From Snodgrassella alvi wkB2 (GTDB lineage: Bacteria; Pseudomonadota; Gammaproteobacteria; Burkholderiales; Neisseriaceae): DNA of 64,000 nucleotides. Below are positions 1-64,000 of the stretch, in pieces. The translations under genes and the position numbers were made by a program. How positions within the stretch are numbered: position 1 is the stretch's first letter; each line of letters starts with the position of its first letter. The stretch is from the NCBI RefSeq assembly GCF_000600005.1, contig NZ_CP007446.1:1328894-1392893 (forward strand), in the 5' to 3' direction. Below the pieces are notes generated by a model. The model did no database searches. It worked only from the letters and a program-made list of their open reading frames with translations, and was not told the DNA's origin.

Positions 1-122
1 TCTTGATTGCAGATATTTCAGATTTTTATAATCACTCATTATATAAATTTAAATATCCACTAATAAAAATAGTTTATCCTTTTTACGGATAAGTAAATAC
101 CAATATAAAGGAAATTTGTAAT

Positions 123-764
123 ATGGATATCTTATCAGTGCTCAAAATTATCCCTAAGAGCTTTATTCAAGAGTTTTTCAATGATCAATTCATCCCTTCA
201 GAAGAAGATATGATAAAAATTTCAAAGTATTTAATAGAAAAAAGAAAAGAGTTAAAAAATAAAAATGCTAGTATTATGGAACAAAAACTTACACTATTTA
301 CAATACCCTATTTAAAATACCTTGAGCTAAGCCAAATAGATAATTGGCAACAAAAGTATTGTGAAGATATTAATTTATTATTTGATCTATATATTGCACA
401 AGGTAGCTGGCATAAAGGTATAAGAAGAATTATATGGAATGAAAGCGAATTAACTTATTACTATTTTAATTCACTTTCGATCAATGACAAAACAAATACT
501 CAAAAGGAAGTATTATCAGCCAATAAATGGCCTTCTTACCTTTTTTGGAGTTCATTCATAATATCAATATTAATAGGACTAATTCTTTTTATCTTTAATA
601 ATTTTTTTGAAAAAATTGTAATTTATTTTTTAATGGTACCATTTATATTAACAACATTTCTTTGTGCACTGATAAAGTATAGAGATACTGTTGTTGTATC
701 TGCTACAAACCGAATCATAAATAAATATCCTGATTTAATTCGAACAACTAAGGATAATTCCTAA
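123..764 (+). CDS. Hypothetical membrane protein, two C-terminal TM segments
   Basis: I do not recognise this 213-residue protein. The first ~135 residues are polar, Lys/Glu-rich and probably cytoplasmic. Two hydrophobic segments follow at about residues 138-158 and 165-185, separated by a short loop, and a short basic tail closes the protein. No catalytic motif is visible. The ATG is preceded by GGA about 10 bases upstream, and the gene ends just before a hairpin terminator it shares with the convergent CsbD-like gene. Codon use is very AT-rich, like the TPR gene nearby, so both could be accessory genes. The coding call rests on length, start signal and the transmembrane pattern only. Confidence 0.7.
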   Translation: MDILSVLKIIPKSFIQEFFNDQFIPSEEDMIKISKYLIEKRKELKNKNASIMEQKLTLFTIPYLKYLELSQIDNWQQKYCEDINLLFDLYIAQGSWHKGIRRIIWNESELTYYYFNSLSINDKTNTQKEVLSANKWPSYLFWSSFIISILIGLILFIFNNFFEKIVIYFLMVPFILTTFLCALIKYRDTVVVSATNRIINKYPDLIRTTKDNS

Positions 765-766
765 AT

Positions 767-796
767 AAAACCGCTCGTAGGAGCGGTTTTATTTAG
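767..796. terminator. Bidirectional rho-independent terminator
   Basis: An AAAACCGCTC / GAGCGGTTTT inverted repeat with a GTAG-type loop, flanked by A and T runs. It lies between two convergent genes, the membrane protein on the left and the CsbD-like gene on the right, and can serve both. Confidence 0.8.
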
Positions 797-804
797 TTTA
801 CAAA

Positions 805-999
805 TTAATCCTGAAATTTTTTCTTGATTGAATCTACTGCGCCATCTATAGCATTAGCCACATCATGCACAGCTTCTTTCACACCGCCAACGGCCTTATC
901 AACCATTCCTTCAGACTGTGTTTTAGTATCACCCACTACTTTACCCACGTTCTGTTTTACTTCGCCTTTGGCTTTATCTACAAATCCGTTATCGCTCAT
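805..999 (-). CDS. CsbD family stress-response protein
   Basis: A small hydrophilic protein of 64 residues rich in Lys, Asp, Gly and Val. It carries the repeated amphipathic pattern typical of CsbD proteins: KAKGEVKQNVGKVVGD near the N-terminus, followed by a second KAVGGVKEA-like repeat. CsbD proteins are abundant general-stress proteins of unknown biochemical function. I place the start at the ATG of MSDNGF, because GGAG sits about seven bases upstream; an in-frame ATG four codons earlier lacks such a site. Family assignment is from pattern recognition and is fairly secure. Confidence 0.85.
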   Translation of the reverse strand: MSDNGFVDKAKGEVKQNVGKVVGDTKTQSEGMVDKAVGGVKEAVHDVANAIDGAVDSIKKKFQD

Positions 1000-1011
1000 A
1001 ACCATCTCCAT

Positions 1012-1427
1012 TCTGTATGTCTACTGCAAGCAACAGTATTCAATTAAACACAAGTAAATTCTTATCCTTCAAGAATTTATCTTAGAGAGACAATTAGCGG
1101 TAAGCAATGGAAAACGCCAATTTTTGCAGCTAATTACATATAAAAATAATTAATTGGCAAATCATGTAGTTAATTAACTCAATATCAATTTATTTATAAT
1201 TTTCTTTATCTATCAATAAAAATCCATCTGGCTAAATATACAGCTGGAGATAATTATGAATTTTATGATATTAAGTTTAATTTTTGTTATTATTAGTTAA
1301 ATTGTAAATTAATAAATTTGTTCCTTTTTCGACAAAGTTAAAAATTTCATTATATTTGATTACTATCAGGCAGTATTACTAACAGTATACAAATTAATTG
1401 CTTAGCTATAAATAAATAGGACTAGTA
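1012..1427. other. AT-rich intergenic region
   Basis: About 415 bases between the divergent CsbD-like and TPR genes. It must hold both promoters, but no clear sigma70 pair stands out in the A/T background. The only coding candidate is a 14-codon hydrophobic reading frame at 1256-1300, listed separately. No RNA gene or repeat was recognised. Confidence 0.5.
1256..1300 (+). CDS. Candidate 14-residue hydrophobic peptide
   Basis: ATG preceded by GGAG at a 6-base spacing, then 14 codons (MNFMILSLIFVIIS) and TAA. The peptide is almost entirely hydrophobic, like a single short membrane helix. It could be a small membrane peptide, a leader peptide, or chance, because hydrophobic codons are favoured in AT-rich DNA. 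Nothing else supports expression. Confidence 0.2.
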   Translation: MNFMILSLIFVIIS

Positions 1428-3998
1428 ATGGAAGAAAAAGATATAGATCAACAAATCGAAGAATTAAATAAAATTACCCGTGAAGATGGTAAGGAAACTT
1501 ATGCTCAAGCTCAGTTTAATTTAGCATGTATATATCATAAAATAAAACAAGATGATAAGGCTGAAGCCATTCTTTTAAATCTCACCAGAGAAAACAATCC
1601 TTATATTTATGCTCGAGCTCAATTGAGTTTAGAAGATATATATAATAATATAAAACAGTATGATAAGGCTGAAACCGTTCTTTTAAATATTACCAGAGAA
1701 GACAATCCTGATATTTATGCTCGAGCTCAATTGAGTTTAGGAAATAAATATCATAATATAAAACAAGATGATAAGGCTGTAGCAGTTCTTTTAAATATCA
1801 CTAGAGAAGACAATCCTAATATTTATGCTCGAGCTCAGTTTAATTTAGGAAATATATATCTTAATATAAAACAATATGATAAGGCTGAAGCTGTTTTTTT
1901 AAATATCACTAGAGAAGAGAATCCTGATATTTATGTTCGAGCTCAGTTTAATTTAGGAAATATATATCTTAATATAAAACACAATTATGATAAGGCTGAA
2001 ACATATTTTTTAAATATTAATAAAGAAGACGATCCCGAAACTTATGCTAGAGCCCAGTATAATTTAGGAGTTAAATATCTTGATATAATACACGATTATG
2101 ATAAGGCTGAAAAATGTTTTTTAAATATTAATAAAGAAGACGATCCTGAAGCTTATATTAATGCTCAGTTTAATTTAGGATATATATATTTTATTATTAA
2201 ACACGATTATGGTAGGACTGAAAGATGTTTTTTAAATATCAATAAAGAAGATAATCCAGAAGCTTATGCTAGAGCTCAGTTTAATTTAGGAAATATATAT
2301 TTTAATTTAAAACACGATTATGATAAGGCAGAAACATATTTTTTAAATATCAATAAAAAAAACCATCCTGAAGCTTATGCTAGAGCCCAGTATAATTTAG
2401 GAGTTAAATATCTTGATATAATACACGATTATGATAAGGCTAAAACATATTTTTTAAATATTAATAAAGAAGACCATCCTGAAACTTATGCTAATGCTCA
2501 GTTTAGTTTAGGGTATATATATCTTGATATAATACACGATTATGATAAGGCTGAAACATATTTTTTAAATATCAATAAAGAAGACAATCCTGAAGCTTAT
2601 GCTGATGCTCAGTATAATTTAGGCTGTTGTTATGATATAAAACACAATTATAGTAATGCTAAAGCTTATTATCTCAATGTTTTTGAACAAGATAGTCCTG
2701 GTGCGTATGTTCAAGCTAAATTCGAACTAGGCAAAATGTATAGTAGTAAAGCTTTTAAAAATTTTACAGAAGCTCAAAGCTGCTTTTTGGAAGCTGCTAA
2801 AACAGCAACTTATTCTAATTGTCATCCATATTATTATATTTGTGCTCAATTTATTTTAAAGTTAATGCAAAGTAATTCCAGTCTAATTTCTAATAAAAAG
2901 AAATTTGAAAAGCTTGATGAAACAATCTTTGCTAAAATTAGAAATATATGTAATTTGACTAATGATATTAAAAATATTTTATTTGTTTCTAATGTATTAG
3001 AAAATAATAAATGTAGCGAAAAATGGCCAGAACGTCGGGTAGCTCATTATACTAAGCCAAGTGTACTCTTTAATTTGCTTAAAGGTGAAAATCCCAGTAA
3101 ATTCCGGCTTAATATTGTAGATTTTATGAATGACCCCAGTGAAAATCAGGTATTAACCAGCTGGCTGAATATCAACAATCATCCTGATAATGAAATCAAA
3201 AGCTTTTTAGCCAGCTTCTCCTTTAATCATAATTGCCTGAATCAGTTTCGTTTATACGGTAATGAAGATAACATTATTGGCTCCGGTATCAGTATTGCTT
3301 TTAATAAAGATTTTTTTGGTCTGAATACTGAACGCAGTATCAATAACGAAATAATCTCATCACATAGCACTAAATCAATTAACCCGTTAGAAAATAAACA
3401 AATAAAATTTGAAAGTAATAATAATCTTCACTTTTTGCCTTTATACCGTTGCCTGTATTTTGATCCAGAAACAGGGTATATGGCGTTAGCCAAACGCAAT
3501 AAACAATCCTTTTATCTGGAAAATAAAAATGAAAAAACACCAGAAATTATTGATAGCGAATGGGATGATTATATTGGTACATTAGATGAATCTGGTAAAA
3601 TCAGTAAAATTCGTTCCAAATTAAAAGATATACGAAATTTTATTGAAGAACTTTCGAATAATCACGAGTTACAAAAAATCTCCAATCTGCATGAACTACT
3701 CAGTCTGGCGGTTTTACCCATTTCCTGCCTGATAAAACATGCTGCTTTTGAAGATGAAGATGAGTGCCGGATGATTTATATTACTCATATCGCAGATGAT
3801 AATATTGTTGAACCGCAGGATTATCAGTCGGCTAACAGTTTGTATGTCGAATATACGTATGTAGAAGAATATATTGATAATATTTATCTGGGTCCGCAAT
3901 GCAAAATGCAGCATAAAATATGGCTGCAAAATCATTTTAAAAAGAAACGGCGTGAAAGAGAAATTAAGCTGATTAAATCTGAAATGCCGCTGCGCTGA
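1428..3998 (+). CDS. TPR-repeat protein with DUF2971-like C-terminal domain
   Basis: This 856-residue protein has two parts. Residues ~10-450 are about a dozen tandem TPR/Sel1-like units of 36-37 residues, each with an A-x-AQFNLGNIY-like helix and a YDKAE-x-x-FLN helix. The units are very similar at the DNA level too. Residues ~540-840 look like a DUF2971 domain: HYTK near its start, a FMNDPSE motif, an FSF...G-x-GI-x-IAF strand pattern, and a late ECRMIYI strand. The DUF2971 match is from memory. The biochemical function is unknown; the TPR part should bind protein partners. Codon use becomes less AT-rich in the C-terminal half, suggesting a different history for the repeats. Confidence 0.85.
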   Translation: MEEKDIDQQIEELNKITREDGKETYAQAQFNLACIYHKIKQDDKAEAILLNLTRENNPYIYARAQLSLEDIYNNIKQYDKAETVLLNITREDNPDIYARAQLSLGNKYHNIKQDDKAVAVLLNITREDNPNIYARAQFNLGNIYLNIKQYDKAEAVFLNITREENPDIYVRAQFNLGNIYLNIKHNYDKAETYFLNINKEDDPETYARAQYNLGVKYLDIIHDYDKAEKCFLNINKEDDPEAYINAQFNLGYIYFIIKHDYGRTERCFLNINKEDNPEAYARAQFNLGNIYFNLKHDYDKAETYFLNINKKNHPEAYARAQYNLGVKYLDIIHDYDKAKTYFLNINKEDHPETYANAQFSLGYIYLDIIHDYDKAETYFLNINKEDNPEAYADAQYNLGCCYDIKHNYSNAKAYYLNVFEQDSPGAYVQAKFELGKMYSSKAFKNFTEAQSCFLEAAKTATYSNCHPYYYICAQFILKLMQSNSSLISNKKKFEKLDETIFAKIRNICNLTNDIKNILFVSNVLENNKCSEKWPERRVAHYTKPSVLFNLLKGENPSKFRLNIVDFMNDPSENQVLTSWLNINNHPDNEIKSFLASFSFNHNCLNQFRLYGNEDNIIGSGISIAFNKDFFGLNTERSINNEIISSHSTKSINPLENKQIKFESNNNLHFLPLYRCLYFDPETGYMALAKRNKQSFYLENKNEKTPEIIDSEWDDYIGTLDESGKISKIRSKLKDIRNFIEELSNNHELQKISNLHELLSLAVLPISCLIKHAAFEDEDECRMIYITHIADDNIVEPQDYQSANSLYVEYTYVEEYIDNIYLGPQCKMQHKIWLQNHFKKKRREREIKLIKSEMPLR
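1458..2690 (+). repeat. Tandem coding repeats of 108/111 bp
   Basis: About eleven adjacent near-identical coding units inside the TPR gene. The first four are 36 codons (108 bp) and later ones mostly 37 codons (111 bp), adding one residue in the helix before YDKAE. Shared blocks such as GATAAGGCTGAAAC and TTTTTAAATAT recur in each. A step in unit length between early and late copies points to two rounds of internal duplication. Confidence 0.85.
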
Positions 3999-4108
3999 TT
4001 CAGGCTAAAACAGCAGAATTGATTAAAATAGCAACTTTACTGCTATTGCTAAACTGGCAGTTCGGTTATCCCATGTATAATCTGCCTGTATCAGAAATTT
4101 AACCGACT

Positions 4109-4145
4109 AAATACCGGCCGGAAATATCCGTTCGGTATTTCTTTG
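4109..4145 (+). terminator. Possible terminator before dusA
   Basis: Inverted repeat AAATACCG / CGGTATTT with a 16-base loop, followed by a short T run. It lies downstream of the TPR gene and overlaps the TTG that would be the longest dusA start, which favours the later ATG as the dusA start. Confidence 0.4.
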
Positions 4146-4169
4146 GCGGTGTTAAAAGAGTGCCGGATT

Positions 4170-5243
4170 ATGCAGGAACATAAACAGTTAATTGCCGCAG
4201 AATATACAGCAGGGAGTGATGCACATCAACTCCGGCAAAATGCTAAACCGAAAAGAACTTTATCCGTAGCGCCGATGCTGGACTGGACAGACAGGCATTA
4301 CCGTTATATGGCCAGACTGATTAGCAGAAATGCGTGGCTGTATACGGAGATGATTAATGCTAATGCAATCATCCATAGCAACAGTGACAGATTACTAGCC
4401 TATCATCCGCAGGAGCAACCTGTTGCTTTGCAGCTGGGCGGCAGTGAGCCGGCAGTTCTGGCACAGGCTGCTAAAATTGCTGCCGGTTATGACTATGATG
4501 AAATTAATCTTAACTGCGGCTGCCCTAGCCCGCGGGTACAGCAAGGTGCTTTTGGTGCCTGCCTGATGCGTGAAGTTGAACTGGTAGCACAATGCTTAAA
4601 TGCCATGCAGGAAGCGGTTAATATTCCGGTTACGATTAAGCATCGCATCGGTCTGGATAAGGAAACAGCCTATCAGCCTCTGGCTGATTTTGTCGGTACG
4701 CTACGTGAAAAAACGGCCTGCCGTATTTTTGTTGTTCATGCACGCAATGCATGGCTGGAAGGGTTATCGCCGAAAGATAACCGTGATATTCCGCCTTTAC
4801 GTTATGATTATGTTTATCGTCTGAAACAGGAATTTCCTGATCTGGAAATTATTCTTAATGGCGGGGTTACTGATAATGCACAAATTCACAGGCATTTGCA
4901 GTATGTTGACGGGGTAATGGTCGGACGTGAGGCTTATCATAATCCGATGCTGATGCGCAGCTGGGATGCTGAATTTTACGCCAGTCACCAGCCGGCTGTT
5001 GAATATGAAGACCTGGTTAATCAGTTAATTGACTATGCTCAACGGCAGCTGGCTAATCCGGATATTTCATTGCGCCATATGGCTCGGCACTATCTGGGTC
5101 TGATGCATGGTTTACCCGGTGCGCGCCAGTGGCGGAGGATGCTGTCTGATGCTTCGTTATTAAAAAATAACAATGCCAGCCTGATTGCGGAAGCATGGCA
5201 GGCGGTAAAAGAAAGTGCCGCAAGCCAGTCTGAGTTGATTTAA
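4170..5243 (+). CDS. dusA: tRNA-dihydrouridine(20/20a) synthase DusA
   Basis: An FMN- and NADPH-dependent enzyme that reduces uridine 20/20a in the tRNA D-loop to dihydrouridine. Diagnostic motifs are the N-terminal SVAPMLDWTDRHYR, ALQLGGSEP, and EINLNCGCPSPRVQQGAFGACLM (written in parts), the last carrying the catalytic Cys of GCPS. A late GARQWRR segment is typical of DusA rather than DusB or DusC. The frame opens upstream at a TTG, but that codon overlaps a hairpin. I therefore start at the ATG of MQEHKQ, giving 357 residues, the usual length. Its closest downstream neighbour is thyA, 36 bases away, so co-transcription is plausible. Confidence 0.96.
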   Translation: MQEHKQLIAAEYTAGSDAHQLRQNAKPKRTLSVAPMLDWTDRHYRYMARLISRNAWLYTEMINANAIIHSNSDRLLAYHPQEQPVALQLGGSEPAVLAQAAKIAAGYDYDEINLNCGCPSPRVQQGAFGACLMREVELVAQCLNAMQEAVNIPVTIKHRIGLDKETAYQPLADFVGTLREKTACRIFVVHARNAWLEGLSPKDNRDIPPLRYDYVYRLKQEFPDLEIILNGGVTDNAQIHRHLQYVDGVMVGREAYHNPMLMRSWDAEFYASHQPAVEYEDLVNQLIDYAQRQLANPDISLRHMARHYLGLMHGLPGARQWRRMLSDASLLKNNNASLIAEAWQAVKESAASQSELI

Positions 5244-5279
5244 GTTACAATTAGGCCGTTTTTATTTGGATAAATCCGC

Positions 5280-6074
5280 ATGCAACAGTATCTTGACTTA
5301 ATGCAACATGTTTTAGACCGTGGCACAGATAAAGCAGACCGTACCGGCACGGGTACGCGCTCGGTTTTTGGCTATCAGATGCGTTTTAATCTGGCTGATG
5401 GCTTTCCTGTGCTGACTACTAAAAAGTTGCATTTACGTTCAATTATTTATGAGTTACTCTGGTTCCTGCGCGGCGATACTAATATCGGCTATTTGCATGA
5501 ACATAATGTTTCTATCTGGGATGAATGGGCAGATGCTGATGGTAATCTGGGGCCGGTATACGGCTATCAGTGGCGCAGCTGGCCGGCACCGGATGGCCGC
5601 CATATCGACCAGATCAGTAATCTGCTGCAACAGATTAAACACAATCCCGACAGCCGCCGCCTGATTGTATCTGCATGGAATCCGGCACTGGTAGATGAGA
5701 TGGCCTTACCGCCCTGCCATGCTCTGTTTCAGTTTTATGTGGTTGAAGGCAGGCTTTCCTGTCAGCTTTATCAGCGCAGTGCTGATATTTTTCTGGGTGT
5801 GCCTTTTAATATTGCCAGCTATGCTCTGCTTACGATGATGATTGCTCAGGTATGTGATTTAGAGCCGGGGGAATTTATTCATACGCTGGGTGATGCTCAT
5901 TTATATAGTAATCATTTTGAACAGGCTAAACTGCAGTTAAGCCGCACACCGAAAAAATTGCCGCAAATGCATCTGAATCCTGATGTAAAAGATCTATTTT
6001 CTTTTCAGTTTGAAGATTTTACGCTTACTGATTATCATCCGGATGCCCACATTAAAGCACCTGTAGCTGTATGA
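5280..6074 (+). CDS. thyA: Thymidylate synthase ThyA
   Basis: Converts dUMP to dTMP using methylene-tetrahydrofolate. The 264 residues match the length of the E. coli enzyme. Visible features are the DRTGTGT phosphate-binding loop, the WDEWAD segment, the nucleophile Cys146 in [11 protein letters not shown], and the [10 protein letters not shown] and [18 protein letters not shown] stretches that hold the substrate. Its last bases overlap the start of folA in an ATGA arrangement. The dihydrofolate it makes is recycled by FolA, so translational coupling makes biochemical sense. Complete and unremarkable. Confidence 0.98.
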
Positions 6075-6580
6075 ATACTCTGAATAAAATTACGCTGATT
6101 GCCGCTCTTTCGGATAATAACTGTATTGGCGAAAATAATCGTATTCCCTGGCATGTGCCCGAAGATTTTGAATTTTTTAAAAGTTACACTATGGGCAAGC
6201 CGGTTGTTATGGGACGTAAAACCTGGGAGTCGCTGCCCAGAAAACCGCTTCCAGGCCGCGCCAATTATGTTATCAGCCGGCAGGATGCGCAGACATTCAG
6301 CGGAGCAATTTTGTGTCACAGTGTTGAAGAAGCGCTCAGGCAATTAGCCGGTTGCCCTGAAATTATTATTATGGGCGGGGCACAAATTTATACTCAGGCG
6401 ATGCCTCTGGCTACCGATTTGCGGTTAACCAGAATTCATGTTGATGTTGCCGGAGATACTTTTTTTCCGGCAATTGATACGGATATCTGGCAACAAACTG
6501 AAAGCAGCAGCCATGTAAGCAGTAAAAATAATATTGCTTATGATTTACAGCATTATGTACGCCGGTCTGGTGTTGAATAA
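6071..6580 (+). CDS. folA: Dihydrofolate reductase FolA
   Basis: Reduces dihydrofolate to tetrahydrofolate with NADPH; it is the trimethoprim target. The 169 residues contain [24 protein letters not shown], in which the Asp of PED corresponds to the catalytic acid at E. coli position 27. Further on are the NADPH-binding [10 protein letters not shown] and the [10 protein letters not shown] loop. The start ATG overlaps the thyA stop (ATGA), so the two are translationally coupled. Slightly longer than the E. coli protein (159), with the extra residues mainly at the ends. Confidence 0.97.
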
Positions 6581-6773
6581 GCTTTATTACGCAAGCCAGT
6601 TTGTATTCAGTCCGATTGCTCTGAAATCAGAGACTGCAATGCAGACTGGCTGATTGATGATGCTGTAAATTTTCTCAGTCGTATTTTCTAAGATTTACGT
6701 TTTTGCTGAATTGTCAGAAAAATGTTGGTTTTCTGCGTTTATGCAGGTGCTATATTTGCTGCTATTTACTGCA

Positions 6774-6779
6774 TATAAT
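6774..6779 (+). promoter_or_regulatory. Candidate -10 element for tpx
   Basis: A perfect TATAAT about 90 bases upstream of the tpx ATG. No good -35 hexamer lies at 16-18 bases, so it is offered only as a candidate. The rest of the gap after folA shows a loose GCCAGT/ACTGGC pairing that could end the thyA-folA transcript. Confidence 0.35.
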
Positions 6780-6869
6780 CAGCATAGATAATCTTTGACA
6801 GTTACCTGCCAATCCCCCACAATAAGCCTGCACATTGTTAATCAAATTAAACATCAGAAGGATGCAGTC

Positions 6870-7367
6870 ATGAGTACAGTAACTCTTCAAGGTACCGCTG
6901 TTGAAGTCAGTGGTCAGTTTCCAAAAGCAGGCAGTACAGCACCAGCTTTTACGCTGACTGATGCCGGTTTAAATGAATTATCGCTTACCGATTTTGCCGG
7001 TAAACGTAAAGTACTGAATATTTTCCCTAGTGTAGATACGGGTGTTTGTGCTGCATCTGTACGCCATTTTAATGCAGCTGCGGCCAATCTTTCTAATACT
7101 GTTGTGTTGTGTATTTCTGCCGATTTGCCATTTGCGCAGGCTCGCTTTTGTGGTGCAGAGGGGTTGGATCAGGTAAAAACTCTGTCAACATTCCGTCATC
7201 CTGAATTTAAGGAAAACTACGGGGTTAAGCTGAGCAGCGGTGCTTTAGCCGGCTTATGTGCCCGTGCGGTTATTGTGCTGGATGAAAATAATCAGGTTTT
7301 ATACAGTCAGTTAGTGGCTGAAATTGCGACAGAGCCGGATTACGAGCAGGCATTAGCCGCTCTTTAA
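6870..7367 (+). CDS. tpx: Thiol peroxidase Tpx
   Basis: A peroxiredoxin that reduces hydroperoxides with electrons from thioredoxin. I choose the ATG of [13 protein letters not shown] because AGAAGGA lies just upstream and Tpx proteins begin this way; the frame extends 25 codons further without family support. From that start the protein is 165 residues. The peroxidatic Cys60 lies in DTGVCAAS and the resolving Cys94 in ARFCGAEG. The C-terminal [15 protein letters not shown] is typical. It is a single-gene unit followed by a strong terminator. TrxA and TrxB, also in this window, are the expected reductants. Confidence 0.96.
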
Positions 7368-7383
7368 AATGGCTTTTTCATAC

Positions 7384-7413
7384 AAGCGTTCAGATATCTG
7401 AACGCTTTTTTTC
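7384..7413 (+). terminator. Rho-independent terminator of tpx
   Basis: Perfect 24-base palindrome AAGCGTTCAGAT/ATCTGAACGCTT followed by TTTTTTC, starting 17 bases after the tpx stop. Confidence 0.92.
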
Positions 7414-7496
7414 TTTCGGGCTATGTCGTTGCGCTGGCAGCTTTGTTAAAATCTACTGATAAAGATATTTAACTAGAATAACAGGAAATCACATCA

Positions 7497-8174
7497 ATGA
7501 ACCCACAAAAACTGACTACCGATATACAGCGCCCGAAATTAACTCCTCCCAACGGGGAAAATAAAGTATTGCTTCACTCTTGCTGTGCGCCCTGCTCAGG
7601 TGAGGTTATGGAAGCAATGCTGGCCTCTGGTATTGATTATACGATTTACTTCTATAATCCTAATATTCACCCGAAAAAAGAATATGAAATCCGTAAGGAT
7701 GAAAATAAGGCATTTGCGGAAAAATTCAATATTCCTTTTATTGATGCTGATTATGATATGGACAACTGGTTTGAACGCGCTAAAGGGATGGAGTTTGAAC
7801 CGGAACGCGGCATTCGCTGCACTATGTGTTTTGATATGCGCTTTGAACGCACAGCATTGTATGCATATGAAAATGGTTTTTCGGTTATTACCAGCTCATT
7901 GGGTATTTCCCGCTGGAAAAATATGCAGCAAATAAACGATTGCGGCAAACGTGCAGCAGAAAAATATCCTAATCTTGTTTACTGGGACTATAATTGGCGT
8001 AAAGGCGGCGGCAGCCAGCGTATGATTGAGATTAGTAAGCGTGAGCAGTTTTATCAGCAGGAATATTGTGGCTGTGCTTATTCTTTACGTGACAGCAATG
8101 CCTGGCGGCGTGAGCATGGCAGAGAAAGCATTAAAATTGGTACGAAATTTTATGGTACTGAAGAAAAGGCTTAA
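7497..8174 (+). CDS. queH: Epoxyqueuosine reductase QueH
   Basis: Carries out the last step of queuosine biosynthesis, reducing epoxyqueuosine in tRNA to queuosine; QueH is the non-homologous alternative to QueG. Recognised by the N-terminal [14 protein letters not shown] with vicinal Cys29-Cys30 and Cys33. Also present are the [15 protein letters not shown] block and the C-terminal [11 protein letters not shown]. These cysteines bind the iron-sulfur cluster and metal in the family. At 225 residues it matches the compact QueH/DUF208 form. It stands alone, followed by a strong hairpin terminator. Confidence 0.93.
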
Positions 8175-8230
8175 GTATTTTTGCTAATCATTGGTTGTAT
8201 TTTGAGTCACTTCATCAGTATTACTCTCTA

Positions 8231-8262
8231 AAAACGGATTCAGACTTGAATCCGTTTTTATA
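8231..8262 (+). terminator. Rho-independent terminator of queH
   Basis: AAAAACGGATTCA / TGAATCCGTTTTT inverted repeat with a four-base loop and a 3' T run, about 55 bases after the queH stop. Confidence 0.9.
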
Positions 8263-8433
8263 TGGGAAAGTGTTCAGGTTAAATTTTCAGGAATGGCTTT
8301 ATTTTCATTCAAGCTGATATTGAAATTTTTTGTTGAACATTATGTAAAACTCGATAAATTTGTACTCAGTTTATATCAACCATACGTAATATAACTGCAC
8401 AAGGAAACTAATGCAGTAACGAGAAGGATAAAC

Positions 8434-8766
8434 ATGAATCAATGGATTTTTCTTTCCATCGCTATACTGGCTGAGATATTTGCAACCAGTATGCTTAAGC
8501 TGAGTAATGGTTTTACCCGGCTGATGCCCAGTATTTGCTCTGTTCTGGGCTATATTATTTCGTTTTATTCGCTTGCACAAACTCTGAAAACTATGCCTGT
8601 AGGCATTGCTTATGCAGTTTGGTCCGGTGTGGGCATTGTTTGTGTATCAATCATAGCCTGGATCAAATTCGGACAAAAGCTGGATATGCCGGCAATTATT
8701 GGCATCGGTCTGGTACTGGCGGGTGTTATTGTGATTAATCTGTTTTCCAAATCGATGACTCATTAG
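8434..8766 (+). CDS. Small multidrug resistance (SMR) family transporter
   Basis: A proton-coupled exporter of the EmrE/QacE type in the inner membrane. The 110 residues form four hydrophobic helices. The essential membrane-embedded Glu14 is seen in ILAEIFAT. The GIAYAVWSGVGI motif in helix 3 and the GLVLAGVIVINL C-terminal helix used for dimerisation are present. Substrates could be quaternary cations, or guanidinium if it belongs to the Gdx branch; the sequence alone does not decide, though the helix-1 and helix-3 motifs look closer to EmrE. Monocistronic between terminators. Confidence 0.92.
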   Translation: MNQWIFLSIAILAEIFATSMLKLSNGFTRLMPSICSVLGYIISFYSLAQTLKTMPVGIAYAVWSGVGIVCVSIIAWIKFGQKLDMPAIIGIGLVLAGVIVINLFSKSMTH

Positions 8767-8799
8767 CAAAAAACCGTGGAAATCCACGGTTTTTTTGCT
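8765..8799. terminator. Bidirectional terminator between SMR gene and hfq
   Basis: AGCAAAAAACCGTGGA / TCCACGGTTTTTTGCT inverted repeat with a two-base loop, flanked by A and T runs. It serves the convergent SMR (+) and hfq (-) genes. Confidence 0.92.
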
Positions 8800-8816
8800 A
8801 ATGCAGTATGACTGTA

Positions 8817-9065
8817 TTATTCTGCTGATGCAGGTTTCGGTTCATGCTGCAAGCTTACTGCACGAGCAGGCACAATTGTGGAAATCGCATGTTTGTATAC
8901 CATTTGTGTTACTGAAGTATTACGTAAAAGTACAACATACTGGTCAAATGATTCCACCTGACCCTGTAGTTTAATACCGTTTACCAGATAAATTGAAACT
9001 GGCACATACTCTTTTCGCAGTGCATTCAAGAAAGGATCTTGTAACATTTGTCCTTTGGCGCTCAT
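8817..9065 (-). CDS. hfq: RNA chaperone Hfq
   Basis: A hexameric RNA-binding protein that pairs small RNAs with mRNAs. The Sm1 motif ([10 protein letters not shown]... [27 protein letters not shown], in parts) and the Sm2 motif ([12 protein letters not shown]) are essentially identical to other beta- and gammaproteobacterial Hfq proteins. The C-terminal tail after Sm2 is short, only about a dozen residues. It is the last gene of the der-side minus-strand run. A TTGACA at 9135-9140 on the minus strand could be the -35 of its own promoter. Confidence 0.97.
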
Positions 9066-9150
9066 TTGGCTACTCCTGTTTTTTTGATTATGTTATCGCT
9101 TAGCTGCACCTGCGTACAGCGATTTAGAAAGCAGTGTCAATGCTATCACA

Positions 9151-10608
9151 TTAATGGGCATTTGTTTTCTTTGAACTGACTTTATTTTTACGCTTTACCT
9201 GCTTTTTCGATTGTTTTATCTGTTCTCGCTTGGCAATTCGGTTACTTAATTTGACACGACGCAATGGCTGCGCCGGTTTGCTGTCATTTTCCTGATATGG
9301 ATTTTCGTTTACATTATATTGAATACGTAAAGGTGTCCCCTGTAAATGAAATGCTTTGCGAAATGTTTGTGTCAGATATCGGGTATAAGCATCACTGATA
9401 TGCTGTAAGGCATTACCATGTATGACTATAACTGGCGGATTCATGCCGCCCTGATGAGCATAACGCATTTTAGGGCGAATTAAGCCGGCGCGCGGAGGCT
9501 GTTGTCGTTCCAGTGCACTTTGTAATACGCGGGTAATTTTCGGGGTAGGCAGTTTAATCATTGCAGCATCATAGGCGGCCTGAATTGAGCTGAAGAGCCC
9601 GTCAATTCCTTTTTCTTTCAATGCCGAAATATAATGAAATTTGGCAAAATCAAGAAAATACAGTTTACGTGCTATATCACGTTTAACCTGTTGCTTGCGC
9701 TCTTCGCTTATTCCGTCCCATTTATTTACTGCAACAACTAAAGCACGCCCGGCTTCCAACGCAAAGCCTGCAATAGTTGCATCCTGATCGGCTATATCCT
9801 GTTGTGCATCGAGTACCAGTACAGCTACGTTAGCCGCTTCGATAGCCTGCATTGCTTTAATAACGGAAAACTTCTCAATAGCGTCATCTACTTTGCCACG
9901 ACGACGTACTCCGGCAGTATCGATAATGGTAAAAGGTTTGTCGTTGCGCTCGAAATCAATGTGAATTGAGTCACGTGTGGTACCGGCCATGTCAAAAGCA
10001 ATAACCCGCTCCTCACCCAGAATTGCGTTAACCAAAGTTGATTTGCCTACATTTGGCCGACCAATAACTGCAAAAACCGGATGATGGCTGTTTACCGGTT
10101 CCTCTTCTTCGGGAAAGTCTTCCAGTACGGTTTCTATCAGTCCATACACGCCGTCACCATGCGCCCCTGAAATAACGATAGGCTCTCCTAGACTTAATTC
10201 ATAAAACTCTGCTGCCAGAATTGGTCTGTTAGCGCCCTCACCTTTATTCACTGCCAGATATACAGGCCGGGAACTCTGGCGCAAATGGTTGGCAATAATC
10301 TGATCCTGTGGTGTCAGACCGGTACGTCCATCTACCAGAAAGATAACTGCATCCGCCTCATCTACGGCTTGCAAAGTATGGCGAGCCATTTCATATAAGA
10401 TACCGCTATCTACTACCGGCTCAAAACCACCGGTATCAACAACCAGATAAGGTTTACTTCCCACTCTGCCGTGCCCGTAATGCCGGTCGCGGGTTAGGCC
10501 GGGTAAATCGGCAACCAGTGCATCACGTGTACGAGTCAGGCGGTTAAATAATGTTGATTTGCCTACATTCGGGCGACCAACCAGAACAATCGTTGGTTTC
10601 ATATTCAT
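9151..10608 (-). CDS. der: Ribosome biogenesis GTPase Der (EngA)
   Basis: An essential tandem-GTPase that helps mature the 50S subunit. Two G-domains are visible, each with a [10 protein letters not shown]-loop, at about residues 10 and 185. The first has DLPGLTRD and DTGGFE; the second has DMAGTTRDS and DTAGVRRR, followed by NKWD. A KH-like C-terminal domain and a very basic tail (about 25 residues of Lys/Arg) complete the 485 residues. It lies in the conserved hisS-yfgM-(bamB)-der neighbourhood, but bamB is missing here. Confidence 0.97.
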
Positions 10609-10680
10609 TCTTTCAGATAATTTCTATTGCTTTAAAACAGCAATAGCCTGCCAGCGGCAAGCTTTTCAGTACAACTGATA

Positions 10681-10725
10681 AACCTGAAATTCCTGCCAGT
10701 TTTTCGGGCCGGAATTTCAGGTTTT
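10681..10725 (-). terminator. Hairpin between yfgM-like gene and der
   Basis: AACCTGAAATTCC / GGAATTTCAGGTT inverted repeat with a long loop, just after the yfgM-like stop. The T run on the minus strand is short, so it may be an attenuator or processing site rather than a full terminator. Confidence 0.5.
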
Positions 10726-10737
10726 ATTAAGCATTGA

Positions 10738-11364
10738 TTAACTCAAACTGCTTATTTTCATTTGGATGACTTCGCGTTGTACTGAATCTTTTGATAATAA
10801 ATTCAAAGCTTGCTGGTAGGCAGCAACGGCTTCAGTATTTTTCTTCTGTGCCTGTAAAACATCACCTTTGGTTTCAAGCAGAACCGGCTTTAATTCATTG
10901 GTTACTTTTACATCCAGCGCCTGTAATGCTTCATTGTATTTACCTTGCTGTAAATATACGGTAGCCAGCCGTTGCGCAATGATTGTTTGCAATAAGTCAT
11001 CATGCTGTCTGGCTTTAACCCATTGCAAATGGCGGATGGCTTCATCATATTTACCATCATCAAATGCTGAACCGGCCATCATCAGTGTAGCCTGAGTTGC
11101 ATTCATGGTATCAGGATATTTTTCCTGTAATTGTACAAGTGCTTTTTTACTCTCAGTCAAATTATTGGCACTAGCCTGAGAAATAAATGTATCAAATACT
11201 TCTGCTGCTTTTTCATTATTACTGCGTAAATGACTTTGATACAGCACATAACCCAGATATGCCAATGACAATATAACCAGTATAGCAAAAATCCAGCGTC
11301 CCCAGCGTTGCCAGAAATATTTGAAATTTGCAACTTCCTGTTCATCCTGAATATGTACAACCAT
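10738..11364 (-). CDS. YfgM-like tetratricopeptide inner-membrane protein
   Basis: A single-pass inner-membrane protein with a periplasmic TPR domain, related to E. coli YfgM, which associates with the SecYEG translocon and periplasmic chaperones. A short cytoplasmic segment precedes one TM helix (GRWIFAILVILSLAYLGYVLY). TPR-like helices follow, such as YDEAIRHLQWV, YLQQGKYNEALQAL and AVAAYQQALNLL. I choose the ATG that overlaps the hisS stop as TAATG, which gives 208 residues; a start five codons earlier lies inside hisS. Position between hisS and der supports the assignment. Confidence 0.88.
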   Translation of the reverse strand: MVVHIQDEQEVANFKYFWQRWGRWIFAILVILSLAYLGYVLYQSHLRSNNEKAAEVFDTFISQASANNLTESKKALVQLQEKYPDTMNATQATLMMAGSAFDDGKYDEAIRHLQWVKARQHDDLLQTIIAQRLATVYLQQGKYNEALQALDVKVTNELKPVLLETKGDVLQAQKKNTEAVAAYQQALNLLSKDSVQREVIQMKISSLS

Positions 11365-12656
11365 TATGCATTCTTCCATTGTTGGATCAACTGTAAAGCT
11401 GCTTCGGCAGCAACAGTCTGTTGTTCATGAGAACTCAAATTCTTAAGCGTTAAGGTATTGTTTAATTGCTCTTCCTGAGCAACGATTACTGCTATTGCAG
11501 CACCACTGGCATCAGCTTTTTTCAATTGGGCTTTCAGACTCTGATCACCACAGTGTAAATAAACATTCAAACCTGCTGCCCGTAATAATGCGGCATGCTG
11601 CATGGCAATCAGACTGCTTCCTTCTCCCTGATGCATGATATATACATCAGGCACATTGTTAATATGCAGTTTGCCAAATTCCTGTACAAGCAGTAATAGA
11701 CGTTCAATACCCAATGCAAAGCCAATAGCCGGCGCTGGTTTACCGCCAAGCTCTTCAATCAGCCCGTTGTAACGACCACCACCGCATACAGTTGCCTGTG
11801 CGCCAAGTTTAGTTGTCGTCCATTCAAATACGGTCAGATTATAGTAATCCAGACCGCGAACCAGACGCGGGTTTTCTACATATGTGATACCCAGCCCGTC
11901 CAGCATATTTTTTAAAGTATTATAGTGTGCAAGTGATTCTGCGCCCAGATAATCTATAAGACGTGGCGCAGCATTCGCCATTGCCTGTAAATCGGGATTT
12001 TTGGTATCCAGCACACGCAACGGATTAGTATGCATACGACGCCGGCTATCCTCATCCAGAATGGCTTCATGCTGTTGTAAATAAGCAATTAGTGCAGTAC
12101 GGTGAGCAGTACGCTCCTGCTGATTACCCAGAGTATTTAATTCAAGTGTGAGGTATTCCCGAATACCCAGCCGTTCCCAGAGATTAGCAGTCATGGCAAT
12201 CAGCTCGGCATCTACATCAGGGCCGTTAAATCCTAATGCTTCAACACCAACTTGATGAAACTGACGATACCGCCCTTTTTGTGGGCGCTCCCGTCTGAAC
12301 ATCGGCCCCATATACCATAATTTTTGCGGACTATTATAAAGTAAGTTGTGCTCCACAACTGCACGCAGACAGGAGGCTGTACCTTCCGGCCGCAGGCTCA
12401 GGCTGAGTTTGTCGTTGGAATCGGCAAATGTATACATTTCTTTGCCCACAACATCGGTTTCTTCACCTATTGAACGTACAAACAAACCAGTTTGCTCAAC
12501 AACCGGTGTACGAATCTGGTTGTAACCAAAACTGCGTGTCCATGCGACCACTACGTCTTCAAACGCCTGCCAGAGTGCAGATGTCAGTTTAAAATCTTTC
12601 TGCTCTACTGGCAGTAAATCATTCATGCCCTTAACGGCCTGGATTTTCTGACCCAT
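11364..12656 (-). CDS. hisS: Histidine-tRNA ligase HisS
   Basis: Charges tRNA-His. This class II synthetase of 430 residues begins [15 protein letters not shown]. It shows motif 2 ([23 protein letters not shown], in parts), the HisA-type [15 protein letters not shown], and motif 3 near [12 protein letters not shown]-terminal anticodon-binding domain carries the Rossmann-like strand set. The stop overlaps the start of the next gene (TAATG), so the two are translationally coupled. Standard length and complete. Confidence 0.98.
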
Positions 12657-12722
12657 ATTAATTAATTTGTATATCCCTATTAAACTATATTAGCTGCTGA
12701 CAGCTATAACAGTATATTTATC

Positions 12723-13991
12723 TTATAAAGCCGTAATCGGAATCACTTTCGCTGTTTCCCGCTTTTTACCCTGCTCACCATAATTGGTCTGAATATATTC
12801 TTCTACTAAGGCCAGAAACTCTTCAGCCATATGTTCGCCTTTTAAGGTGGTTTTGCGCTCGCCATCCACATATACAGGAGCAACAGGTGTTTCACCCGTA
12901 CCGGGCAAAGATATGCCAATGTCGGCGAGTTTACTTTCACCAGGCCCGTTAACAACACAACCCATAACCGCTACATTGAGATTTTCAACACCCGGATATT
13001 GCAGCCGCCATACTGGCATTTTTTCACGCAAATACTGCTGAATATCCCGCGCTAGTTCCTGAAACACGGTACTGGTTGTACGTCCGCATCCGGGACACGC
13101 TGTTACCAGCGGCGTAAAAGAACGCAATCCCATAGTTTGCAGGATTTCCTGAGCAACCACTACTTCCTGTGTCCGTGCACTTCCCGGCTCAGGAGTAAGC
13201 GATACTCTAATGGTATCACCTATACCCTGTTGCAATAAAATAGCCAAAGCCGCAGTAGACGCTACGATACCTTTACTCCCCATTCCTGCTTCGGTTAAAC
13301 CAAGATGCAGCGGATACATACAACGGGAAGCAAGGTTATGATAAACCTCTATTAAATCCTGTACATTAGATACTTTACAAGACAATATAATCCGGTCAGC
13401 CGGTAAACCAAGACTTTCTGCCTTTTGCGCAGATTCCAGTGCAGAAACAATCAATGCTTCTTTCATAACTGATTCTGCAGGCTGAGGAGTTGCTAAAGCC
13501 AGATTATTGTCCATCATGCGCTTTGCAAGAGCCTGATCCAGCGAGCCCCAGTTTACTCCGATGCGAACAGCTTTATTGTGCTCTGCTGCTGTATGAATCA
13601 TGAAAGCAAATTTTTCATCGCCCTTCACCCCTTTACCCACATTACCCGGGTTAATCCGGTATTTTGAAAGTGCTGTTGCACAATCCGGATAATCTTTAAG
13701 CAGGCGATCGCCATTAAAATGAAAATCACCAACTAAGGGGACATTACAGCCCATGTCATTCAGACGCTGGCGAATTTCAGATACTCTGGCCGCCGCCTGA
13801 GGTGAGTTAACTGTAATCCGAACCAGTTCGGAACCGGCATCTGCCAGTGCTTTTACCTGAATGGCTGTTTGTTCCGCATCAGCAGTATCAGTGTTAGTCA
13901 TAGACTGTACTCTGACGGGTGCTTCAGATCCGATAACTACATGATCAATTTTTACCTGATGGGTTTTCCTTCGTACTCCAGCCAAGGTCAT
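12723..13991 (-). CDS. ispG: 4-hydroxy-3-methylbut-2-enyl diphosphate synthase IspG
   Basis: A [4Fe-4S] enzyme of the non-mevalonate isoprenoid pathway, converting ME-cPP to HMBPP. The TIM-barrel N-terminal part includes [14 protein letters not shown] and YRINPGNVG. The cluster ligands lie in ACPGCGRTT and in the later [11 protein letters not shown] start at the ATG four codons after the GTG frame opening, because GGTGG sits at a proper distance upstream and the ATG is one base after the rodZ-like stop. That gives about 422 residues, normal for the family. Confidence 0.97.
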
Positions 13992-13992
13992 T

Positions 13993-14883
13993 TCAATTTC
14001 CACCTACCGTCATTGCTGCGGTTCTTTTCTTGTTTTGTTCAATAGCGATATCTTTTCCGGCAAACCGGATACTGGCACCAGGGGTATAACCAAGTATTAC
14101 TTTGTACGGAGCAGCCCCGCTAAACTGATGTGTACTACCGGCATCTACCACCTGACTGATGAGCACCTTGCCATTTTTATCACTTACCTGCAACCAACTT
14201 CTGTTTTCAAGTTTTATTACCAGTGTATCTGAAGCTGATACAGCAGGCTGAGAAACCTGCGTATCTGTAGTATTGCTTGTACTAGCAGACTGACTGGCGG
14301 CAGTAACTTCGGTAACAGGCTGGGAACCGGTGTGTTCATTGTCCGTCATCGGTACAACACGAATATTGCTGGCAGCGATATCACTAATAGAAGCTGTTTG
14401 CACAGATACTTCCTGACCGGCCGTAGCAGTTTGTCTGGCATTTTCAGAGGTAGATTTAGTCTGCCATGCATATACCACTGCACTAATTAAAATTACTACT
14501 AATACAACAATCAGCCAGCGTGGAAAATGACGACGCTGCGGCTTACCTTTGAAATCAAGATCTGCAGAAACGACTTTATTGCTGTCTGAAGTTGACAAGT
14601 GACTGGCAGCAGGAAAAATCTGCTGAAAATATTGCTTCAGTTCTTTTTCATCTACTTCGAGCAAACGGGCATATGAGCTTAAAAAGCCTTTGATGAATAC
14701 AGCTTCTGGCAAACCTTTATAGCTACCGCTTTCCATTGCCTCAATTTGCCGTGCCGGCAGTTTTAAACGTTCGGCAACTTCACCTACAGACAGTCCTTTC
14801 TGTTTTCGTGCCTGTGAAAGTAATGTTCCCAGAGTAACTGCTGCATTTGGGCTGGACTCGGGGTTTTTGGTTTGCTCATTCAT
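13993..14883 (-). CDS. rodZ: RodZ-like helix-turn-helix membrane protein
   Basis: A bitopic membrane protein resembling RodZ, which links the MreB cytoskeleton to the cell-wall elongation machinery. Residues ~16-85 form a Cro/C1-type HTH ([20 protein letters not shown]). A basic stretch and one TM helix ([20 protein letters not shown]) follow. A Ser/Thr/Gln-rich periplasmic linker leads to a C-terminal DUF4115-type domain ([12 protein letters not shown] ... [17 protein letters not shown], in parts). The ATG overlaps the preceding stop by one base (TGATG). If the host is a rod-shaped Snodgrassella-like cell, a morphogenesis role is sensible. Confidence 0.88.
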
Positions 14884-15647
14884 CAGAATTTTCCTGTAGA
14901 AACCTGCTCTAACTCAGCAGAATAAGGGAAATTATTACGCAGTTGTGCTTCATATTCGTAAGCGGCCTGCATATTACCCAAAGATCTTGCAATTCTCCAC
15001 CCCAATAATAAATCATCAGCAGATAAGTTATTTATCTGACTCTGATACTGCTTAAACAGATAATTGGCATCCGAAGCATTACCTGCCAGCAAATTATTAC
15101 GAGCCATTTCTTTCTTTGCAGCAATAAAATTCGGATTAGCTGCCAAAGATCGTTCAAAATAGCTGTTAGCCAGCTGATACTGCCCCATTCGGCTACTGCA
15201 AATACCTTTATTGAACTGGGCAATTTCCGGTGTAGGATAAGTCGGATCAGCCAAAGCTTTATCAAAATAAGCTAATGATGCATTCGGCTTTTTCAAAACA
15301 TCACACACAAACCAGCCATAGTTATTATTTACTTCTGCACTATCTGATGCTAATGACAAAGCACGCTGAAAACTCTCTTCTGCTTTTGCCGGTTCTTTTA
15401 AATACTGCCATATCTGAGCGCGTATCAACCATGCATCAAGTGAACTACTATTATTTTTTATCGCTTCATCAATTGCTTCAACAGCCTGACGGTAATTTTG
15501 ATTTTTCAAATACTCTACCGCCAGCTGAGTTTTAATCTGTGCTACCTCTCTGGCTCGCTGTGCCGCTGTCGGTTTTTTGTTCATAGTCTCAGTAGCACAG
15601 GCTGATAATACCAGTGCACATAATAGAGTTAACCCCAATTTTTTCAT
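14883..15647 (-). CDS. PilF/PilW-like type IV pilus biogenesis lipoprotein
   Basis: An outer-membrane TPR lipoprotein needed in relatives for PilQ secretin assembly and pilus stability. A signal peptide with lipobox LSAC opens the protein (Cys at about residue 16 from the chosen start). Several TPRs follow, including YRQAVEAIDEAI, KAEESFQRALSLA and YQLANSYFERSLAANPN. The conserved NNNYGWFVC and FNKGICSSRMG stretches are typical of PilF. I start at MKKLGLTL, which has an AGGGA site; a start six codons earlier would overlap rlmN. It sits in the usual rlmN-pilF-rodZ-ispG order. Confidence 0.9.
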   Translation of the reverse strand: MKKLGLTLLCALVLSACATETMNKKPTAAQRAREVAQIKTQLAVEYLKNQNYRQAVEAIDEAIKNNSSSLDAWLIRAQIWQYLKEPAKAEESFQRALSLASDSAEVNNNYGWFVCDVLKKPNASLAYFDKALADPTYPTPEIAQFNKGICSSRMGQYQLANSYFERSLAANPNFIAAKKEMARNNLLAGNASDANYLFKQYQSQINNLSADDLLLGWRIARSLGNMQAAYEYEAQLRNNFPYSAELEQVSTGKF

Positions 15648-15651
15648 CGAA

Positions 15652-16734
15652 TCATCCCTGTACAAGTTGCCACTTTTGTTGTCGCTGCGTTTTATCTTTT
15701 ACTTTTCCCGCAAGCTGACCACATGCTGCATCAATATCATCACCACGGGTTTTTCTGACTGTTACTACAAAACCTGCTTCCTGCAAAATTTCACGAAATA
15801 CACGGATACGTTCATTTGTTGAACGCTCAAACCCCGAATTGGTAAACGGATTAAACGGTATCAGATTAAATTTACACGGCACATCTTTAACCAGAGCGAT
15901 TAATTCACGCGCATGTTCGGGAGCATCATTAATACCTTTCAGCATAATATACTCAAAGGTAATAAAATCACGCGGTGCTTTTACCAGATAACGCTGACAT
16001 GCAGCCATTAACTGGTTAAGCGGATATTTCTTATTCAATGGAATGAGTTTATCACGCACCTGATCATTAGAAGCATGCAGTGAAATAGCTAATGCTACAG
16101 GCATAACTTCTTTCAGGCGATCCATCTGGGGTACCATACCAGAGGTTGATACAGTTACACGACGACGTGATAAACCATAGCCGTGGTCATCCAGCATGAT
16201 ACTTAATGCTGTCACCACATTATCAAAATTGGCTAATGGCTCGCCCATTCCCATCATAACCACATTGGAAATTACTCTTTCATCCTTAGGCGTAACACCA
16301 AGGGCTTTGTTAGCCCACCATAACTGCCCGATAATCTCTGCTGTGGTCAGATTGCGGTTAAAACCCTGTCTGCCGGTAGAGCAAAACATGCATTCCAATG
16401 CACAGCCTATTTGCGAAGAAATACATAACGTACCCCGGGTATCTTCCGGTATAAAAACCGTTTCCACACCATTACCAGTACCAACATCAAGCAACCATTT
16501 GCATGTACCATCAGCTGATTTTTGCTCAATCAGTAAATCCGGTACTTTTACTTCCGCATTATCCAGTAATTTATGACGCAAAGATTTAGCCAGATCAGTC
16601 ATATCTGTAAAATCGGCTATTCCGCCTAAGTGCATCCAGCGCATCACTTGTCTGGCGCGAAAAGGCTTCTCTCCCATTTGAGCAAAATGGGCAGTTAAAC
16701 CGGGTAAGTCAAAATTTAGCAAATTGGTCTTCAT
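15652..16734 (-). CDS. rlmN: Dual-specificity RNA methyltransferase RlmN
   Basis: A radical-SAM enzyme that methylates C2 of A2503 in 23S rRNA and A37 of some tRNAs. The radical-SAM cysteines are in [11 protein letters not shown] (CxxxCxxC). [17 protein letters not shown] and the C-terminal [16 protein letters not shown], with the Cys that forms the protein-RNA adduct, are all present. At 360 residues it is complete. It begins the tight minus-strand operon running through pilF, rodZ, ispG, hisS and yfgM. Confidence 0.97.
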
Positions 16735-16833
16735 CAGGGTAATACATTAAGTAAGCAATAAATAGTAATAACTGGTTTTCAGTCATTCTATTATGCTGAT
16801 AATACAACTTTATTCAACAATCTATACAATTCT

Positions 16834-17595
16834 TTAATTTTTACCAGACAGATAATGCCATATTTTTTTCAGTGGTTTTTCCGTTTTCTTTTTCTGAACA
16901 ATGACATTAAATAAACGACGATAGTGGTTTGGAGGACAAGTCAAAACTTCAGTAGCATGCCATCCGTCGGAAGTATTTTTAAATAAAAAACTGCTGTTAT
17001 CGCGGATATCAAAACCTTCTACCGTTTCAAAATCACTGATATCAGGATTCGTTTTATCTGTTTTTTTACCGCCAAGAGCTAAAATGGAACCGCCCCATTC
17101 AATTTCCCAGTCGGCTGAAGTATTGAAATAAAAAATGTGTGTACCGATTTTATCAAGACTATCACAGTGCGGTGAAACTTCAGAACCAGTTTCACCTACA
17201 TGCCATGCATAACGAATAGTATATTCATCAAGATTTAAATAACGATTTAAAAACTCCAGATAAGGCTCCGATGTTTGTACCTCACGTACAAATTCCTGCC
17301 ATACATTCGGCAACTGCTCAATTTTGGTTACGCCAAGTCCGGACTGATCATTTTTATGATAGATAGATTTTTCAAATGCCAGATAGTATCGATTATGAGG
17401 CCGCTGCCCGCTTTTTCCGCGCGGTCTGTTCACATGCTTTTCAAATAGATCCAGACTGGGAAAATTGTTATACAATTCATTAAATGCTTCGGGTAGTAAT
17501 ATTTCCTTAAATAAATGATTTGGAAATGGTTTAGTTTCATTAAACTTCTGAACCGGAAGCGATTTCAAAACAGATAAATTAAAAAAATCAGACAC
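16834..17595 (-). CDS. 2OG-Fe(II) oxygenase family protein
   Basis: A probable non-heme iron, 2-oxoglutarate-dependent dioxygenase of the prolyl-4-hydroxylase type. The iron-binding facial triad is visible as H143 and D145 (SPHCDS) and H213 (DGWHAT). An Arg a few residues later (RRLFNVIV, near 226) would bind 2-oxoglutarate. The substrate is unknown; relatives hydroxylate small molecules, glycans or protein side chains. It lies between ndk and rlmN, genes that are usually closer neighbours, so it looks inserted into a conserved block. No transport or polysaccharide gene is adjacent. Confidence 0.8.
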   Translation of the reverse strand: MSDFFNLSVLKSLPVQKFNETKPFPNHLFKEILLPEAFNELYNNFPSLDLFEKHVNRPRGKSGQRPHNRYYLAFEKSIYHKNDQSGLGVTKIEQLPNVWQEFVREVQTSEPYLEFLNRYLNLDEYTIRYAWHVGETGSEVSPHCDSLDKIGTHIFYFNTSADWEIEWGGSILALGGKKTDKTNPDISDFETVEGFDIRDNSSFLFKNTSDGWHATEVLTCPPNHYRRLFNVIVQKKKTEKPLKKIWHYLSGKN

Positions 17596-17624
17596 TTTAT
17601 TTCTCCTACTTGTATTTATACAAA

Positions 17625-17650
17625 TTAGTCCACCTGTACAGGTGGACTAA
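17625..17650 (-). terminator. Perfect palindrome after ndk
   Basis: A 26-base perfect palindrome, TTAGTCCACCTG with its complement and a TA centre, directly after the ndk stop on the minus strand. Only a weak T stretch follows, so it may end or attenuate the ndk transcript. Confidence 0.6.
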
Positions 17651-17673
17651 GTTCAGTAAATTTATTTACAGTA

Positions 17674-18099
17674 TTAACGAGCACATAGCTCATCGGCTGC
17701 AAAAAAATATGCAATTTCAATAGCTGCATTTTCAAGGCTGTCTGAGCCATGAACAGCATTGGCATCAATTGAATCAGCGAAATCAGCACGAATTGTGCCT
17801 GCAGCGGCTTCTTTAGGGTTAGTTGCACCCATTAATTCTCGATTTTTGGCGACTGCATTTTCACCTTCCAGCACCTGAATCATCACTGGTCCGCTAATCA
17901 TAAAACTTACCAGATCTGCAAAAAACGGACGTTCCTTATGAACAGCATAAAAACCTTCAGCCTCAGCTTGAGACAAATGTTTCATTTTAGCAGCAACAAT
18001 TTTCAGCCCGTTATTTTCAAAACGGCTGTAAATCTGTCCGATAACGTTTTTAGCAACTGCATCAGGTTTAACAATAGATAATGTGCGCTCGATAGTCAT
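17674..18099 (-). CDS. ndk: Nucleoside diphosphate kinase Ndk
   Basis: Transfers the gamma-phosphate of ATP to other nucleoside diphosphates through a phosphohistidine. Visible features are [15 protein letters not shown], the KERPFF loop, [15 protein letters not shown], and the active-site His in NAVHGSDS. The frame opens 18 codons earlier, but the family start MTIERTLSI fits the ATG used here, giving 141 residues. A hairpin palindrome follows it. Confidence 0.97.
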
Positions 18100-18187
18100 A
18101 TTTGTTTCCATAAATATTGAATATACTAATTTTTTGCCGCAAAATTGTTTCAAAAAACATATCTTGTCATTTTAACAAAATTCAGTC

Positions 18188-19348
18188 TTATTTAATATCT
18201 TTTCCTATACTTGCATTTTCACTATCAAGTGTTAAATGAGGTAAAGTTAAATATTCTTCTGAACGCATTTCTGTAAGACGGCTGGCTGTACGAGTAAACT
18301 CGTTGGCGAAATCGCCGTCTGTATAGATATCGTCTATAGCGACCTCGCAACTGGCACATAGCTTAATACGATAATCATATAAAACATCAATTAACCAGGT
18401 AAGCCGCCGTGCTTCAGCCATCTGACCAGATCCCATTTTGGGTATGTCTGACAAAATTAATACGCGAAATTTTTTTGCCAGTTCCAGATAATCATTTTGT
18501 GAGCGCGGACCACAGCATAATGTATTGAAGTCGAACCAGATTGTTGTATCAGAAATTGCTTTGTACGGTAATTTACGCCCAAGTATTTCAATTTCTCCGC
18601 CAGTAATTTCCTGTTCACCATTAATTTTGTGAAATAACTCTGTTAATTTTTGTTCACTGCTTGCATCTGCTGGTATATAGAATATATCTGCCGGCTTTAA
18701 TGTTCGCATTCGATAATCTTCACCGCCATCTACATTTAAAATAGTCAGCTCTTTTTCAATTAGTGCAATAGTAGGCAAAAAACTGGAACGATTCTGACCT
18801 TGCGGATAAAGCTCAGACGGAGCGTAATTGGACGTAGCCACCATAACCACACCCTGCTCAAATAAGCCCTCAAGTAATCTTCCCAAGATCATAGCATCAG
18901 CGATATCACTGACATGAAATTCATCAAAACACAACACTCTTACTTCACGAGCAATATCCTGTGCGACTGCACTTAATGGATTAGTCTGACTATGATGATC
19001 TTTTAATCGTTCCTGTACTTCTGCCATAAAAGCATGGAAATGTACCCTGCGTTTGCGCCGATATGGTAAACATCCAAAAAAAACATCCATTAAAAAACTT
19101 TTGCCACGCCCGACTCCGCCATACATATACAAACCTTTTGGTGCGCGCGGCGAACGCAGACTACGACCGAGAAAGCGGTTTCGTTTACGTTTAAACATCA
19201 TCAACTCTGTCCAGAGTCTGTCCAGTTGTTTAATTGCACGTAACTGAGCTGCATCATGTATGAATCCGGGTTGCTGTTCTGCAGCCTGATACCAAGTAAG
19301 AGGACTTTGATTATTAAATTCGGGAGCAACAAAGACTGATGTGGCCAT
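18188..19348 (-). CDS. zapE: Cell division ATPase ZapE (AFG1-like)
   Basis: A P-loop ATPase that associates with the division ring under stress in E. coli. The Walker A is MYGGVGRGKSFLMD near residue 80. The Walker B and sensor region is VLCFDEFHVSDIADAMIL, and ATSNYAPSELYPQG follows. FHAFMAEVQERL precedes the Walker B. At 386 residues it is of normal length. The gene stands between ihfB and ndk on the minus strand, with its own upstream gap. Confidence 0.94.
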   Translation of the reverse strand: MATSVFVAPEFNNQSPLTWYQAAEQQPGFIHDAAQLRAIKQLDRLWTELMMFKRKRNRFLGRSLRSPRAPKGLYMYGGVGRGKSFLMDVFFGCLPYRRKRRVHFHAFMAEVQERLKDHHSQTNPLSAVAQDIAREVRVLCFDEFHVSDIADAMILGRLLEGLFEQGVVMVATSNYAPSELYPQGQNRSSFLPTIALIEKELTILNVDGGEDYRMRTLKPADIFYIPADASSEQKLTELFHKINGEQEITGGEIEILGRKLPYKAISDTTIWFDFNTLCCGPRSQNDYLELAKKFRVLILSDIPKMGSGQMAEARRLTWLIDVLYDYRIKLCASCEVAIDDIYTDGDFANEFTRTASRLTEMRSEEYLTLPHLTLDSENASIGKDIK

Positions 19349-19448
19349 ATAATTGATTTCTTCTAGATGTCAGAATTGTATTTAGCAAAAGTTAAAAGAC
19401 GTAACCTTAGCACACCTACTTAACATCCGACCACCATAAAATAAAAAT

Positions 19449-19480
19449 ACGCCGCAGAAACTGCGGCGTTAACGTCTATC
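19449..19480 (-). terminator. Rho-independent terminator after ihfB
   Basis: ACGCCGCAG / CTGCGGCGT hairpin with an AAA-type loop. On the minus strand it is followed by ATTTTTAT, about 25 bases past the ihfB stop. Confidence 0.88.
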
Positions 19481-19495
19481 TAAAATAAAACAGAA

Positions 19496-19813
19496 TTATT
19501 TATCTTTAGATACGAGAGCTTTGTCAACACGTTCACGTAATTCCTTACCAGGTTTGAAGTGCGGTACATATTTTTCCGGTACTGACACCTTTTCACCTGT
19601 TTTAGGATTACGTCCAACACGAGCTGGACGGTGATTTAAATCAAAGCTACCAAATCCACGAATTTCAATTCGCTGACCTTTAGCTAAAGCTCGAGTCATC
19701 GTATCAACAAGAATCTTAATACTTTGCTCAACGTCCTTAGCATTTAATACAGTACTATCATTATTAGCAGTATATAATTCCGCCAGGCGAATCATTAATT
19801 CCGACTTCGTCAT
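19496..19813 (-). CDS. ihfB: Integration host factor beta subunit
   Basis: A DNA-bending subunit of IHF. This 105-residue HU/IHF-fold protein begins [12 protein letters not shown]. The DNA-contacting arm [27 protein letters not shown] (in parts) and the [11 protein letters not shown] end identify the beta subunit. It directly follows rpsA (6-base gap), the cmk-rpsA-ihfB order seen across proteobacteria, and is terminated by a clear hairpin. Confidence 0.96.
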
Positions 19814-19819
19814 AACCGC

Positions 19820-21505
19820 TTATTCGCTTTCACCAGATAATTTAGCTTTTAACAAATCACCCAGGCTGGTAGTACCGGCTGAAGCATTGTTGTTAGTAGA
19901 CAACGAACGCATAGCAGCACTGCTTTCCTGAGCATCCTTAGCTTTAATAGACAGATTGATATTGCGATTTTTCCGATCTACCGTAGTAATCACAGCTTCA
20001 ACATCATCGCCTTCTTTCAGGACATTGCGAATATCCTCAACACGATCATTTGAAACTTCTGATGCGCGCAGATAGCCTTCAACATCATCAGCCAATGCGA
20101 TAACAGCACCTTTAGCATCCAGTGATTTCACTTTACCGGTTACGATGCTGCCTTTGTCATTTACGCTGACATAGTTGCTGAACGGATCGCCAGCCAGCTG
20201 TTTTACACCCAAAGAAATACGTTCTTTGTCAACATCAATGGCCAGAACTACAGCTTCAACTTCTTCACCTTTCTTGAACTGACGTACAGCTTCTTCGCCA
20301 CCGTCAGTCCATGACAGATCAGAAAGATGAACCAGACCATCGATACCGCCAGGCAAGCCGACAAATACACCAAAGTCAGTAATGGATTTCACAACGCCTT
20401 TGATTTTATCGCCTTTTTCATGGTTGGATTCGAATTCCTGCCATGGGTTAGCCTGACATTGTTTCATACCCAGAGAGATGCGGCGACGATCTTCATCAAT
20501 TTCAAGAATCATCACTTCTACTTCATCACCCATCTGAACTACTTTGCTTGGATGAACATTCTTATTAGTCCAGTCCATTTCAGAAACATGTACCAGACCT
20601 TCGATGCCCTGCTCGATTTCCACAAATGCACCATAATCAGTCAGATTGGTAACTTTACCAAACAGACGGGTACCCTGCGGATAACGACGGGCCAGACCAT
20701 TCCACGGATCTTCACCCAGCTGTTTCAGGCCCAGAGAAACGCGGCTGCGTTCCTGATCAAACTTCAATACTTTAGCTTCAACTTCCTGACCAACTTCCAG
20801 CACTTCGCTTGGATGTTTAACACGGCGCCATGCCAGATCAGTAATATGCAGCAGACCGTCGATACCACCCAGATCAACGAAAGCACCGTAATCGGTAATG
20901 TTTTTCACAATACCTTTCACTACTGAACCTTCTTTCAGGTTTTCCAGTAAGGCTTTGCGTTCTTCACCAAGAGTTTCTTCCAGAACAGCACGGCGTGAAA
21001 CCACAACATTGTTACGGCGTTTATCCAGTTTGATTACTTTGAATTCAATTTCCTTGCCTTCAAAGTGAGAGGTATCTTTAACCGGACGTACATCAACCAG
21101 CGAACCGGGCAGGAATGCACGGATGCTGTTAATCATCACAGTCAGACCGCCTTTGACTTTACCATTAATCACGCCAGACAGAATTTCACCATTTTCCATG
21201 GCTTCTTCCAGCTTGATCCAGTCAGCAGCACGTTTGGCTTTTTCACGTGACAGCTTGGTTTCACCAAAACCGTTTTCCACAGATTCAATAGTTACGGTGA
21301 CAAAATCGCCAACCTTAACTTCAATCTCGCCCGCTGCATTTTTGAACTCGCTCACATCAATCAGAGATTCTGACTTCAGACCGGCATTCACAGTGACGAA
21401 ATTATTGTCTATGGCAACAACTTCTGCGGTGATGACTTCGCCGGGATTCATCTCTTGCAAGGTGAAACTTTCTTCCAGCAACTGGGCAAAATTTTCCATA
21501 GTCAT
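19820..21505 (-). CDS. rpsA: 30S ribosomal protein S1
   Basis: Brings mRNA to the ribosome through six S1 RNA-binding domains. All six are visible over 561 residues, with repeated signatures such as [49 protein letters not shown] and [25 protein letters not shown] (each one domain, quoted in part). The C-terminus ends [16 protein letters not shown], as in Neisseria. Two closely spaced ATGs (MTM) could start it; I keep the first. The 5' leader toward cmk is about 220 bases and could hold the autoregulatory site known for S1 in other bacteria. Confidence 0.97.
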
Positions 21506-21563
21506 ATATTTATGTTCTCAAACAGGTATCGTCAGGGGATACAAAAGTTAGTTAATCAAAACC

Positions 21564-21582
21564 GGCACACCCTGACTGTGCC
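21564..21582 (-). promoter_or_regulatory. Small hairpin in the rpsA leader
   Basis: GGCACA / TGTGCC inverted repeat with a seven-base loop, 60-80 bases upstream of the rpsA start. It has no T run, so it is not a terminator. S1 mRNA leaders are known to fold for autoregulation in other proteobacteria; that role here is an inference. Confidence 0.3.
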
Positions 21583-21729
21583 AGTCAAATCATATAATTA
21601 CTGCCGGCATCTATCACAAGCCTGTCAGTATAAAAACATGTAAAACAATTATTTAGTACAAAATTCAAACATTTTCAAATGTTGAAATGCTAAGAATGTT
21701 AGTACAAAAAGTTTAATTATAACCTAATT

Positions 21730-22404
21730 TTAGATTTTTCGATACCAATCAAGTACTTTTTTCACACTTTCTTCAATATTAAGAGAGGAAGTGTCTAAAA
21801 TTTTTGCATCACTGACTGGCTTAAGCGGTGCTACAGTACGCTGACGATCCGCCTGATCACGTTTTTCAATATCAGTAAGAATTTGCACAAAATCCGGACC
21901 ATCAACAGCCAGACCTAACTGCAAAGCCCGCCGCTGCGCCCGTACTTGTGCACTGGCTGTAAGAAATATTTTGAGTTCGGCTTGTGGAAAAACAACAGAA
22001 GCCATATCTCTTCCGTCAGCAACCAGTCCTCTTGGAGTTAAAAAATCTCGCTGACGTTGTAACAATGCAGTCCGTACTTCAGGCAGTGCCGCAATAGCAG
22101 ATGCACCCATGCCAATACTTTCTGTCCGTATAGCTGAAGTTACATCCTTATCATTCAGAATAATCGAATCATTCTTGAAAACTACCGGAAGTTCTTGTGC
22201 AAGAGCAGCCACTTCATGTTCGTTATGCCAGCTTATATCCTGTTGCTGGGCATATAGTGCAGTTAACCGATAAAGCGCCCCTGAATCCAGATAATCTCTG
22301 GACAAAATAGCTGCCACCCGTGCTGCTACCGTTCCTTTTCCAGATGCACTGGGACCATCAATTGCAATTACTTTTAATCGCGGTTCTGATTGTATTGCAA
22401 CCAT
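21730..22404 (-). CDS. cmk: Cytidylate kinase Cmk
   Basis: Phosphorylates CMP and dCMP. The P-loop is IDGPSASGKGTVAAR near the N-terminus. The CMP-binding DSGALYRLTAL, the DGRDMASVVFP loop and the RDQADRQRTVAPL lid are present. I start at the ATG of MVAIQSEP with AAAGG just upstream rather than the TTG six codons earlier, giving 224 residues. The next gene downstream is rpsA, the usual partner. Confidence 0.96.
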   Translation of the reverse strand: MVAIQSEPRLKVIAIDGPSASGKGTVAARVAAILSRDYLDSGALYRLTALYAQQQDISWHNEHEVAALAQELPVVFKNDSIILNDKDVTSAIRTESIGMGASAIAALPEVRTALLQRQRDFLTPRGLVADGRDMASVVFPQAELKIFLTASAQVRAQRRALQLGLAVDGPDFVQILTDIEKRDQADRQRTVAPLKPVSDAKILDTSSLNIEESVKKVLDWYRKI

Positions 22405-22516
22405 ATTAGTACCTTTTAACAAGCTCTTTTCAGCCTTATAGATTGTTCTAAATTATATTTATATATCATAAAATTCGTTTTAAACACAAACTGATATCAT
22501 TTATATCAAAAACTAA

Positions 22517-22562
22517 TGAGCCATCAGACTGGTTAGCAAACTCTGATGGCTCAATTTTTATC
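22517..22562 (-). terminator. Rho-independent terminator of the 22.6 kb membrane gene
   Basis: TGAGCCATCAGA / TCTGATGGCTCA inverted repeat with a 13-base loop and, on the minus strand, a following T-rich stretch. It separates the upstream membrane gene from cmk. Confidence 0.8.
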
Positions 22563-22577
22563 TGAATCAATGAAATA

Positions 22578-23195
22578 TTACACCTTAATCTGCTTTAAAG
22601 ATCTTTTCATCTGCATAATTGTTCGCCATTGCAATACTGCAGAGACAGTAAATAATGCAAGCATAAACGGACATTCATACAATTCTTCAAGCATATCATC
22701 ATAAACCGGATTTAACAAAATAAACTGTGCAATCCAGCGACCACGTTCAATTGCATCAGCCAGCAGAAAGCCGGCTGCAGCCAAAAGGAAATTCCATACA
22801 GGAAATGGTTGGTGGTAATAATACTGGATTCCTGCACGTAGCCGCGGCCACAGCAACATTAAAATCAGACCTAAAATCAGTACAGCAGCAATTCCATGAT
22901 ATACAGCATGAGAATATCCAGAAAAAGTTTGCCTGCCCCAGTTCTGATCACGACCCAGCAATACCAGCCACCATAATGATGCCCAGAGCCAGAATGCTTT
23001 TTCTTTTCCTTTTAAACCACTGCATAAAGTTGAAAGTAAAGTAAATAAAAAACAAAATAGCAGAAAAATGGTTTGTGTATTTTCTACATAGGATACCCAG
23101 TCAGGATTGATATGTAATTGCTGAACAAAAGGAACAGCCAGTATCATTAATAACCAAACTGTACTGGGTTTAGACCAGCGCCAATCAAAATTCAT
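22578..23195 (-). CDS. Conserved hypothetical multi-pass membrane protein
   Basis: I do not recognise a named family. The 205 residues contain about five hydrophobic helices, with conserved-looking polar spots: a WWLVLLGRDQNWGRQ stretch, HAVYHGIA, LLADAIERGRWI, and a YDDMLEELYECPFML loop before the last helix. Acidic and His residues inside or next to helices could bind metal or lipid, but this is speculation. The short basic C-terminus is probably cytoplasmic. It is monocistronic, divergent from aroA and followed by its own terminator. Confidence 0.75.
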   Translation of the reverse strand: MNFDWRWSKPSTVWLLMILAVPFVQQLHINPDWVSYVENTQTIFLLFCFLFTLLSTLCSGLKGKEKAFWLWASLWWLVLLGRDQNWGRQTFSGYSHAVYHGIAAVLILGLILMLLWPRLRAGIQYYYHQPFPVWNFLLAAAGFLLADAIERGRWIAQFILLNPVYDDMLEELYECPFMLALFTVSAVLQWRTIMQMKRSLKQIKV

Positions 23196-23388
23196 ATTTA
23201 TACTTACTAAATTAATATATTAATATATTTGCTATTATAACCAATATTACTGCTGCTCAGCTAAATTATACTCCTTCATGGTTCCCGATTTTATGTATAT
23301 TTATCCTGTTTGCGATTGATATGCATATCCCACAGTACAATTAACTGATAAACTTTCAATCAAATACCTCAAATTTACCAATTTATAC

Positions 23389-24702
23389 ATGAAGACCTTG
23401 CATTTAAAAGCCTGTACCTGTCATCCTGCCAGTATTAATCTGCCCGGTTCCAAAAGTATTAGCAACCGCACCTTACTCCTTGCTGCATTGGCAGATAATG
23501 TCAGTGAAATTTATGATTTACTTGATTCAGATGACACCCGCTATATGCTGGAAGCACTGAAAACACTTGGCGTTAGAATTGAACATCTTCCCGTAGACAG
23601 TACTAACTCTGGTTTAAATATCAGAATATATGGATGTCAGGGTAACTTTCCTAAACAGAAAGCCGATTTATTTCTTGGTAATGCAGGTACTGCATTCAGA
23701 CCATTAACAGCAGTACTGGCGATAACAGGCGGTGAATATTATTTACATGGTGTAAATCGTATGCATGAACGTCCTATCGGCGATTTGGTTAATGCATTGC
23801 GAATGACAGGCGCCGAGATTGAGTATAAAGGACAAAATGGCTTTCCGCCATTACAAATTCATGAAATCCGGCAACAGAATACTGATCATATTAGTGTTAA
23901 AGGTAGTGTTTCCAGCCAGTTTTTAACTGCATTACTCATTGCTCTACCATTAACAGGTAAAAAGTATACTATCGAAGTTACAGGTGAATTAATTTCTAAA
24001 CCTTATATCGCAATTACTCTGAATCTGCTCAAACAGTTTGGAGTAGACGTTGAACATGATCATTATCAGACATTCAGACTGAATGCAGGACAACGTTACC
24101 ATGCTCCGGCTCAAATTTATGTGGAAGGAGATGCATCCAGTGCTTCCTACTTTCTTGCTGCCGGCTTAATTTCAGGAAAACCTATTCGTGTCAATGGCAT
24201 AGACAATCAAAGTATTCAAGGTGATGTAGCATTTGTGCAAGAGCTTGAAAAAATCGGAGCAACTGTACACTGGGGTAAACAATTTATTGAAATATCCCGT
24301 GCCCCACATCAGAACATTCTGCCTTTTGATATTGATGCTAATAATATCCCTGACGCAGCTATGACACTGGCTATCGTCGCTCTTGCCAGCAAAAGTACCT
24401 GTCATATTCGCAATATTGCCAGCTGGCGTGTTAAAGAAACTGATCGAATCAATGCCATGGCTTGTGAATTACGTAAATTAGGTGCCACAGTATTAGAGAC
24501 TGAAGACAGCATCAGCATTACACCACCGGTAAAATTACATTCAGATATTCATATTAGCACTTATGATGACCACAGAATGGCCATGTGTTTTTCACTTATT
24601 AGCTTACTTGGCACGCCTGTCTATATTGATGATCCGCAATGTGTCAATAAGACCTTTCCTGAATATTTTCAGGTTTTTACCAGCATGTGCACATCTGTTT
24701 AA
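23389..24702 (+). CDS. aroA: 3-phosphoshikimate 1-carboxyvinyltransferase AroA (EPSP synthase)
   Basis: Joins PEP to shikimate 3-phosphate in aromatic amino acid synthesis; it is the glyphosate target. The substrate-binding [20 protein letters not shown] and the [16 protein letters not shown] motif (in parts) are present. [11 protein letters not shown], the SSQFLTALL loop, [13 protein letters not shown] and the late YDDHRMAM also fit. The [10 protein letters not shown] form, with Gly and Ala in these positions, is of the class I type. At 437 residues it is slightly longer than E. coli AroA (427). It has its own upstream AT-rich promoter region and precedes ruvB by 80 bases. Confidence 0.97.
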
Positions 24703-24782
24703 AATCATAACTTTACTTAGTCTGTTTTCCATTTACTCAGGTTTCAGTTCAATATTGATATAATTTATTTTTTTATTTACTC

Positions 24783-25823
24783 ATGTTACAAACAGATCAA
24801 CTATCAGGCGCACAGCCACAACGCGTCATCAGCCCGCAGACTGCTTCAGCCCAGGAAGAGCTACTCGAACGAGCTCTACGTCCGCGTGCGTTATCAGATT
24901 ATATAGGTCAGCACAAATCCAAAGAGCAGCTTTCAATATTCATTCAGGCAGCAAAAATACGGCACGAAGCTCTGGATCATACTTTATTGTTTGGTCCGCC
25001 GGGACTTGGTAAAACCACTCTGGCACATATTATTGCTCATGAACTTGGGGTCAATTTACGTCAGACATCGGGACCTGTACTCGAACGCGCAGGCGATCTG
25101 GCCGCACTGCTTACCAATCTGGAACCGCATGATGTACTTTTCATTGATGAAATTCACCGGCTGAATCCTGTAGTAGAAGAGATATTGTATCCGGCACTTG
25201 AAGATTATCAGCTGGATATCATGATTGGTGAAGGACCCGCTGCGCGTTCAGTTAAAATCGATCTTCCGCCATTTACTCTGGTCGGAGCAACTACACGCGC
25301 CGGCATGTTAACAAACCCATTGCGAGATCGTTTCGGTATAGTTTCACGTCTGGAATTTTATAATAATGCAGATTTAACTACGATTGTGAGCCGATCGGCT
25401 CAGCTTCTGCAACTCAAAATTGATAATACCGGAGCGGCAGAAATAGCCAGACGCAGTCGCGGTACACCGCGTATCGCTAATCGTCTGCTCAGACGCGTAC
25501 GAGATTATGCAGAAGTAAAACATCAGGGTGAAATAAATGCTGTTACAGCAGATGCGGCTTTAAAAATGCTGGATATTGACCAGTCCGGACTGGATGTTAT
25601 GGACTGTAAATATCTGGAAGCAATTTTATACAAATTTTCAGGCGGACCTGTCGGCTTGGATAATATTGCCGCAGCAATTGGTGAATCAACTGATACCATC
25701 GAAGATGTTATCGAGCCTTATTTAATTCAGCAAGGATTCTTACAGCGCACGCCGCGAGGACGCATGGCCACTGAATTAAGTTATAGTCATTTTGGTTTAC
25801 CTACACCCGGCAATAAAGCTTAA
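24783..25823 (+). CDS. ruvB: Holliday junction branch-migration helicase RuvB
   Basis: A hexameric AAA+ motor that drives branch migration with RuvA. The Walker A is [15 protein letters not shown] and the Walker [10 protein letters not shown]. The RuvB-specific [29 protein letters not shown] and the C-terminal winged-helix end [20 protein letters not shown] are all visible. At 346 residues it is complete. No ruvA or ruvC is adjacent. Confidence 0.98.
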
Positions 25824-25915
25824 TTGTTGCACCAATATTCCGGTTTTATCTTCAAATACCAATAAAATATAAACATACCTCGATCCAAATACAGGAACAA
25901 ACAAGGAAAAAACAC

Positions 25916-27304
25916 ATGAATACCAAACAGATAGATGCCGGCATATTCAAAGCATATGATATCCGCGGCATCGTAGATGTTTCACTGAATAAAGATACTG
26001 CCGAACTGATTGGCCGTGCTATTGCCACAATAGCCCTCAGCAAAGGAGTTGATCAGATTGCAATAGGACGTGACGGCCGTTTGTCCGGTCCGATTCTGGC
26101 AACAAGTCTGATTCAGGGCATTACTGCCTGTGGTATCAATGTAATCGATATAGGTATGGTTGCCACACCAATGCTGTATTTTGCAGCTGTTGAACATTGC
26201 CAAGGCAGCGGCATCATGATTACAGGCAGTCACAATCCGCCCGACTATAATGGCTTTAAAATGATGCTGGTTGGAACTACTCTGGCTGGAGATGATATTC
26301 AGGCTTTACGTAAAATTATCGAATCCGACGAGCTTGCCGCTCAATCTGAACATACTGGTAATGTTGTTTCCTTACCTATTGCATCAGAATATATTAATTA
26401 TATAACTAATCATGTTCAGCTCCGGCGACCAATGAAAATTGTTATTGATGCCGGAAACGGTGTGGCTGGAGCCTATGCCGGCGATTTATATCGCGCTCTG
26501 GGCTGTGAAGTACAGGAATTATTTTGCGAAGTAGATGGCAATTTTCCCAATCATCATCCTGACCCGGCTAAACCCGCCAATTTACAGGATTTAATTCAGG
26601 TATTGCAAAAAAGCGATGCCGAAATCGGACTAGCTTTTGATGGAGATGGTGACCGCCTTGGTGTTGTAACAAAAGATGGACGGATTATCTATCCTGACCG
26701 TCAGCTAATGCTTTTTGCTGCTGATGTTCTCGCACGCAATCCGCAAGCAAAAATTATCTATGATGTAAAATCCACCAGATTATTAAAACCCTGGATTGAA
26801 CAGCATGGTGGTGAAGCTATCATGAGCAAAACTGGTCACAGTTTTATCAAAGCAGCAATCAAAGAACACAATGCATTATTAGCAGGTGAAATGAGTGGTC
26901 ACGTATTCTTCAAAGAACGCTGGCTAGGCTTTGACGACGGATTATATGCCGGTGCACGTATGCTGGAAATTTTATCCAGACATGAAAATCCTTCTGCTGT
27001 TTTGAATGATCTACCTGAAGGAGTTTCTACACCAGAACTGAATATTGCAGTTCCGGCTGGACAAACCGGACATGAAATTATTTCTAGTCTGGCACAAAAT
27101 GCACGATTTGAAAATGAGATTGAGCGCATCACTATAGACGGACTGCGTGTGGAATTTAAAGATGGATTCGGCCTGATGAGAGCTTCCAATACCACTCCTG
27201 TACTAGTATTACGCTTTGAAGCTGATAATCAGCAAGCTTTAGCCAATATTATCGCTCAGTTCAAAGCAGTTATTGCTCAAAATCCGGACTTAAACTGGGA
27301 CTGA
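25916..27304 (+). CDS. Phosphomannomutase/phosphoglucomutase
   Basis: An alpha-D-phosphohexomutase that interconverts hexose 1- and 6-phosphates, feeding LPS and polysaccharide synthesis. Four signature elements are seen: FKAYDIRGIV at the N-terminus, the phosphoserine loop ITGSHNPPDYNGFKM (Ser at about 104), the metal-binding FDGDGDRLG, and the sugar-selecting GEMSGHVFF. A C-terminal phosphate-binding RASNTTPVLVLRFEA closes it. The GEMSGH form fits the dual-specificity AlgC/Pgm type found in Neisseria. 462 residues, complete, followed by a terminator. Confidence 0.93.
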   Translation: MNTKQIDAGIFKAYDIRGIVDVSLNKDTAELIGRAIATIALSKGVDQIAIGRDGRLSGPILATSLIQGITACGINVIDIGMVATPMLYFAAVEHCQGSGIMITGSHNPPDYNGFKMMLVGTTLAGDDIQALRKIIESDELAAQSEHTGNVVSLPIASEYINYITNHVQLRRPMKIVIDAGNGVAGAYAGDLYRALGCEVQELFCEVDGNFPNHHPDPAKPANLQDLIQVLQKSDAEIGLAFDGDGDRLGVVTKDGRIIYPDRQLMLFAADVLARNPQAKIIYDVKSTRLLKPWIEQHGGEAIMSKTGHSFIKAAIKEHNALLAGEMSGHVFFKERWLGFDDGLYAGARMLEILSRHENPSAVLNDLPEGVSTPELNIAVPAGQTGHEIISSLAQNARFENEIERITIDGLRVEFKDGFGLMRASNTTPVLVLRFEADNQQALANIIAQFKAVIAQNPDLNWD

Positions 27305-27349
27305 ATTTTCTTTAGTCCAATAATTTTCTGACTTAGAATATATAAAAGT

Positions 27350-27378
27350 AAACGGCTACATAAAGTAGCCGTTTTAAA
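27350..27378. terminator. Terminator after the phosphohexomutase gene
   Basis: AAACGGCTAC / GTAGCCGTTT hairpin with a five-base loop and a following TT-rich stretch. It lies between convergent genes and may also stop the MFS transcript. Confidence 0.85.
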
Positions 27379-27409
27379 TTTAAAGCCGATTTTTATATCC
27401 GCTCAAACA

Positions 27410-28672
27410 TTATTTTTTAGCCTGACTGCCGGTTTCACGAACAAACATTGTCATGATAAATGCAAGAATCAAACCACCTACAAAAACATAGTCAGCAGTT
27501 TGGAAAACTTTCAAATTCAGCTGACCTTCTGCTTTTGTCAGATGGTCAATCAAAATATTAAACATATTGGTCATAATTGCACTAATCACAAATACGAAAA
27601 AGTTAATCACACCAGTAGCTGTACCTTTAACTTCATCAGGATTTACTTCTTTAATCATCGTATAAGGAATCATTGCCGCACCGGAAGCAATACCGAATAA
27701 TAAACCCATCACAAAAGGCGGCATAACATCAGGCAAGTAAACAATAAAACCACCAGTAATGCCCATAGCAATAAGGCTACCCATCACAACTGGCTTACGG
27801 CGACCAATTACATCAGATAAATAACCTAAAATCGGACAACCAATTACCCAGCCTAGCGGTACCATTGCCAAACGTAAGGCTATATCATCTTTAGCAATCA
27901 GTCCGTCCTGTAAAAACTGATTTCCCCATGCAATATTACCAACATTGGTAGGCAGGAACATCATGGCACCGATGAAAGCACAAATGTAAGACTGTGGATT
28001 TTTCAATACCACAATATAAGGATGGCTTAAACCACTCCAGTCAATTTTACCTTCACGAGTACGTGGTGTAGATAACACTGAACCAAAGAAAACTACAACC
28101 AGTATACCAGCAGCCACTATCCAGAACATCTGCCATGTCAGCACCTGATTTTTAATAATCGGCGATACAACAGCTTGTCCCATAAATCCGCCAAGCATAC
28201 CGAAACACTGAGTCATACCGACAGCAGTTGCCAGCCATTTTTTCGGAAAACCGCGTGTGGCCAGAAATACCGCGCTGGTAAAAGCAAGCCCGGAGCCTGC
28301 ACCTTGCAGGAATCGACCGAATTGAGCAGTAATAACTGTTCCGGAACAGAATAGTACGCAACCAATAGCAACTAAAATAATACCCAACGAGGCAGTAAAA
28401 CGCGGCCCGATACGATCCAGCATCACACCTGATACCAGCGCAAAGAAAGCATATGAATAAAAATACAGACCGATAATGCCAGCCATTTCAACTTTAGAAA
28501 TATGCAAAGTGTCTATAATTTCAGCCTGCATAATACTTGGGGCCGAGCGCAATGCATATTGTACAAAATAAAAAATGGCACAAATAAACCAGGCAATTAT
28601 AAACGTTTTATTTAATGCACTGGATTGATCAGCATTTGGTGGAGAAACTGACATATTGGATTTATGATTCAT
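27410..28672 (-). CDS. MFS transporter
   Basis: A major facilitator superfamily permease with about twelve TM helices over 420 residues. The MFS motif A between helices 2 and 3 reads GVMLDRIGPRFTA, and the repeat in the second half reads GYLSDVIGRRKPVVMG. GRFLQGAGSGLAFTSAVFLATR-like helix 4/5 sequences (partly quoted) suggest the hexuronate/organic-anion branch, but the substrate cannot be read. I start at the ATG of MNHKSN with GAG nearby; the frame also opens at a GTG 13 codons earlier. Monocistronic. Confidence 0.88.
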   Translation of the reverse strand: MNHKSNMSVSPPNADQSSALNKTFIIAWFICAIFYFVQYALRSAPSIMQAEIIDTLHISKVEMAGIIGLYFYSYAFFALVSGVMLDRIGPRFTASLGIILVAIGCVLFCSGTVITAQFGRFLQGAGSGLAFTSAVFLATRGFPKKWLATAVGMTQCFGMLGGFMGQAVVSPIIKNQVLTWQMFWIVAAGILVVVFFGSVLSTPRTREGKIDWSGLSHPYIVVLKNPQSYICAFIGAMMFLPTNVGNIAWGNQFLQDGLIAKDDIALRLAMVPLGWVIGCPILGYLSDVIGRRKPVVMGSLIAMGITGGFIVYLPDVMPPFVMGLLFGIASGAAMIPYTMIKEVNPDEVKGTATGVINFFVFVISAIMTNMFNILIDHLTKAEGQLNLKVFQTADYVFVGGLILAFIMTMFVRETGSQAKK

Positions 28673-29396
28673 AGCGTACTCGCTTTCGTTTAATTCCGAA
28701 TGAAATATCACAAAATCATTCTAACAAAACCCGTGTTACGTACACAATAAAGTTCCCAAATACTTAAAATAAGAAAAAATATAATTAAATTACATTAATT
28801 TAAACAAAAAAATAAAACATTAATCAAACTTAAGCATTATTAGAACAATATTATGCTTTCAAAATGTCAAATTAATAAAATATTCTGTTCAATTTTACAA
28901 ATATAACTATATTTCACTAATTATCGGATTTTTGATTTACACCATATTTACACAGGACACAAAAAACATCATAGCATGAACAAAAGTATTAAATGAAGTT
29001 TTATAAACACAATTTTAATTAAGCTCAAGATTAATACATAAACAAATATTTTATGAATTATAAATATTGATAGCGATAGTATTATATGTTTTGGTGATGG
29101 ATTAATTATTATTTAAATTCAATAAATAATAAAATTATAAGACATTAAATATATTTTTATATTAATCTAGTAAAAAACTTTATTATAAGAATATTTATTC
29201 AGTTTATACAAATAAACTTGCAGTTAATGGATTAGAGAAAATTTTGAAAAACCTGCCAGCTACAAAATAATAGATAAATACAAATAATAAAAAATTTTGC
29301 TTTTGAAAAACTGAATCATATTAAGCTATTTATTTGGCTTATATATGATTTAGTCTTTCAAAAGCACGAAATAATTCTTAATTTAGTTAGAAATTA
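28673..29396. other. Long AT-rich intergenic region
   Basis: About 720 bases without a credible reading frame on either strand between the MFS gene start and the trxA stop. It is extremely A/T-rich with no hairpin followed by a T run except a weak one next to trxA. It contains the MFS promoter region and perhaps an unrecognised small RNA; I see no defined element. Confidence 0.5.
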
Positions 29397-29726
29397 TTAA
29401 ATAGATGCATTGATAAATGCTTCCAGTTGTCCTTTATTCAAAGCTCCAACTTTTGTAGCAATACTGGCACCATCTTTAAATATCATTAATGTGGGTATAC
29501 CACGAACATTAAATTTAGCAGGAGTATCCTGATTCTCATCTACATTAAGTTTTACAATTTTCAGCTTACCTTGATAAGCCGAAGCCAATTCGTCCAGAAT
29601 TGGCGCAATCATTTTGCACGGCCCACACCATGGAGCCCAGAAATCCAGTAGTACCGGTACATTCGCCTGCAAAACTTCTTTATCAAAATTGCCATCACCT
29701 ACATGAACAATTAAATCGCTACTCAT
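29397..29726 (-). CDS. trxA: Thioredoxin TrxA
   Basis: A small cytoplasmic disulfide reductant. The 109 residues include the active site WAPWCGPCKM, the conserved cis-Pro in RGIPTLMIF, and the NVDENQDTPAKF segment. It serves Tpx, ribonucleotide reductase and other targets and is recycled by TrxB, which is encoded near 48.7 kb. Single gene with its own upstream gap. Confidence 0.97.
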   Translation of the reverse strand: MSSDLIVHVGDGNFDKEVLQANVPVLLDFWAPWCGPCKMIAPILDELASAYQGKLKIVKLNVDENQDTPAKFNVRGIPTLMIFKDGASIATKVGALNKGQLEAFINASI

Positions 29727-29884
29727 TATGGTTTCCTTTTATTATCGGGTTTCTATATAAAATATAGCTAATCAGCTATCAATGCAATAGTAAAATAAAA
29801 CTAACTGACTATATGATAATTAGATACCATGTATACAATACACTAATAGCTGTTTAAATTAATCTGAAAATTATTTTCAATACA

Positions 29885-31069
29885 TCAAATATTTATCTTA
29901 CTTAATGCATTAGCTAAATCAGCTTTCAAATCAGAGGCATGCTCCAAACCGACAGATAAGCGAATCAGTCCGGGCTGAATTCCGGCTTCCAGCTTGGCTT
30001 CCGGAGGCATACGGCCATGTGTAGTCGTCCATGGATGAGTGACAGTTGATTTAACATCGCCCAGATTTCCGGTTTTACTAAACAGAGTTAACATGTCAAT
30101 TACCTGCCAGGCAGCTTTTTCACCACCTTTAACTTCAAAAGCTACAACAATTCCGCCACCTTGCTGTTGCTTTTGCACCAGTAATTTCTGCGGATGATTA
30201 GACAGACCAGTATAATGTACCGTTATTACCTGTGGTTGCGTTGAAAGAAACTGAGCTACTTCCAGCGCATTAGCGCACTGCTTTTCCATTCGGATATACA
30301 AAGTCTCCAAACCACTTAGGAGTATCCACGCATTAAAAGGTGACAATACTTCGCCGGTAGTACGGACATGTAAAAAAATTTCATTTACCAATGTTGCACT
30401 GCCGCAGATAACTCCCCCCATTACACGCCCATGACCATCAATCGCTTTGGTAGCAGACTCGACTGATAAATCTGCCCCCAGTCGCAACGGCTGTTGCAAA
30501 GCCGGCGATAAAAAACTATTGTCAACAACCAGTATAGCCTGATTATTATGTGCAATTTCTGCAAGTTTAGTAATATCAGCCAGTTCATTCAGCGGATTAG
30601 ACGGCGTTTCAACAAAAAGCATTCTGGTATTAGGACGGATAGCGGACTGCCATTCAGTAATATCAGTCTGACTTACCAGTGTCACTTCAATCCCAAAACG
30701 TGGCAAAATATTATTCAGTAATCCAATCGTGGTTCCAAACAAACTTTTACTGGCTACCAAATGATCGCCAGCTTTTAACAGAGCAAGAAAAGTAGCATTG
30801 ATTGCAGCCATTCCTGTAGACGTTGCCAGACCAGCCTCTCCCTGTTCGAGCTGAGCCACCCTTGCCTGAAAAGCCGCAACAGTAGGATTATTAGTACGTG
30901 TATAAGTATAACCCTGTGTAGAACCGGCAAATAAAGATGCGCCAGTTTCTGCATTTTCAAACATAAAACTACTGGTCAGAAACAGTGCAGAATTGTGTTC
31001 ATTGAAAGGAGTTTGTTCCTTAGCACCCCGGATGGCGATAGTTTCAGGATGCAATTGTAAAGTAGACAT
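29885..31069 (-). CDS. metZ: O-succinylhomoserine sulfhydrylase MetZ
   Basis: A PLP enzyme of the Cys/Met metabolism family that makes homocysteine directly from O-succinylhomoserine and sulfide. YTYTRTNNPTV, the SGMAA stretch of the cofactor site, VVDNSFLSPALQQPL, and the PLP lysine in SATKAIDGHGR identify the family. The IDGHGR wording and the LLSGLETLYIRM helix favour MetZ over MetB or MetY. 394 residues, complete. Assignment among paralogues is by motif wording only. Confidence 0.9.
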   Translation of the reverse strand: MSTLQLHPETIAIRGAKEQTPFNEHNSALFLTSSFMFENAETGASLFAGSTQGYTYTRTNNPTVAAFQARVAQLEQGEAGLATSTGMAAINATFLALLKAGDHLVASKSLFGTTIGLLNNILPRFGIEVTLVSQTDITEWQSAIRPNTRMLFVETPSNPLNELADITKLAEIAHNNQAILVVDNSFLSPALQQPLRLGADLSVESATKAIDGHGRVMGGVICGSATLVNEIFLHVRTTGEVLSPFNAWILLSGLETLYIRMEKQCANALEVAQFLSTQPQVITVHYTGLSNHPQKLLVQKQQQGGGIVVAFEVKGGEKAAWQVIDMLTLFSKTGNLGDVKSTVTHPWTTTHGRMPPEAKLEAGIQPGLIRLSVGLEHASDLKADLANALSKINI

Positions 31070-31279
31070 GATTATTTAATTTATCTATAAATATTGAGTA
31101 AAGAATTGTGCCGCTTTTTTTATAATTGTGCAAATAACCGGCTTTTATAAATTAAGAATATAGTATTCTTTATTTCAAGCCCCATACATCAAGCAAATAG
31201 TAGTGCCTCGGTATATGTTTATCATGCATTTTGATAATTTATATATTTTGGAAAAAATAATTGAAAATAAGGATAAAAA

Positions 31280-32062
31280 ATGTATTTTGTCATTTCACCA
31301 GCAAAAAAATTAAATGAAACAGTAAAGATTCCTACCAAAAAGTATACGCAAGCTAAACTTTTGGATCAGGCACAACTATTGATGCCATTACTACAACAAC
31401 TGGCTCCCCACGAAATTGCTACTCTTATGAGTATCTCCGATAAACTCGCTTTACAAAATGCCGAACGTTATCATAACTGGCAACCCCCTTTTACACCTGA
31501 AAACGCCAAACAGGCTGTATATCTTTTTAATGGTGACGTTTATGAAGGCTTGGATGCGCTGCATTTAACTGAATCTGCGTTAGATTATTTGCAACAACAT
31601 ATGTCTATTCTGTCAGGTTTATATGGTGTTCTTAAACCTTTAGATTTAATTCAGCCCTACCGTTTAGAAATGAGTATTAAACTTAAAAATGCTCGCGGCA
31701 AAGATTTATATACTTTCTGGGGAGACATCATTACCAACACCATTGAACAGAATATACAGTCAGAAGAATATAAAGTACTTATTAATCTCGCGTCACAAGA
31801 ATATTTCAAAGCAATAAATACTAAAAAAATATCTGTACCTGTTATTGCACCTGTTTTTAAAGATCAAAAAAACGGTAAATATAAAATTATCAGCTTTTAT
31901 GCCAAGCGTGCGCGAGGGTTGTTTATGCGCTTCGCGGCAGAAAATCAGTTAACAGATCCGGAACAGTTAAAAGAATTCGATTATGATGGCTATTATTATG
32001 ATAAAGCTTCATCCAGTGAATCAGAGTGGGTATTCCTGCGAGAAGAAAACAGCCATCACTAA
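31280..32062 (+). CDS. yaaA: Peroxide stress protein YaaA
   Basis: A DUF328 protein which in E. coli limits free iron and protects DNA during peroxide stress; the biochemical activity is DNA-binding-like in fold. The N-terminus MYFVISPAKKLN is diagnostic. LFNGDVYEGLDA, LSGLYGVLKPLDLIQPYRLEM (in parts), LASQEYF and the FYAKRARGLFMRF stretch also match. 260 residues with AAGGA upstream of the ATG. Complete. Confidence 0.95.
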   Translation: MYFVISPAKKLNETVKIPTKKYTQAKLLDQAQLLMPLLQQLAPHEIATLMSISDKLALQNAERYHNWQPPFTPENAKQAVYLFNGDVYEGLDALHLTESALDYLQQHMSILSGLYGVLKPLDLIQPYRLEMSIKLKNARGKDLYTFWGDIITNTIEQNIQSEEYKVLINLASQEYFKAINTKKISVPVIAPVFKDQKNGKYKIISFYAKRARGLFMRFAAENQLTDPEQLKEFDYDGYYYDKASSSESEWVFLREENSHH

Positions 32063-32124
32063 ATTTAATCAAAAATAAAATGAACGATTTAACCAGAAAT
32101 TTGCTGTTTGCTTATACAAAACAC

Positions 32125-32153
32125 TTGGCAAATCCGTATTAATCGTCTATTAT
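32125..32153 (+). promoter_or_regulatory. Sigma70 promoter of tRNA-Ser
   Basis: TTGGCA at 32125-32130 and TATTAT at 32148-32153, separated by exactly 17 bases and ending 16 bases before the tRNA. A good stable-RNA promoter. Confidence 0.75.
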
Positions 32154-32169
32154 GCGCATCTTCAAAGAC

Positions 32170-32260
<91 letters not shown>

Positions 32261-32311
32261 GATATTCAATAAAATCAAGCGGTTAAGTTGCATTCTTGGT
32301 TTTGCCCCACA

Positions 32312-32348
32312 AAAAAGCCCACAATAGATTGCCTGTTGTGGGCTTTTT
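32312..32348 (+). terminator. Terminator downstream of tRNA-Ser
   Basis: AAAAAAGCCCACAA / TTGTGGGCTTTTT inverted repeat, about 50 bases past the tRNA, with flanking A and T runs so it could act in both directions. Confidence 0.88.
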
Positions 32349-32391
32349 CATTCTTGTCGATGGACGTGCCACATCCTCGCTTTTATTGCTA

Positions 32392-32694
32392 TCAGTAAGG
32401 GTACTGACTGGACAGTCCCGAGTAGTTTGCCGCGATCCAACTGATAACTTTAGAGCGCCCCTGAATGTTGGATGGCAATTTTTCGTGGATCATCCACTCG
32501 CAAATTTGGCGGGTACGAACCGAAAGATCGACGTTGTTTGCCCCTTTGAGCGAGTTCAGCAGGTCAAGCACCTCATAGCCTTCCTTTCGGCTAAAGCGGT
32601 CAGCGTCTTCTACCTTTTTCTTCGGATCGTCGCCCGGTACAGCCGTCCAACTGTAATCGGTGTAGTTCAGGTTATTTTTTTGGATCGCAGGCAT
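32392..32694 (-). CDS. Hypothetical protein in integrative-element scar
   Basis: I do not recognise this 100-residue protein. It is hydrophilic, begins MPAIQKNNLNYTDY and has an AGAAGGAG ribosome-binding site at a good distance, which supports a real gene. A helical Lys/Asp/Glu-rich middle and a C-terminal half with several Trp and Ile residues suggest a small globular protein. Its codon use and GC are higher than the surroundings and resemble the neighbouring gene at 32.8-33.1 kb. Probably mobile-element cargo. Confidence 0.6.
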   Translation of the reverse strand: MPAIQKNNLNYTDYSWTAVPGDDPKKKVEDADRFSRKEGYEVLDLLNSLKGANNVDLSVRTRQICEWMIHEKLPSNIQGRSKVISWIAANYSGLSSQYPY

Positions 32695-32763
32695 CTAGAA
32701 CTCCTTCTGGTTGTCAAGTTTTTTCTTACTTGGGGCCAAATACCCACTCTTCAAGAGTGGTAA

Positions 32764-32792
32764 TGAAAAAAGCCCGGTGCAATGGCCGGGCG
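32764..32792 (-). terminator. Terminator after the 32.8 kb gene
   Basis: GCCCGG / CCGGGC hairpin with an eight-base loop. On the minus strand it is followed by a TTTTTTC run, about 25 bases past the stop. Confidence 0.75.
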
Positions 32793-32814
32793 AAGTCCCT
32801 TTGGCACTGGGAAT

Positions 32815-33108
32815 TCAGATGCGAACGCGCGTCGAAGCTTTCGCCGCAAGCGTCGGGTTGTAGAAGCTGGTGCGAACGCTGCCGATGATCTTGTCGAACT
32901 TCAACGCAAGTTCCCGATGCGCGATGCTGTCTGTCATGCGCTTGTTGACGTCTGAAACCCAACTTTTCATCGTATCGTAACGAAACTTCGAATGGGTTTT
33001 GGCATTGAAGCAAACAAGGAAGCCGCGCGAATGAAAGATGACACCGGCAACGTCATTGCTTTCGAGCATCGCCGCACGCACCTTCGCCGGACGGCCTGCT
33101 TGCTTCAC
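32815..33108 (-). CDS. Hypothetical protein in integrative-element scar, possibly 5'-truncated
   Basis: A 97-residue basic protein of unknown function. The only start candidates are a GTG at the opening and an ATG 13 codons later. The frame is open a little further upstream (reading KRNWEYSREQ before the GTG) until a stop, so the original N-terminus may have been lost when the upstream integrase decayed. Residues GRPAKVRAAMLESNDV and KSWVSDVNKRM look like DNA-binding or regulatory helices, but no family was recognised. It ends at a terminator. Confidence 0.5.
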   Translation of the reverse strand: MKQAGRPAKVRAAMLESNDVAGVIFHSRGFLVCFNAKTHSKFRYDTMKSWVSDVNKRMTDSIAHRELALKFDKIIGSVRTSFYNPTLAAKASTRVRI

Positions 33109-33109
33109 C

Positions 33110-33800
33110 TGTTCGCGGCTATATTCCCAATTTCGCTTTCATGGCTGGCGCGCGATGACATGTTTTCGTGCTTACGCAGTCGACAATAAACATGCTGATT
33201 TCGCGGTAGGATAAGGATAGTTGCGCCTTCACTTCTCAACCTACCTTGCCAAGTATTGGTCCTAGCGCTCTCTTCCCTGCGACGAGGTTGTCATCTTCGC
33301 AGTATTCCATCGCTTTTGCATAATCCAAGATGGTTTCGATGCACCCGTGAAGGTAGTTCTCTCTTTAATCTTCGTCTGCCATATAGATTTAAGCACGGTG
33401 ATAACATCGGACTTCATAATATTTTTACGATAGGTTCGACAGTAATCGGTTAAGCGTAGGTTTGAAGCTTCGATTTCCATTGCATGCGTACTTGGGTTCG
33501 CGCGAATCGTTCACAATCACGACTAGGGCGCATTCGCGGAACGTCTTTACCTTCGATTAATGAATGCGCAAGGCTTCGCAGTCTTGTTTCTCTGTTCGAT
33601 GGGTCGATATACTGCTTCAAACTTATTTACAAAGTTAGCAGGTCTTGTCGCGAGCTTCGATCAACGAAACTTCAGGTTAACTGCCTAGTCGTTCTCCCTA
33701 CCGATGCACTATAGACTTGCCATTGTCTTTCTATCATGTCCGTCAGCTACGCGCACCACTTATACCCAGAATCTCCCAACGATGCGCAGAGGCAGTCTTT
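33110..33800 (-). pseudogene. Decayed tyrosine-recombinase (P4-type integrase) pseudogene
   Basis: Pieces of an integrase are readable in different minus-strand frames, separated by stops and frameshifts. Near 33688-33640 the frame reads LGS*PEVSLIEARDK, the usual N-terminal SAM-like arm motif. Near 33495-33410 it reads MQWKSKLQTYA. Then comes KSDVITVLKSIWQTK, and after a shift IETILDYAKAMEYCEDDN, the core-binding domain pattern. Near 33230 it reads LSYREISMFI, matching the start of the catalytic domain. The catalytic Arg-His-Arg-Tyr part is not found. It sits ~1 kb from tRNA-Ser, a normal integrase neighbourhood. Relics of this kind mark a dead genomic island. Confidence 0.75.
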
Positions 33801-33849
33801 CTGCACCGTTTACGGCATGCCGTCCTATGCTAATCAACTTTAACAGACT

Positions 33850-34426
33850 AAATAATTATAAAACGGATATATTACTACGATAATTTTATTCAAATTTCAT
33901 TTATCTAGCTTAAAGTCGAAGATAAAAAATAAAATACTGCATTGAATTACACATTAAAAAGGAAAGTAGATTGTAAAAAAGCTAAGATAAAGACTGATAA
34001 GCCTTAAGCAAAACCTTTAACCTGCTGATCACAGTTATTTCCAAAATATTAGAATATTTTATAAGAATAAGTCTAAGTAAATTGCATAATGAAATAAATA
34101 ATTTTTACCACTCATTTCACTATTCTTGGTTGGCAATATTTCTGCCAATTATCAAAAAAATTTTTGATATTAATGCTTTAATGGGATAAATAGCAGAAAA
34201 CTGCATAGACTGTCTTAGCTAGAAAATATTAGTAGAAATGACTACTCTATACGAAAGATTATCTACTTATAAAAAAACTAAATTCTTACTATAGTTTTTA
34301 AAAGATACAGCAAATAATTGTGATATGTAAAATAAAAGTTTTGCGTCGATATCATGAAACTTTTATTTTACAATTTTAACATACATATCATAGACATATT
34401 TTTTATACTCTACCATGTGAAACTAA
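33850..34426. other. AT-rich noncoding region
   Basis: About 580 bases after the integrase scar with no reading frame, repeat or hairpin that I can defend. The sharp drop in GC at about 33.84 kb marks the edge of the foreign segment. Confidence 0.5.
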
Positions 34427-34780
34427 TTAACTATTTCCGAAATCATGATGCTTGATTCGCTGATAGTTATACCAGTTTGTTTGATTTGACATCAAATTAG
34501 GTTGATTTTGTTGTAGTTCAGAATATTTGGAATTACCATCTTTCAGCTCGGCATTATCTTCAGTACTACTGGATCCTGAAGATAAACTTGTCTGAACATG
34601 TTGCTGAAACTCCATTTTCCGGGCTTTTTTATCCAGCATTGATATATGAATTTCTGTATCATAAATGCTTTTCAGTTCGAGCAATTTTTGATAAGTAGCA
34701 ATCAACTCTTTATTATCAGGAGTTCGCATGATTTGCCCTTCAAGAAATTCACGGCATTTATTAAACTCTTCAGTTCTCAT
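34427..34780 (-). CDS. Hypothetical protein, coiled-coil and Ser/Asn-rich tail
   Basis: This 117-residue protein begins MRTEEFNKCREFLEGQ. The first ~65 residues are a charged helical region with heptad-like Leu and Ile spacing (ATYQKLLELKSIYDTEI), which may form a coiled coil. The remainder is Ser/Gln/Asn-rich and probably disordered. No signal peptide and no family recognised. It stands alone in an AT-rich region; coding is likely from the continuous sensible composition but not certain. Confidence 0.5.
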   Translation of the reverse strand: MRTEEFNKCREFLEGQIMRTPDNKELIATYQKLLELKSIYDTEIHISMLDKKARKMEFQQHVQTSLSSGSSSTEDNAELKDGNSKYSELQQNQPNLMSNQTNWYNYQRIKHHDFGNS

Positions 34781-35465
34781 GGCTAATATATTAAAAAAAA
34801 TCTCAATATCTAAATTTTACACCATTTACAGAAATTAGCATTGAAAAATTGAATTAATATTCAAGTTATTCAGATATTATTAATCTAAATATCTGATATT
34901 ACATTCGTTAAAAAATTTATCTTTATTCTCACAAATACGGGAATAGAGAAATTTAAAATTCTGAATCAAAATTTCAAGTACTTTTTTCTCAAAATATTAG
35001 AGATATAAGCAAAGCAATTGCACAAAAATTAATCACGCTTAAATTGGATTGATTCACCTTGTTTTTTTATAGTTATCCACAGATATACTCACAAAAATTG
35101 TGAAATTCTGAAGGAATTTAAAATGATAATAAAGGCTGAATAATAAAAATAACCAATCATATATATATGTTTTTAAAACAATTTTACTTCATTAAGTAAA
35201 TTGAAAAAGTAAAACAACATAATTGAAATTCAAGTTCAGTAGCTCCAGACGTTTTGAATTAAAAGCATCCTGACAAACGCTCACAATTTCTATTTGTATA
35301 AATTTTGTTTCAATAATATTGATGATGCACTATAAAATTATACAAAGTAGGAAATTGAGACTTGAATTCTTCAATAAACATAAATAAAAAATATTAAATA
35401 TATTTAGGTTGATTTTTTATAAATCAATAATTTAAATCTAATCAAAATATTTATCCATACTGGTA
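34781..35465. other. AT-rich region with a DnaA box
   Basis: About 690 noncoding bases upstream of the clpB promoter. One perfect consensus DnaA box, TTATCCACA, lies at 35073-35081, and a one-mismatch version, TTATCCATA, at 35451-35459. No dnaA, dnaN or other origin-linked gene is nearby, so an origin is not claimed. Confidence 0.4.
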
Positions 35466-35496
35466 CTTGACATTAATTTTCTGATACCAATATATC
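35466..35496 (+). promoter_or_regulatory. clpB promoter, sigma32-like and sigma70-like
   Basis: CTTGAC at 35466-35471 and ACCAATAT at 35486-35493 with a 14-base spacer resemble the heat-shock sigma32 consensus (CTTGAA / CCCCATNT). The overlapping TTGACA and ATATAT with a 17-base spacer also form a sigma70 promoter. Heat-shock control of clpB is expected from other proteobacteria. Confidence 0.6.
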
Positions 35497-35525
35497 TGTT
35501 AATGAAAATATAACTAAAGGAAATT

Positions 35526-38102
35526 TTGATGAGATTCGATAAGCTTACCGCAAAGTTTCAGCAAGCTTTACAAGATGCACAAAGTCTTGCTTTAGGACAG
35601 GATGCTGGTTATCTGGAAGCCGTATTTATATTGAAGGCTTTAATGAATGATAATGATAGTGGCTGTGCTGCTTTACTTACCCAGGCTGGTGCAAATGTTG
35701 CACAGGTTAAACAGCAGGTTGACTCTACTATTAATGGTTTACCCAGAGTATCCGGTCAGGGTGGTGAAATCTTACCCAGTACTGAATTGCAGCACATTCT
35801 CAATCTGATGGATAAAGCTGCTATTAAACGTAATGATGCTTATATTGCCAGCGAGTTGTTTTTGCTTGGCGCTGTTCAGGAAAACGGACAATGCGGACGT
35901 ATTCTGAAACAGGCTGGTGTTACAGAAGATAAATTGAATTCGGCGATAGATGCCGTTCGCGGAGGCGCAAGTGTGGATAATCCTAACGCAGAAGATCAAC
36001 GAGAAGCGTTGAAAAAATATACAACCGACCTGACTGAAAAAGCACGTTCGGGTAAGCTGGATCCTGTAATCGGGCGAGATGATGAAATCCGGCGCACTAT
36101 TCTGGTGCTTGAACGGCGTACTAAAAACAACCCTGTACTCATCGGTGAACCGGGTGTAGGTAAAACTGCTATTGTTGAAGGTTTGGCTCAACGAATTGTG
36201 AATAATGAAGTTCCAGATTCTTTGCGAAATAAGCGTTTGCTTTTACTGGATCTGGCTAGTTTGATTGCCGGTGCAAAATTCCGGGGTGAATTTGAAGAAC
36301 GCCTGAAAGCAGTACTTAATGATCTGGCTAAAGACGAAGGCAATACCATTATTTTTATTGATGAAATACATACACTGGTAGGAGCCGGTAAAGCCGATGG
36401 TGCTATGGATGCAGGTAATATGCTCAAGCCGGCTCTTGCACGGGGTGAATTACATTGCATCGGCGCGACAACATTGGATGAGTATCGTCAATATATTGAA
36501 AAAGACCCTGCTCTGGAACGTCGTTTCCAGAAAGTACTGGTAAAAGAACCGACAGTTGAAGATACCATTGCCATTTTACGTGGCTTACAGGAACGCTACG
36601 AAATCTATCATGGCGTAGAAATCACTGATCCGGCAATTGTAGCTGCTGCTGAATTATCTAATCGTTATATTACCGACCGTTTCTTACCAGATAAAGCCAT
36701 TGACCTGATTGATGAGGCTGCATCATTAATTAAAGTTGAAAGCCAGTCTATGCCTGAAAGTATGGACAAGCTTAAACGCCGTGAAATACAGCTGGAAATT
36801 GAACGCGCATCTCTGGTGAAAGAAGATGATGAAGCCAGCAAAAAGCGTCTGGCACTGCTGGATGAAGAGCTGGATAATGTTAAGCGTGAGTTTGCTGATC
36901 TGGATGAAATCTGGAAAGCAGAACGAGCCAAAGCTCAAGGCAGCGTTACAATTAAAGAGCAGATTGATCAGCTAAAAGTTAAGATGGATGCGCTTAAGCG
37001 TAATGGTAAATGGGAAGAAGTGGCCAAGCTGCAATATGAAGAATTACCCCGGCTTGAATCCCAGTTACAGGCTGCTGACAACGGGCAGCAGAATAATCAG
37101 CCTAACAAGCTGCTACGCACTAAAGTAGGCTCAGAAGAAATTGCCGAAATTGTTTCGCGTATGACCGGTATTCCGGTATCCAAAATGATGGCTGGTGAAC
37201 GGGAAAAACTATTGAGAATTGAAGAAGTATTGCATGAACGTGTAGTGGGACAGGATGAAGCTGTACGCGCTGTAGCAGATGCAATCCGCCGCTCACGCTC
37301 CGGTTTATCAGACCCGAATAAACCATATGGCAGCTTTTTGTTCCTCGGCCCCACCGGTGTAGGTAAAACAGAGTTGTGTAAAACTCTGGCAAGCTTTTTG
37401 TTTGATAGCGAAACCCATCTGATTCGCGTAGATATGTCGGAATATATGGAAAAACATTCCGTTGCGCGTTTGATTGGTGCGCCTCCCGGCTATGTTGGTT
37501 ATGAAGAAGGTGGTTTTTTGACTGAGCAGGTACGCCGCAATCCTTATAGTGTGGTTTTGCTGGATGAAGTTGAAAAAGCTCATCCGGATGTATTCAACAT
37601 TTTGTTACAAGTTTTGGATGATGGTCGTTTAACTGATGGTCAGGGACGTACAGTTGATTTCAAAAATACGGTTATCGTTATGACTTCCAATATTGGCAGC
37701 CAGGAAATCCAGAAAATGGAAAGCGATGATTATGCTGCGATTAAGGCAGTAGTAATGGATGAAGTTAAACAATACTTCCGCCCTGAACTGATTAACCGTA
37801 TTGATGAAGTTGTTGTATTCCATAGTCTTAACCAATCCAATATTCGTGCTATCGCTAATATCCAGCTTGCCGGTCTGCGTCAGCGTCTGGAAAAAATGGA
37901 TTTACATTTACAGGTTGATGATGCCGCTTTGGATGTACTGGCTAAGGTGGGATTTGATCCGGTCTATGGCGCACGTCCTCTGAAACGGGCTATACAGACT
38001 GAAATCGAAAATCCACTGGCTAAAGAATTACTGGCTGGAGACTATGCTCCTAACAGTACAATTATGTTAACGGCTCAGGATGGTATTTTGACTTTTGCCT
38101 GA
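35526..38102 (+). CDS. clpB: ATP-dependent chaperone ClpB
   Basis: A hexameric Hsp100 disaggregase that threads aggregated proteins with DnaK. The 858 residues show an N-terminal Clp domain (1-145). NBD1 has Walker [10 protein letters not shown] and Walker [14 protein letters not shown] coiled-coil middle domain spans about 400-520, and NBD2 has [10 protein letters not shown] and [13 protein letters not shown]. The [18 protein letters not shown] stretch is typical. A sigma32-like promoter precedes it and a strong terminator follows. Start ATG has AAAGGAAA upstream. Confidence 0.98.
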
Positions 38103-38114
38103 TTATTAATTGAG

Positions 38115-38143
38115 AAACCTGCTGTAAAGCAGGTTTTTTTTTA
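38115..38143 (+). terminator. Rho-independent terminator of clpB
   Basis: AAACCTGCT / AGCAGGTTT hairpin with a four-base loop followed by a run of nine or more T, 12 bases past the stop. Confidence 0.93.
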
Positions 38144-38278
38144 ATTTCAAATCAACCTTATATCTTTATTTTATATAATTAATTAACCAAAATCATTGAA
38201 ATTATCCCTTTAATTATTGGTGGCATTTATAGCTTCTAAGATACCTGATAATAATTTAGATGATATACAGAATATTTT

Positions 38279-39598
38279 ATGAAAATGATAAATAAAACTT
38301 TTAAAACTGCTTTATTAACTCTGTGTTTAACTACCAGTTTTAACATTCATGCAGCAACTACGCCAAATAGCTGTAAATCATTAGGTCTCAACAATTGCCC
38401 TGCTCCATTGGACAAAAAATTACCGGATGTCAAAAACATGTTAAGCTGGAATCAGCAACAACGGGCAATTGGCTTTCGTAATGACTATCGCTCTTATCCC
38501 GGTGATGTTTTTCACGCTGCTCATGGCCTGCCACTGCCCAGAGCGCCTCAAAATCTGTCTAATGTAAATTATCAGATTCATGGTCAGTCATATCTGCTAA
38601 AAGATTATTTAAAGCGTAATAATGTAACTGGAATGATGGTAATTAAAGATGGCAAAGTAGTATGGGATTATTACGCCAATGGTAATAATCCTACTACACT
38701 CTGGGCATCACGCTCAGTGGGTAAATCTGTGGTTTCTACACTAGTAGGTATTGCTCTTAAAGAAGGTAAAATCAAATCACTGAATGATGAAATAGTTAAA
38801 TATAATCCTGATGTGCGGGGAACTGCATGGGAGCACGTGACGATTCGTCAACTGCTTCAACATACTTCTGGTGTGAACTGGAACGAAGATTACACTGATC
38901 CGAAATCTGATTTTTCACAACTTACTCAATGTGAGGCCAATCCTGATACTTATACCTGCGTTAACAGTCTGGTAAAAGCACCCGGCCGCAAATCATATGC
39001 TAAGCCCGGTAAAGCATGGTCTTATTCATCTGGTGGTGCATGGCTGCTAGGAGACACGCTTGAAAAAGCAACTGGTGAAAGTATTGCCCGATATCTACAG
39101 AATAAAATCTGGCAACCATTCGGTATGAGCAGAGATGGTGTGTGGCACAGTTATACCGTGGGACAACATGATGTGGGTGCACACGGATTTAATGCCACGC
39201 TTGAAGACTGGGGTAAATTTGGCCTTTTCGTAATGAATAATGGTACGCTGCCAGATGGCAGGCAGATTTTACCTAAAAACTGGGTTAAAGATTCCCGTAA
39301 CTGGAATCAGGCGAAAAATTCAGTCAGCAAACTGCATCCGGAAGGAAGTTATGGCTATGAATGGTGGAATAATAGTGTACCAGCTACTGTAAATGATGTT
39401 TCTCCAAAAACAGGGCTGAACAGTCAGGACAGCATGTGGGCTTTAGGAATTTACGGACAGATTATTATGGTTAATCAGAAACAGAAGCTGGTTATTGTAC
39501 AATGGTCTACCTGGCCTAAAGCTGAGCCCTCTTTTCTGGAGCAGCCACTGGAAGCATCTTTAATGTTTAATGCAATTGCTAACAGACTTGCATCATAA
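38279..39598 (+). CDS. Exported serine hydrolase of the class C beta-lactamase/NylB-like fold
   Basis: A periplasmic or secreted hydrolase of 439 residues. A cleavable signal peptide ends near INIHAA at about residue 26. The catalytic SxxK is Ser146-Val-Gly-Lys149 in WASRSVGKSVVS. TIRQLLQHTSGVNWNEDYTDP (in parts) closely follows the 6-aminohexanoate-dimer hydrolase/EstB subgroup. A WSYSSGG tyrosine near 250 is the candidate general base. It could be an esterase, an amide hydrolase or a cell-wall enzyme; resistance to beta-lactams is not implied. Monocistronic with its own terminator. Confidence 0.85.
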   Translation: MKMINKTFKTALLTLCLTTSFNIHAATTPNSCKSLGLNNCPAPLDKKLPDVKNMLSWNQQQRAIGFRNDYRSYPGDVFHAAHGLPLPRAPQNLSNVNYQIHGQSYLLKDYLKRNNVTGMMVIKDGKVVWDYYANGNNPTTLWASRSVGKSVVSTLVGIALKEGKIKSLNDEIVKYNPDVRGTAWEHVTIRQLLQHTSGVNWNEDYTDPKSDFSQLTQCEANPDTYTCVNSLVKAPGRKSYAKPGKAWSYSSGGAWLLGDTLEKATGESIARYLQNKIWQPFGMSRDGVWHSYTVGQHDVGAHGFNATLEDWGKFGLFVMNNGTLPDGRQILPKNWVKDSRNWNQAKNSVSKLHPEGSYGYEWWNNSVPATVNDVSPKTGLNSQDSMWALGIYGQIIMVNQKQKLVIVQWSTWPKAEPSFLEQPLEASLMFNAIANRLAS

Positions 39599-39628
39599 CT
39601 GTTATTATTCAGCCTGACACAAATCTGT

Positions 39629-39667
39629 GCACCAGTTGACTGCCAAACAGTTTCTGGTGCTTTTTTA
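39629..39667 (+). terminator. Terminator of the serine hydrolase gene
   Basis: GCACCAG / CTGGTGC outer stem with partial inner pairing, followed by TTTTTTA, about 30 bases past the stop. Confidence 0.8.
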
Positions 39668-39696
39668 GCATATAGGTTGATTCATAAAATTTTATT

Positions 39697-40170
39697 ATGG
39701 CACAGGAAATTGAACGTAAATTTCTGGTAGTAGGCAATGCGTGGCGGAATCTGGCATCAGCTAAGCATCTTTGTCAGGGCTATTTATCGACGGTTAAAGA
39801 ACGCACCGTACGTATCCGTGTTTGTGATGATAAAGCATGGCTAACGATTAAAAGCACAAATCGTGGCATTACCCGTACCGAATTTGAATATTCAATTCCG
39901 GTTGCAGATGCCAGACATATGCTCACTCATATGGCAGAACAGCCAATAATTGAAAAATATCGTTACCGCATACCTTTAAATGGACTTATCTGGGAAATTG
40001 ATGAATTTTTAGGTGTGAATCAAGGCCTGATTGTGGCTGAAGTTGAATTAAACCACACTGATGAGCATATTATTTTTCCAGACTGGATAGGACAGGAAGT
40101 ATCGGATGATCCCAGATATTACAATAATAATCTGGTCAGAAAGCCTTTTACATCGTGGCATAAGTCTTAA
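39697..40170 (+). CDS. CYTH domain protein
   Basis: A 157-residue triphosphate tunnel metalloenzyme. The N-terminal MAQEIERKFLV carries the defining ExExK motif (E4, E6, K8). Alternating charged strands such as TVRIRVCDDKAWLTIKS and EFEYSIPVADA form the tunnel barrel, and WEIDEFLG follows. Family members cleave inorganic triphosphate or thiamine triphosphate or make cAMP; the short stand-alone bacterial type is most often a tripolyphosphatase. The exact substrate is not readable. Monocistronic between a hairpin and the convergent prmB. Confidence 0.9.
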   Translation: MAQEIERKFLVVGNAWRNLASAKHLCQGYLSTVKERTVRIRVCDDKAWLTIKSTNRGITRTEFEYSIPVADARHMLTHMAEQPIIEKYRYRIPLNGLIWEIDEFLGVNQGLIVAEVELNHTDEHIIFPDWIGQEVSDDPRYYNNNLVRKPFTSWHKS

Positions 40171-40214
40171 TTTGCGGACTTCTGAACAATCTAACCAGAT
40201 ATATCACAGTTAAT

Positions 40215-41120
40215 CTATGCTTCACCTAACAATTGTTCGCGTGTCAGCAAAAAGACAAAACCATCTCCGCCACTGGTAGGCATCCAGGTAAATGGCAATT
40301 CCGGAAATGCCTGCTCCAGTACTTCGCGATTATGCCCGATTTCAACCAGCAATACCCCTTTTGGGTTAAGATATCTGGCAGCCTGCTGAATAATCTGCCG
40401 AGTAGCATCCAGACCATCAATCCCGCTGCCTAATGCCAGTTCTGGCTCATGCAGATATTCTTCTGGCAATTGTGCAACTGATTCGGCATCTACATAGGGC
40501 GGATTTGACACGATTAAATCATAAGTTGTATCAATACCGGTAAACAGGTCGGTATGAATCAGATTGATTCGATCCTCTAATCCATAGTCTTCAATATTCA
40601 TACCTGCCACTTCAAGCGCATCAAGGCTGATATCTACTGCATCAATCATCGCATCCGGATAAATGTCCGCCATCTGAATAGCCAGTGCACCGCTGCCCGT
40701 GCATAAATCCAGTGCTCTGTGTACCAGTTCATCATATTCAATCCATGGATGAAGCGGTGCACCTAAAAGCTCATAAATAAATGAACGCGGCACGATTACT
40801 CTTTCATCAACATAAAATTCATATGCTCCCTGCCATGCCTGATGGGTAAGATAAGCCACTGGTATGTGTTCACTGGTACGGCGTTGAACAAGCTGTAACA
40901 GCAGTGACTTTTCTGTGTCGAGCAAACGGGCATCAAGAAACGGCTCTAATGTGTCCAGTGGCAAATGTAAGGTATGTAAAATCAGGTAGGCAGCTTCATC
41001 ATAGGCATTATCATTTCCATGACCAAAAAATAATTCTGCCTCTTGAAACTGACTCACAGTAAAGCGTAAAAAATCACGTACAGTATGCAGTTGCTGCGCT
41101 GCTGCTTCAAATACAGACAT
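40215..41120 (-). CDS. prmB: 50S ribosomal protein L3 glutamine methyltransferase PrmB
   Basis: A SAM-dependent N5-glutamine methyltransferase acting on ribosomal protein L3. The N-terminal helical domain is followed by the SAM motif LDLCTGSGALAIQMA and the substrate motif DLIVSNPPYVDAES with NPPY. PRSFIYELL upstream of the SAM motif and the EPELALGSGIDGLDATRQII stretch (in parts) fit PrmB rather than PrmC. 301 residues, complete. It faces the CYTH gene and is transcribed away from the HExxH gene by promoter region 41121-41196. Confidence 0.93.
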   Translation of the reverse strand: MSVFEAAAQQLHTVRDFLRFTVSQFQEAELFFGHGNDNAYDEAAYLILHTLHLPLDTLEPFLDARLLDTEKSLLLQLVQRRTSEHIPVAYLTHQAWQGAYEFYVDERVIVPRSFIYELLGAPLHPWIEYDELVHRALDLCTGSGALAIQMADIYPDAMIDAVDISLDALEVAGMNIEDYGLEDRINLIHTDLFTGIDTTYDLIVSNPPYVDAESVAQLPEEYLHEPELALGSGIDGLDATRQIIQQAARYLNPKGVLLVEIGHNREVLEQAFPELPFTWMPTSGGDGFVFLLTREQLLGEA

Positions 41121-41196
41121 GTATCACTCCGGCAATAAAACAAGTGTGAATTATAACAGTTAAAAAGTTATTTAAAATAACCAGCTAAAGCCGCTG

Positions 41197-41703
41197 TTAA
41201 TAATGCGGTAACAGACTACGATTATCCGGATGTCTGATAAGCGGTTTAAGCAAGCGACGAAAATCCACCTGTGAATGCTGATACCGTTTATCACCGTTTA
41301 ATGCCAGAAAATAATGCTGTACTATATTCGCCTGTTGCTCCATATTCAGCTGATTAAGGCTGATAATTGTTTCCGGAGGCGGATACCGGTAGGCACGAGC
41401 CTGATAGTAGCCTGCTTTAAGTGCAAGACAGACTCCGGCAAATAAAATTGGAAAACCATGCTGGCTTTGCCAGACATGCATAAGCTCATGCATCAGCCAG
41501 CCTTGCATGCTCAAATCTGACTGAGTAAAATCATCAACATAATATGCCGCCGGAAAAATAATATGATTTCCGCATGTTATGGCAGCATGCGGATGTACTA
41601 GCCACCATGCATCACGTACTATCTGCACTTTTGTCCAGTCTGCTGCATTACCCAGAAACTTTCTGACCAACCTCAACTCGTTATCCGTTAATGATCTTTG
41701 CAT
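41197..41703 (-). CDS. Putative HExxH zinc-metallopeptidase-like protein
   Basis: A 168-residue protein without a signal peptide. The central MHELMHVWQ contains the zinc-binding H72-E73-L-M-H76 motif, in the same wording as the Vgr-related/DUF4157-type putative peptidases often annotated near secretion effectors. A third ligand is not obvious. A hydrophobic stretch follows (ILFAGVCLALKAGYY), and the C-terminus is basic. It lies four bases from the DUF2062 gene upstream and is likely co-transcribed with it. Function unknown; protease activity is only inferred from the motif. Confidence 0.75.
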   Translation of the reverse strand: MQRSLTDNELRLVRKFLGNAADWTKVQIVRDAWWLVHPHAAITCGNHIIFPAAYYVDDFTQSDLSMQGWLMHELMHVWQSQHGFPILFAGVCLALKAGYYQARAYRYPPPETIISLNQLNMEQQANIVQHYFLALNGDKRYQHSQVDFRRLLKPLIRHPDNRSLLPHY

Positions 41704-41707
41704 GTCT

Positions 41708-42256
41708 TTATTTCTGAATGGTGGTCACATGTCTGCGGGCAAACCACTGCCAGCCATTCCAAACCACAATATATCCGAGGGTTGCGAGTATCATGCCCAA
41801 TACTGGCACACCCAAAAGTAAAGGCTTACCAAACTGAATCAACCATTGCCATAATTCAGTCCCGAGATGACCTAATTTAAACTCTGGCAGTTCAGGCATG
41901 GCTTTGCCCCACTGACCATATAATAAGCCCTCACCAATCTGATAAGCACAGTAATATAAGGGTATATAAGTTAGCGGATTCGTATACAGTGTAGTTAAAA
42001 GTGCTACGGGTAAATGTGTGCGTACCACATAAGCCACTATCAGAGCTGTAAGCATTTGGGTAGGTCCGGGCATGAGACCACAAAACATGCCAACAGCTAC
42101 AGCAGAGGCAGCACGTTCTCGATTGAGCTGCCAGTAATATGGCCTGTCAAACCAGCGTGCAAATGGTTTAAACCATGGAGAAGCAAATAATGATGCCTGT
42201 GTTGGCATTTTTTGCCGCATATACTGAATCCATTTGGTCAGGCTTCTATTTATCAT
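41708..42256 (-). CDS. DUF2062 domain membrane protein
   Basis: An inner-membrane protein of about 182 residues from the ATG used here; the frame opens at a TTG ten codons earlier. The DUF2062 pattern is clear: a basic N-terminal region, then AVAVGMFCGLMPGPTQML, an ALLTTLYTNPLTYIPLYY stretch with the conserved TNPLT, and a last helix LLLGVPVLGMILATLGYIVVW. The molecular function is not established. It is followed four bases later by the HExxH gene. Confidence 0.88.
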   Translation of the reverse strand: MINRSLTKWIQYMRQKMPTQASLFASPWFKPFARWFDRPYYWQLNRERAASAVAVGMFCGLMPGPTQMLTALIVAYVVRTHLPVALLTTLYTNPLTYIPLYYCAYQIGEGLLYGQWGKAMPELPEFKLGHLGTELWQWLIQFGKPLLLGVPVLGMILATLGYIVVWNGWQWFARRHVTTIQK

Positions 42257-42458
42257 CTTGCTGAGACCAAATTTGAAAATTATCAATACAGATTATCATA
42301 CTAAAAAACATAACCTAATTTTTTAATTATAAATCAAACAAAAAAATCAGATATTTGCGATGATAATAACTCAATACCAATATCCGGTTTAACCTGATTC
42401 TGTTGATTTTCACTTTTACTTTATGCTGATTGGTTAAAACAGGTAATTAAACACAAAT

Positions 42459-43094
42459 TTATTTCCGTTCAAACGCACGATGCTTCTTTTTAACCAGCAC
42501 ATATACTGCACCATCATTACGCTCATTTGGCTGGGCATAAGCCAGCACTTCGGGGTGTGCCATTAACCAGCGGCGTACAAGTGTTTTCAATACAGGCTGA
42601 TAATCCTTTGATCCCAGTCCACTGCCATGGACTATTTCACCAACTACTCCATATTGCTGAATATAATCTATAAATTCATTCAATACTTCCTGGGCTTCAT
42701 CCTGACGATAGCCATGTAAATCCACATAAGCTACGATAGGCCATTGCTTCGCCTGCAAACGCTTAATATCAGCCGTACCGCGACCATTTTTACTGAATAC
42801 TGGCGGTGCAGTATCATTCTGATTTTCACCAACATAAAAATAGCTGCTTTCGTCTGTTGATTCTTCCTGACGGGTTCGCAATTTAATCGGGCTGGTATCA
42901 CGCGGATGCTGAAACTGATTTCTTGCCTTTAACGGCGTAATATCTTTTCCGATTGCTTCAGCAAAATTGACATCTGTCTGGCGCTTTTGTACTTCTTTTG
43001 CCTGCTGCTCTTCTGCCAGACGTTTCGCTTTAGCCTGTTTACCCAGTTGCTGCAATTGATCCTGAAATGAGTTTTTAACCATTTGTATAATCAT
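42459..43094 (-). CDS. Smr domain protein
   Basis: A possible DNA or RNA endonuclease of the Smr (MutS2 C-terminal) type, similar to E. coli SmrA/SmrB stand-alone proteins. The first ~115 residues are charged and helical. The Smr domain starts at VAYVDLHGYRQDEAQEVL (DLHG near residue 125) and contains the second signature IVHGSGLGSKD. It ends with the strand AVYVLVKKK. SmrB acts on collided ribosomes in E. coli; the same role here is only possible. A second ATG four codons later is also a possible start. Confidence 0.9.
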   Translation of the reverse strand: MIIQMVKNSFQDQLQQLGKQAKAKRLAEEQQAKEVQKRQTDVNFAEAIGKDITPLKARNQFQHPRDTSPIKLRTRQEESTDESSYFYVGENQNDTAPPVFSKNGRGTADIKRLQAKQWPIVAYVDLHGYRQDEAQEVLNEFIDYIQQYGVVGEIVHGSGLGSKDYQPVLKTLVRRWLMAHPEVLAYAQPNERNDGAVYVLVKKKHRAFERK

Positions 43095-43240
43095 TCATAT
43101 ATAAATCCTATTACCATGATTTTAACAGAGCAATAATTTAAGAGTTAAGCTTGACGTTTATTAACTTTCTTTCAAACGGATATAGGATTCAAGTTCATTT
43201 TCAGTTATTCTAACGCTGTATTGAATATATTCATTCAGGA

Positions 43241-44464
43241 ATGGATTTTATGGCAGCAAATAATGTGTCTTCATACTCAGATAAAGAAACTGATGTCATT
43301 ATCGTCGGAGCCGGACCTGCTGGTTTAAGTCTGGCACGCGCTTTAGCTCCATCAGGGCTTTCAATTACTGTAGTTGAAAAACAGGAAATGGCTGTACTGG
43401 CGCACCCTCCTTTTGATGGCAGGGAAATTGCTCTAACACATTATTCAAAGGAATTAATGCAGCAGTTAGATATGTGGGACAAAATTGCACCAGATGAAAT
43501 TTATCCTTTGCGTGATGCTAAAGTAATTAACGGCTATTCTAACTATCAGCTCCATTTTGAACAGCCAACAATGGCTCGCGGCAAACCGGCCAATACACTG
43601 GGTTTTTTAATCAGTAATCATAATATCCGGCGTGCTGCATACGAAGCAGTCAAAGCCTTTAATAATGTAAATATTATTACTGGCCATAGTATTATTGATG
43701 TAAAAAATGATCATGCAAATCAAATTGAAGCCAAGCTGGATGATGGCCGGCTAATCAAAGGGAAATTACTTGTTGCTGCCGATAGCCGTTTTTCCAACAC
43801 ACGCCGCCAGTTGGGTGTTTCGGCTCAGATTCATGATTTCGGGCGTACAGTAATTGTTTTCCGAATGCAGCATACATTGAGTAATCAGCATACTGCACTG
43901 GAGTGTTTCCATTACGGGCGTACTCTTGCTCTACTGCCACTTGAAGAAAATCTCACTAATTGTGTTGTTACTATTAATAATGAACATGCAGGTGACATTC
44001 TGGCCATGTCTCCCGCTGAGTTGGCCGCAGATATTACCCAACAGCTCAAAGGTAAACTAGGTGAGATGCATTTGGTTAGCACTGTTCATCATTACCCGCT
44101 TGTCGGCGTCCATGCCAATGCATTTTATGCTCAGCGCAGTGCGCTTATTGGAGATGTGGCAGTTGGTATGCATCCGGTAACAGCTCATGGTTTTAATCTT
44201 GGACTAAGCGGAGTAGGCATATTGTCCAAACTGATTAATGAAGCCGTCTCTAAAGGAAAAGATATTGGCAGTCAGACATTACTGGCTCAATACCAGAGAC
44301 AGCATATGCCTCATACCCGGATTCTGTATCACGGAACTAACGCTATGGTGTCTTTATTTACTAACGACAGCCACCCTGCCCGACTGATGCGTTCACTGGT
44401 ATTGCGTATCAGCAATAATCTGCCTCCGGTGAAAAAACTGATTAGCAAACAGCTAACCGGATAA
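43241..44464 (+). CDS. UbiH/UbiF/UbiM-family FAD-dependent hydroxylase
   Basis: A flavin monooxygenase of ubiquinone biosynthesis, 407 residues. The dinucleotide-binding GAGPAGLSLARAL is at the N-terminus. The DG-type motif appears as ADSRFSNTRR, and the second FAD motif as GDVAVGMHPVTAHGFNLGLSG. The AHGFNLGLSG wording, where UbiH and UbiF usually have GQGLNLGL, suggests the UbiM branch described in Neisseria. Which ring carbon it hydroxylates cannot be decided from the sequence alone. Divergent from the Smr gene and followed by a strong terminator. Confidence 0.87.
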   Translation: MDFMAANNVSSYSDKETDVIIVGAGPAGLSLARALAPSGLSITVVEKQEMAVLAHPPFDGREIALTHYSKELMQQLDMWDKIAPDEIYPLRDAKVINGYSNYQLHFEQPTMARGKPANTLGFLISNHNIRRAAYEAVKAFNNVNIITGHSIIDVKNDHANQIEAKLDDGRLIKGKLLVAADSRFSNTRRQLGVSAQIHDFGRTVIVFRMQHTLSNQHTALECFHYGRTLALLPLEENLTNCVVTINNEHAGDILAMSPAELAADITQQLKGKLGEMHLVSTVHHYPLVGVHANAFYAQRSALIGDVAVGMHPVTAHGFNLGLSGVGILSKLINEAVSKGKDIGSQTLLAQYQRQHMPHTRILYHGTNAMVSLFTNDSHPARLMRSLVLRISNNLPPVKKLISKQLTG

Positions 44465-44486
44465 TCCAATTTATACAACCAATAAA

Positions 44487-44525
44487 ATAGCTGCTAACTG
44501 TATATGTGTTAGCAGCTATTTTTTA
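44487..44525 (+). terminator. Terminator after the UbiH-family gene
   Basis: ATAGCTGCTAAC / GTTAGCAGCTAT inverted repeat with a nine-base loop and a TTTTTTA tail. Confidence 0.92.
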
Positions 44526-44540
44526 TCAAAATTTTTTTAC

Positions 44541-45269
44541 TTAAATCAGACCGTTATTAATTTGTTGCAATAGCTCAATCGGGTTCTGGCTTTGCGTTAC
44601 CGGTCTACCCATTACCAGATAGCTGCTGCCTGCTGCTAAAGCTGCTTTCGGAGTCATAATACGCCGCTGATCATCTGTAATTGAATTTTGTAATCTGATA
44701 CCGGGCGTAACCAGTAAAAAATCCTGCCCGAGCTGTCCGCGTAATAAAGATGCTTCCTGAGCAGAACAAACCACCCCATCAAGACCGGATTGCCGGGTTA
44801 ATTCAGCCAGACGAATAACTGTTTCATCTATAGGTGAGTTTATACCGGTTTCTGCCAGTTCATTCTGAGTCATACTGGTTAATACCGTTACTGCAATTAA
44901 TAATGGCGGCTGGCTGCAATTACTAACAGCTTCAGCAGCAGCTTCCATCATTCTTCGGCCGCCCGATGCATGCATATCTACCATCCACACTCCCATATCA
45001 GCAGCCACTTTACAGGCAGAGGCTACAGTATTGGGAATATCATGGTATTTTAAATCAAGAAAAATCCGATAGCCTTGTAATACAAGCTGCTCAACCAGAT
45101 AGCGGCCAGTAGCAGTAAATAGTTCTTTACCTATTTTAAGCTGGCACAAATCCGGGTCTAACTGACGAACAAAATCCAGCGTTGTTTCAGCATTGGCAAA
45201 ATCCAGTGCCACAATAACAGGTTTAGCTTTCTGATTCATTAAAGTAGTATCAAGCATCAATGGATTCAT
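44541..45269 (-). CDS. pyrF: Orotidine 5'-phosphate decarboxylase PyrF
   Basis: Makes UMP in pyrimidine synthesis. VIVALDFANAE, KIGKELFTATG, the catalytic FLDLKYHDIPNTV with the Asp-Lys-x-x-Asp network, and the late LVTPGIRL and VMGRPVTQS are visible. The frame opens at a TTG; I start at the first ATG (MNPLMLD), giving about 242 residues. Downstream of lapA-lapB in the order familiar from enterobacteria, but separated from lapB by a ~190-base gap with an AT-rich hairpin. Confidence 0.96.
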   Translation of the reverse strand: MNPLMLDTTLMNQKAKPVIVALDFANAETTLDFVRQLDPDLCQLKIGKELFTATGRYLVEQLVLQGYRIFLDLKYHDIPNTVASACKVAADMGVWMVDMHASGGRRMMEAAAEAVSNCSQPPLLIAVTVLTSMTQNELAETGINSPIDETVIRLAELTRQSGLDGVVCSAQEASLLRGQLGQDFLLVTPGIRLQNSITDDQRRIMTPKAALAAGSSYLVMGRPVTQSQNPIELLQQINNGLI

Positions 45270-45350
45270 ATTCCGCAAGTCATCATTCAATATTGTCTTT
45301 AACAATACACATATATGTATATTGCTAAAAACTTATTCATAGAAATATTA

Positions 45351-45390
45351 AATATGATATTAAACTCTAATTTAATATCATATTATTTTT
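45351..45390. repeat. AT-rich inverted repeat between lapB and pyrF
   Basis: AATATGATATTAAA / TTTAATATCATATT, a 14-base perfect inverted repeat with a six-base loop. The T run is on the plus-strand side, so it would terminate plus-strand, not lapB, transcription. Its role is unclear. Confidence 0.6.
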
Positions 45391-45492
45391 AAAAGTCATT
45401 TATGATTTTAAAAAATCATCTGTAACTGATTCTGTGCAGAATTTCTGTACATCAGACCAAATATTCAGCAACAGATTAGATTTATCAGCCAA

Positions 45493-46677
45493 CTACACAT
45501 CAATACGATTTGGTGTAAATGTTTCCCATTTATTACAGGCCGGGCAATGCCAGAAGAATACCTGAGATTTAAAATGACAATGGCGGCAACGGTACATCAC
45601 AGATTTTTGCATCTGCATGCCCACTACTGAACGCATCATATCAACTTCGGCTTTCCACTTCGAACTGATAGTATTTTGTAAAACGCCGAGTAAACGGTAA
45701 GTTCCGGTCAGAGTAGGCTTACGCCGCACCAGATCAATAACAATTTCGGTAGCTCGGTCTTCACCATATACAGGTAAAGACTTTTCATATATCACACCAG
45801 ATAAATCCAGCTGCGGAAACGTTTGGGCAAAACCAATCAGAACTTCCAGACCGTCTGCGGCTTTATTCATTCCATCATAGGCATCATATAAACGCTCACC
45901 TACCAGACTGAGATATTCATAATTCTGTTTTTCAATAGCGCTATAAGCATCTACAGCAGCCTGAAAATTTTGTTGTTTCAGTTCAACATCACCCAGAATC
46001 ATATTAGCCCGGCTGCATTTGCGATTGACTGCCAGAGCCTGAAAAATATACTCACGTGCTTTATTGTACTCAGACTGATACAAAGCCAGCTGAGCTAGCT
46101 CACAATAAAACTGAGCAATTTCAAATTGATAAGTCTGGTCTCCGGTACTGAGTTCTTCTGCCAGCTTAATGGCTTTTTCCCAGTCCCGATCTTGCTGATA
46201 AATATTCAGCAATATCTGCCGTGCCTGTCTGGCTTTACTGCCATTAAGCAAACCAACCAGAATCTGCTCGGCACGGTCTACCAGACCGGCGGCCTGATAA
46301 TCTTGGCCAAGCTCGAAAGCGACAATATCACGACGTTCTGCGATAGTTTCCGGTAGCTCCAGTAATTTCTGATGTAAAGCGATGGCCTTATCATTTTCAC
46401 CACGCTGACGGTACAACTTCCCTAATGTCAGATGCAGCTCATAAGTGCTTTGACGGGCATCATTTTGCTGATCGACAACCTCAGCCAGCTCACGTACTGC
46501 AACCGCACTTTTATTCTCAGCCAGGGCATCCAGACTTTTATAAAATCCTTCCGGAATGGCTTTCGCCTGTTTCAGCACTGCCCGCATATCTACCCGGGCA
46601 GCAAACCAGCCCATAGCAAAAAATACAGGTAACAAAATAACTGGTGCCAGCCACATCCAGAAATCATTACTATCCAT
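45493..46677 (-). CDS. lapB: Lipopolysaccharide assembly protein LapB (YciM)
   Basis: An inner-membrane-anchored TPR protein that controls LPS synthesis by regulating LpxC turnover in E. coli. One N-terminal TM helix (WLAPVILLPVFFAMGWFAA) is followed by many TPRs (such as NDKAIALHQKLLELP and KAREYIFQALAVN). A rubredoxin-like C-terminal zinc motif, CRHCHF ... CPACNKW, completes it. 394 residues is the normal length. It starts directly after the lapA stop, so the two are coupled. Confidence 0.96.
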   Translation of the reverse strand: MDSNDFWMWLAPVILLPVFFAMGWFAARVDMRAVLKQAKAIPEGFYKSLDALAENKSAVAVRELAEVVDQQNDARQSTYELHLTLGKLYRQRGENDKAIALHQKLLELPETIAERRDIVAFELGQDYQAAGLVDRAEQILVGLLNGSKARQARQILLNIYQQDRDWEKAIKLAEELSTGDQTYQFEIAQFYCELAQLALYQSEYNKAREYIFQALAVNRKCSRANMILGDVELKQQNFQAAVDAYSAIEKQNYEYLSLVGERLYDAYDGMNKAADGLEVLIGFAQTFPQLDLSGVIYEKSLPVYGEDRATEIVIDLVRRKPTLTGTYRLLGVLQNTISSKWKAEVDMMRSVVGMQMQKSVMYRCRHCHFKSQVFFWHCPACNKWETFTPNRIDV

Positions 46678-46678
46678 A

Positions 46679-47020
46679 TTAATTATTTACTTTCTTCTGA
46701 TCAGAATTACCGGATTGTGACTGAGTAGCAGTAGTGGCAAGATTTTCAGTATGTACTGCCTGAGCGGCTGCCTTAATTTGTTTATCGAGCTTAGCCTGTA
46801 ACTGATTGACCTGACTGCGCAGACGTAATAATCGCCCAAACATGGCAAACACACCAAAAACAGCACCAATAATAAAAAATATCAGTAATAGGACAATTAA
46901 TGGCAAATTGACAGTTTGTCCGGGTAAGTAATTGAATGCAGTCATTTGTGTATTGCTTACAGCAAGCAGCAACAATATCAGCAACACCACTATTTTTATT
47001 AATGCATAAATAATTTTCAT
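46679..47020 (-). CDS. lapA: Lipopolysaccharide assembly protein LapA (DUF1049)
   Basis: A small inner-membrane protein of 113 residues with two TM helices (IVVLLILLLLAVSNT and LIVLLLIFFIIGAVFGVFAMF). A short coiled-coil cytoplasmic tail (LRSQVNQLQAKLDKQIKAAA) follows. The NTQMTAFNYLPGQ-x-VNLPL link between the helices is typical of DUF1049/LapA. Its partner lapB begins two bases downstream. Confidence 0.92.
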   Translation of the reverse strand: MKIIYALIKIVVLLILLLLAVSNTQMTAFNYLPGQTVNLPLIVLLLIFFIIGAVFGVFAMFGRLLRLRSQVNQLQAKLDKQIKAAAQAVHTENLATTATQSQSGNSDQKKVNN

Positions 47021-47349
47021 ACTTATTCACCTTACACTGTACTGTTTTCTGAAGGTTTAATCAGACGTCAGATACAAGCCGGATTATTGAGGAAGCAACA
47101 CAGTTTAAACGATTTCACGCCTTTTTAGCAAAAACTGCCCCCTGCTTTCAGCATTGGCAAGCAAAACAGGCAGTGATAATATTTACTTTTATATAAAGTA
47201 ACAGCGGCTATCGGCTAAAGATAAGTCCAACAGCTGTTGTTACCATTATTTTTTGTACTGCCTAGTCATCAATCCTGCATTGCCCTATCCATTGCAACAC
47301 AGGGTTCCGGCCACCGCAGCTTAATGTCTTATTTTGGAGAAGTTTTATT
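47021..47349. other. Divergent promoter region lapA / ilvE
   Basis: About 330 bases between divergent genes. It contains a GC-richer imperfect hairpin, ACTGCC...GGCAGT, at about 47134-47174 and otherwise no recognisable leader peptide or riboswitch. A GGAG site precedes the ilvE ATG. Confidence 0.4.
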
Positions 47350-48273
47350 ATGTCTATGGCCGACCAAGACGGTTTTATCTGGTTTAATGGTAATCTTGTT
47401 GAGTGGAGAAATGCTCAAACTCATGTTTTAACTCATACATTGCATTATGGTATGGGGGTTTTCGAAGGCGTACGTGCTTATAAAACGCAAAACGGAACAG
47501 CCATTTTCCGTTTACAGGATCATACTAAACGTCTGTTTAACTCCGCCAAAATTACTGGCATGCATCTGCCATTCACAATGGAAGAAATCAATCAGGCTCA
47601 CATTGAAGTAGTTAAAGCCAACAAACTGGCTTCCTGCTATTTTCGACCTATGGCTTTTTATGGTTCAAACAAACTGGGCGTAGCTCCAGATCAAAATGAT
47701 GTACAGGTAATTGTAGCTGCCTGGCCATGGGGAGCCTATCTTGGCGAAGAAGGTATGCAAAAGGGTATTCGCGTGCAAATCAGCTCGTTCACCCGTCATC
47801 ACCCCAATATCACCATGATTAAAGCCAAAGCCAATGGCAACTACATGAATTCTATTATGGCTAATACCGAAGCTACCCGTAATGGCTATGATGAAGCAAT
47901 TATGCTGGATTCAAACGGTTTTGTTGCTGAAGGATCCGGGGAAAACATATTTATTGTCAATGATGGCAAACTTTACACACCGGCTCTGGATGCAGCTTTA
48001 GATGGGATTACCCGGCGTACAGTAATGGCTATCGCAGCTGATATGAATTTAACCGTTACTGAAAAGCATATTACCCGTGATGAAGTTTATTGCGCAGACG
48101 AAGTATTCTTTACAGGCACGGCAGCTGAAGTCACACCTATCCGTGAAGTTGACGGTCGCATAATTGGCTGTGGCTCCCGCGGTACGTTGACTACAGAGAT
48201 TCAGCAGCGATATTTTGACATTGTTCATGGCAAAAATACCAAATATGAATCCTGGCTGACTTATATCATTTAA
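47350..48273 (+). CDS. ilvE: Branched-chain amino acid aminotransferase IlvE
   Basis: A PLP fold-type IV transaminase for the last step of Leu, Ile and Val synthesis. IWFNGNLVEWRNAQTHVLTHTLHYGMGVFEGVRAY (in parts) is the standard N-terminus. The PLP lysine is in IKAKANGNYMNS. DEAIMLDSNGFVAEGSGENIF and the EVFFTGTAAEVTPI stretch bind cofactor and substrate. 307 residues with a GGAG site nine bases upstream. Followed by a strong terminator. Confidence 0.97.
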   Translation: MSMADQDGFIWFNGNLVEWRNAQTHVLTHTLHYGMGVFEGVRAYKTQNGTAIFRLQDHTKRLFNSAKITGMHLPFTMEEINQAHIEVVKANKLASCYFRPMAFYGSNKLGVAPDQNDVQVIVAAWPWGAYLGEEGMQKGIRVQISSFTRHHPNITMIKAKANGNYMNSIMANTEATRNGYDEAIMLDSNGFVAEGSGENIFIVNDGKLYTPALDAALDGITRRTVMAIAADMNLTVTEKHITRDEVYCADEVFFTGTAAEVTPIREVDGRIIGCGSRGTLTTEIQQRYFDIVHGKNTKYESWLTYII

Positions 48274-48286
48274 TTATCTGAATAAA

Positions 48287-48330
48287 AGGCCTGATTACAA
48301 CATTATTTGCTGTAATCAGGCCTGTTTTGT
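48287..48330 (+). terminator. Terminator of ilvE
   Basis: AGGCCTGATTACA / TGTAATCAGGCCT inverted repeat with an 11-base loop and a following GTTTTG stretch. Confidence 0.88.
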
Positions 48331-48365
48331 ATGATTAGCTCTCAGCTTAACCAAGGGAAATAATT

Positions 48366-48557
48366 ATGAGTAATACTGCCCAATCAGTTAAAACCATTAC
48401 ACCGCATGATTTACCATTGATATGTACCGGCCCGGAACATGAAACATGGAATGGCCATCCCCGAGTATTTTTACCCATTCAATCTAACAGTAGTATTGAA
48501 TGCCCCTATTGTGGCAAACAATATCATCTGGATGGTATTGCTGACAATCATCACTAA
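48366..48557 (+). CDS. Zinc-finger domain protein (zf-CHCC type)
   Basis: A 63-residue protein with the zf-CHCC pattern: an early Cys (LICTGP), a central GHPRVFLPI, and ECPYCGKQYHL at the end providing the CxxC pair. The family is homologous to a domain in mitochondrial complex I subunit NDUFS6; the bacterial role is undefined. It has its own small unit between ilvE and trxB. Confidence 0.88.
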   Translation: MSNTAQSVKTITPHDLPLICTGPEHETWNGHPRVFLPIQSNSSIECPYCGKQYHLDGIADNHH

Positions 48558-48682
48558 CTTTGTTCAGGCGTGCAGATAACCAATAACTACTCTATTAAAT
48601 CGAAATTGGAGAATTTAATTCTTTTTTGATATTGTGGTACAGTTACCTCCATTTATCCTACCTAGTATTGCCCAAATAATAA

Positions 48683-49648
<966 letters not shown>

Positions 49649-49676
49649 TTTTTTAGTTATATTTAGTTATATATTG

Positions 49677-49712
49677 ACCGGCTGAATGTCATCACATCAG
49701 CCGGTTTTAAAG
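49677..49712 (+). terminator. Terminator of trxB
   Basis: ACCGGCTGA / TCAGCCGGT inverted repeat with an 11-base loop and a short TTTT tail. Confidence 0.82.
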
Positions 49713-49755
49713 TTTCTACTCTAGCGCTATATTTCGCGTAAAAGTAAATATTAGT

Positions 49756-49761
49756 TATAAT
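49756..49761 (+). promoter_or_regulatory. Candidate -10 element for fabI
   Basis: TATAAT 45 bases upstream of the fabI ATG. The -35 position reads TTCGCG at 17 bases, a poor match, so this is a moderate candidate. Confidence 0.45.
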
Positions 49762-49805
49762 GCGACCTTTAAGCTAAACACAAATCACGTTCAAGGATAA
49801 TAATT

Positions 49806-50615
49806 ATGGGCTTTTTGCAAGGCAAAAAAATCCTCATCACCGGTATGATTTCTGAACGCTCTATTGCCTATGGCATTGCCAAAGCCTGTCGTGAACAGGG
49901 AGCAGAACTGGCTTTCACCTATGTTGTTGACAAACTCGAAGACCGGGTACGCAAAATGGCTGCCGAACTGGGTTCAGAACTGGTATATCGCTGTGATGTA
50001 CAAAGTGATGATGAAATTAGTCAGTTGTTTTCTGATTTGGGGAAAAGCTGGTCACAGCTTGATGGTCTGGTACATGCTATTGCTTTTGCACCAAAAGAAG
50101 CCTTAAACGGGGATTTTCTGGATAGTATTACACGCGAAGCATTTATGACGGCTCATGAAGTATCTGCTTATAGCTTGCCTGCACTGGCTAAAGCTGCCCG
50201 TCCGTTAATGAGTGGCCATAACAGCTCTATTCTTGCCCTGACCTATCTTGGTGCAGTACGTGCCATACCTAACTATAATGTAATGGGCATGGCTAAAGCA
50301 TCATTAGAAGCAGGTATCCGCTTCACAGCAGCCTGCCTCGGAGAGGAAGGAATTCGATGCAATGGTATTTCAGCAGGCCCGATTAAAACTCTTGCTGCTT
50401 CAGGCATTGCCAATTTCGGCCGTTTGCTGGCTCATGTGTCCGCACAAAATCCAATTCGTCGTAATATCACTATTGATGAAGTTGGAAATACTGCTGCTTT
50501 CCTGTTATCAGATCTGGCTTCAGGTATCACAGGCGAAATCACATATGTTGATGGCGGTTACAGTATCAATGCTCTGGGCGTACCGGAAGATCTGGTAAGT
50601 ACTCATAACAGCTAA
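49806..50615 (+). CDS. fabI: Enoyl-[acyl-carrier-protein] reductase FabI
   Basis: An NADH-dependent reductase finishing each fatty-acid elongation cycle; triclosan target. KKILITGMISERSIAYGIA has the divergent SDR nucleotide motif of FabI. The active-site pair is Tyr and Lys in NYNVMGMAKASLEAG (Y-x6-K). RCNGISAGPIKTLAASGI and the final ITYVDGGYSI are typical. 269 residues with AAGGATAA before the ATG. It is the last housekeeping gene before the Rhs array. Confidence 0.97.
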   Translation: MGFLQGKKILITGMISERSIAYGIAKACREQGAELAFTYVVDKLEDRVRKMAAELGSELVYRCDVQSDDEISQLFSDLGKSWSQLDGLVHAIAFAPKEALNGDFLDSITREAFMTAHEVSAYSLPALAKAARPLMSGHNSSILALTYLGAVRAIPNYNVMGMAKASLEAGIRFTAACLGEEGIRCNGISAGPIKTLAASGIANFGRLLAHVSAQNPIRRNITIDEVGNTAAFLLSDLASGITGEITYVDGGYSINALGVPEDLVSTHNS

Positions 50616-51169
50616 ACTACAACTAAATTGCAGGGGTACAAATTGAATAATTATTTATGATTTGGCATAAATTTTAGTACTGCTCAATAGTATAATACTA
50701 AAGTAAAGTTGCTTAATTAATCAAACTTATAATTAACACTCAATTTTTACCCTTACATAAAATCGTATATTTTATTACTTCATATAAATTATAAGCGTCA
50801 TACTTATAGATGATTGATTTTAATCATATATTTTTATCTTAGCAATCAGAAAAGTCAAACCTGTTCAGGTTTGACTTTTTCTAAAGATGTATCAAAATCT
50901 ATCTTATTGTTGAATCCTTTATAAATTCCTCTTTAAATATTATCAGAAGTTACTATTAACTTTTTTCTAAAAATAGCTTTTTCTTAATTAGACTGAATAA
51001 ATATCTGTTTATTAGGCAATTTATCTGCAGTTGCATAATACATTACCACAAAATCTTTGCTTCAGCTGAATTTATCATTAAACATTATTCTTTCTCCTGT
51101 TTTTTATATTACTAATTCTGGCTATGCTAATCTAATTATGCTAATTACATAACACGTCAGCAATACATA
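50616..51169. other. Intergenic region between fabI and the Rhs array
   Basis: About 550 AT-rich bases. The only clear element is the hairpin terminator at 50851-50880. No reading frame is credible. The Rhs homology begins abruptly near 51175. Confidence 0.5.
50851..50881. terminator. Hairpin terminator downstream of fabI
   Basis: AAAGTCAAACCTG / CAGGTTTGACTTT, nearly perfect with a two-base loop and a TTTTT tail, flanked on the other side by A residues. About 235 bases past the fabI stop. Confidence 0.88.
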
Positions 51170-51176
51170 GCCGCTT

Positions 51177-51836
51177 TCACCGGTATACAGGTACAGGCTC
51201 TGCCGTTTGTCTGCGCTGCTTTCCTGAATCATCTGCAGCCCGTCCCACAGGAAGCGGGTACGGTTGTAGGGTTGGCCTTCGCGGGTCTATCTGATGTTTT
51301 TCGATACGCCGGCCAAGGGCATCGTAAACGTAGCCGTAACGCTGACTGCGGCCTGTTTGCTCAATGCGTACTTCGCTCAGGCGGTGTTCAGCATCGTAGT
51401 GGTAGTGCTGGGTTGTGCCGATGGTCTGTTTGCTGGCAGTTCTGCCGTGCTCGTCGTAGCGGTAGTGGTGTCCTCTGAAATGCAGGAGCTGGTTACAGCG
51501 AATCAGGTTGTGATTGCTGTAGTCTTCTCTGTATTTGCTGTCCAGCAGGTTGGCAGCGGCATCGTATTGCAGGGTTTCCCAGTATCTCTGATTACGGCAG
51601 CCTTCGATTCTGCCGGTGTGATCATAGCGGTAATCGGTCTGGCCGTGTTTGCTGTGTTTTTTGCTTACCAATCGGTCGAGGTTGTCGTACTGGTAGCTGC
51701 GTTCGATGAGGATATCAGGCAGGATGGGATTCTGATTGCGCTGTATCTGTTTGCGTTGCAGCCGGCTGTTGCGGTCGTATTTGAACTGGGTGTTCAGGCG
51801 TCCCTGAGTGCGTGATACTTCGCGGTGCAGTTAGAT
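51177..51836 (-). pseudogene. Rhs core relic without a toxin tip (cassette G)
   Basis: A fragment of Rhs core homologous to part of the main rhs gene. It begins at a position matching LHRE..., runs through RSYQYDNLDRLVSKKH, YRYDEHGRT and YGYVYDALGRRIEKHQ, and ends near the YLYT segment. It carries no DPxG cleavage region, no toxin and no immunity gene. An extra G at 51283-51285, relative to the sibling copies at 55.3 and 58.0 kb, shifts the frame. There is no start codon in frame at its left junction. It marks the distal end of the array and is probably the remains of a cassette. Confidence 0.85.
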
Positions 51837-52375
51837 AGTTATGTTAAAATAATTATGCCGTTTGAGCAAAAAAAAAGACCCGCATTATTAAAATCATCAA
51901 TTTTCTTTTTTAAAAATAAATACCCAATAGCATCAGATAAAAATAATGCTCCACCATCATGAACTGGAATATCTGATGAATATAATTGACCAATAAAATC
52001 ATATTCATGCATTAATTTTTCACACGCAACAATTCCATTGGGTATTTTATTTGACAAAAAAGAAAATGTTGGATAATCACTATTCTCTAATTGTGTTTTT
52101 TTTAATTCAAGATATTGAGGAACAAGGTTATTACTATTTTCGCATAGCTTTGATATGTCTGTTAGCGTTACTCTTGTAAATCCTGATTTTAAGTGATCAA
52201 GTTCTGCATCATCACCGGAATAAACAATATCGTCCAAGAAATATCTATTTTCATTATATGTTGAAAATACGGAAATATATTTAGCTTTAGGAAGATTAAT
52301 TCTGTAACTATCCCCTAAAATAGTACAGCAAGAAAGTAGAAAATTCTCTATGATATTTTTAAGGAGAATTTCAAT

Positions 52376-52633
52376 ATGAAAAAATTTTCAGAGCATCAAA
52401 TTGTATCTATTTTAAATGAAGCTGAAGTTGGCATCTCTGTCAAAGAGCTTTGCCGTAAATATGGTATGGCCGTTTCTACTTTTTATAAATGGCGAGATAA
52501 ATATGGCGGTATGCAATCTTCGGATATTAAGCGCTTAAAACAGCTGGAAGCTGAAAATCGTAAACTCAAACAAATGTATGCCGAATTAAGCTTAACCTCT
52601 CAGCTTCAGCAAGAAATAATAAAAAAGCTATAG
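52376..52633 (+). CDS. IS3-family transposase OrfA
   Basis: An 85-residue HTH protein: KFSEHQIVSILNEAEVGISVKELCRKYGMAVSTFYKWRDKYGG (in parts) is the standard OrfA helix-turn-helix. It is followed by a leucine-zipper-like helix (IKRLKQLEAENRKLKQMYAEL). It ends one base into orfB; in IS3 elements the two are usually joined by programmed -1 frameshifting into the active transposase. Strong AAGGAGAA ribosome-binding site. It looks intact. Confidence 0.92.
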   Translation: MKKFSEHQIVSILNEAEVGISVKELCRKYGMAVSTFYKWRDKYGGMQSSDIKRLKQLEAENRKLKQMYAELSLTSQLQQEIIKKL

Positions 52634-53457
52634 TGCCGACGTCAGTTCGTAAGTGTTGGGCACAAACACTTCAATCACAATACTGTGTGACAATTAAAAT
52701 GAGTTGCGCCATTGTGAATTTAAGTCGCTGTGCTTACTACTACCAACCTAAATCGGCAGATGACTCTAGGATTATTTCGTTACTCAAGTCAATAACAGAC
52801 AAGCATTTACGTTGGGGATTTCCTAAGTGTTTTCATCGAATCAGGAAACTGGGATATAAGTGGAATCATAAACGGGTTTATCGGGTTTATTGTCAATTAA
52901 AACTCAACATTCGCTCTAAACGAAATAAACGATTACCCCAGCGTTATCCACAACCATTATCAGTACCAAGTCGTCTGGGAGAATGTTGGTCAATGGATTT
53001 TATGAGTGATCGTTCTGAAAATCATCGTAGATTTAGAACCTTTAATGTTATTGATGACTTTAATCGTGAGGCATTAGGCATTGATATTGCGGTCAGTTTA
53101 TCGGCAGGTAGAATTACCCGGTATTTAGATAGACTGGCTCAATATCATGGTTATCCATTAAAAATACGAGTTGATAATGGAGCAGAATTTACTGCCAATA
53201 GATTCACAAGCTGGGCAAAATTACATGGAATAAGCATAGATTACATTAAACCTGGTAGTCCTTATCAAAACGGCTATATAGAACGATTTAACCGAACATA
53301 TCGAACGGAGGTATTAGATTTGTATTTATTCAAAAATCTGGAACAAGCAAGAAAAATAACGGAAGAATGGTTAGAAATATATAACACAGAAAGACCGCAT
53401 GAAGCATTAAATAATATGACACCAATTGAATATAGAAACATGAAACAAATAGCATGA
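52633..53457 (+). CDS. IS3-family transposase OrfB (DDE integrase)
   Basis: The 274-residue catalytic part. An HTH_21-like region (RWGFPKCFHRIRKLGYKWNHKRVYRVY, in parts) precedes the DDE core. The first Asp is in CWSMDFMSDRS, the second in IRVDNGAEF, and the Glu in YQNGYIERFNRTYRTEVLD. ERPHEALNNMTPIEY is the usual C-terminal signature. Wording is of the IS407 subgroup. The frame lacks a good start of its own, as expected for expression by frameshift from orfA. It looks intact. Confidence 0.92.
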   Translation: MPTSVRKCWAQTLQSQYCVTIKMSCAIVNLSRCAYYYQPKSADDSRIISLLKSITDKHLRWGFPKCFHRIRKLGYKWNHKRVYRVYCQLKLNIRSKRNKRLPQRYPQPLSVPSRLGECWSMDFMSDRSENHRRFRTFNVIDDFNREALGIDIAVSLSAGRITRYLDRLAQYHGYPLKIRVDNGAEFTANRFTSWAKLHGISIDYIKPGSPYQNGYIERFNRTYRTEVLDLYLFKNLEQARKITEEWLEIYNTERPHEALNNMTPIEYRNMKQIA

Positions 53458-53674
53458 TTTTCTACTTGGTTTGTGTGCTAACAATGGGGTATTTACAATT
53501 CCACTAATAGAGTCAGATAATTTATCATTATCAATTGTGAATAATAATGTTAAATTTTCACCTAATGGATTTTGGGGCCACTGGCCATCAATAAATGCTC
53601 CTCCACCAAATTTGATACCACTATTTTCATTTGATGAAGGTATAAGTTCATATACTTGTTGCATGATATCTCCA

Positions 53675-53990
53675 TTAACATTTGCTAATTTTTTTATAAA
53701 ATCTCTCTGATTTTTTTCTCAGTATACCAATTTTCTCTTCTATTATATCATTTAATGTGTGGAGTATTACTATACCATCCTCTTGACTCATATGCTGTTC
53801 ATATCCTTTAGGATATATAGCTACCCCATCAGACCTTCTATTTTGTGTATGTGCTTTATAACGATTCATATTTCCATGAACTTCGTTTAAGAAGGCTTTA
53901 GCATCAGTACTCGATTGAACTTTTACTTGCAATTTTTTATTACCCAATAATGCTTGCTTTGCATTTTTTTCTGATTTTAGTACTTGTAAT
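53675..53990 (-). pseudogene. Orphan Rhs toxin tip (module F)
   Basis: About 100 codons of a C-terminal toxin fragment without Rhs core. The frame opens after a stop near 53995 (reading LQVLKSEKNAKQ) and ends at 53675. The first possible start is a TTG at 53947. Motifs are NMNRYKAHTQNRRSDG and AIYPKGYEQHMSQEDG, followed by a basic C-terminus. I do not recognise the toxin family. The likely immunity partner follows after eight bases but is split by an IS3 element. Without a core or start this tip is probably silent. Confidence 0.6.
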
Positions 53991-54011
53991 CATACTAATT
54001 ATATAAATATA

Positions 54012-54497
54012 TTATTTTCTTACATAGATATCTTGAAATTGCTTTATTTTTTCTTTACACGAAGAAGTATTTTTATAAGTACTTAAATAAGCTTTATTTA
54101 ATCTACTATATCCATGTTCATCCAGTGTATCTGTTTGCCAATAACAAACTGGGCATATTTCAAAAATAGATTCATCAAAATTTTCGTATACGATGTATCT
54201 ACATGAGATACAAGAAATACCAGTAATTTCACTATCTGGATGATCAATTATTTTTATATCATTACCGGTAATTTCTTTAATTTTACTTTCTAAGTATTTG
54301 TTTCTAATTAAAGGAGAGATTTGATAGGAATACAAAATTTCTTTATTAAATATTTGCTTCTTAGACAACTCTGCAGATTCTTCATCGATTAATCCATCTT
54401 CATATAATGTAATTGTTCTATCTTTTAAATTTAAAGTAAATAAAGAGTTATAATTTAAAAAATTTACTACTTCACTATGAAGAAATTCTATACACAT
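54012..54497 (-). CDS. Putative immunity protein E, Cys-rich CPxC type
   Basis: A 161-residue cytosolic protein whose ATG overlaps the stop of toxin cassette E (TAATG). That placement is standard for a cognate immunity gene. The N-terminal half is helical with no recognised motif. The C-terminal part has CISCRYIVYENFDES and CPVCYWQTD, two CxxC pairs that probably bind zinc, like the CPCC-family cysteine-rich domains found near polymorphic toxins. Function inferred from position. AT-rich like the other immunity genes. Confidence 0.75.
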   Translation of the reverse strand: MCIEFLHSEVVNFLNYNSLFTLNLKDRTITLYEDGLIDEESAELSKKQIFNKEILYSYQISPLIRNKYLESKIKEITGNDIKIIDHPDSEITGISCISCRYIVYENFDESIFEICPVCYWQTDTLDEHGYSRLNKAYLSTYKNTSSCKEKIKQFQDIYVRK

Positions 54498-55267
54498 TAT
54501 TTTTCTCGCGCTAAGTTAATTGCATCTTGGAATGGATCTATACTTCGCTTATCATCTATATAATAAGTTCGAATCTCTCTTTGTTTTATATGACCTACAA
54601 ACATTTCACCAGTACTTTTATCATATTTAATTACATAATTACCAACTTGTGTTTCCTGCATTGTCGAAGTTAAAGGTTTGCCTGCAAATTCTTTAGCTTT
54701 TATTAGATATTCATTTTGAGTAATATTGCCAAACTCGTGTCCATGCTTCTCAAAATGTGTTTGTAATCCTTTTTTACCTGTTGATGGATTTTTTCTTGGA
54801 TTAAAACCTTTCCAATTTATAGAATCGGCAATACCACAACTCCACCCCCATGGATCAATCCACATCAGCGCATTCGGCGCATATTGATAAAGATTGTATC
54901 CGCCGGCTAATCCAATCGGGTCAGGCTGGGTAAAGCGGCCCGTATCCGGATCATAGTACCTGAAAGTATTGTAGTGCAGTCCGGTTTCTCTGTCTAAATA
55001 CTGTCCCTGATACCTTAGGTTCTGTTGTATCTCTCTATGGGCAATCTCCTGTATCGGTTTGCCCCACAGCTGGTATGAGCATTCCCACACAATTTCACCG
55101 GCTTCATCCGTCAGTTCCTCCGGCATGCCGTTCAGGTCGGTATGGAAGTAGTAGATGTGTTGTTCCTGATTACCGTTTCTGTCTATCCGTGCCAGCGGTT
55201 CATAGCTGTCTTCGTCAGTATACAGATACAGGCTCTGCCGTTTGTCTGCGCTGCTTTCCTGAATCAT
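54497..55267 (-). CDS. Rhs cassette E: core end plus toxin tip E
   Basis: The core portion (YYFHTDLNGMPEELTD, GQYLDRETGLHYNTFRYYDPDTGRFTQPDPIG) ends at the DPWGWSCG junction. A ~110-residue tip then contains GLQTHFEKHGHEFGN, EYLIKAKEFAGKPL, YVIKYDKSTGEMFVGH and IRTYYIDD. His-Glu-Lys-His early and a late R-T-Y pattern fit the BECR family of small RNases, but the exact family is not established. Core homology continues upstream to about 55470, yet a one-base deletion at 55387/55388 breaks the frame. The ORF here begins at an internal ATG. Probably a silent cassette. Confidence 0.8.
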   Translation of the reverse strand: MIQESSADKRQSLYLYTDEDSYEPLARIDRNGNQEQHIYYFHTDLNGMPEELTDEAGEIVWECSYQLWGKPIQEIAHREIQQNLRYQGQYLDRETGLHYNTFRYYDPDTGRFTQPDPIGLAGGYNLYQYAPNALMWIDPWGWSCGIADSINWKGFNPRKNPSTGKKGLQTHFEKHGHEFGNITQNEYLIKAKEFAGKPLTSTMQETQVGNYVIKYDKSTGEMFVGHIKQREIRTYYIDDKRSIDPFQDAINLAREK

Positions 55268-55470
55268 CTGCAGCCCGTCCCACAGGAAGCGGGTACGGTT
55301 GTAGGGTTGGCCTTCGCGGTCTATCTGATGTTTTTCGATACGCCGGCCAAGGGCGTCGTAGACGTAGCCGTAACGCTGACTGCGGCCGTTTGCTCAATGC
55401 GTACTTCGCTCAGGCGGTGTTCAGCATCGTAGTGGTAGTGCTGGGTTGTGCCGATGGTCTGTTTGGTTTG
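55268..55470 (-). repeat. Upstream Rhs core homology of cassette E, frameshifted
   Basis: DNA nearly identical to 51.25-51.45 kb and 58.0-58.18 kb, encoding the YGYVYDALGRRIEKHQIDRE segment. A T present in the siblings is missing after position 55387. Homology stops near 55465, after which the sequence is AT-rich. Confidence 0.8.
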
Positions 55471-55479
55471 TTATTTAAT

Positions 55480-55791
55480 TTAAATTTTTCTATGCTCTCT
55501 AAGAGTCGAATCATTATAAAGCTATAACTATATGATATATTATTAATATAATATATAGTATAATTCATAAAATCATAATATCCCTGAGATGTTAAAGTAA
55601 AAAATAAAAGCATATTTCTAAAATATCTTGTTTACCTATAAGAATTTCTTTATTTTATTCAAAAAACATATAATTGATATATAACTAGTTATAGACATCA
55701 ATCTCTTCTAGCCATATCCGCAATTAACTCATCTATTAATAAAACTTATATTCCATTTTCATCGTATTTAATAATAAAATCACCGCTTTTA
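55480..55791. other. AT-rich spacer with a possible toxin-tail remnant
   Basis: About 310 bases between cassette E and immunity gene D. On the minus strand at about 55790-55740 a short open stretch reads SGDFIIKYDENGI then stop, which resembles the end of a toxin or immunity protein. Upstream and downstream parts are missing. The rest is featureless. Confidence 0.35.
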
Positions 55792-56208
55792 TTAGATTTT
55801 TACCCCTTTATAAACATAAATAGGTTGCATTGTCCCTCTTTCGCCATTTTCTCCAAGACAAAAGGTAAAATCTTTATTAACAAAATAGATAGCAGGAAAT
55901 AAACCATCATTTCTATTTTCTAGATATGATAAAAAATTTTTCAAAGAAGATAAAAATAAGTACATATTTTTTCCTTTTCCATCGACTAATACATAACCCT
56001 GTATATTTTTATCTGTATCAAGATTAGTAATATCAATCGCTCCTTTGGGCGCTATATATTGATTCCATAAAGGACCATGAGTCTTCATATCTTTTTTAAT
56101 AAAAGGTTTTCTGAAAGTATGAATAATAACTTTTCTAATTTCTATTGCTTTATCGTGCTCAATGTTTGTACCAAAAAAATGAGTATATGTCGAAAATAAT
56201 AGGTCCAT
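55792..56208 (-). CDS. Putative immunity protein D
   Basis: A 138-residue cytosolic protein starting three bases after the stop of toxin cassette D. No family recognised. It is a mixed alpha/beta-looking sequence with hydrophobic strands (IQGYVLVDGKGKNMYLFLSSL, in parts, and FPAIYFVNKDFTFCLG). Assignment as immunity protein rests on position directly behind a toxin tip. Very AT-rich composition, as with the other immunity genes here. Confidence 0.7.
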   Translation of the reverse strand: MDLLFSTYTHFFGTNIEHDKAIEIRKVIIHTFRKPFIKKDMKTHGPLWNQYIAPKGAIDITNLDTDKNIQGYVLVDGKGKNMYLFLSSLKNFLSYLENRNDGLFPAIYFVNKDFTFCLGENGERGTMQPIYVYKGVKI

Positions 56209-56211
56209 AAA

Positions 56212-57006
56212 TTAATTCCATATATCATAAAATACATGTCCGTCTGCCCCTTGTTTAGTCTGCCAGTCATACCATTTTATGTGTTGAAGATCATTATCAA
56301 ATGGGACTGTAGATTCTGGAGGTCTATGATATTCATAGCCACGGTTTCCAGTTTTGGTTTGAGGTTTATTATGTGGAAAGCCTTTACCAAAAGCCTCTTC
56401 AATTAGCTGTCGAGCATCGCGCTGATTTGGAACACGTATATTGTGAATGTTATTGCCATCATTATCAGTTGCATGTCCTCTAGCCATCCTTAATTTTTCT
56501 ACTGCTTTTTGCCATGCTTTTGTTCCTGGTTTTGTTACAGGCAATTGAGACGCTTTTCGGGGTTTTACAACACCACAACTCCATCCCCACGGATCGACCC
56601 AAGTCAACCCATTAGGCGCATACTGATACAGATTAAACCCACCCAGCAACCCAATCGGGTCTGGCTGGGTAAATCTACCTATATCCGGATCATAATACCT
56701 GAACGTATTGTAATGTAAGCCAGTTTCTCTGTCTAAATATTGTCCCTGATATCTGAGGTTTTGCTCTATGGGTTCGTGTTCGATTTCATGAATCCGCTTT
56801 CCCCATAACTGAAAGCTACATTCCCACAGTATTTTACCGTTTGCATCGGTAAGTTCTTCCGGACAGCCATTCAGGTCGGTGTGGAAGTAGTAGATGTGTT
56901 GTTCTTGGTTGCCGTCTGTGTCTATCCGCGCCAGTGGTTCGTAGCTGTTCTGATCTGTATAGATATACAGGCTGGTGGAGTGATTCGAGCCGGTTTCCTG
57001 AATCAT
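56212..57006 (-). CDS. Rhs cassette D: core end plus toxin tip D
   Basis: Core sequence (IYYFHTDLNGCPEELTDANG, LWECSFQLWGKRIHEIEHE, DPDIGRFTQPDPIG) leads to the DPWGWSCG junction. The ~118-residue tip begins VVKPRKASQLPVTKPG. It holds EKLRMARGHATDNDGN, RQLIEEAFGKGFPHNK, GYEYHRPP and a final LQHIKWYDW ... GHVFYDIWN. Several His, Asp and Trp residues late in the tip could form an active site, but I do not recognise the family. Core homology extends to about 57072, ending without a start codon. Probably a silent cassette, followed by immunity gene D. Confidence 0.8.
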   Translation of the reverse strand: MIQETGSNHSTSLYIYTDQNSYEPLARIDTDGNQEQHIYYFHTDLNGCPEELTDANGKILWECSFQLWGKRIHEIEHEPIEQNLRYQGQYLDRETGLHYNTFRYYDPDIGRFTQPDPIGLLGGFNLYQYAPNGLTWVDPWGWSCGVVKPRKASQLPVTKPGTKAWQKAVEKLRMARGHATDNDGNNIHNIRVPNQRDARQLIEEAFGKGFPHNKPQTKTGNRGYEYHRPPESTVPFDNDLQHIKWYDWQTKQGADGHVFYDIWN

Positions 57007-57164
57007 TCTTAAGTCGTCCCACAGGAAGCGGGTACGGTTGTAGGGTTGGCCTTCGCGGTCTATCTGATGTTTTCCATACTCTGGTCAAGTACACTTTTTC
57101 AGCACCTGTATAAATCGCATAATGCTGCAAAATTATTTATAATGTTGAACACATTTAATGAATT

Positions 57165-57464
57165 TTAATCTCCAGTTATCCTTAATTTCTTTATTTTCCT
57201 TTTATCTAGATTAATTATTAATTTATCAAGTTCATTCCTCTTAGTTTTAATCCTTTCTCTAATTTCAACCAATTCAGACAAAAAGCTATTGGAACACTTA
57301 GAATTAAAATTAATATCTACTTTATAGTAATCTTTTATTTTTTTTAACTCTTTAAAACTACTCCAGCGGGTTGATGAGCTAAATATTTCAGAATGTAGTT
57401 CTTCACTCATAACAAAATTATTATTATCTCCATTCTCAAAAATTACTAATATATCCAATCCCAT
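57165..57464 (-). CDS. Putative immunity protein C
   Basis: A 99-residue protein starting two bases after the stop of toxin cassette C. The N-terminal MGLDILVIFENGD is a beta-strand-like start, followed by a Lys/Glu-rich helical C-terminal half with basic end (KIKKLRITGD). It shows no obvious similarity to immunity protein A, although toxins A and C look related. Immunity role inferred from position. Confidence 0.72.
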   Translation of the reverse strand: MGLDILVIFENGDNNNFVMSEELHSEIFSSSTRWSSFKELKKIKDYYKVDINFNSKCSNSFLSELVEIRERIKTKRNELDKLIINLDKRKIKKLRITGD

Positions 57465-57466
57465 AA

Positions 57467-58423
57467 TTACCTCTGCTTTGAAAAAATTAAAATATCTGTT
57501 ACTTTCATATCTTTAAATACTTCTTGTGGAAAGGCAGTAACTAAATCACCATTAGACTCCACTACAACTCTAGCTTTATTTAAGTTGGTACCTTCGGGAG
57601 TGACGCCTACTATTTTATTAGGCATTGTTTTTTCATATATAAATCGGTCACCATCTTTGATTATTCTATCTGGTTTCCTAAAAACATTTCTTACAGTACT
57701 TTTCATTTCAGCATTATTCAAAGTCCATTTACTTTTATGCTCCCAACCAATTTTATTTCCAACATGTCTATTTTTTACATGTTTGACACCAGCTTTCGTT
57801 AAATTAATTTTATTGGGAGTACAACTCCAACCCCACGGATCAATCCAAGTCAACCCATTAGGCGCATACTGATACAGATTAAACCCACCCAGCAGCCCAA
57901 TCGGGTCTGGCTGGGTAAAGCGTTCTATATCCGGATCATAGTACCTGAAAGTATTGTAATGTAAGCCGGTTTCCTGAATCATTCTTAAGCCGTCCCACAG
58001 GAAGCGGGTACGGTTGTAGGGTTGGCCTTCGCGGTCTATCTGATGTTTTTCGATACGCCGGCCAAGGGCGTCGTAGACATAGCCGTAACGCCGGCTGCGG
58101 CCTGTTTGCTCAATGCGTACTTCGCTCAGGCGGTGTTCAGCATCGTAGTGGTAGTGCTGGGTTGTGCCGATGGTCTGTTTGGTCTGAGTTCTGCCGTGCT
58201 CGTCGTAGCGGTAGTGGTGTCCTCTGAAATGCAGGAGCTGGTTACAGCGAATCAGGTTGTGATTGCTGTAGTCTTCTCGGTATTTGCTGTCAAGCAGGTT
58301 GGCAGCGGCATCATATTGCAGGGTTTCCCAGTATCTCTGATTGCGACAGCCTTCGATTCTGCCGGTGTGATCATAGCGGTAATCGGTCTGGCCGTGTTTG
58401 CTGTGTTTTTTTACTGAATACTC
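57467..58423 (-). CDS. Rhs cassette C: core with in-frame deletion plus BECR-like toxin tip C
   Basis: The frame is open from a stop at about 58427, but its first ATG is at 57982, inside the core, so the cassette lacks a start. Core segments KKHSKHGQTDYRYDHTGRIEG through FLWDGLRMIQETG are present. Then the sequence jumps directly to GLHYNTFRYYDPD: compared with cassette D, 90 codons are missing. After DPWGWSC the ~115-residue tip shows KHVKNRHVGNK, FRKPDRIIKDGDRFIYEK, KIVGVTPEG and LVTAFPQE. These are the His, Lys and late Thr/Phe pattern of BECR/EndoU-like RNases. It is related to tip A of the main rhs gene. Likely silent; its immunity gene follows. Confidence 0.8.
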   Translation of the reverse strand, partial: EYSVKKHSKHGQTDYRYDHTGRIEGCRNQRYWETLQYDAAANLLDSKYREDYSNHNLIRCNQLLHFRGHHYRYDEHGRTQTKQTIGTTQHYHYDAEHRLSEVRIEQTGRSRRYGYVYDALGRRIEKHQIDREGQPYNRTRFLWDGLRMIQETGLHYNTFRYYDPDIERFTQPDPIGLLGGFNLYQYAPNGLTWIDPWGWSCTPNKINLTKAGVKHVKNRHVGNKIGWEHKSKWTLNNAEMKSTVRNVFRKPDRIIKDGDRFIYEKTMPNKIVGVTPEGTNLNKARVVVESNGDLVTAFPQEVFKDMKVTDILIFSKQR

Positions 58424-58671
58424 TGTCTAGATTTGTACTACAATTTACTCTTATGAATAGACTTTAATTAGTAATTAAAATCAAATGACTGAAAAAATAC
58501 TTTTGTAATTTTTTCAGTCATTTAATAACGAATCAATGTCTTCTTTAAGTTAACAAATATTGTACTAATTTTGATTGCTTTAACCTAGGTAATAAATTAC
58601 ACGCTAAATTAATAGATTAATAACTAAAATTTAGCTTTACATATTTAAAGAGGTTAATAATATAATTTTCA

Positions 58672-58992
58672 TTAAAAATCCATGAACGCATCATTTTCGT
58701 AGTAAAACATAAAAGACTTGAATAAATCTTCTAATGATGCATTATCTAATTGCTGTTTAGCATAATCAATAACATCTTCAATACTAGCACCATCTAAAGT
58801 CTCTATCCAACTATCATTTTTAACTTGCTTTGGTAGGTATTCATCCGAATCTGGAGGAAAATCCCAACTATCCAATGAAAAAACACCTAGTGTATCGAGG
58901 TTCCAAGTAGTTTTATCTGGAGGAAGATAAAACCAAGTTTGAGGGATTTTATCAGGATTAGAGAGCACTTCTCGAATTGATATCAGTTTCAT
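58672..58992 (-). CDS. Orphan immunity-like protein (DUF7716-like)
   Basis: About 106 residues from the ATG of MKLISIREVLSNPDK; the frame opens four codons earlier. PQTWFYLPPDKTTW, DTLGVFSLDSWDFPPDSDEYLP and the acidic C-terminus FMFYYENDAFMDF resemble DUF7716 proteins that occur as immunity genes of polymorphic toxins. This family memory is tentative. Its upstream side is occupied by an IS481 element, and no toxin tip lies next to it, so it seems to be an orphan whose toxin has been lost. It could still protect the cell from kin carrying that toxin. Confidence 0.65.
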   Translation of the reverse strand: MKLISIREVLSNPDKIPQTWFYLPPDKTTWNLDTLGVFSLDSWDFPPDSDEYLPKQVKNDSWIETLDGASIEDVIDYAKQQLDNASLEDLFKSFMFYYENDAFMDF

Positions 58993-59005
58993 ATTTTTTC
59001 TCACT

Positions 59006-60184
59006 TGTAGTAGTCTTTATTTAATCTGACATTTAGTGTATTTTAAACCAATAATGGAGTGTCAGTAATGAATCAATCTGCAAAAATAATTAAACCAAAA
59101 TTAGGACTTTTAGAACTCGCTAAACAGTTAGGTAACGTTCAGCAAGCCTGTAAAGTCTTGGGATATAGTCGCGACAGCTATTATCGCTTCAAAAAACTCT
59201 ATGAACAGGGTGGAGAATTAGCTCTTCAGGAAATAAGTCGCAAAAAACCTATAGAGAAAAATCGCGTAGAGCCTCATATTGAGCAGGCTGTCGTTAATAT
59301 GGCTTATGAATTTCCTGCTTATGGGCAACATCGGGTAGCTAATCAGCTACGTCTGCAAGGAATAATGGTCTCTGGTAGCGGCGTACGTTCAATCTGGTTA
59401 CGCCACGATTTAGAAAGCTTCAAAAAAAGGCTGATCGCTCTGGAAACAAAAGTAGCTCAGGAAAGGCTTGTGTTAACAGAAAGCCAGCTACAAGCTTTAG
59501 AGAAAGCGAAAGCAGCGCGAGAGGTACAAGGTGAAATTGAGACCCAGCATCCTGGTTACTTATGCGCACAAGATACATATTATGTTGGTCATATTAAAGG
59601 GATTGGGAAAATATACCAACAAACGTTTATTGATACCTATTCAAGACTGGCATTTGCTAAAGTATATACGGAGAAAAACAGTTTAGTTGCTGCGGATATG
59701 CTCAATGATAAAGTGATACCATTTTTTGATAATGAGCAGGTAGCGCTTTTACGAATTCTGACGGATAGAGGAAGTGAGTATAACGGTCATAAAGAGCGTC
59801 ATGCATACGAACTGTATCTGAATTTGGAGGATATAGAGCATACGAAAACAAAAGCTTACAGTCCGCAAAAGAATGGTATCTGTGAGCGGTTCCATAAGAC
59901 GATGAAGACCGAATGTTATGATGTTATGTTTAGACGTAAAATATATACAGAACTGAAAGAGATACAACAAGATATTGAGCTTTGGCTAGAGTTTTACAAT
60001 CGGGAAAGAGCACATTCAGGGAAATACTGTTATGGTAAGACACCTTGGCAAACTTGGGTAGAGACAAAAGGACTGGCTAAAGAAAAGCAGCTAGAGAATT
60101 TATTTTACTCATCAGACAGTCATTGTGTTAGAACGAATGCCGATGAGTAGGTAGTATTTGTCAGATTAAGTTTGAGCTAGTACA
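59006..60184 (+). mobile_element. IS481-family insertion sequence
   Basis: About 1.18 kb with one transposase gene. The imperfect terminal inverted repeats start with TGT as usual for IS481: the left end reads TGTAGTAG at 59006 and the reverse complement of the right end reads TGTACTAG from 60184. Both then share TTAATCTGACA. No target-site duplication is evident in the flanks. It lies between the immunity gene of cassette B and the orphan immunity gene. Confidence 0.85.
59068..60150 (+). CDS. IS481-family transposase
   Basis: A 360-residue DDE transposase. The N-terminal HTH reads [32 protein letters not shown] (in parts). The first catalytic Asp is in [19 protein letters not shown], the second in [10 protein letters not shown], and the Glu in [14 protein letters not shown]. 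It ends with [25 protein letters not shown] (in parts), the family signature. I start at ATG (MNQSAKI) with GGAG eight bases upstream rather than the GTG three codons earlier. It looks intact and potentially active. Confidence 0.93.
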
Positions 60185-60199
60185 CATAAGTATAAATAG

Positions 60200-60508
60200 T
60201 CATAGAACTTCAACTGTACCAACTAGTTTAGGTCCTTCATAAATATTCATCATAAATCCTTTCTTAAGTAAAAAGCTTGGTGCATCTTCCATTAAAAAAT
60301 AGGCTTCTCCTAAACCTATTCTTTGAGTGGATTCTACTAGCTCGTAACTTTTAACATTTAATACTAATGACCAAGATGAAATATCGCCATTTTTACCTTC
60401 CATTGGTTTAGTAATAACATAGTATTTTATATTTAGGGGAAGAGTTTTTTTTCCACCTTGTTGTATAGGGGTCCAATAAATTTTGACATTAACTCTGCAA
60501 TTTTCCAT
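60200..60508 (-). CDS. Putative immunity protein B
   Basis: About 102 residues from the ATG of MENCRVNVKIYW, which has AGGAGA at a good distance; an earlier start seven codons upstream overlaps toxin B. The sequence looks mostly beta: NVKIYWTPIQQGGKK, IKYYVITKPMEG, WSLVLNVKSYEL, and a final GPKLVGTVEVL. No family recognised. It follows toxin B directly, so cognate immunity is the natural inference. The IS481 right end lies just downstream, leaving the coding region intact. Confidence 0.75.
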   Translation of the reverse strand: MENCRVNVKIYWTPIQQGGKKTLPLNIKYYVITKPMEGKNGDISSWSLVLNVKSYELVESTQRIGLGEAYFLMEDAPSFLLKKGFMMNIYEGPKLVGTVEVL

Positions 60509-60522
60509 TTTGTTTCTCCTCG

Positions 60523-61407
60523 TTAACATTTTGGTTGATGTATATATTTACTCCATTTAGGCTTTATTTTAGCCTTATTAAGGACTACATTATCAATAAA
60601 TCTAGCTTTTCCTATACCATCTAATCGAGGATTTTTATAGGCTGCATCTGCTATATTATCAGGAACGCTAACCTGAACGACACGGAAATCACCACCATGT
60701 CCCATTTTTTCACCCCATGTAACAGCATCTTTATAGGACTCAGCAAACCATTTTCCTTCTAAGGTGCTTGGAGGTGATGTCCACTTTCCAGTTTTCATTA
60801 ATTCATCGTATTCTGCAAGATTCATACCTCTATATAAGAGCATTAAACCAAGTGGATCAATCCAAGTTAACCCATTAGGCGCATACTGATACAGATTCAA
60901 ACCGCCCAGCAACCCAATCGGGTCTGGCTGAGTAAATCTACCTATATCCGGATCATAGTACCTGAAAGTATTGTAATGTAAGCCAGTTTCTCTGTCTAAA
61001 TACTGTCCCTGATATCTGAGGTTTTGCTCTACTGATTCGTGTTCGATTTCATGAATCCGCTTTCCCCATAACTGAAAGCTACATTCCCACAGTATTTTAC
61101 CGTTTGCATCCGTCAGTTCCTCCGGCATGCCGTTCAGGTCGGTATGGAAGTAGTAGATTTGTTGTTCCTGATTACCGGTCCGGTCTATCCGCGCCAGCGG
61201 TTCATAGCTGCCTTCGTCAGTATACAGATACAGGCTCTGCCGTTTGTCTGCGCTGCTTTCCTGAATCATCTGCATCCTGTCCCACAGGAAGGTGGTGCGG
61301 TTGCATGGCTTGCCGTCTCGGTCCAGCCGGTGTTTTTCAATCCGCCGGCCGAATGCATCGTAGACGTAGCCATAACGTTCAGTATGGTTCAGCTGTTCGA
61401 TACGCAC
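60523..61407 (-). CDS. Rhs cassette B: core plus ADP-ribosyltransferase-like tip B
   Basis: Core homology reaches from about 61500, but the first ATG is at 61407 inside the core. YGYVYDAFGRRIEKHRLDRDG, NGMPEELTDANGK and FTQPDPIGLLGG lead to the junction DPLG. The ~107-residue tip begins LMLLYRGMNLAEYDELMKTG. It continues with STLEGKWFAESYKDAVTWGEKMG, DFRVVQVSVPDN and LDGIGKARFIDN. An early YRG, a central FAES and a late acidic-Gly region suggest an ADP-ribosyltransferase fold; this is inference. The core is mosaic, with main-type DNA upstream of EELTD and D-type DNA downstream. Immunity gene B follows. Confidence 0.8.
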   Translation of the reverse strand: MRIEQLNHTERYGYVYDAFGRRIEKHRLDRDGKPCNRTTFLWDRMQMIQESSADKRQSLYLYTDEGSYEPLARIDRTGNQEQQIYYFHTDLNGMPEELTDANGKILWECSFQLWGKRIHEIEHESVEQNLRYQGQYLDRETGLHYNTFRYYDPDIGRFTQPDPIGLLGGLNLYQYAPNGLTWIDPLGLMLLYRGMNLAEYDELMKTGKWTSPPSTLEGKWFAESYKDAVTWGEKMGHGGDFRVVQVSVPDNIADAAYKNPRLDGIGKARFIDNVVLNKAKIKPKWSKYIHQPKC

Positions 61408-61500
61408 TTCGGTCAGGCGGTGTTCGGCATCGTAATGGTAATACTGGGTACCGCTGACGGTTTGTTTGCTGCAGGTATGTCCGTGAGTATTGTACTGATA
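61408..61500 (-). repeat. Upstream Rhs core homology of cassette B
   Basis: DNA matching 62.70-62.80 kb of the main rhs gene and encoding SKQT-x-SGTQYYHYDAEHRLTEV. Homology stops near 61500, where the sequence turns AT-rich. No start codon lies in frame at the junction. Confidence 0.75.
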
Positions 61501-61544
61501 TTTATATCTTAATAATTATAATTTTTTAACTGAATACTCAATTT

Positions 61545-61823
61545 TTAATCTCCATCTGCTAGTATTACTTCATCTTGAGAAACTGCTTCTTTCAAATAAG
61601 CTAATAATTTTTTTATTTCATTGTCTTTATTATTTGATAAATAATTAATTAGGATTTTTTGATGGTCAGGATAAACTTTTGTTGTACCATAAGGATCAAT
61701 ATAAATTCCAGTTTTTTTTTCTAAATAGAAAAGTGCATCATTTAACAATTCAATACTTTTGTCGCTTAAAAGTAACGATGGTTTACTTCCATCAGTATCA
61801 GATAAATATGAAAAATTTAACAT
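61545..61823 (-). CDS. Putative immunity protein A
   Basis: Directly behind the main rhs gene. I start at the ATG of MLNFSYL with AGGG nine bases upstream, giving 92 residues; a longer start six codons earlier overlaps the rhs stop (ATGAATAG). Sequence features are SLLLSDKSIELLNDALFYLEKKTG (in parts), GIYIDPYGTTKVYPDH and an acidic C-terminus VSQDEVILADGD. An acidic protein suits binding of the very basic toxin tip A. No family recognised; role inferred from position. Confidence 0.78.
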   Translation of the reverse strand: MLNFSYLSDTDGSKPSLLLSDKSIELLNDALFYLEKKTGIYIDPYGTTKVYPDHQKILINYLSNNKDNEIKKLLAYLKEAVSQDEVILADGD

Positions 61824-61833
61824 TATATTAACC

Positions 61834-64000
61834 CTATTCATTGGTTGGATAAGATGTAATTATTTTATCTTTTTTGGGATCATAAATAACAATATGCCCT
61901 TTTTCTCCCCTTGTACCTATTACACGATCATAGTCCTTTTCATAACGAATTCTTCCACCACGTTGTTGAATAACTCTATCTGGATTTTTCATAGTTCTAT
62001 TTTCTAGCTTACGATATTGATTAGGTTTTTTATATTTACTTTTAGATTGGAAATAATTTTTTTCCTTTGAATTATATTTACTTTTACCAATTTTGTTATG
62101 TCGCCTTATATGACGATTTGGTACATGTTTAGTACGTTTAGGTGTACAACTACGGCGCAATCCCCATGGATCAATCCACATTAGCGGATTAGGCGCATAT
62201 TGATAAAGATTAAAGCCACCGGCTAACCCAATCGGGTCAGGCTGGGTAAAGCGTCCTATATCCGGATCATAATACCTGAAAGTATTGTAGTGCAGCCCGG
62301 TTTCTCTGTCTAAATACTGTCCTTGATACCTCAGGTTCTGTTGTATCTCTGTATGAGCAATCTCCCGTATCGGTTTGCCCCACAGCTGGTATGAGCATTC
62401 CCAGACGATTTCACCGGCTTCATCCGTCAGCTCCTCCGGCATGCCGTTCAGGTCGGTATGGAAGTAGTAGATGTGTTGTTCCTGATTACCGGTCCGGTCT
62501 ATCCGCGCCAGCGGTTCATAGCTGCCTTCGTCAGTATACAGATACAGGCTCTGCCGTTTGTCTGCGCTGCTTTCCTGAATCATCTGCATCCTGTCCCACA
62601 GGAAGGTGGTGCGGTTGCATGGCTTACCGTCACGATCCAGCCGGTGTTTTTCAATCCGCCGGCCAAGCGCATCGTAGACGTAGCCGTAGCGTTCAGTATG
62701 GTTTAGCTGTTCGATACGCACTTCGGTCAGGCGGTGTTCGGCATCGTAATGGTAATACTGGGTACCGCTGGCGGTTTGTTTGCTGCGGGTTCGTCCGTGT
62801 TCGTCGTAGCTGTATTTCAGTTCGCGGAAGCTGAGCAGCTGATTAAAGCGGATCAGGTTCTGATTGCTTTCTTCTTCACCGCGTCTTCTATCCAACAGGT
62901 TGGCCGCAGCATCGTACTGCAGGGTTTCCCAGTACGCTTCGTTGCGGCAACTTTCGATGCGTCCGGTTACGTCGTAGCGGTAATCACTTTGTCCCTGTCG
63001 GTTGTGTTTTTTGCTTACCAGCCGGTCCAGATTGTCGTAACTGTAGCTGCGATCCAGTATGATATCCGGCAGGATGCCCGCTCCGGGACGTTTGGTCTGT
63101 TTGCCGGTCAGGCGGCCGGTGCGGTCGTATTGAAAACTGGTATTCATTCTGCCCTGGCTGCGCAGGGTTTCCCGATGCAGCAGGTCACGCTCGATGTCGC
63201 TGATAATCTGGCCGTCCAGGTTAATCTGGTGCAGATGGCCGGAACCATAATACAGTTTATTGATGGTACGTCCGTCCGGCAGGGTGGTGGCGATGCGGTT
63301 GCCCAGTTTGTCATACTGATGCTGCAGAACACCCTGTGCAGTGGTTTCGCTCAGCAGGTTGCCCATTATGTCGTAGCTGAAGCTGATCAGTTCCGGTTCG
63401 GCTTCCGGCAGTAAACCGGCGGCTTTAAAGCCGACTTTGAGTAGATTGTCGACTTTGTCATACTGGTAGGCGGTGGTGCCGTCGGGGGTGTATTTGCCAA
63501 TTAAGCGCCCGACAGCATCGCGTTTGAAGCGGTGTTCAAGCTGATGCGGGCTGCCGGCAGCAAAGCGTACGCTGCTGACGTTGTCGAGCAGGTCGTAGCT
63601 CAGCTGCTGTTTACGCCCGTCCAAATCGGTCTGTTCGGTCAGGCGGTCGCCGGCATCATACTGAAACCGGTACTGTTCGCCGTTTTCGTTGGTCAGGGCG
63701 GTAAGACGTCCGTAGGCGTCGTAGCTGAAGCCGAGCTGACGGCCGGCAGCATCGATGCGGGTATGCACCAGTCCGCGCTGGTCGCGGCGGTAGCGGGTAG
63801 TGTGGCCGGCCGGATCGGTATAGCTTTGTAGCTGGCCGGCGGCATTGACGTTGTAGTGTTCCTGCCGTCCGTCCGCTAGGGTGGCGCCAATGAGCTGGCC
63901 GGCTGCGTTGTACTGGTATTTGCTACTGTTACCGATGGCATTGGTGATGCTGGTGAGGTTACCAGCGGTATTGTAATAGAAATGGGTGATGGAGCCGGAA
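61834..64000 (-). CDS. Main Rhs protein with BECR-like toxin tip A (5' end beyond window)
   Basis: A YD-repeat Rhs protein; the frame stays open to the right edge (reading HFYYNTAGNLTSITNAIG near 63980), so at least 720 residues are seen and the N-terminus is outside. Many YDxxGRL repeats build the Rhs shell. The core ends with DPDIGRFTQPDPIG and the DPWGL cleavage motif. The ~105-residue tip is very basic, with KHVPNRHIRRHNK, KNPDRVIQQRGGRIRYEK, RVIGTRGEKG and IITSYPTNE. This His/Lys/late-aromatic layout fits a BECR/EndoU-like RNase and resembles tip C. Rhs toxins are usually delivered by type VI secretion on VgrG; no such genes lie inside this window. The core has higher GC than tip and immunity gene. 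Confidence 0.92.
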   Translation of the reverse strand, partial: SGSITHFYYNTAGNLTSITNAIGNSSKYQYNAAGQLIGATLADGRQEHYNVNAAGQLQSYTDPAGHTTRYRRDQRGLVHTRIDAAGRQLGFSYDAYGRLTALTNENGEQYRFQYDAGDRLTEQTDLDGRKQQLSYDLLDNVSSVRFAAGSPHQLEHRFKRDAVGRLIGKYTPDGTTAYQYDKVDNLLKVGFKAAGLLPEAEPELISFSYDIMGNLLSETTAQGVLQHQYDKLGNRIATTLPDGRTINKLYYGSGHLHQINLDGQIISDIERDLLHRETLRSQGRMNTSFQYDRTGRLTGKQTKRPGAGILPDIILDRSYSYDNLDRLVSKKHNRQGQSDYRYDVTGRIESCRNEAYWETLQYDAAANLLDRRRGEEESNQNLIRFNQLLSFRELKYSYDEHGRTRSKQTASGTQYYHYDAEHRLTEVRIEQLNHTERYGYVYDALGRRIEKHRLDRDGKPCNRTTFLWDRMQMIQESSADKRQSLYLYTDEGSYEPLARIDRTGNQEQHIYYFHTDLNGMPEELTDEAGEIVWECSYQLWGKPIREIAHTEIQQNLRYQGQYLDRETGLHYNTFRYYDPDIGRFTQPDPIGLAGGFNLYQYAPNPLMWIDPWGLRRSCTPKRTKHVPNRHIRRHNKIGKSKYNSKEKNYFQSKSKYKKPNQYRKLENRTMKNPDRVIQQRGGRIRYEKDYDRVIGTRGEKGHIVIYDPKKDKIITSYPTNE

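Follow-up and report, generated by a model that had tools for sequence, protein, structure and literature searches.

Probable remains of a collapsed integrative element at tRNA-Ser, retaining one intact small gene, in Snodgrassella alvi wkB2

The 1.6-kb segment that lies directly 3' of tRNA-Ser(UGA) in Snodgrassella alvi wkB2 is most probably (probability roughly 0.8) what is left of a collapsed integrative element that targeted tRNA-Ser and had an arm-type tyrosine integrase. This segment (positions 32279–33849, the insert) belongs to a window of 64,000 nucleotides (G000:C1:1328894-1392893), the whole stretch of DNA analysed, taken from a genome of 2.53 Mb in a single contig; all positions refer to the window. 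The insert contains a small gene (gene A), the remnant of a second gene (gene B), and an integrase relic, all three on the minus strand. The genes on either side of the tRNA are, by their sequence, yaaA-like and clpB-like. The features of the locus are as follows.

32170–32260, plus strand: intact tRNA-Ser(UGA) (anticodon TGA in the DNA), called by ARAGORN and Rfam
32312–32348, no strand: terminator-like 16-bp hairpin followed by T's, between tRNA-Ser and gene A
32392–32694, minus strand: gene A, encoding an intact 100-aa protein of phrog_33929 (PHROGs E 3.2e-43, full length)
32701–32706, minus strand: ribosome-binding site AAGGAG, 6 nt ahead of the gene A ATG
32744–32760, no strand: CCACTCTTGAAGAGTGG, a perfect palindrome of 17 bp that lies upstream of gene A
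32772–32791, minus strand: terminator-like hairpin behind the gene B fragment, in a block conserved at the DNA level in genomes G045 and G977
32815–33108, minus strand: gene B fragment, the last ~95 codons of a longer gene (35% identity over 89 aa with a G045 protein)
33109–33146, no strand: predicted deletion junction between the gene B fragment and the integrase relic, 38 bp assigned to neither neighbour
33147–33849, minus strand: integrase pseudogene, residues 12–250 of 426 by frameshift-aware alignment, with 9 stops, 5 frameshifts, and no catalytic domain

The insert differs in composition from its surroundings. Its G+C content is 0.49 compared to 0.24 at 33850–34426, and it is G+C-rich throughout (0.47–0.54 by part). 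Gene A and the gene B fragment have a G+C content at third codon positions (GC3) of 0.62 and 0.68, respectively, versus 0.29 in the yaaA-like gene and 0.34 in the clpB-like gene. The original prediction had described higher G+C and a different codon style behind the tRNA, together with two small open reading frames (orfs), one of which has a very good ribosome-binding site; composition and codon usage bear this out, both orfs are open, and the ribosome-binding site is the AAGGAG of gene A. The tRNA is the presumed integration target, and its 3' end the presumed left attachment site.

The integrase was examined by local protein-to-DNA alignment allowing frameshifts, run on the raw strand, with an intact 426-aa integrase from an Acinetobacter baumannii record (L076) as the query. 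The relic scored 294, compared to a maximum of 49 among 200 dinucleotide shuffles of it; the opposite strand reached 30, and reversing the protein gave 32. On the minus strand, the aligned path extends from 33849 to 33147 with identity in 93 of 240 columns, and the four peptides from which an integrase relic had been predicted fall in order within this single alignment. Five other integrases scored 123–254 against the relic, values that no shuffle reached (largest, 53), and those of Acinetobacter (294) and E. coli (254) scored highest. When the window was divided into 140 overlapping tiles, the N-terminal half of the integrase matched a single place, the next best unrelated place scoring 47, and the catalytic half (residues 251–426) gave background only (median 32, at most 44 across the insert and 52 elsewhere). 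On sequence grounds, 33147–33849 is the remnant of an arm-type tyrosine integrase, a pseudogene lacking the catalytic half. It shares with the arm-type (P4-like) tyrosine integrases (Arm-DNA-bind_3, Phage_int_M, and Phage_integrase) the arm-binding and core-binding regions, both present in the frameshift-aware alignment, but differs from them in its missing catalytic domain and its stops and frameshifts.

Because hmmscan of the three minus-strand single frames, with X at stops, found no Pfam match to the relic, the frameshift-aware alignment was needed. In tblastn searches with read-through pieces of the relic, 17 records of the plasmid collection (E 9e-30) and 17 of 274 genomes of the class, its own genome included, contained matching integrases. 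A nuclease identity of the relic was dropped after the plasmid matches. Since these pieces were chosen by eye, the proof of an integrase rests on the shuffle scores and the window tiles.

The second small orf aligns to residues 181–269 of a 269-aa protein of G045, with the end stretch SFYNPTLAAKASTRV in common; the match (E 1.7e-13) was the first hit, G045 being one of the 398 genomes of the phylum that were searched. The first 180 residues of the G045 protein gave background scores across the window tiles (best 56, outside the insert), and at least 170 residues are missing from the window copy. As judged by these alignments, the orf is a 3' fragment cut short by a deletion, not an intact gene. 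The homology begins just inside the orf, and the integrase alignment stops at 33147 (residue 250), which sets the borders of the junction between them. A structure model of gene B made without an alignment had a mean pLDDT of 49.5 and was not used.

Gene B is rare. Protein and DNA searches found no match to it in phages, plasmids, or viral contigs, and among 83 genomes of the family, 398 of the phylum, and 369 of its own class, only its own genome and G045 have it. In the class of G045, gene B is present in 3 of 289 genomes (G045, G775, and G977), which are three of the seven from G045's family; all three relatives thus belong to another class of Pseudomonadota than the window. Of the three, the G977 gene is nearest to the window copy (64% over 55 aa). 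At all four loci, the window included, gene B lies behind (3' of) a tRNA-Ser and faces it, with other orfs in between in G775 and G977, where no tRNA 3'-end repeat was found. The DNA block just behind gene B is common to the window, G045, and G977; in G775, it is not clearly present.

In G045, the gene B homologue lies on the minus strand directly behind tRNA-Ser(CGA) and faces it, followed by a gene for a 471-aa protein ("ATPase-like", assigned by eye), a gene for a 106-aa protein along with other orfs, and a minus-strand integrase gene. This integrase has the Arm-DNA-bind_3, Phage_int_M, and Phage_integrase domains in Pfam, i.e., the arm, central, and catalytic domains, and two other proteins of the element that were tested had no Pfam match. 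About 150 bp beyond the integrase start is a 14-bp repeat of the tRNA 3' end; none of 500 shuffles gave this 14-mer. The whole unit is about 7 kb, with a G+C content in 1-kb steps of 0.45–0.64 compared to 0.62–0.71 further out, and is the one intact element of this layout that was found. P4-like satellites, PICMIs, and similar small satellite-like elements carry a fixed-site integrase and cargo genes within a small size. The G045 unit shares these traits but has its integrase at the end far from the tRNA with the N-terminus outward, and a satellite lifestyle is putative for it, given the two proteins without a Pfam match.

The window matches the layout of G045 in that gene B, here a fragment only, stands at tRNA-Ser and faces it, and a minus-strand integrase stands at the far end. 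The middle genes of G045, such as that for the 471-aa protein, are not in the window, as just 38 bp separate the gene B fragment from the relic. Nor are the two integrases close relatives: the G045 integrase scored 140 against the relic (33 on the other strand), within the 123–143 of unrelated-looking integrases, so that the relic being the same integrase as that of G045 is unsupported next to the 294 and 254 of the Acinetobacter and E. coli enzymes. The link between the window and G045 therefore comes from gene B, the gene order, and the target rather than from closeness of the integrases. Given the gene B relatives at tRNA-Ser and the intact G045 element, what collapsed in the window was most likely an element of the G045 layout.

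We then compared this site among genomes of the genus. The segment occurs in 1 of 14 genomes, its own; it was not found in the 13 others, among them 11 with a completeness of at least 90%. Twelve of the 14, counting the own genome, have the tRNA and its left flank, and none of the 11 relatives' regions behind the tRNA has the window segment. What these regions contain differs, several having other genes and some a cassette in common, and the clpB-like gene is kept on the right in 6 of the 11. One relative (G009; L030, G009:C34) has an integrase right behind tRNA-Ser, on the tRNA strand and split over two orfs, a sign of repeated use of this site; genes that we named by eye as phage-like follow the split integrase. 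A dead element at this tRNA, as originally predicted, is supported by a real tyrosine-integrase relic and by the presence of the segment in this genome alone among the 14.

Other regions behind this tRNA show features of their own. A second tRNA-Ser-like stretch lies about 0.8–1.1 kb behind the first in two relatives, G003 (L010/L019) and G002 (L008/L018); ARAGORN called that of G003 as a full tRNA-Ser(TGA) and did not call that of G002. These stretches may be another integration scar or a tandem duplication. Two more (L025 in G004 and L026 in G005) have large orfs behind tRNA-Ser that resemble, by eye, contact-dependent toxin modules.

From the tRNA to a 117-aa gene on the right, one relative (G007) has 606 bp compared to 595 bp in the window minus the insert. 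The G007 spacer and the window flank gave an alignment score of 87, which is not above chance (shuffles up to 97), and since the spacers fail to align, a clean insertion is argued by length and composition only. Another relative (G012) is without the 117-aa gene and has about 0.5 kb from the tRNA to the next matching stretch; the spacers of the others are longer. A direct repeat of the tRNA 3' end near 33.8 kb, proposed as a check of the original prediction, was not found: the best local match to the tRNA in 32261–36000 is 10 bases, and the last 16 tRNA bases match only one other place in the window (26449, other strand, 3 mismatches), which we took as chance. The insert thus has the tRNA 3' position and the variable presence of tRNA-targeted integrative elements but, unlike G045, no far-end repeat.

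An alternative is two unrelated scars joined by deletion or recombination, in which gene A and the gene B fragment would stem from a different island at this tRNA than the element that left the integrase relic. The variability of the site speaks for it, with the segment in none of the 11 relatives' regions, other genes in several, and an integrase in G009, as do the relic's being no closer to the G045 integrase than to random ones and the occurrence of gene A and gene B together in the window only; G045, G775, and G977 gave no match to gene A, and the 22 other gene A loci gave none to gene B. However, the order and orientation of tRNA, gene B, and integrase are those of the one intact G045 element, and the G+C content is high across the whole insert. 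We regard two scars as unlikely, though far from negligible.

The relic's N-terminus faces outward on the right and the gene B 3' fragment lies to its left. Under the preferred reading of a single collapsed element, the element would have recombined into the 3' end of tRNA-Ser, by which the tRNA was restored, and gene A would have been cargo lying between the tRNA and gene B. The 5' part of gene B, the genes of the middle, and the catalytic half of the integrase would then have gone in an internal deletion that fused integrase residue ~250 to gene B residue ~175. The first codons of the integrase, along with the right attachment site, were probably lost separately, which would be why no tRNA repeat is left in the window. 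Stops and frameshifts would then have gathered in the remaining integrase, and gene A remained intact. The scar is unable to move itself.

The event had been called old. The heavy decay of the integrase agrees with this, yet the GC3 of the inserted genes is far from that of the host, and the age stays uncertain; fast decay or decay before arrival would each fit this mismatch.

If selection had kept both small genes, as the original prediction had suggested, each would be functional, the gene B fragment as a short protein. Both orfs are open next to 14 disabling changes in the adjoining 703 bp of the relic; gene A has none, and at the relic's rate about six would be expected in each orf (P about 0.002–0.003, by our own arithmetic with equal exposure assumed). 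Against this, gene B has lost at least 170 residues of the G045 version, and it is shortened in G977 (75-aa frame) and G775 (161-aa frame) too. Function of both is improbable: gene A is a plausible survivor, and gene B is better seen as a deletion remnant. An ancestral chromosomal segment lost in the relatives, with no mobile element involved, would have to account for the integrase relic, the alien GC3, and 13 other genus genomes without the segment, and can be dismissed as highly improbable.

Gene A belongs to phrog_33929, a family without an assigned function, and also matches the C-terminal half of phrog_32103. It has no Pfam or NCBIfam match, and no family among the PADLOC defence models matched it at E up to 1. 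Its protein is 77% identical to one of Cupriavidus necator pHG1 and about 52% identical to small E. coli and Salmonella plasmid proteins. Further relatives were found at six loci among the GTDB species genomes, in three other genomes of the 398 of the phylum, on seven IMG/VR contigs, and, by DNA, in seven E. coli chromosomes. Compared to three close relatives, gene A has a nonsynonymous difference of 0.14–0.16 and a synonymous difference of at least 0.69, which places the family, taken as a family, under purifying selection. Decayed copies, their frames lost, are found in Acetobacter (L033, beside an integrase) and on an E. coli plasmid (L053), and another copy (L049) has one stop inside.

The AlphaFold model of gene A has three helices and a mean pLDDT of 68, with residues 14–35 poor. 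With this moderate model, Foldseek found no match at E ≤ 0.001 in the PDB and the viral library, and VIA-align, run on 66 chains, found none at Z ≥ 5. An operator role of the palindrome was rejected, as it is not found upstream of 15 gene A relatives, five of which have other palindromes. The literature searched holds no mention of phrog_33929 or of four gene A protein accessions.

Gene A neighbourhoods were inspected at 23 distinct loci, the window included; three of the seven matched E. coli chromosomes and two of ten E. coli plasmid records were opened. Ten of the 22 other copies lie in P2-like phages or prophages, in the stretch from the replication gene to the portal gene (some of the phage genes were named by eye; L080, L081, and L082 have one flank off the contig). 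This gpA-gpQ region of P2-like phages is a hotspot of anti-phage systems, as described by Rousset et al. (2022; PMC9122126). The window locus, by contrast, is not a P2-like prophage. At one of the ten loci (L085), an AbiL-like pair follows gene A; at L050–L052, also P2-like prophages, an annotated ParM segregation gene lies between the replication gene and gene A.

Five of the remaining 13 loci have a defence gene nearby. On pHG1, GajA and GajB precede gene A and Avs1 follows it; on the E. coli plasmids, a HindIII-family enzyme is encoded 65–86 bp downstream; a CBASS effector and cyclase are near gene A at L048; a ThsB-type TIR gene is about 1.4 kb away at L035; and a weak AbiD/PD-T4-5-like gene is about 2.8 kb away at L047. 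At the other eight, the window among them, no defence gene was recognised within 3 kb (L034 and L036 end at a contig edge). As the ten neighbour proteins included in the PADLOC scan were chosen by eye as likely defence genes and the counts have no random-gene baseline, the link to defence is suggestive only. A general partnership of gene A with HindIII-type enzymes was rejected, the enzyme having been seen on the E. coli plasmids only. In a Halomonas MAG (L031, 10114–11855), macro-domain and DarT-like genes, named by eye, lie 4–5 kb from gene A; this pair was not seen at the otherwise near-identical locus of Pseudomonas abyssi.

We hypothesize, with low confidence, that gene A encodes a small, defence-linked protein of phage-host conflict; if it still works here, it would most likely be cargo, a small protein with a part in conflicts of phages or mobile elements with their hosts. 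A more specific proposal, possible but on the doubtful side, is that phrog_33929 is an unrecognised accessory conflict gene (a regulator, helper, or guard of defence systems) carried by P2-like phages, small plasmids, and tRNA-linked elements and retained here as the only part of a dead element that still works.

As an element, the insert is a dead representative of a known kind; no description of the tRNA-Ser/gene B/integrase layout was found in the literature searched. The locus indicates that an integrative element can collapse to a permanent scar while one cargo gene remains intact, and gene B ties this scar to a layout of tRNA-Ser elements that occurs in two classes of Pseudomonadota. The gene A family is small, widely scattered, and uncharacterised, and has recurring members both in a hotspot of phage defence and next to known defence systems; in this genome, gene A may be the sole useful part left of the element.
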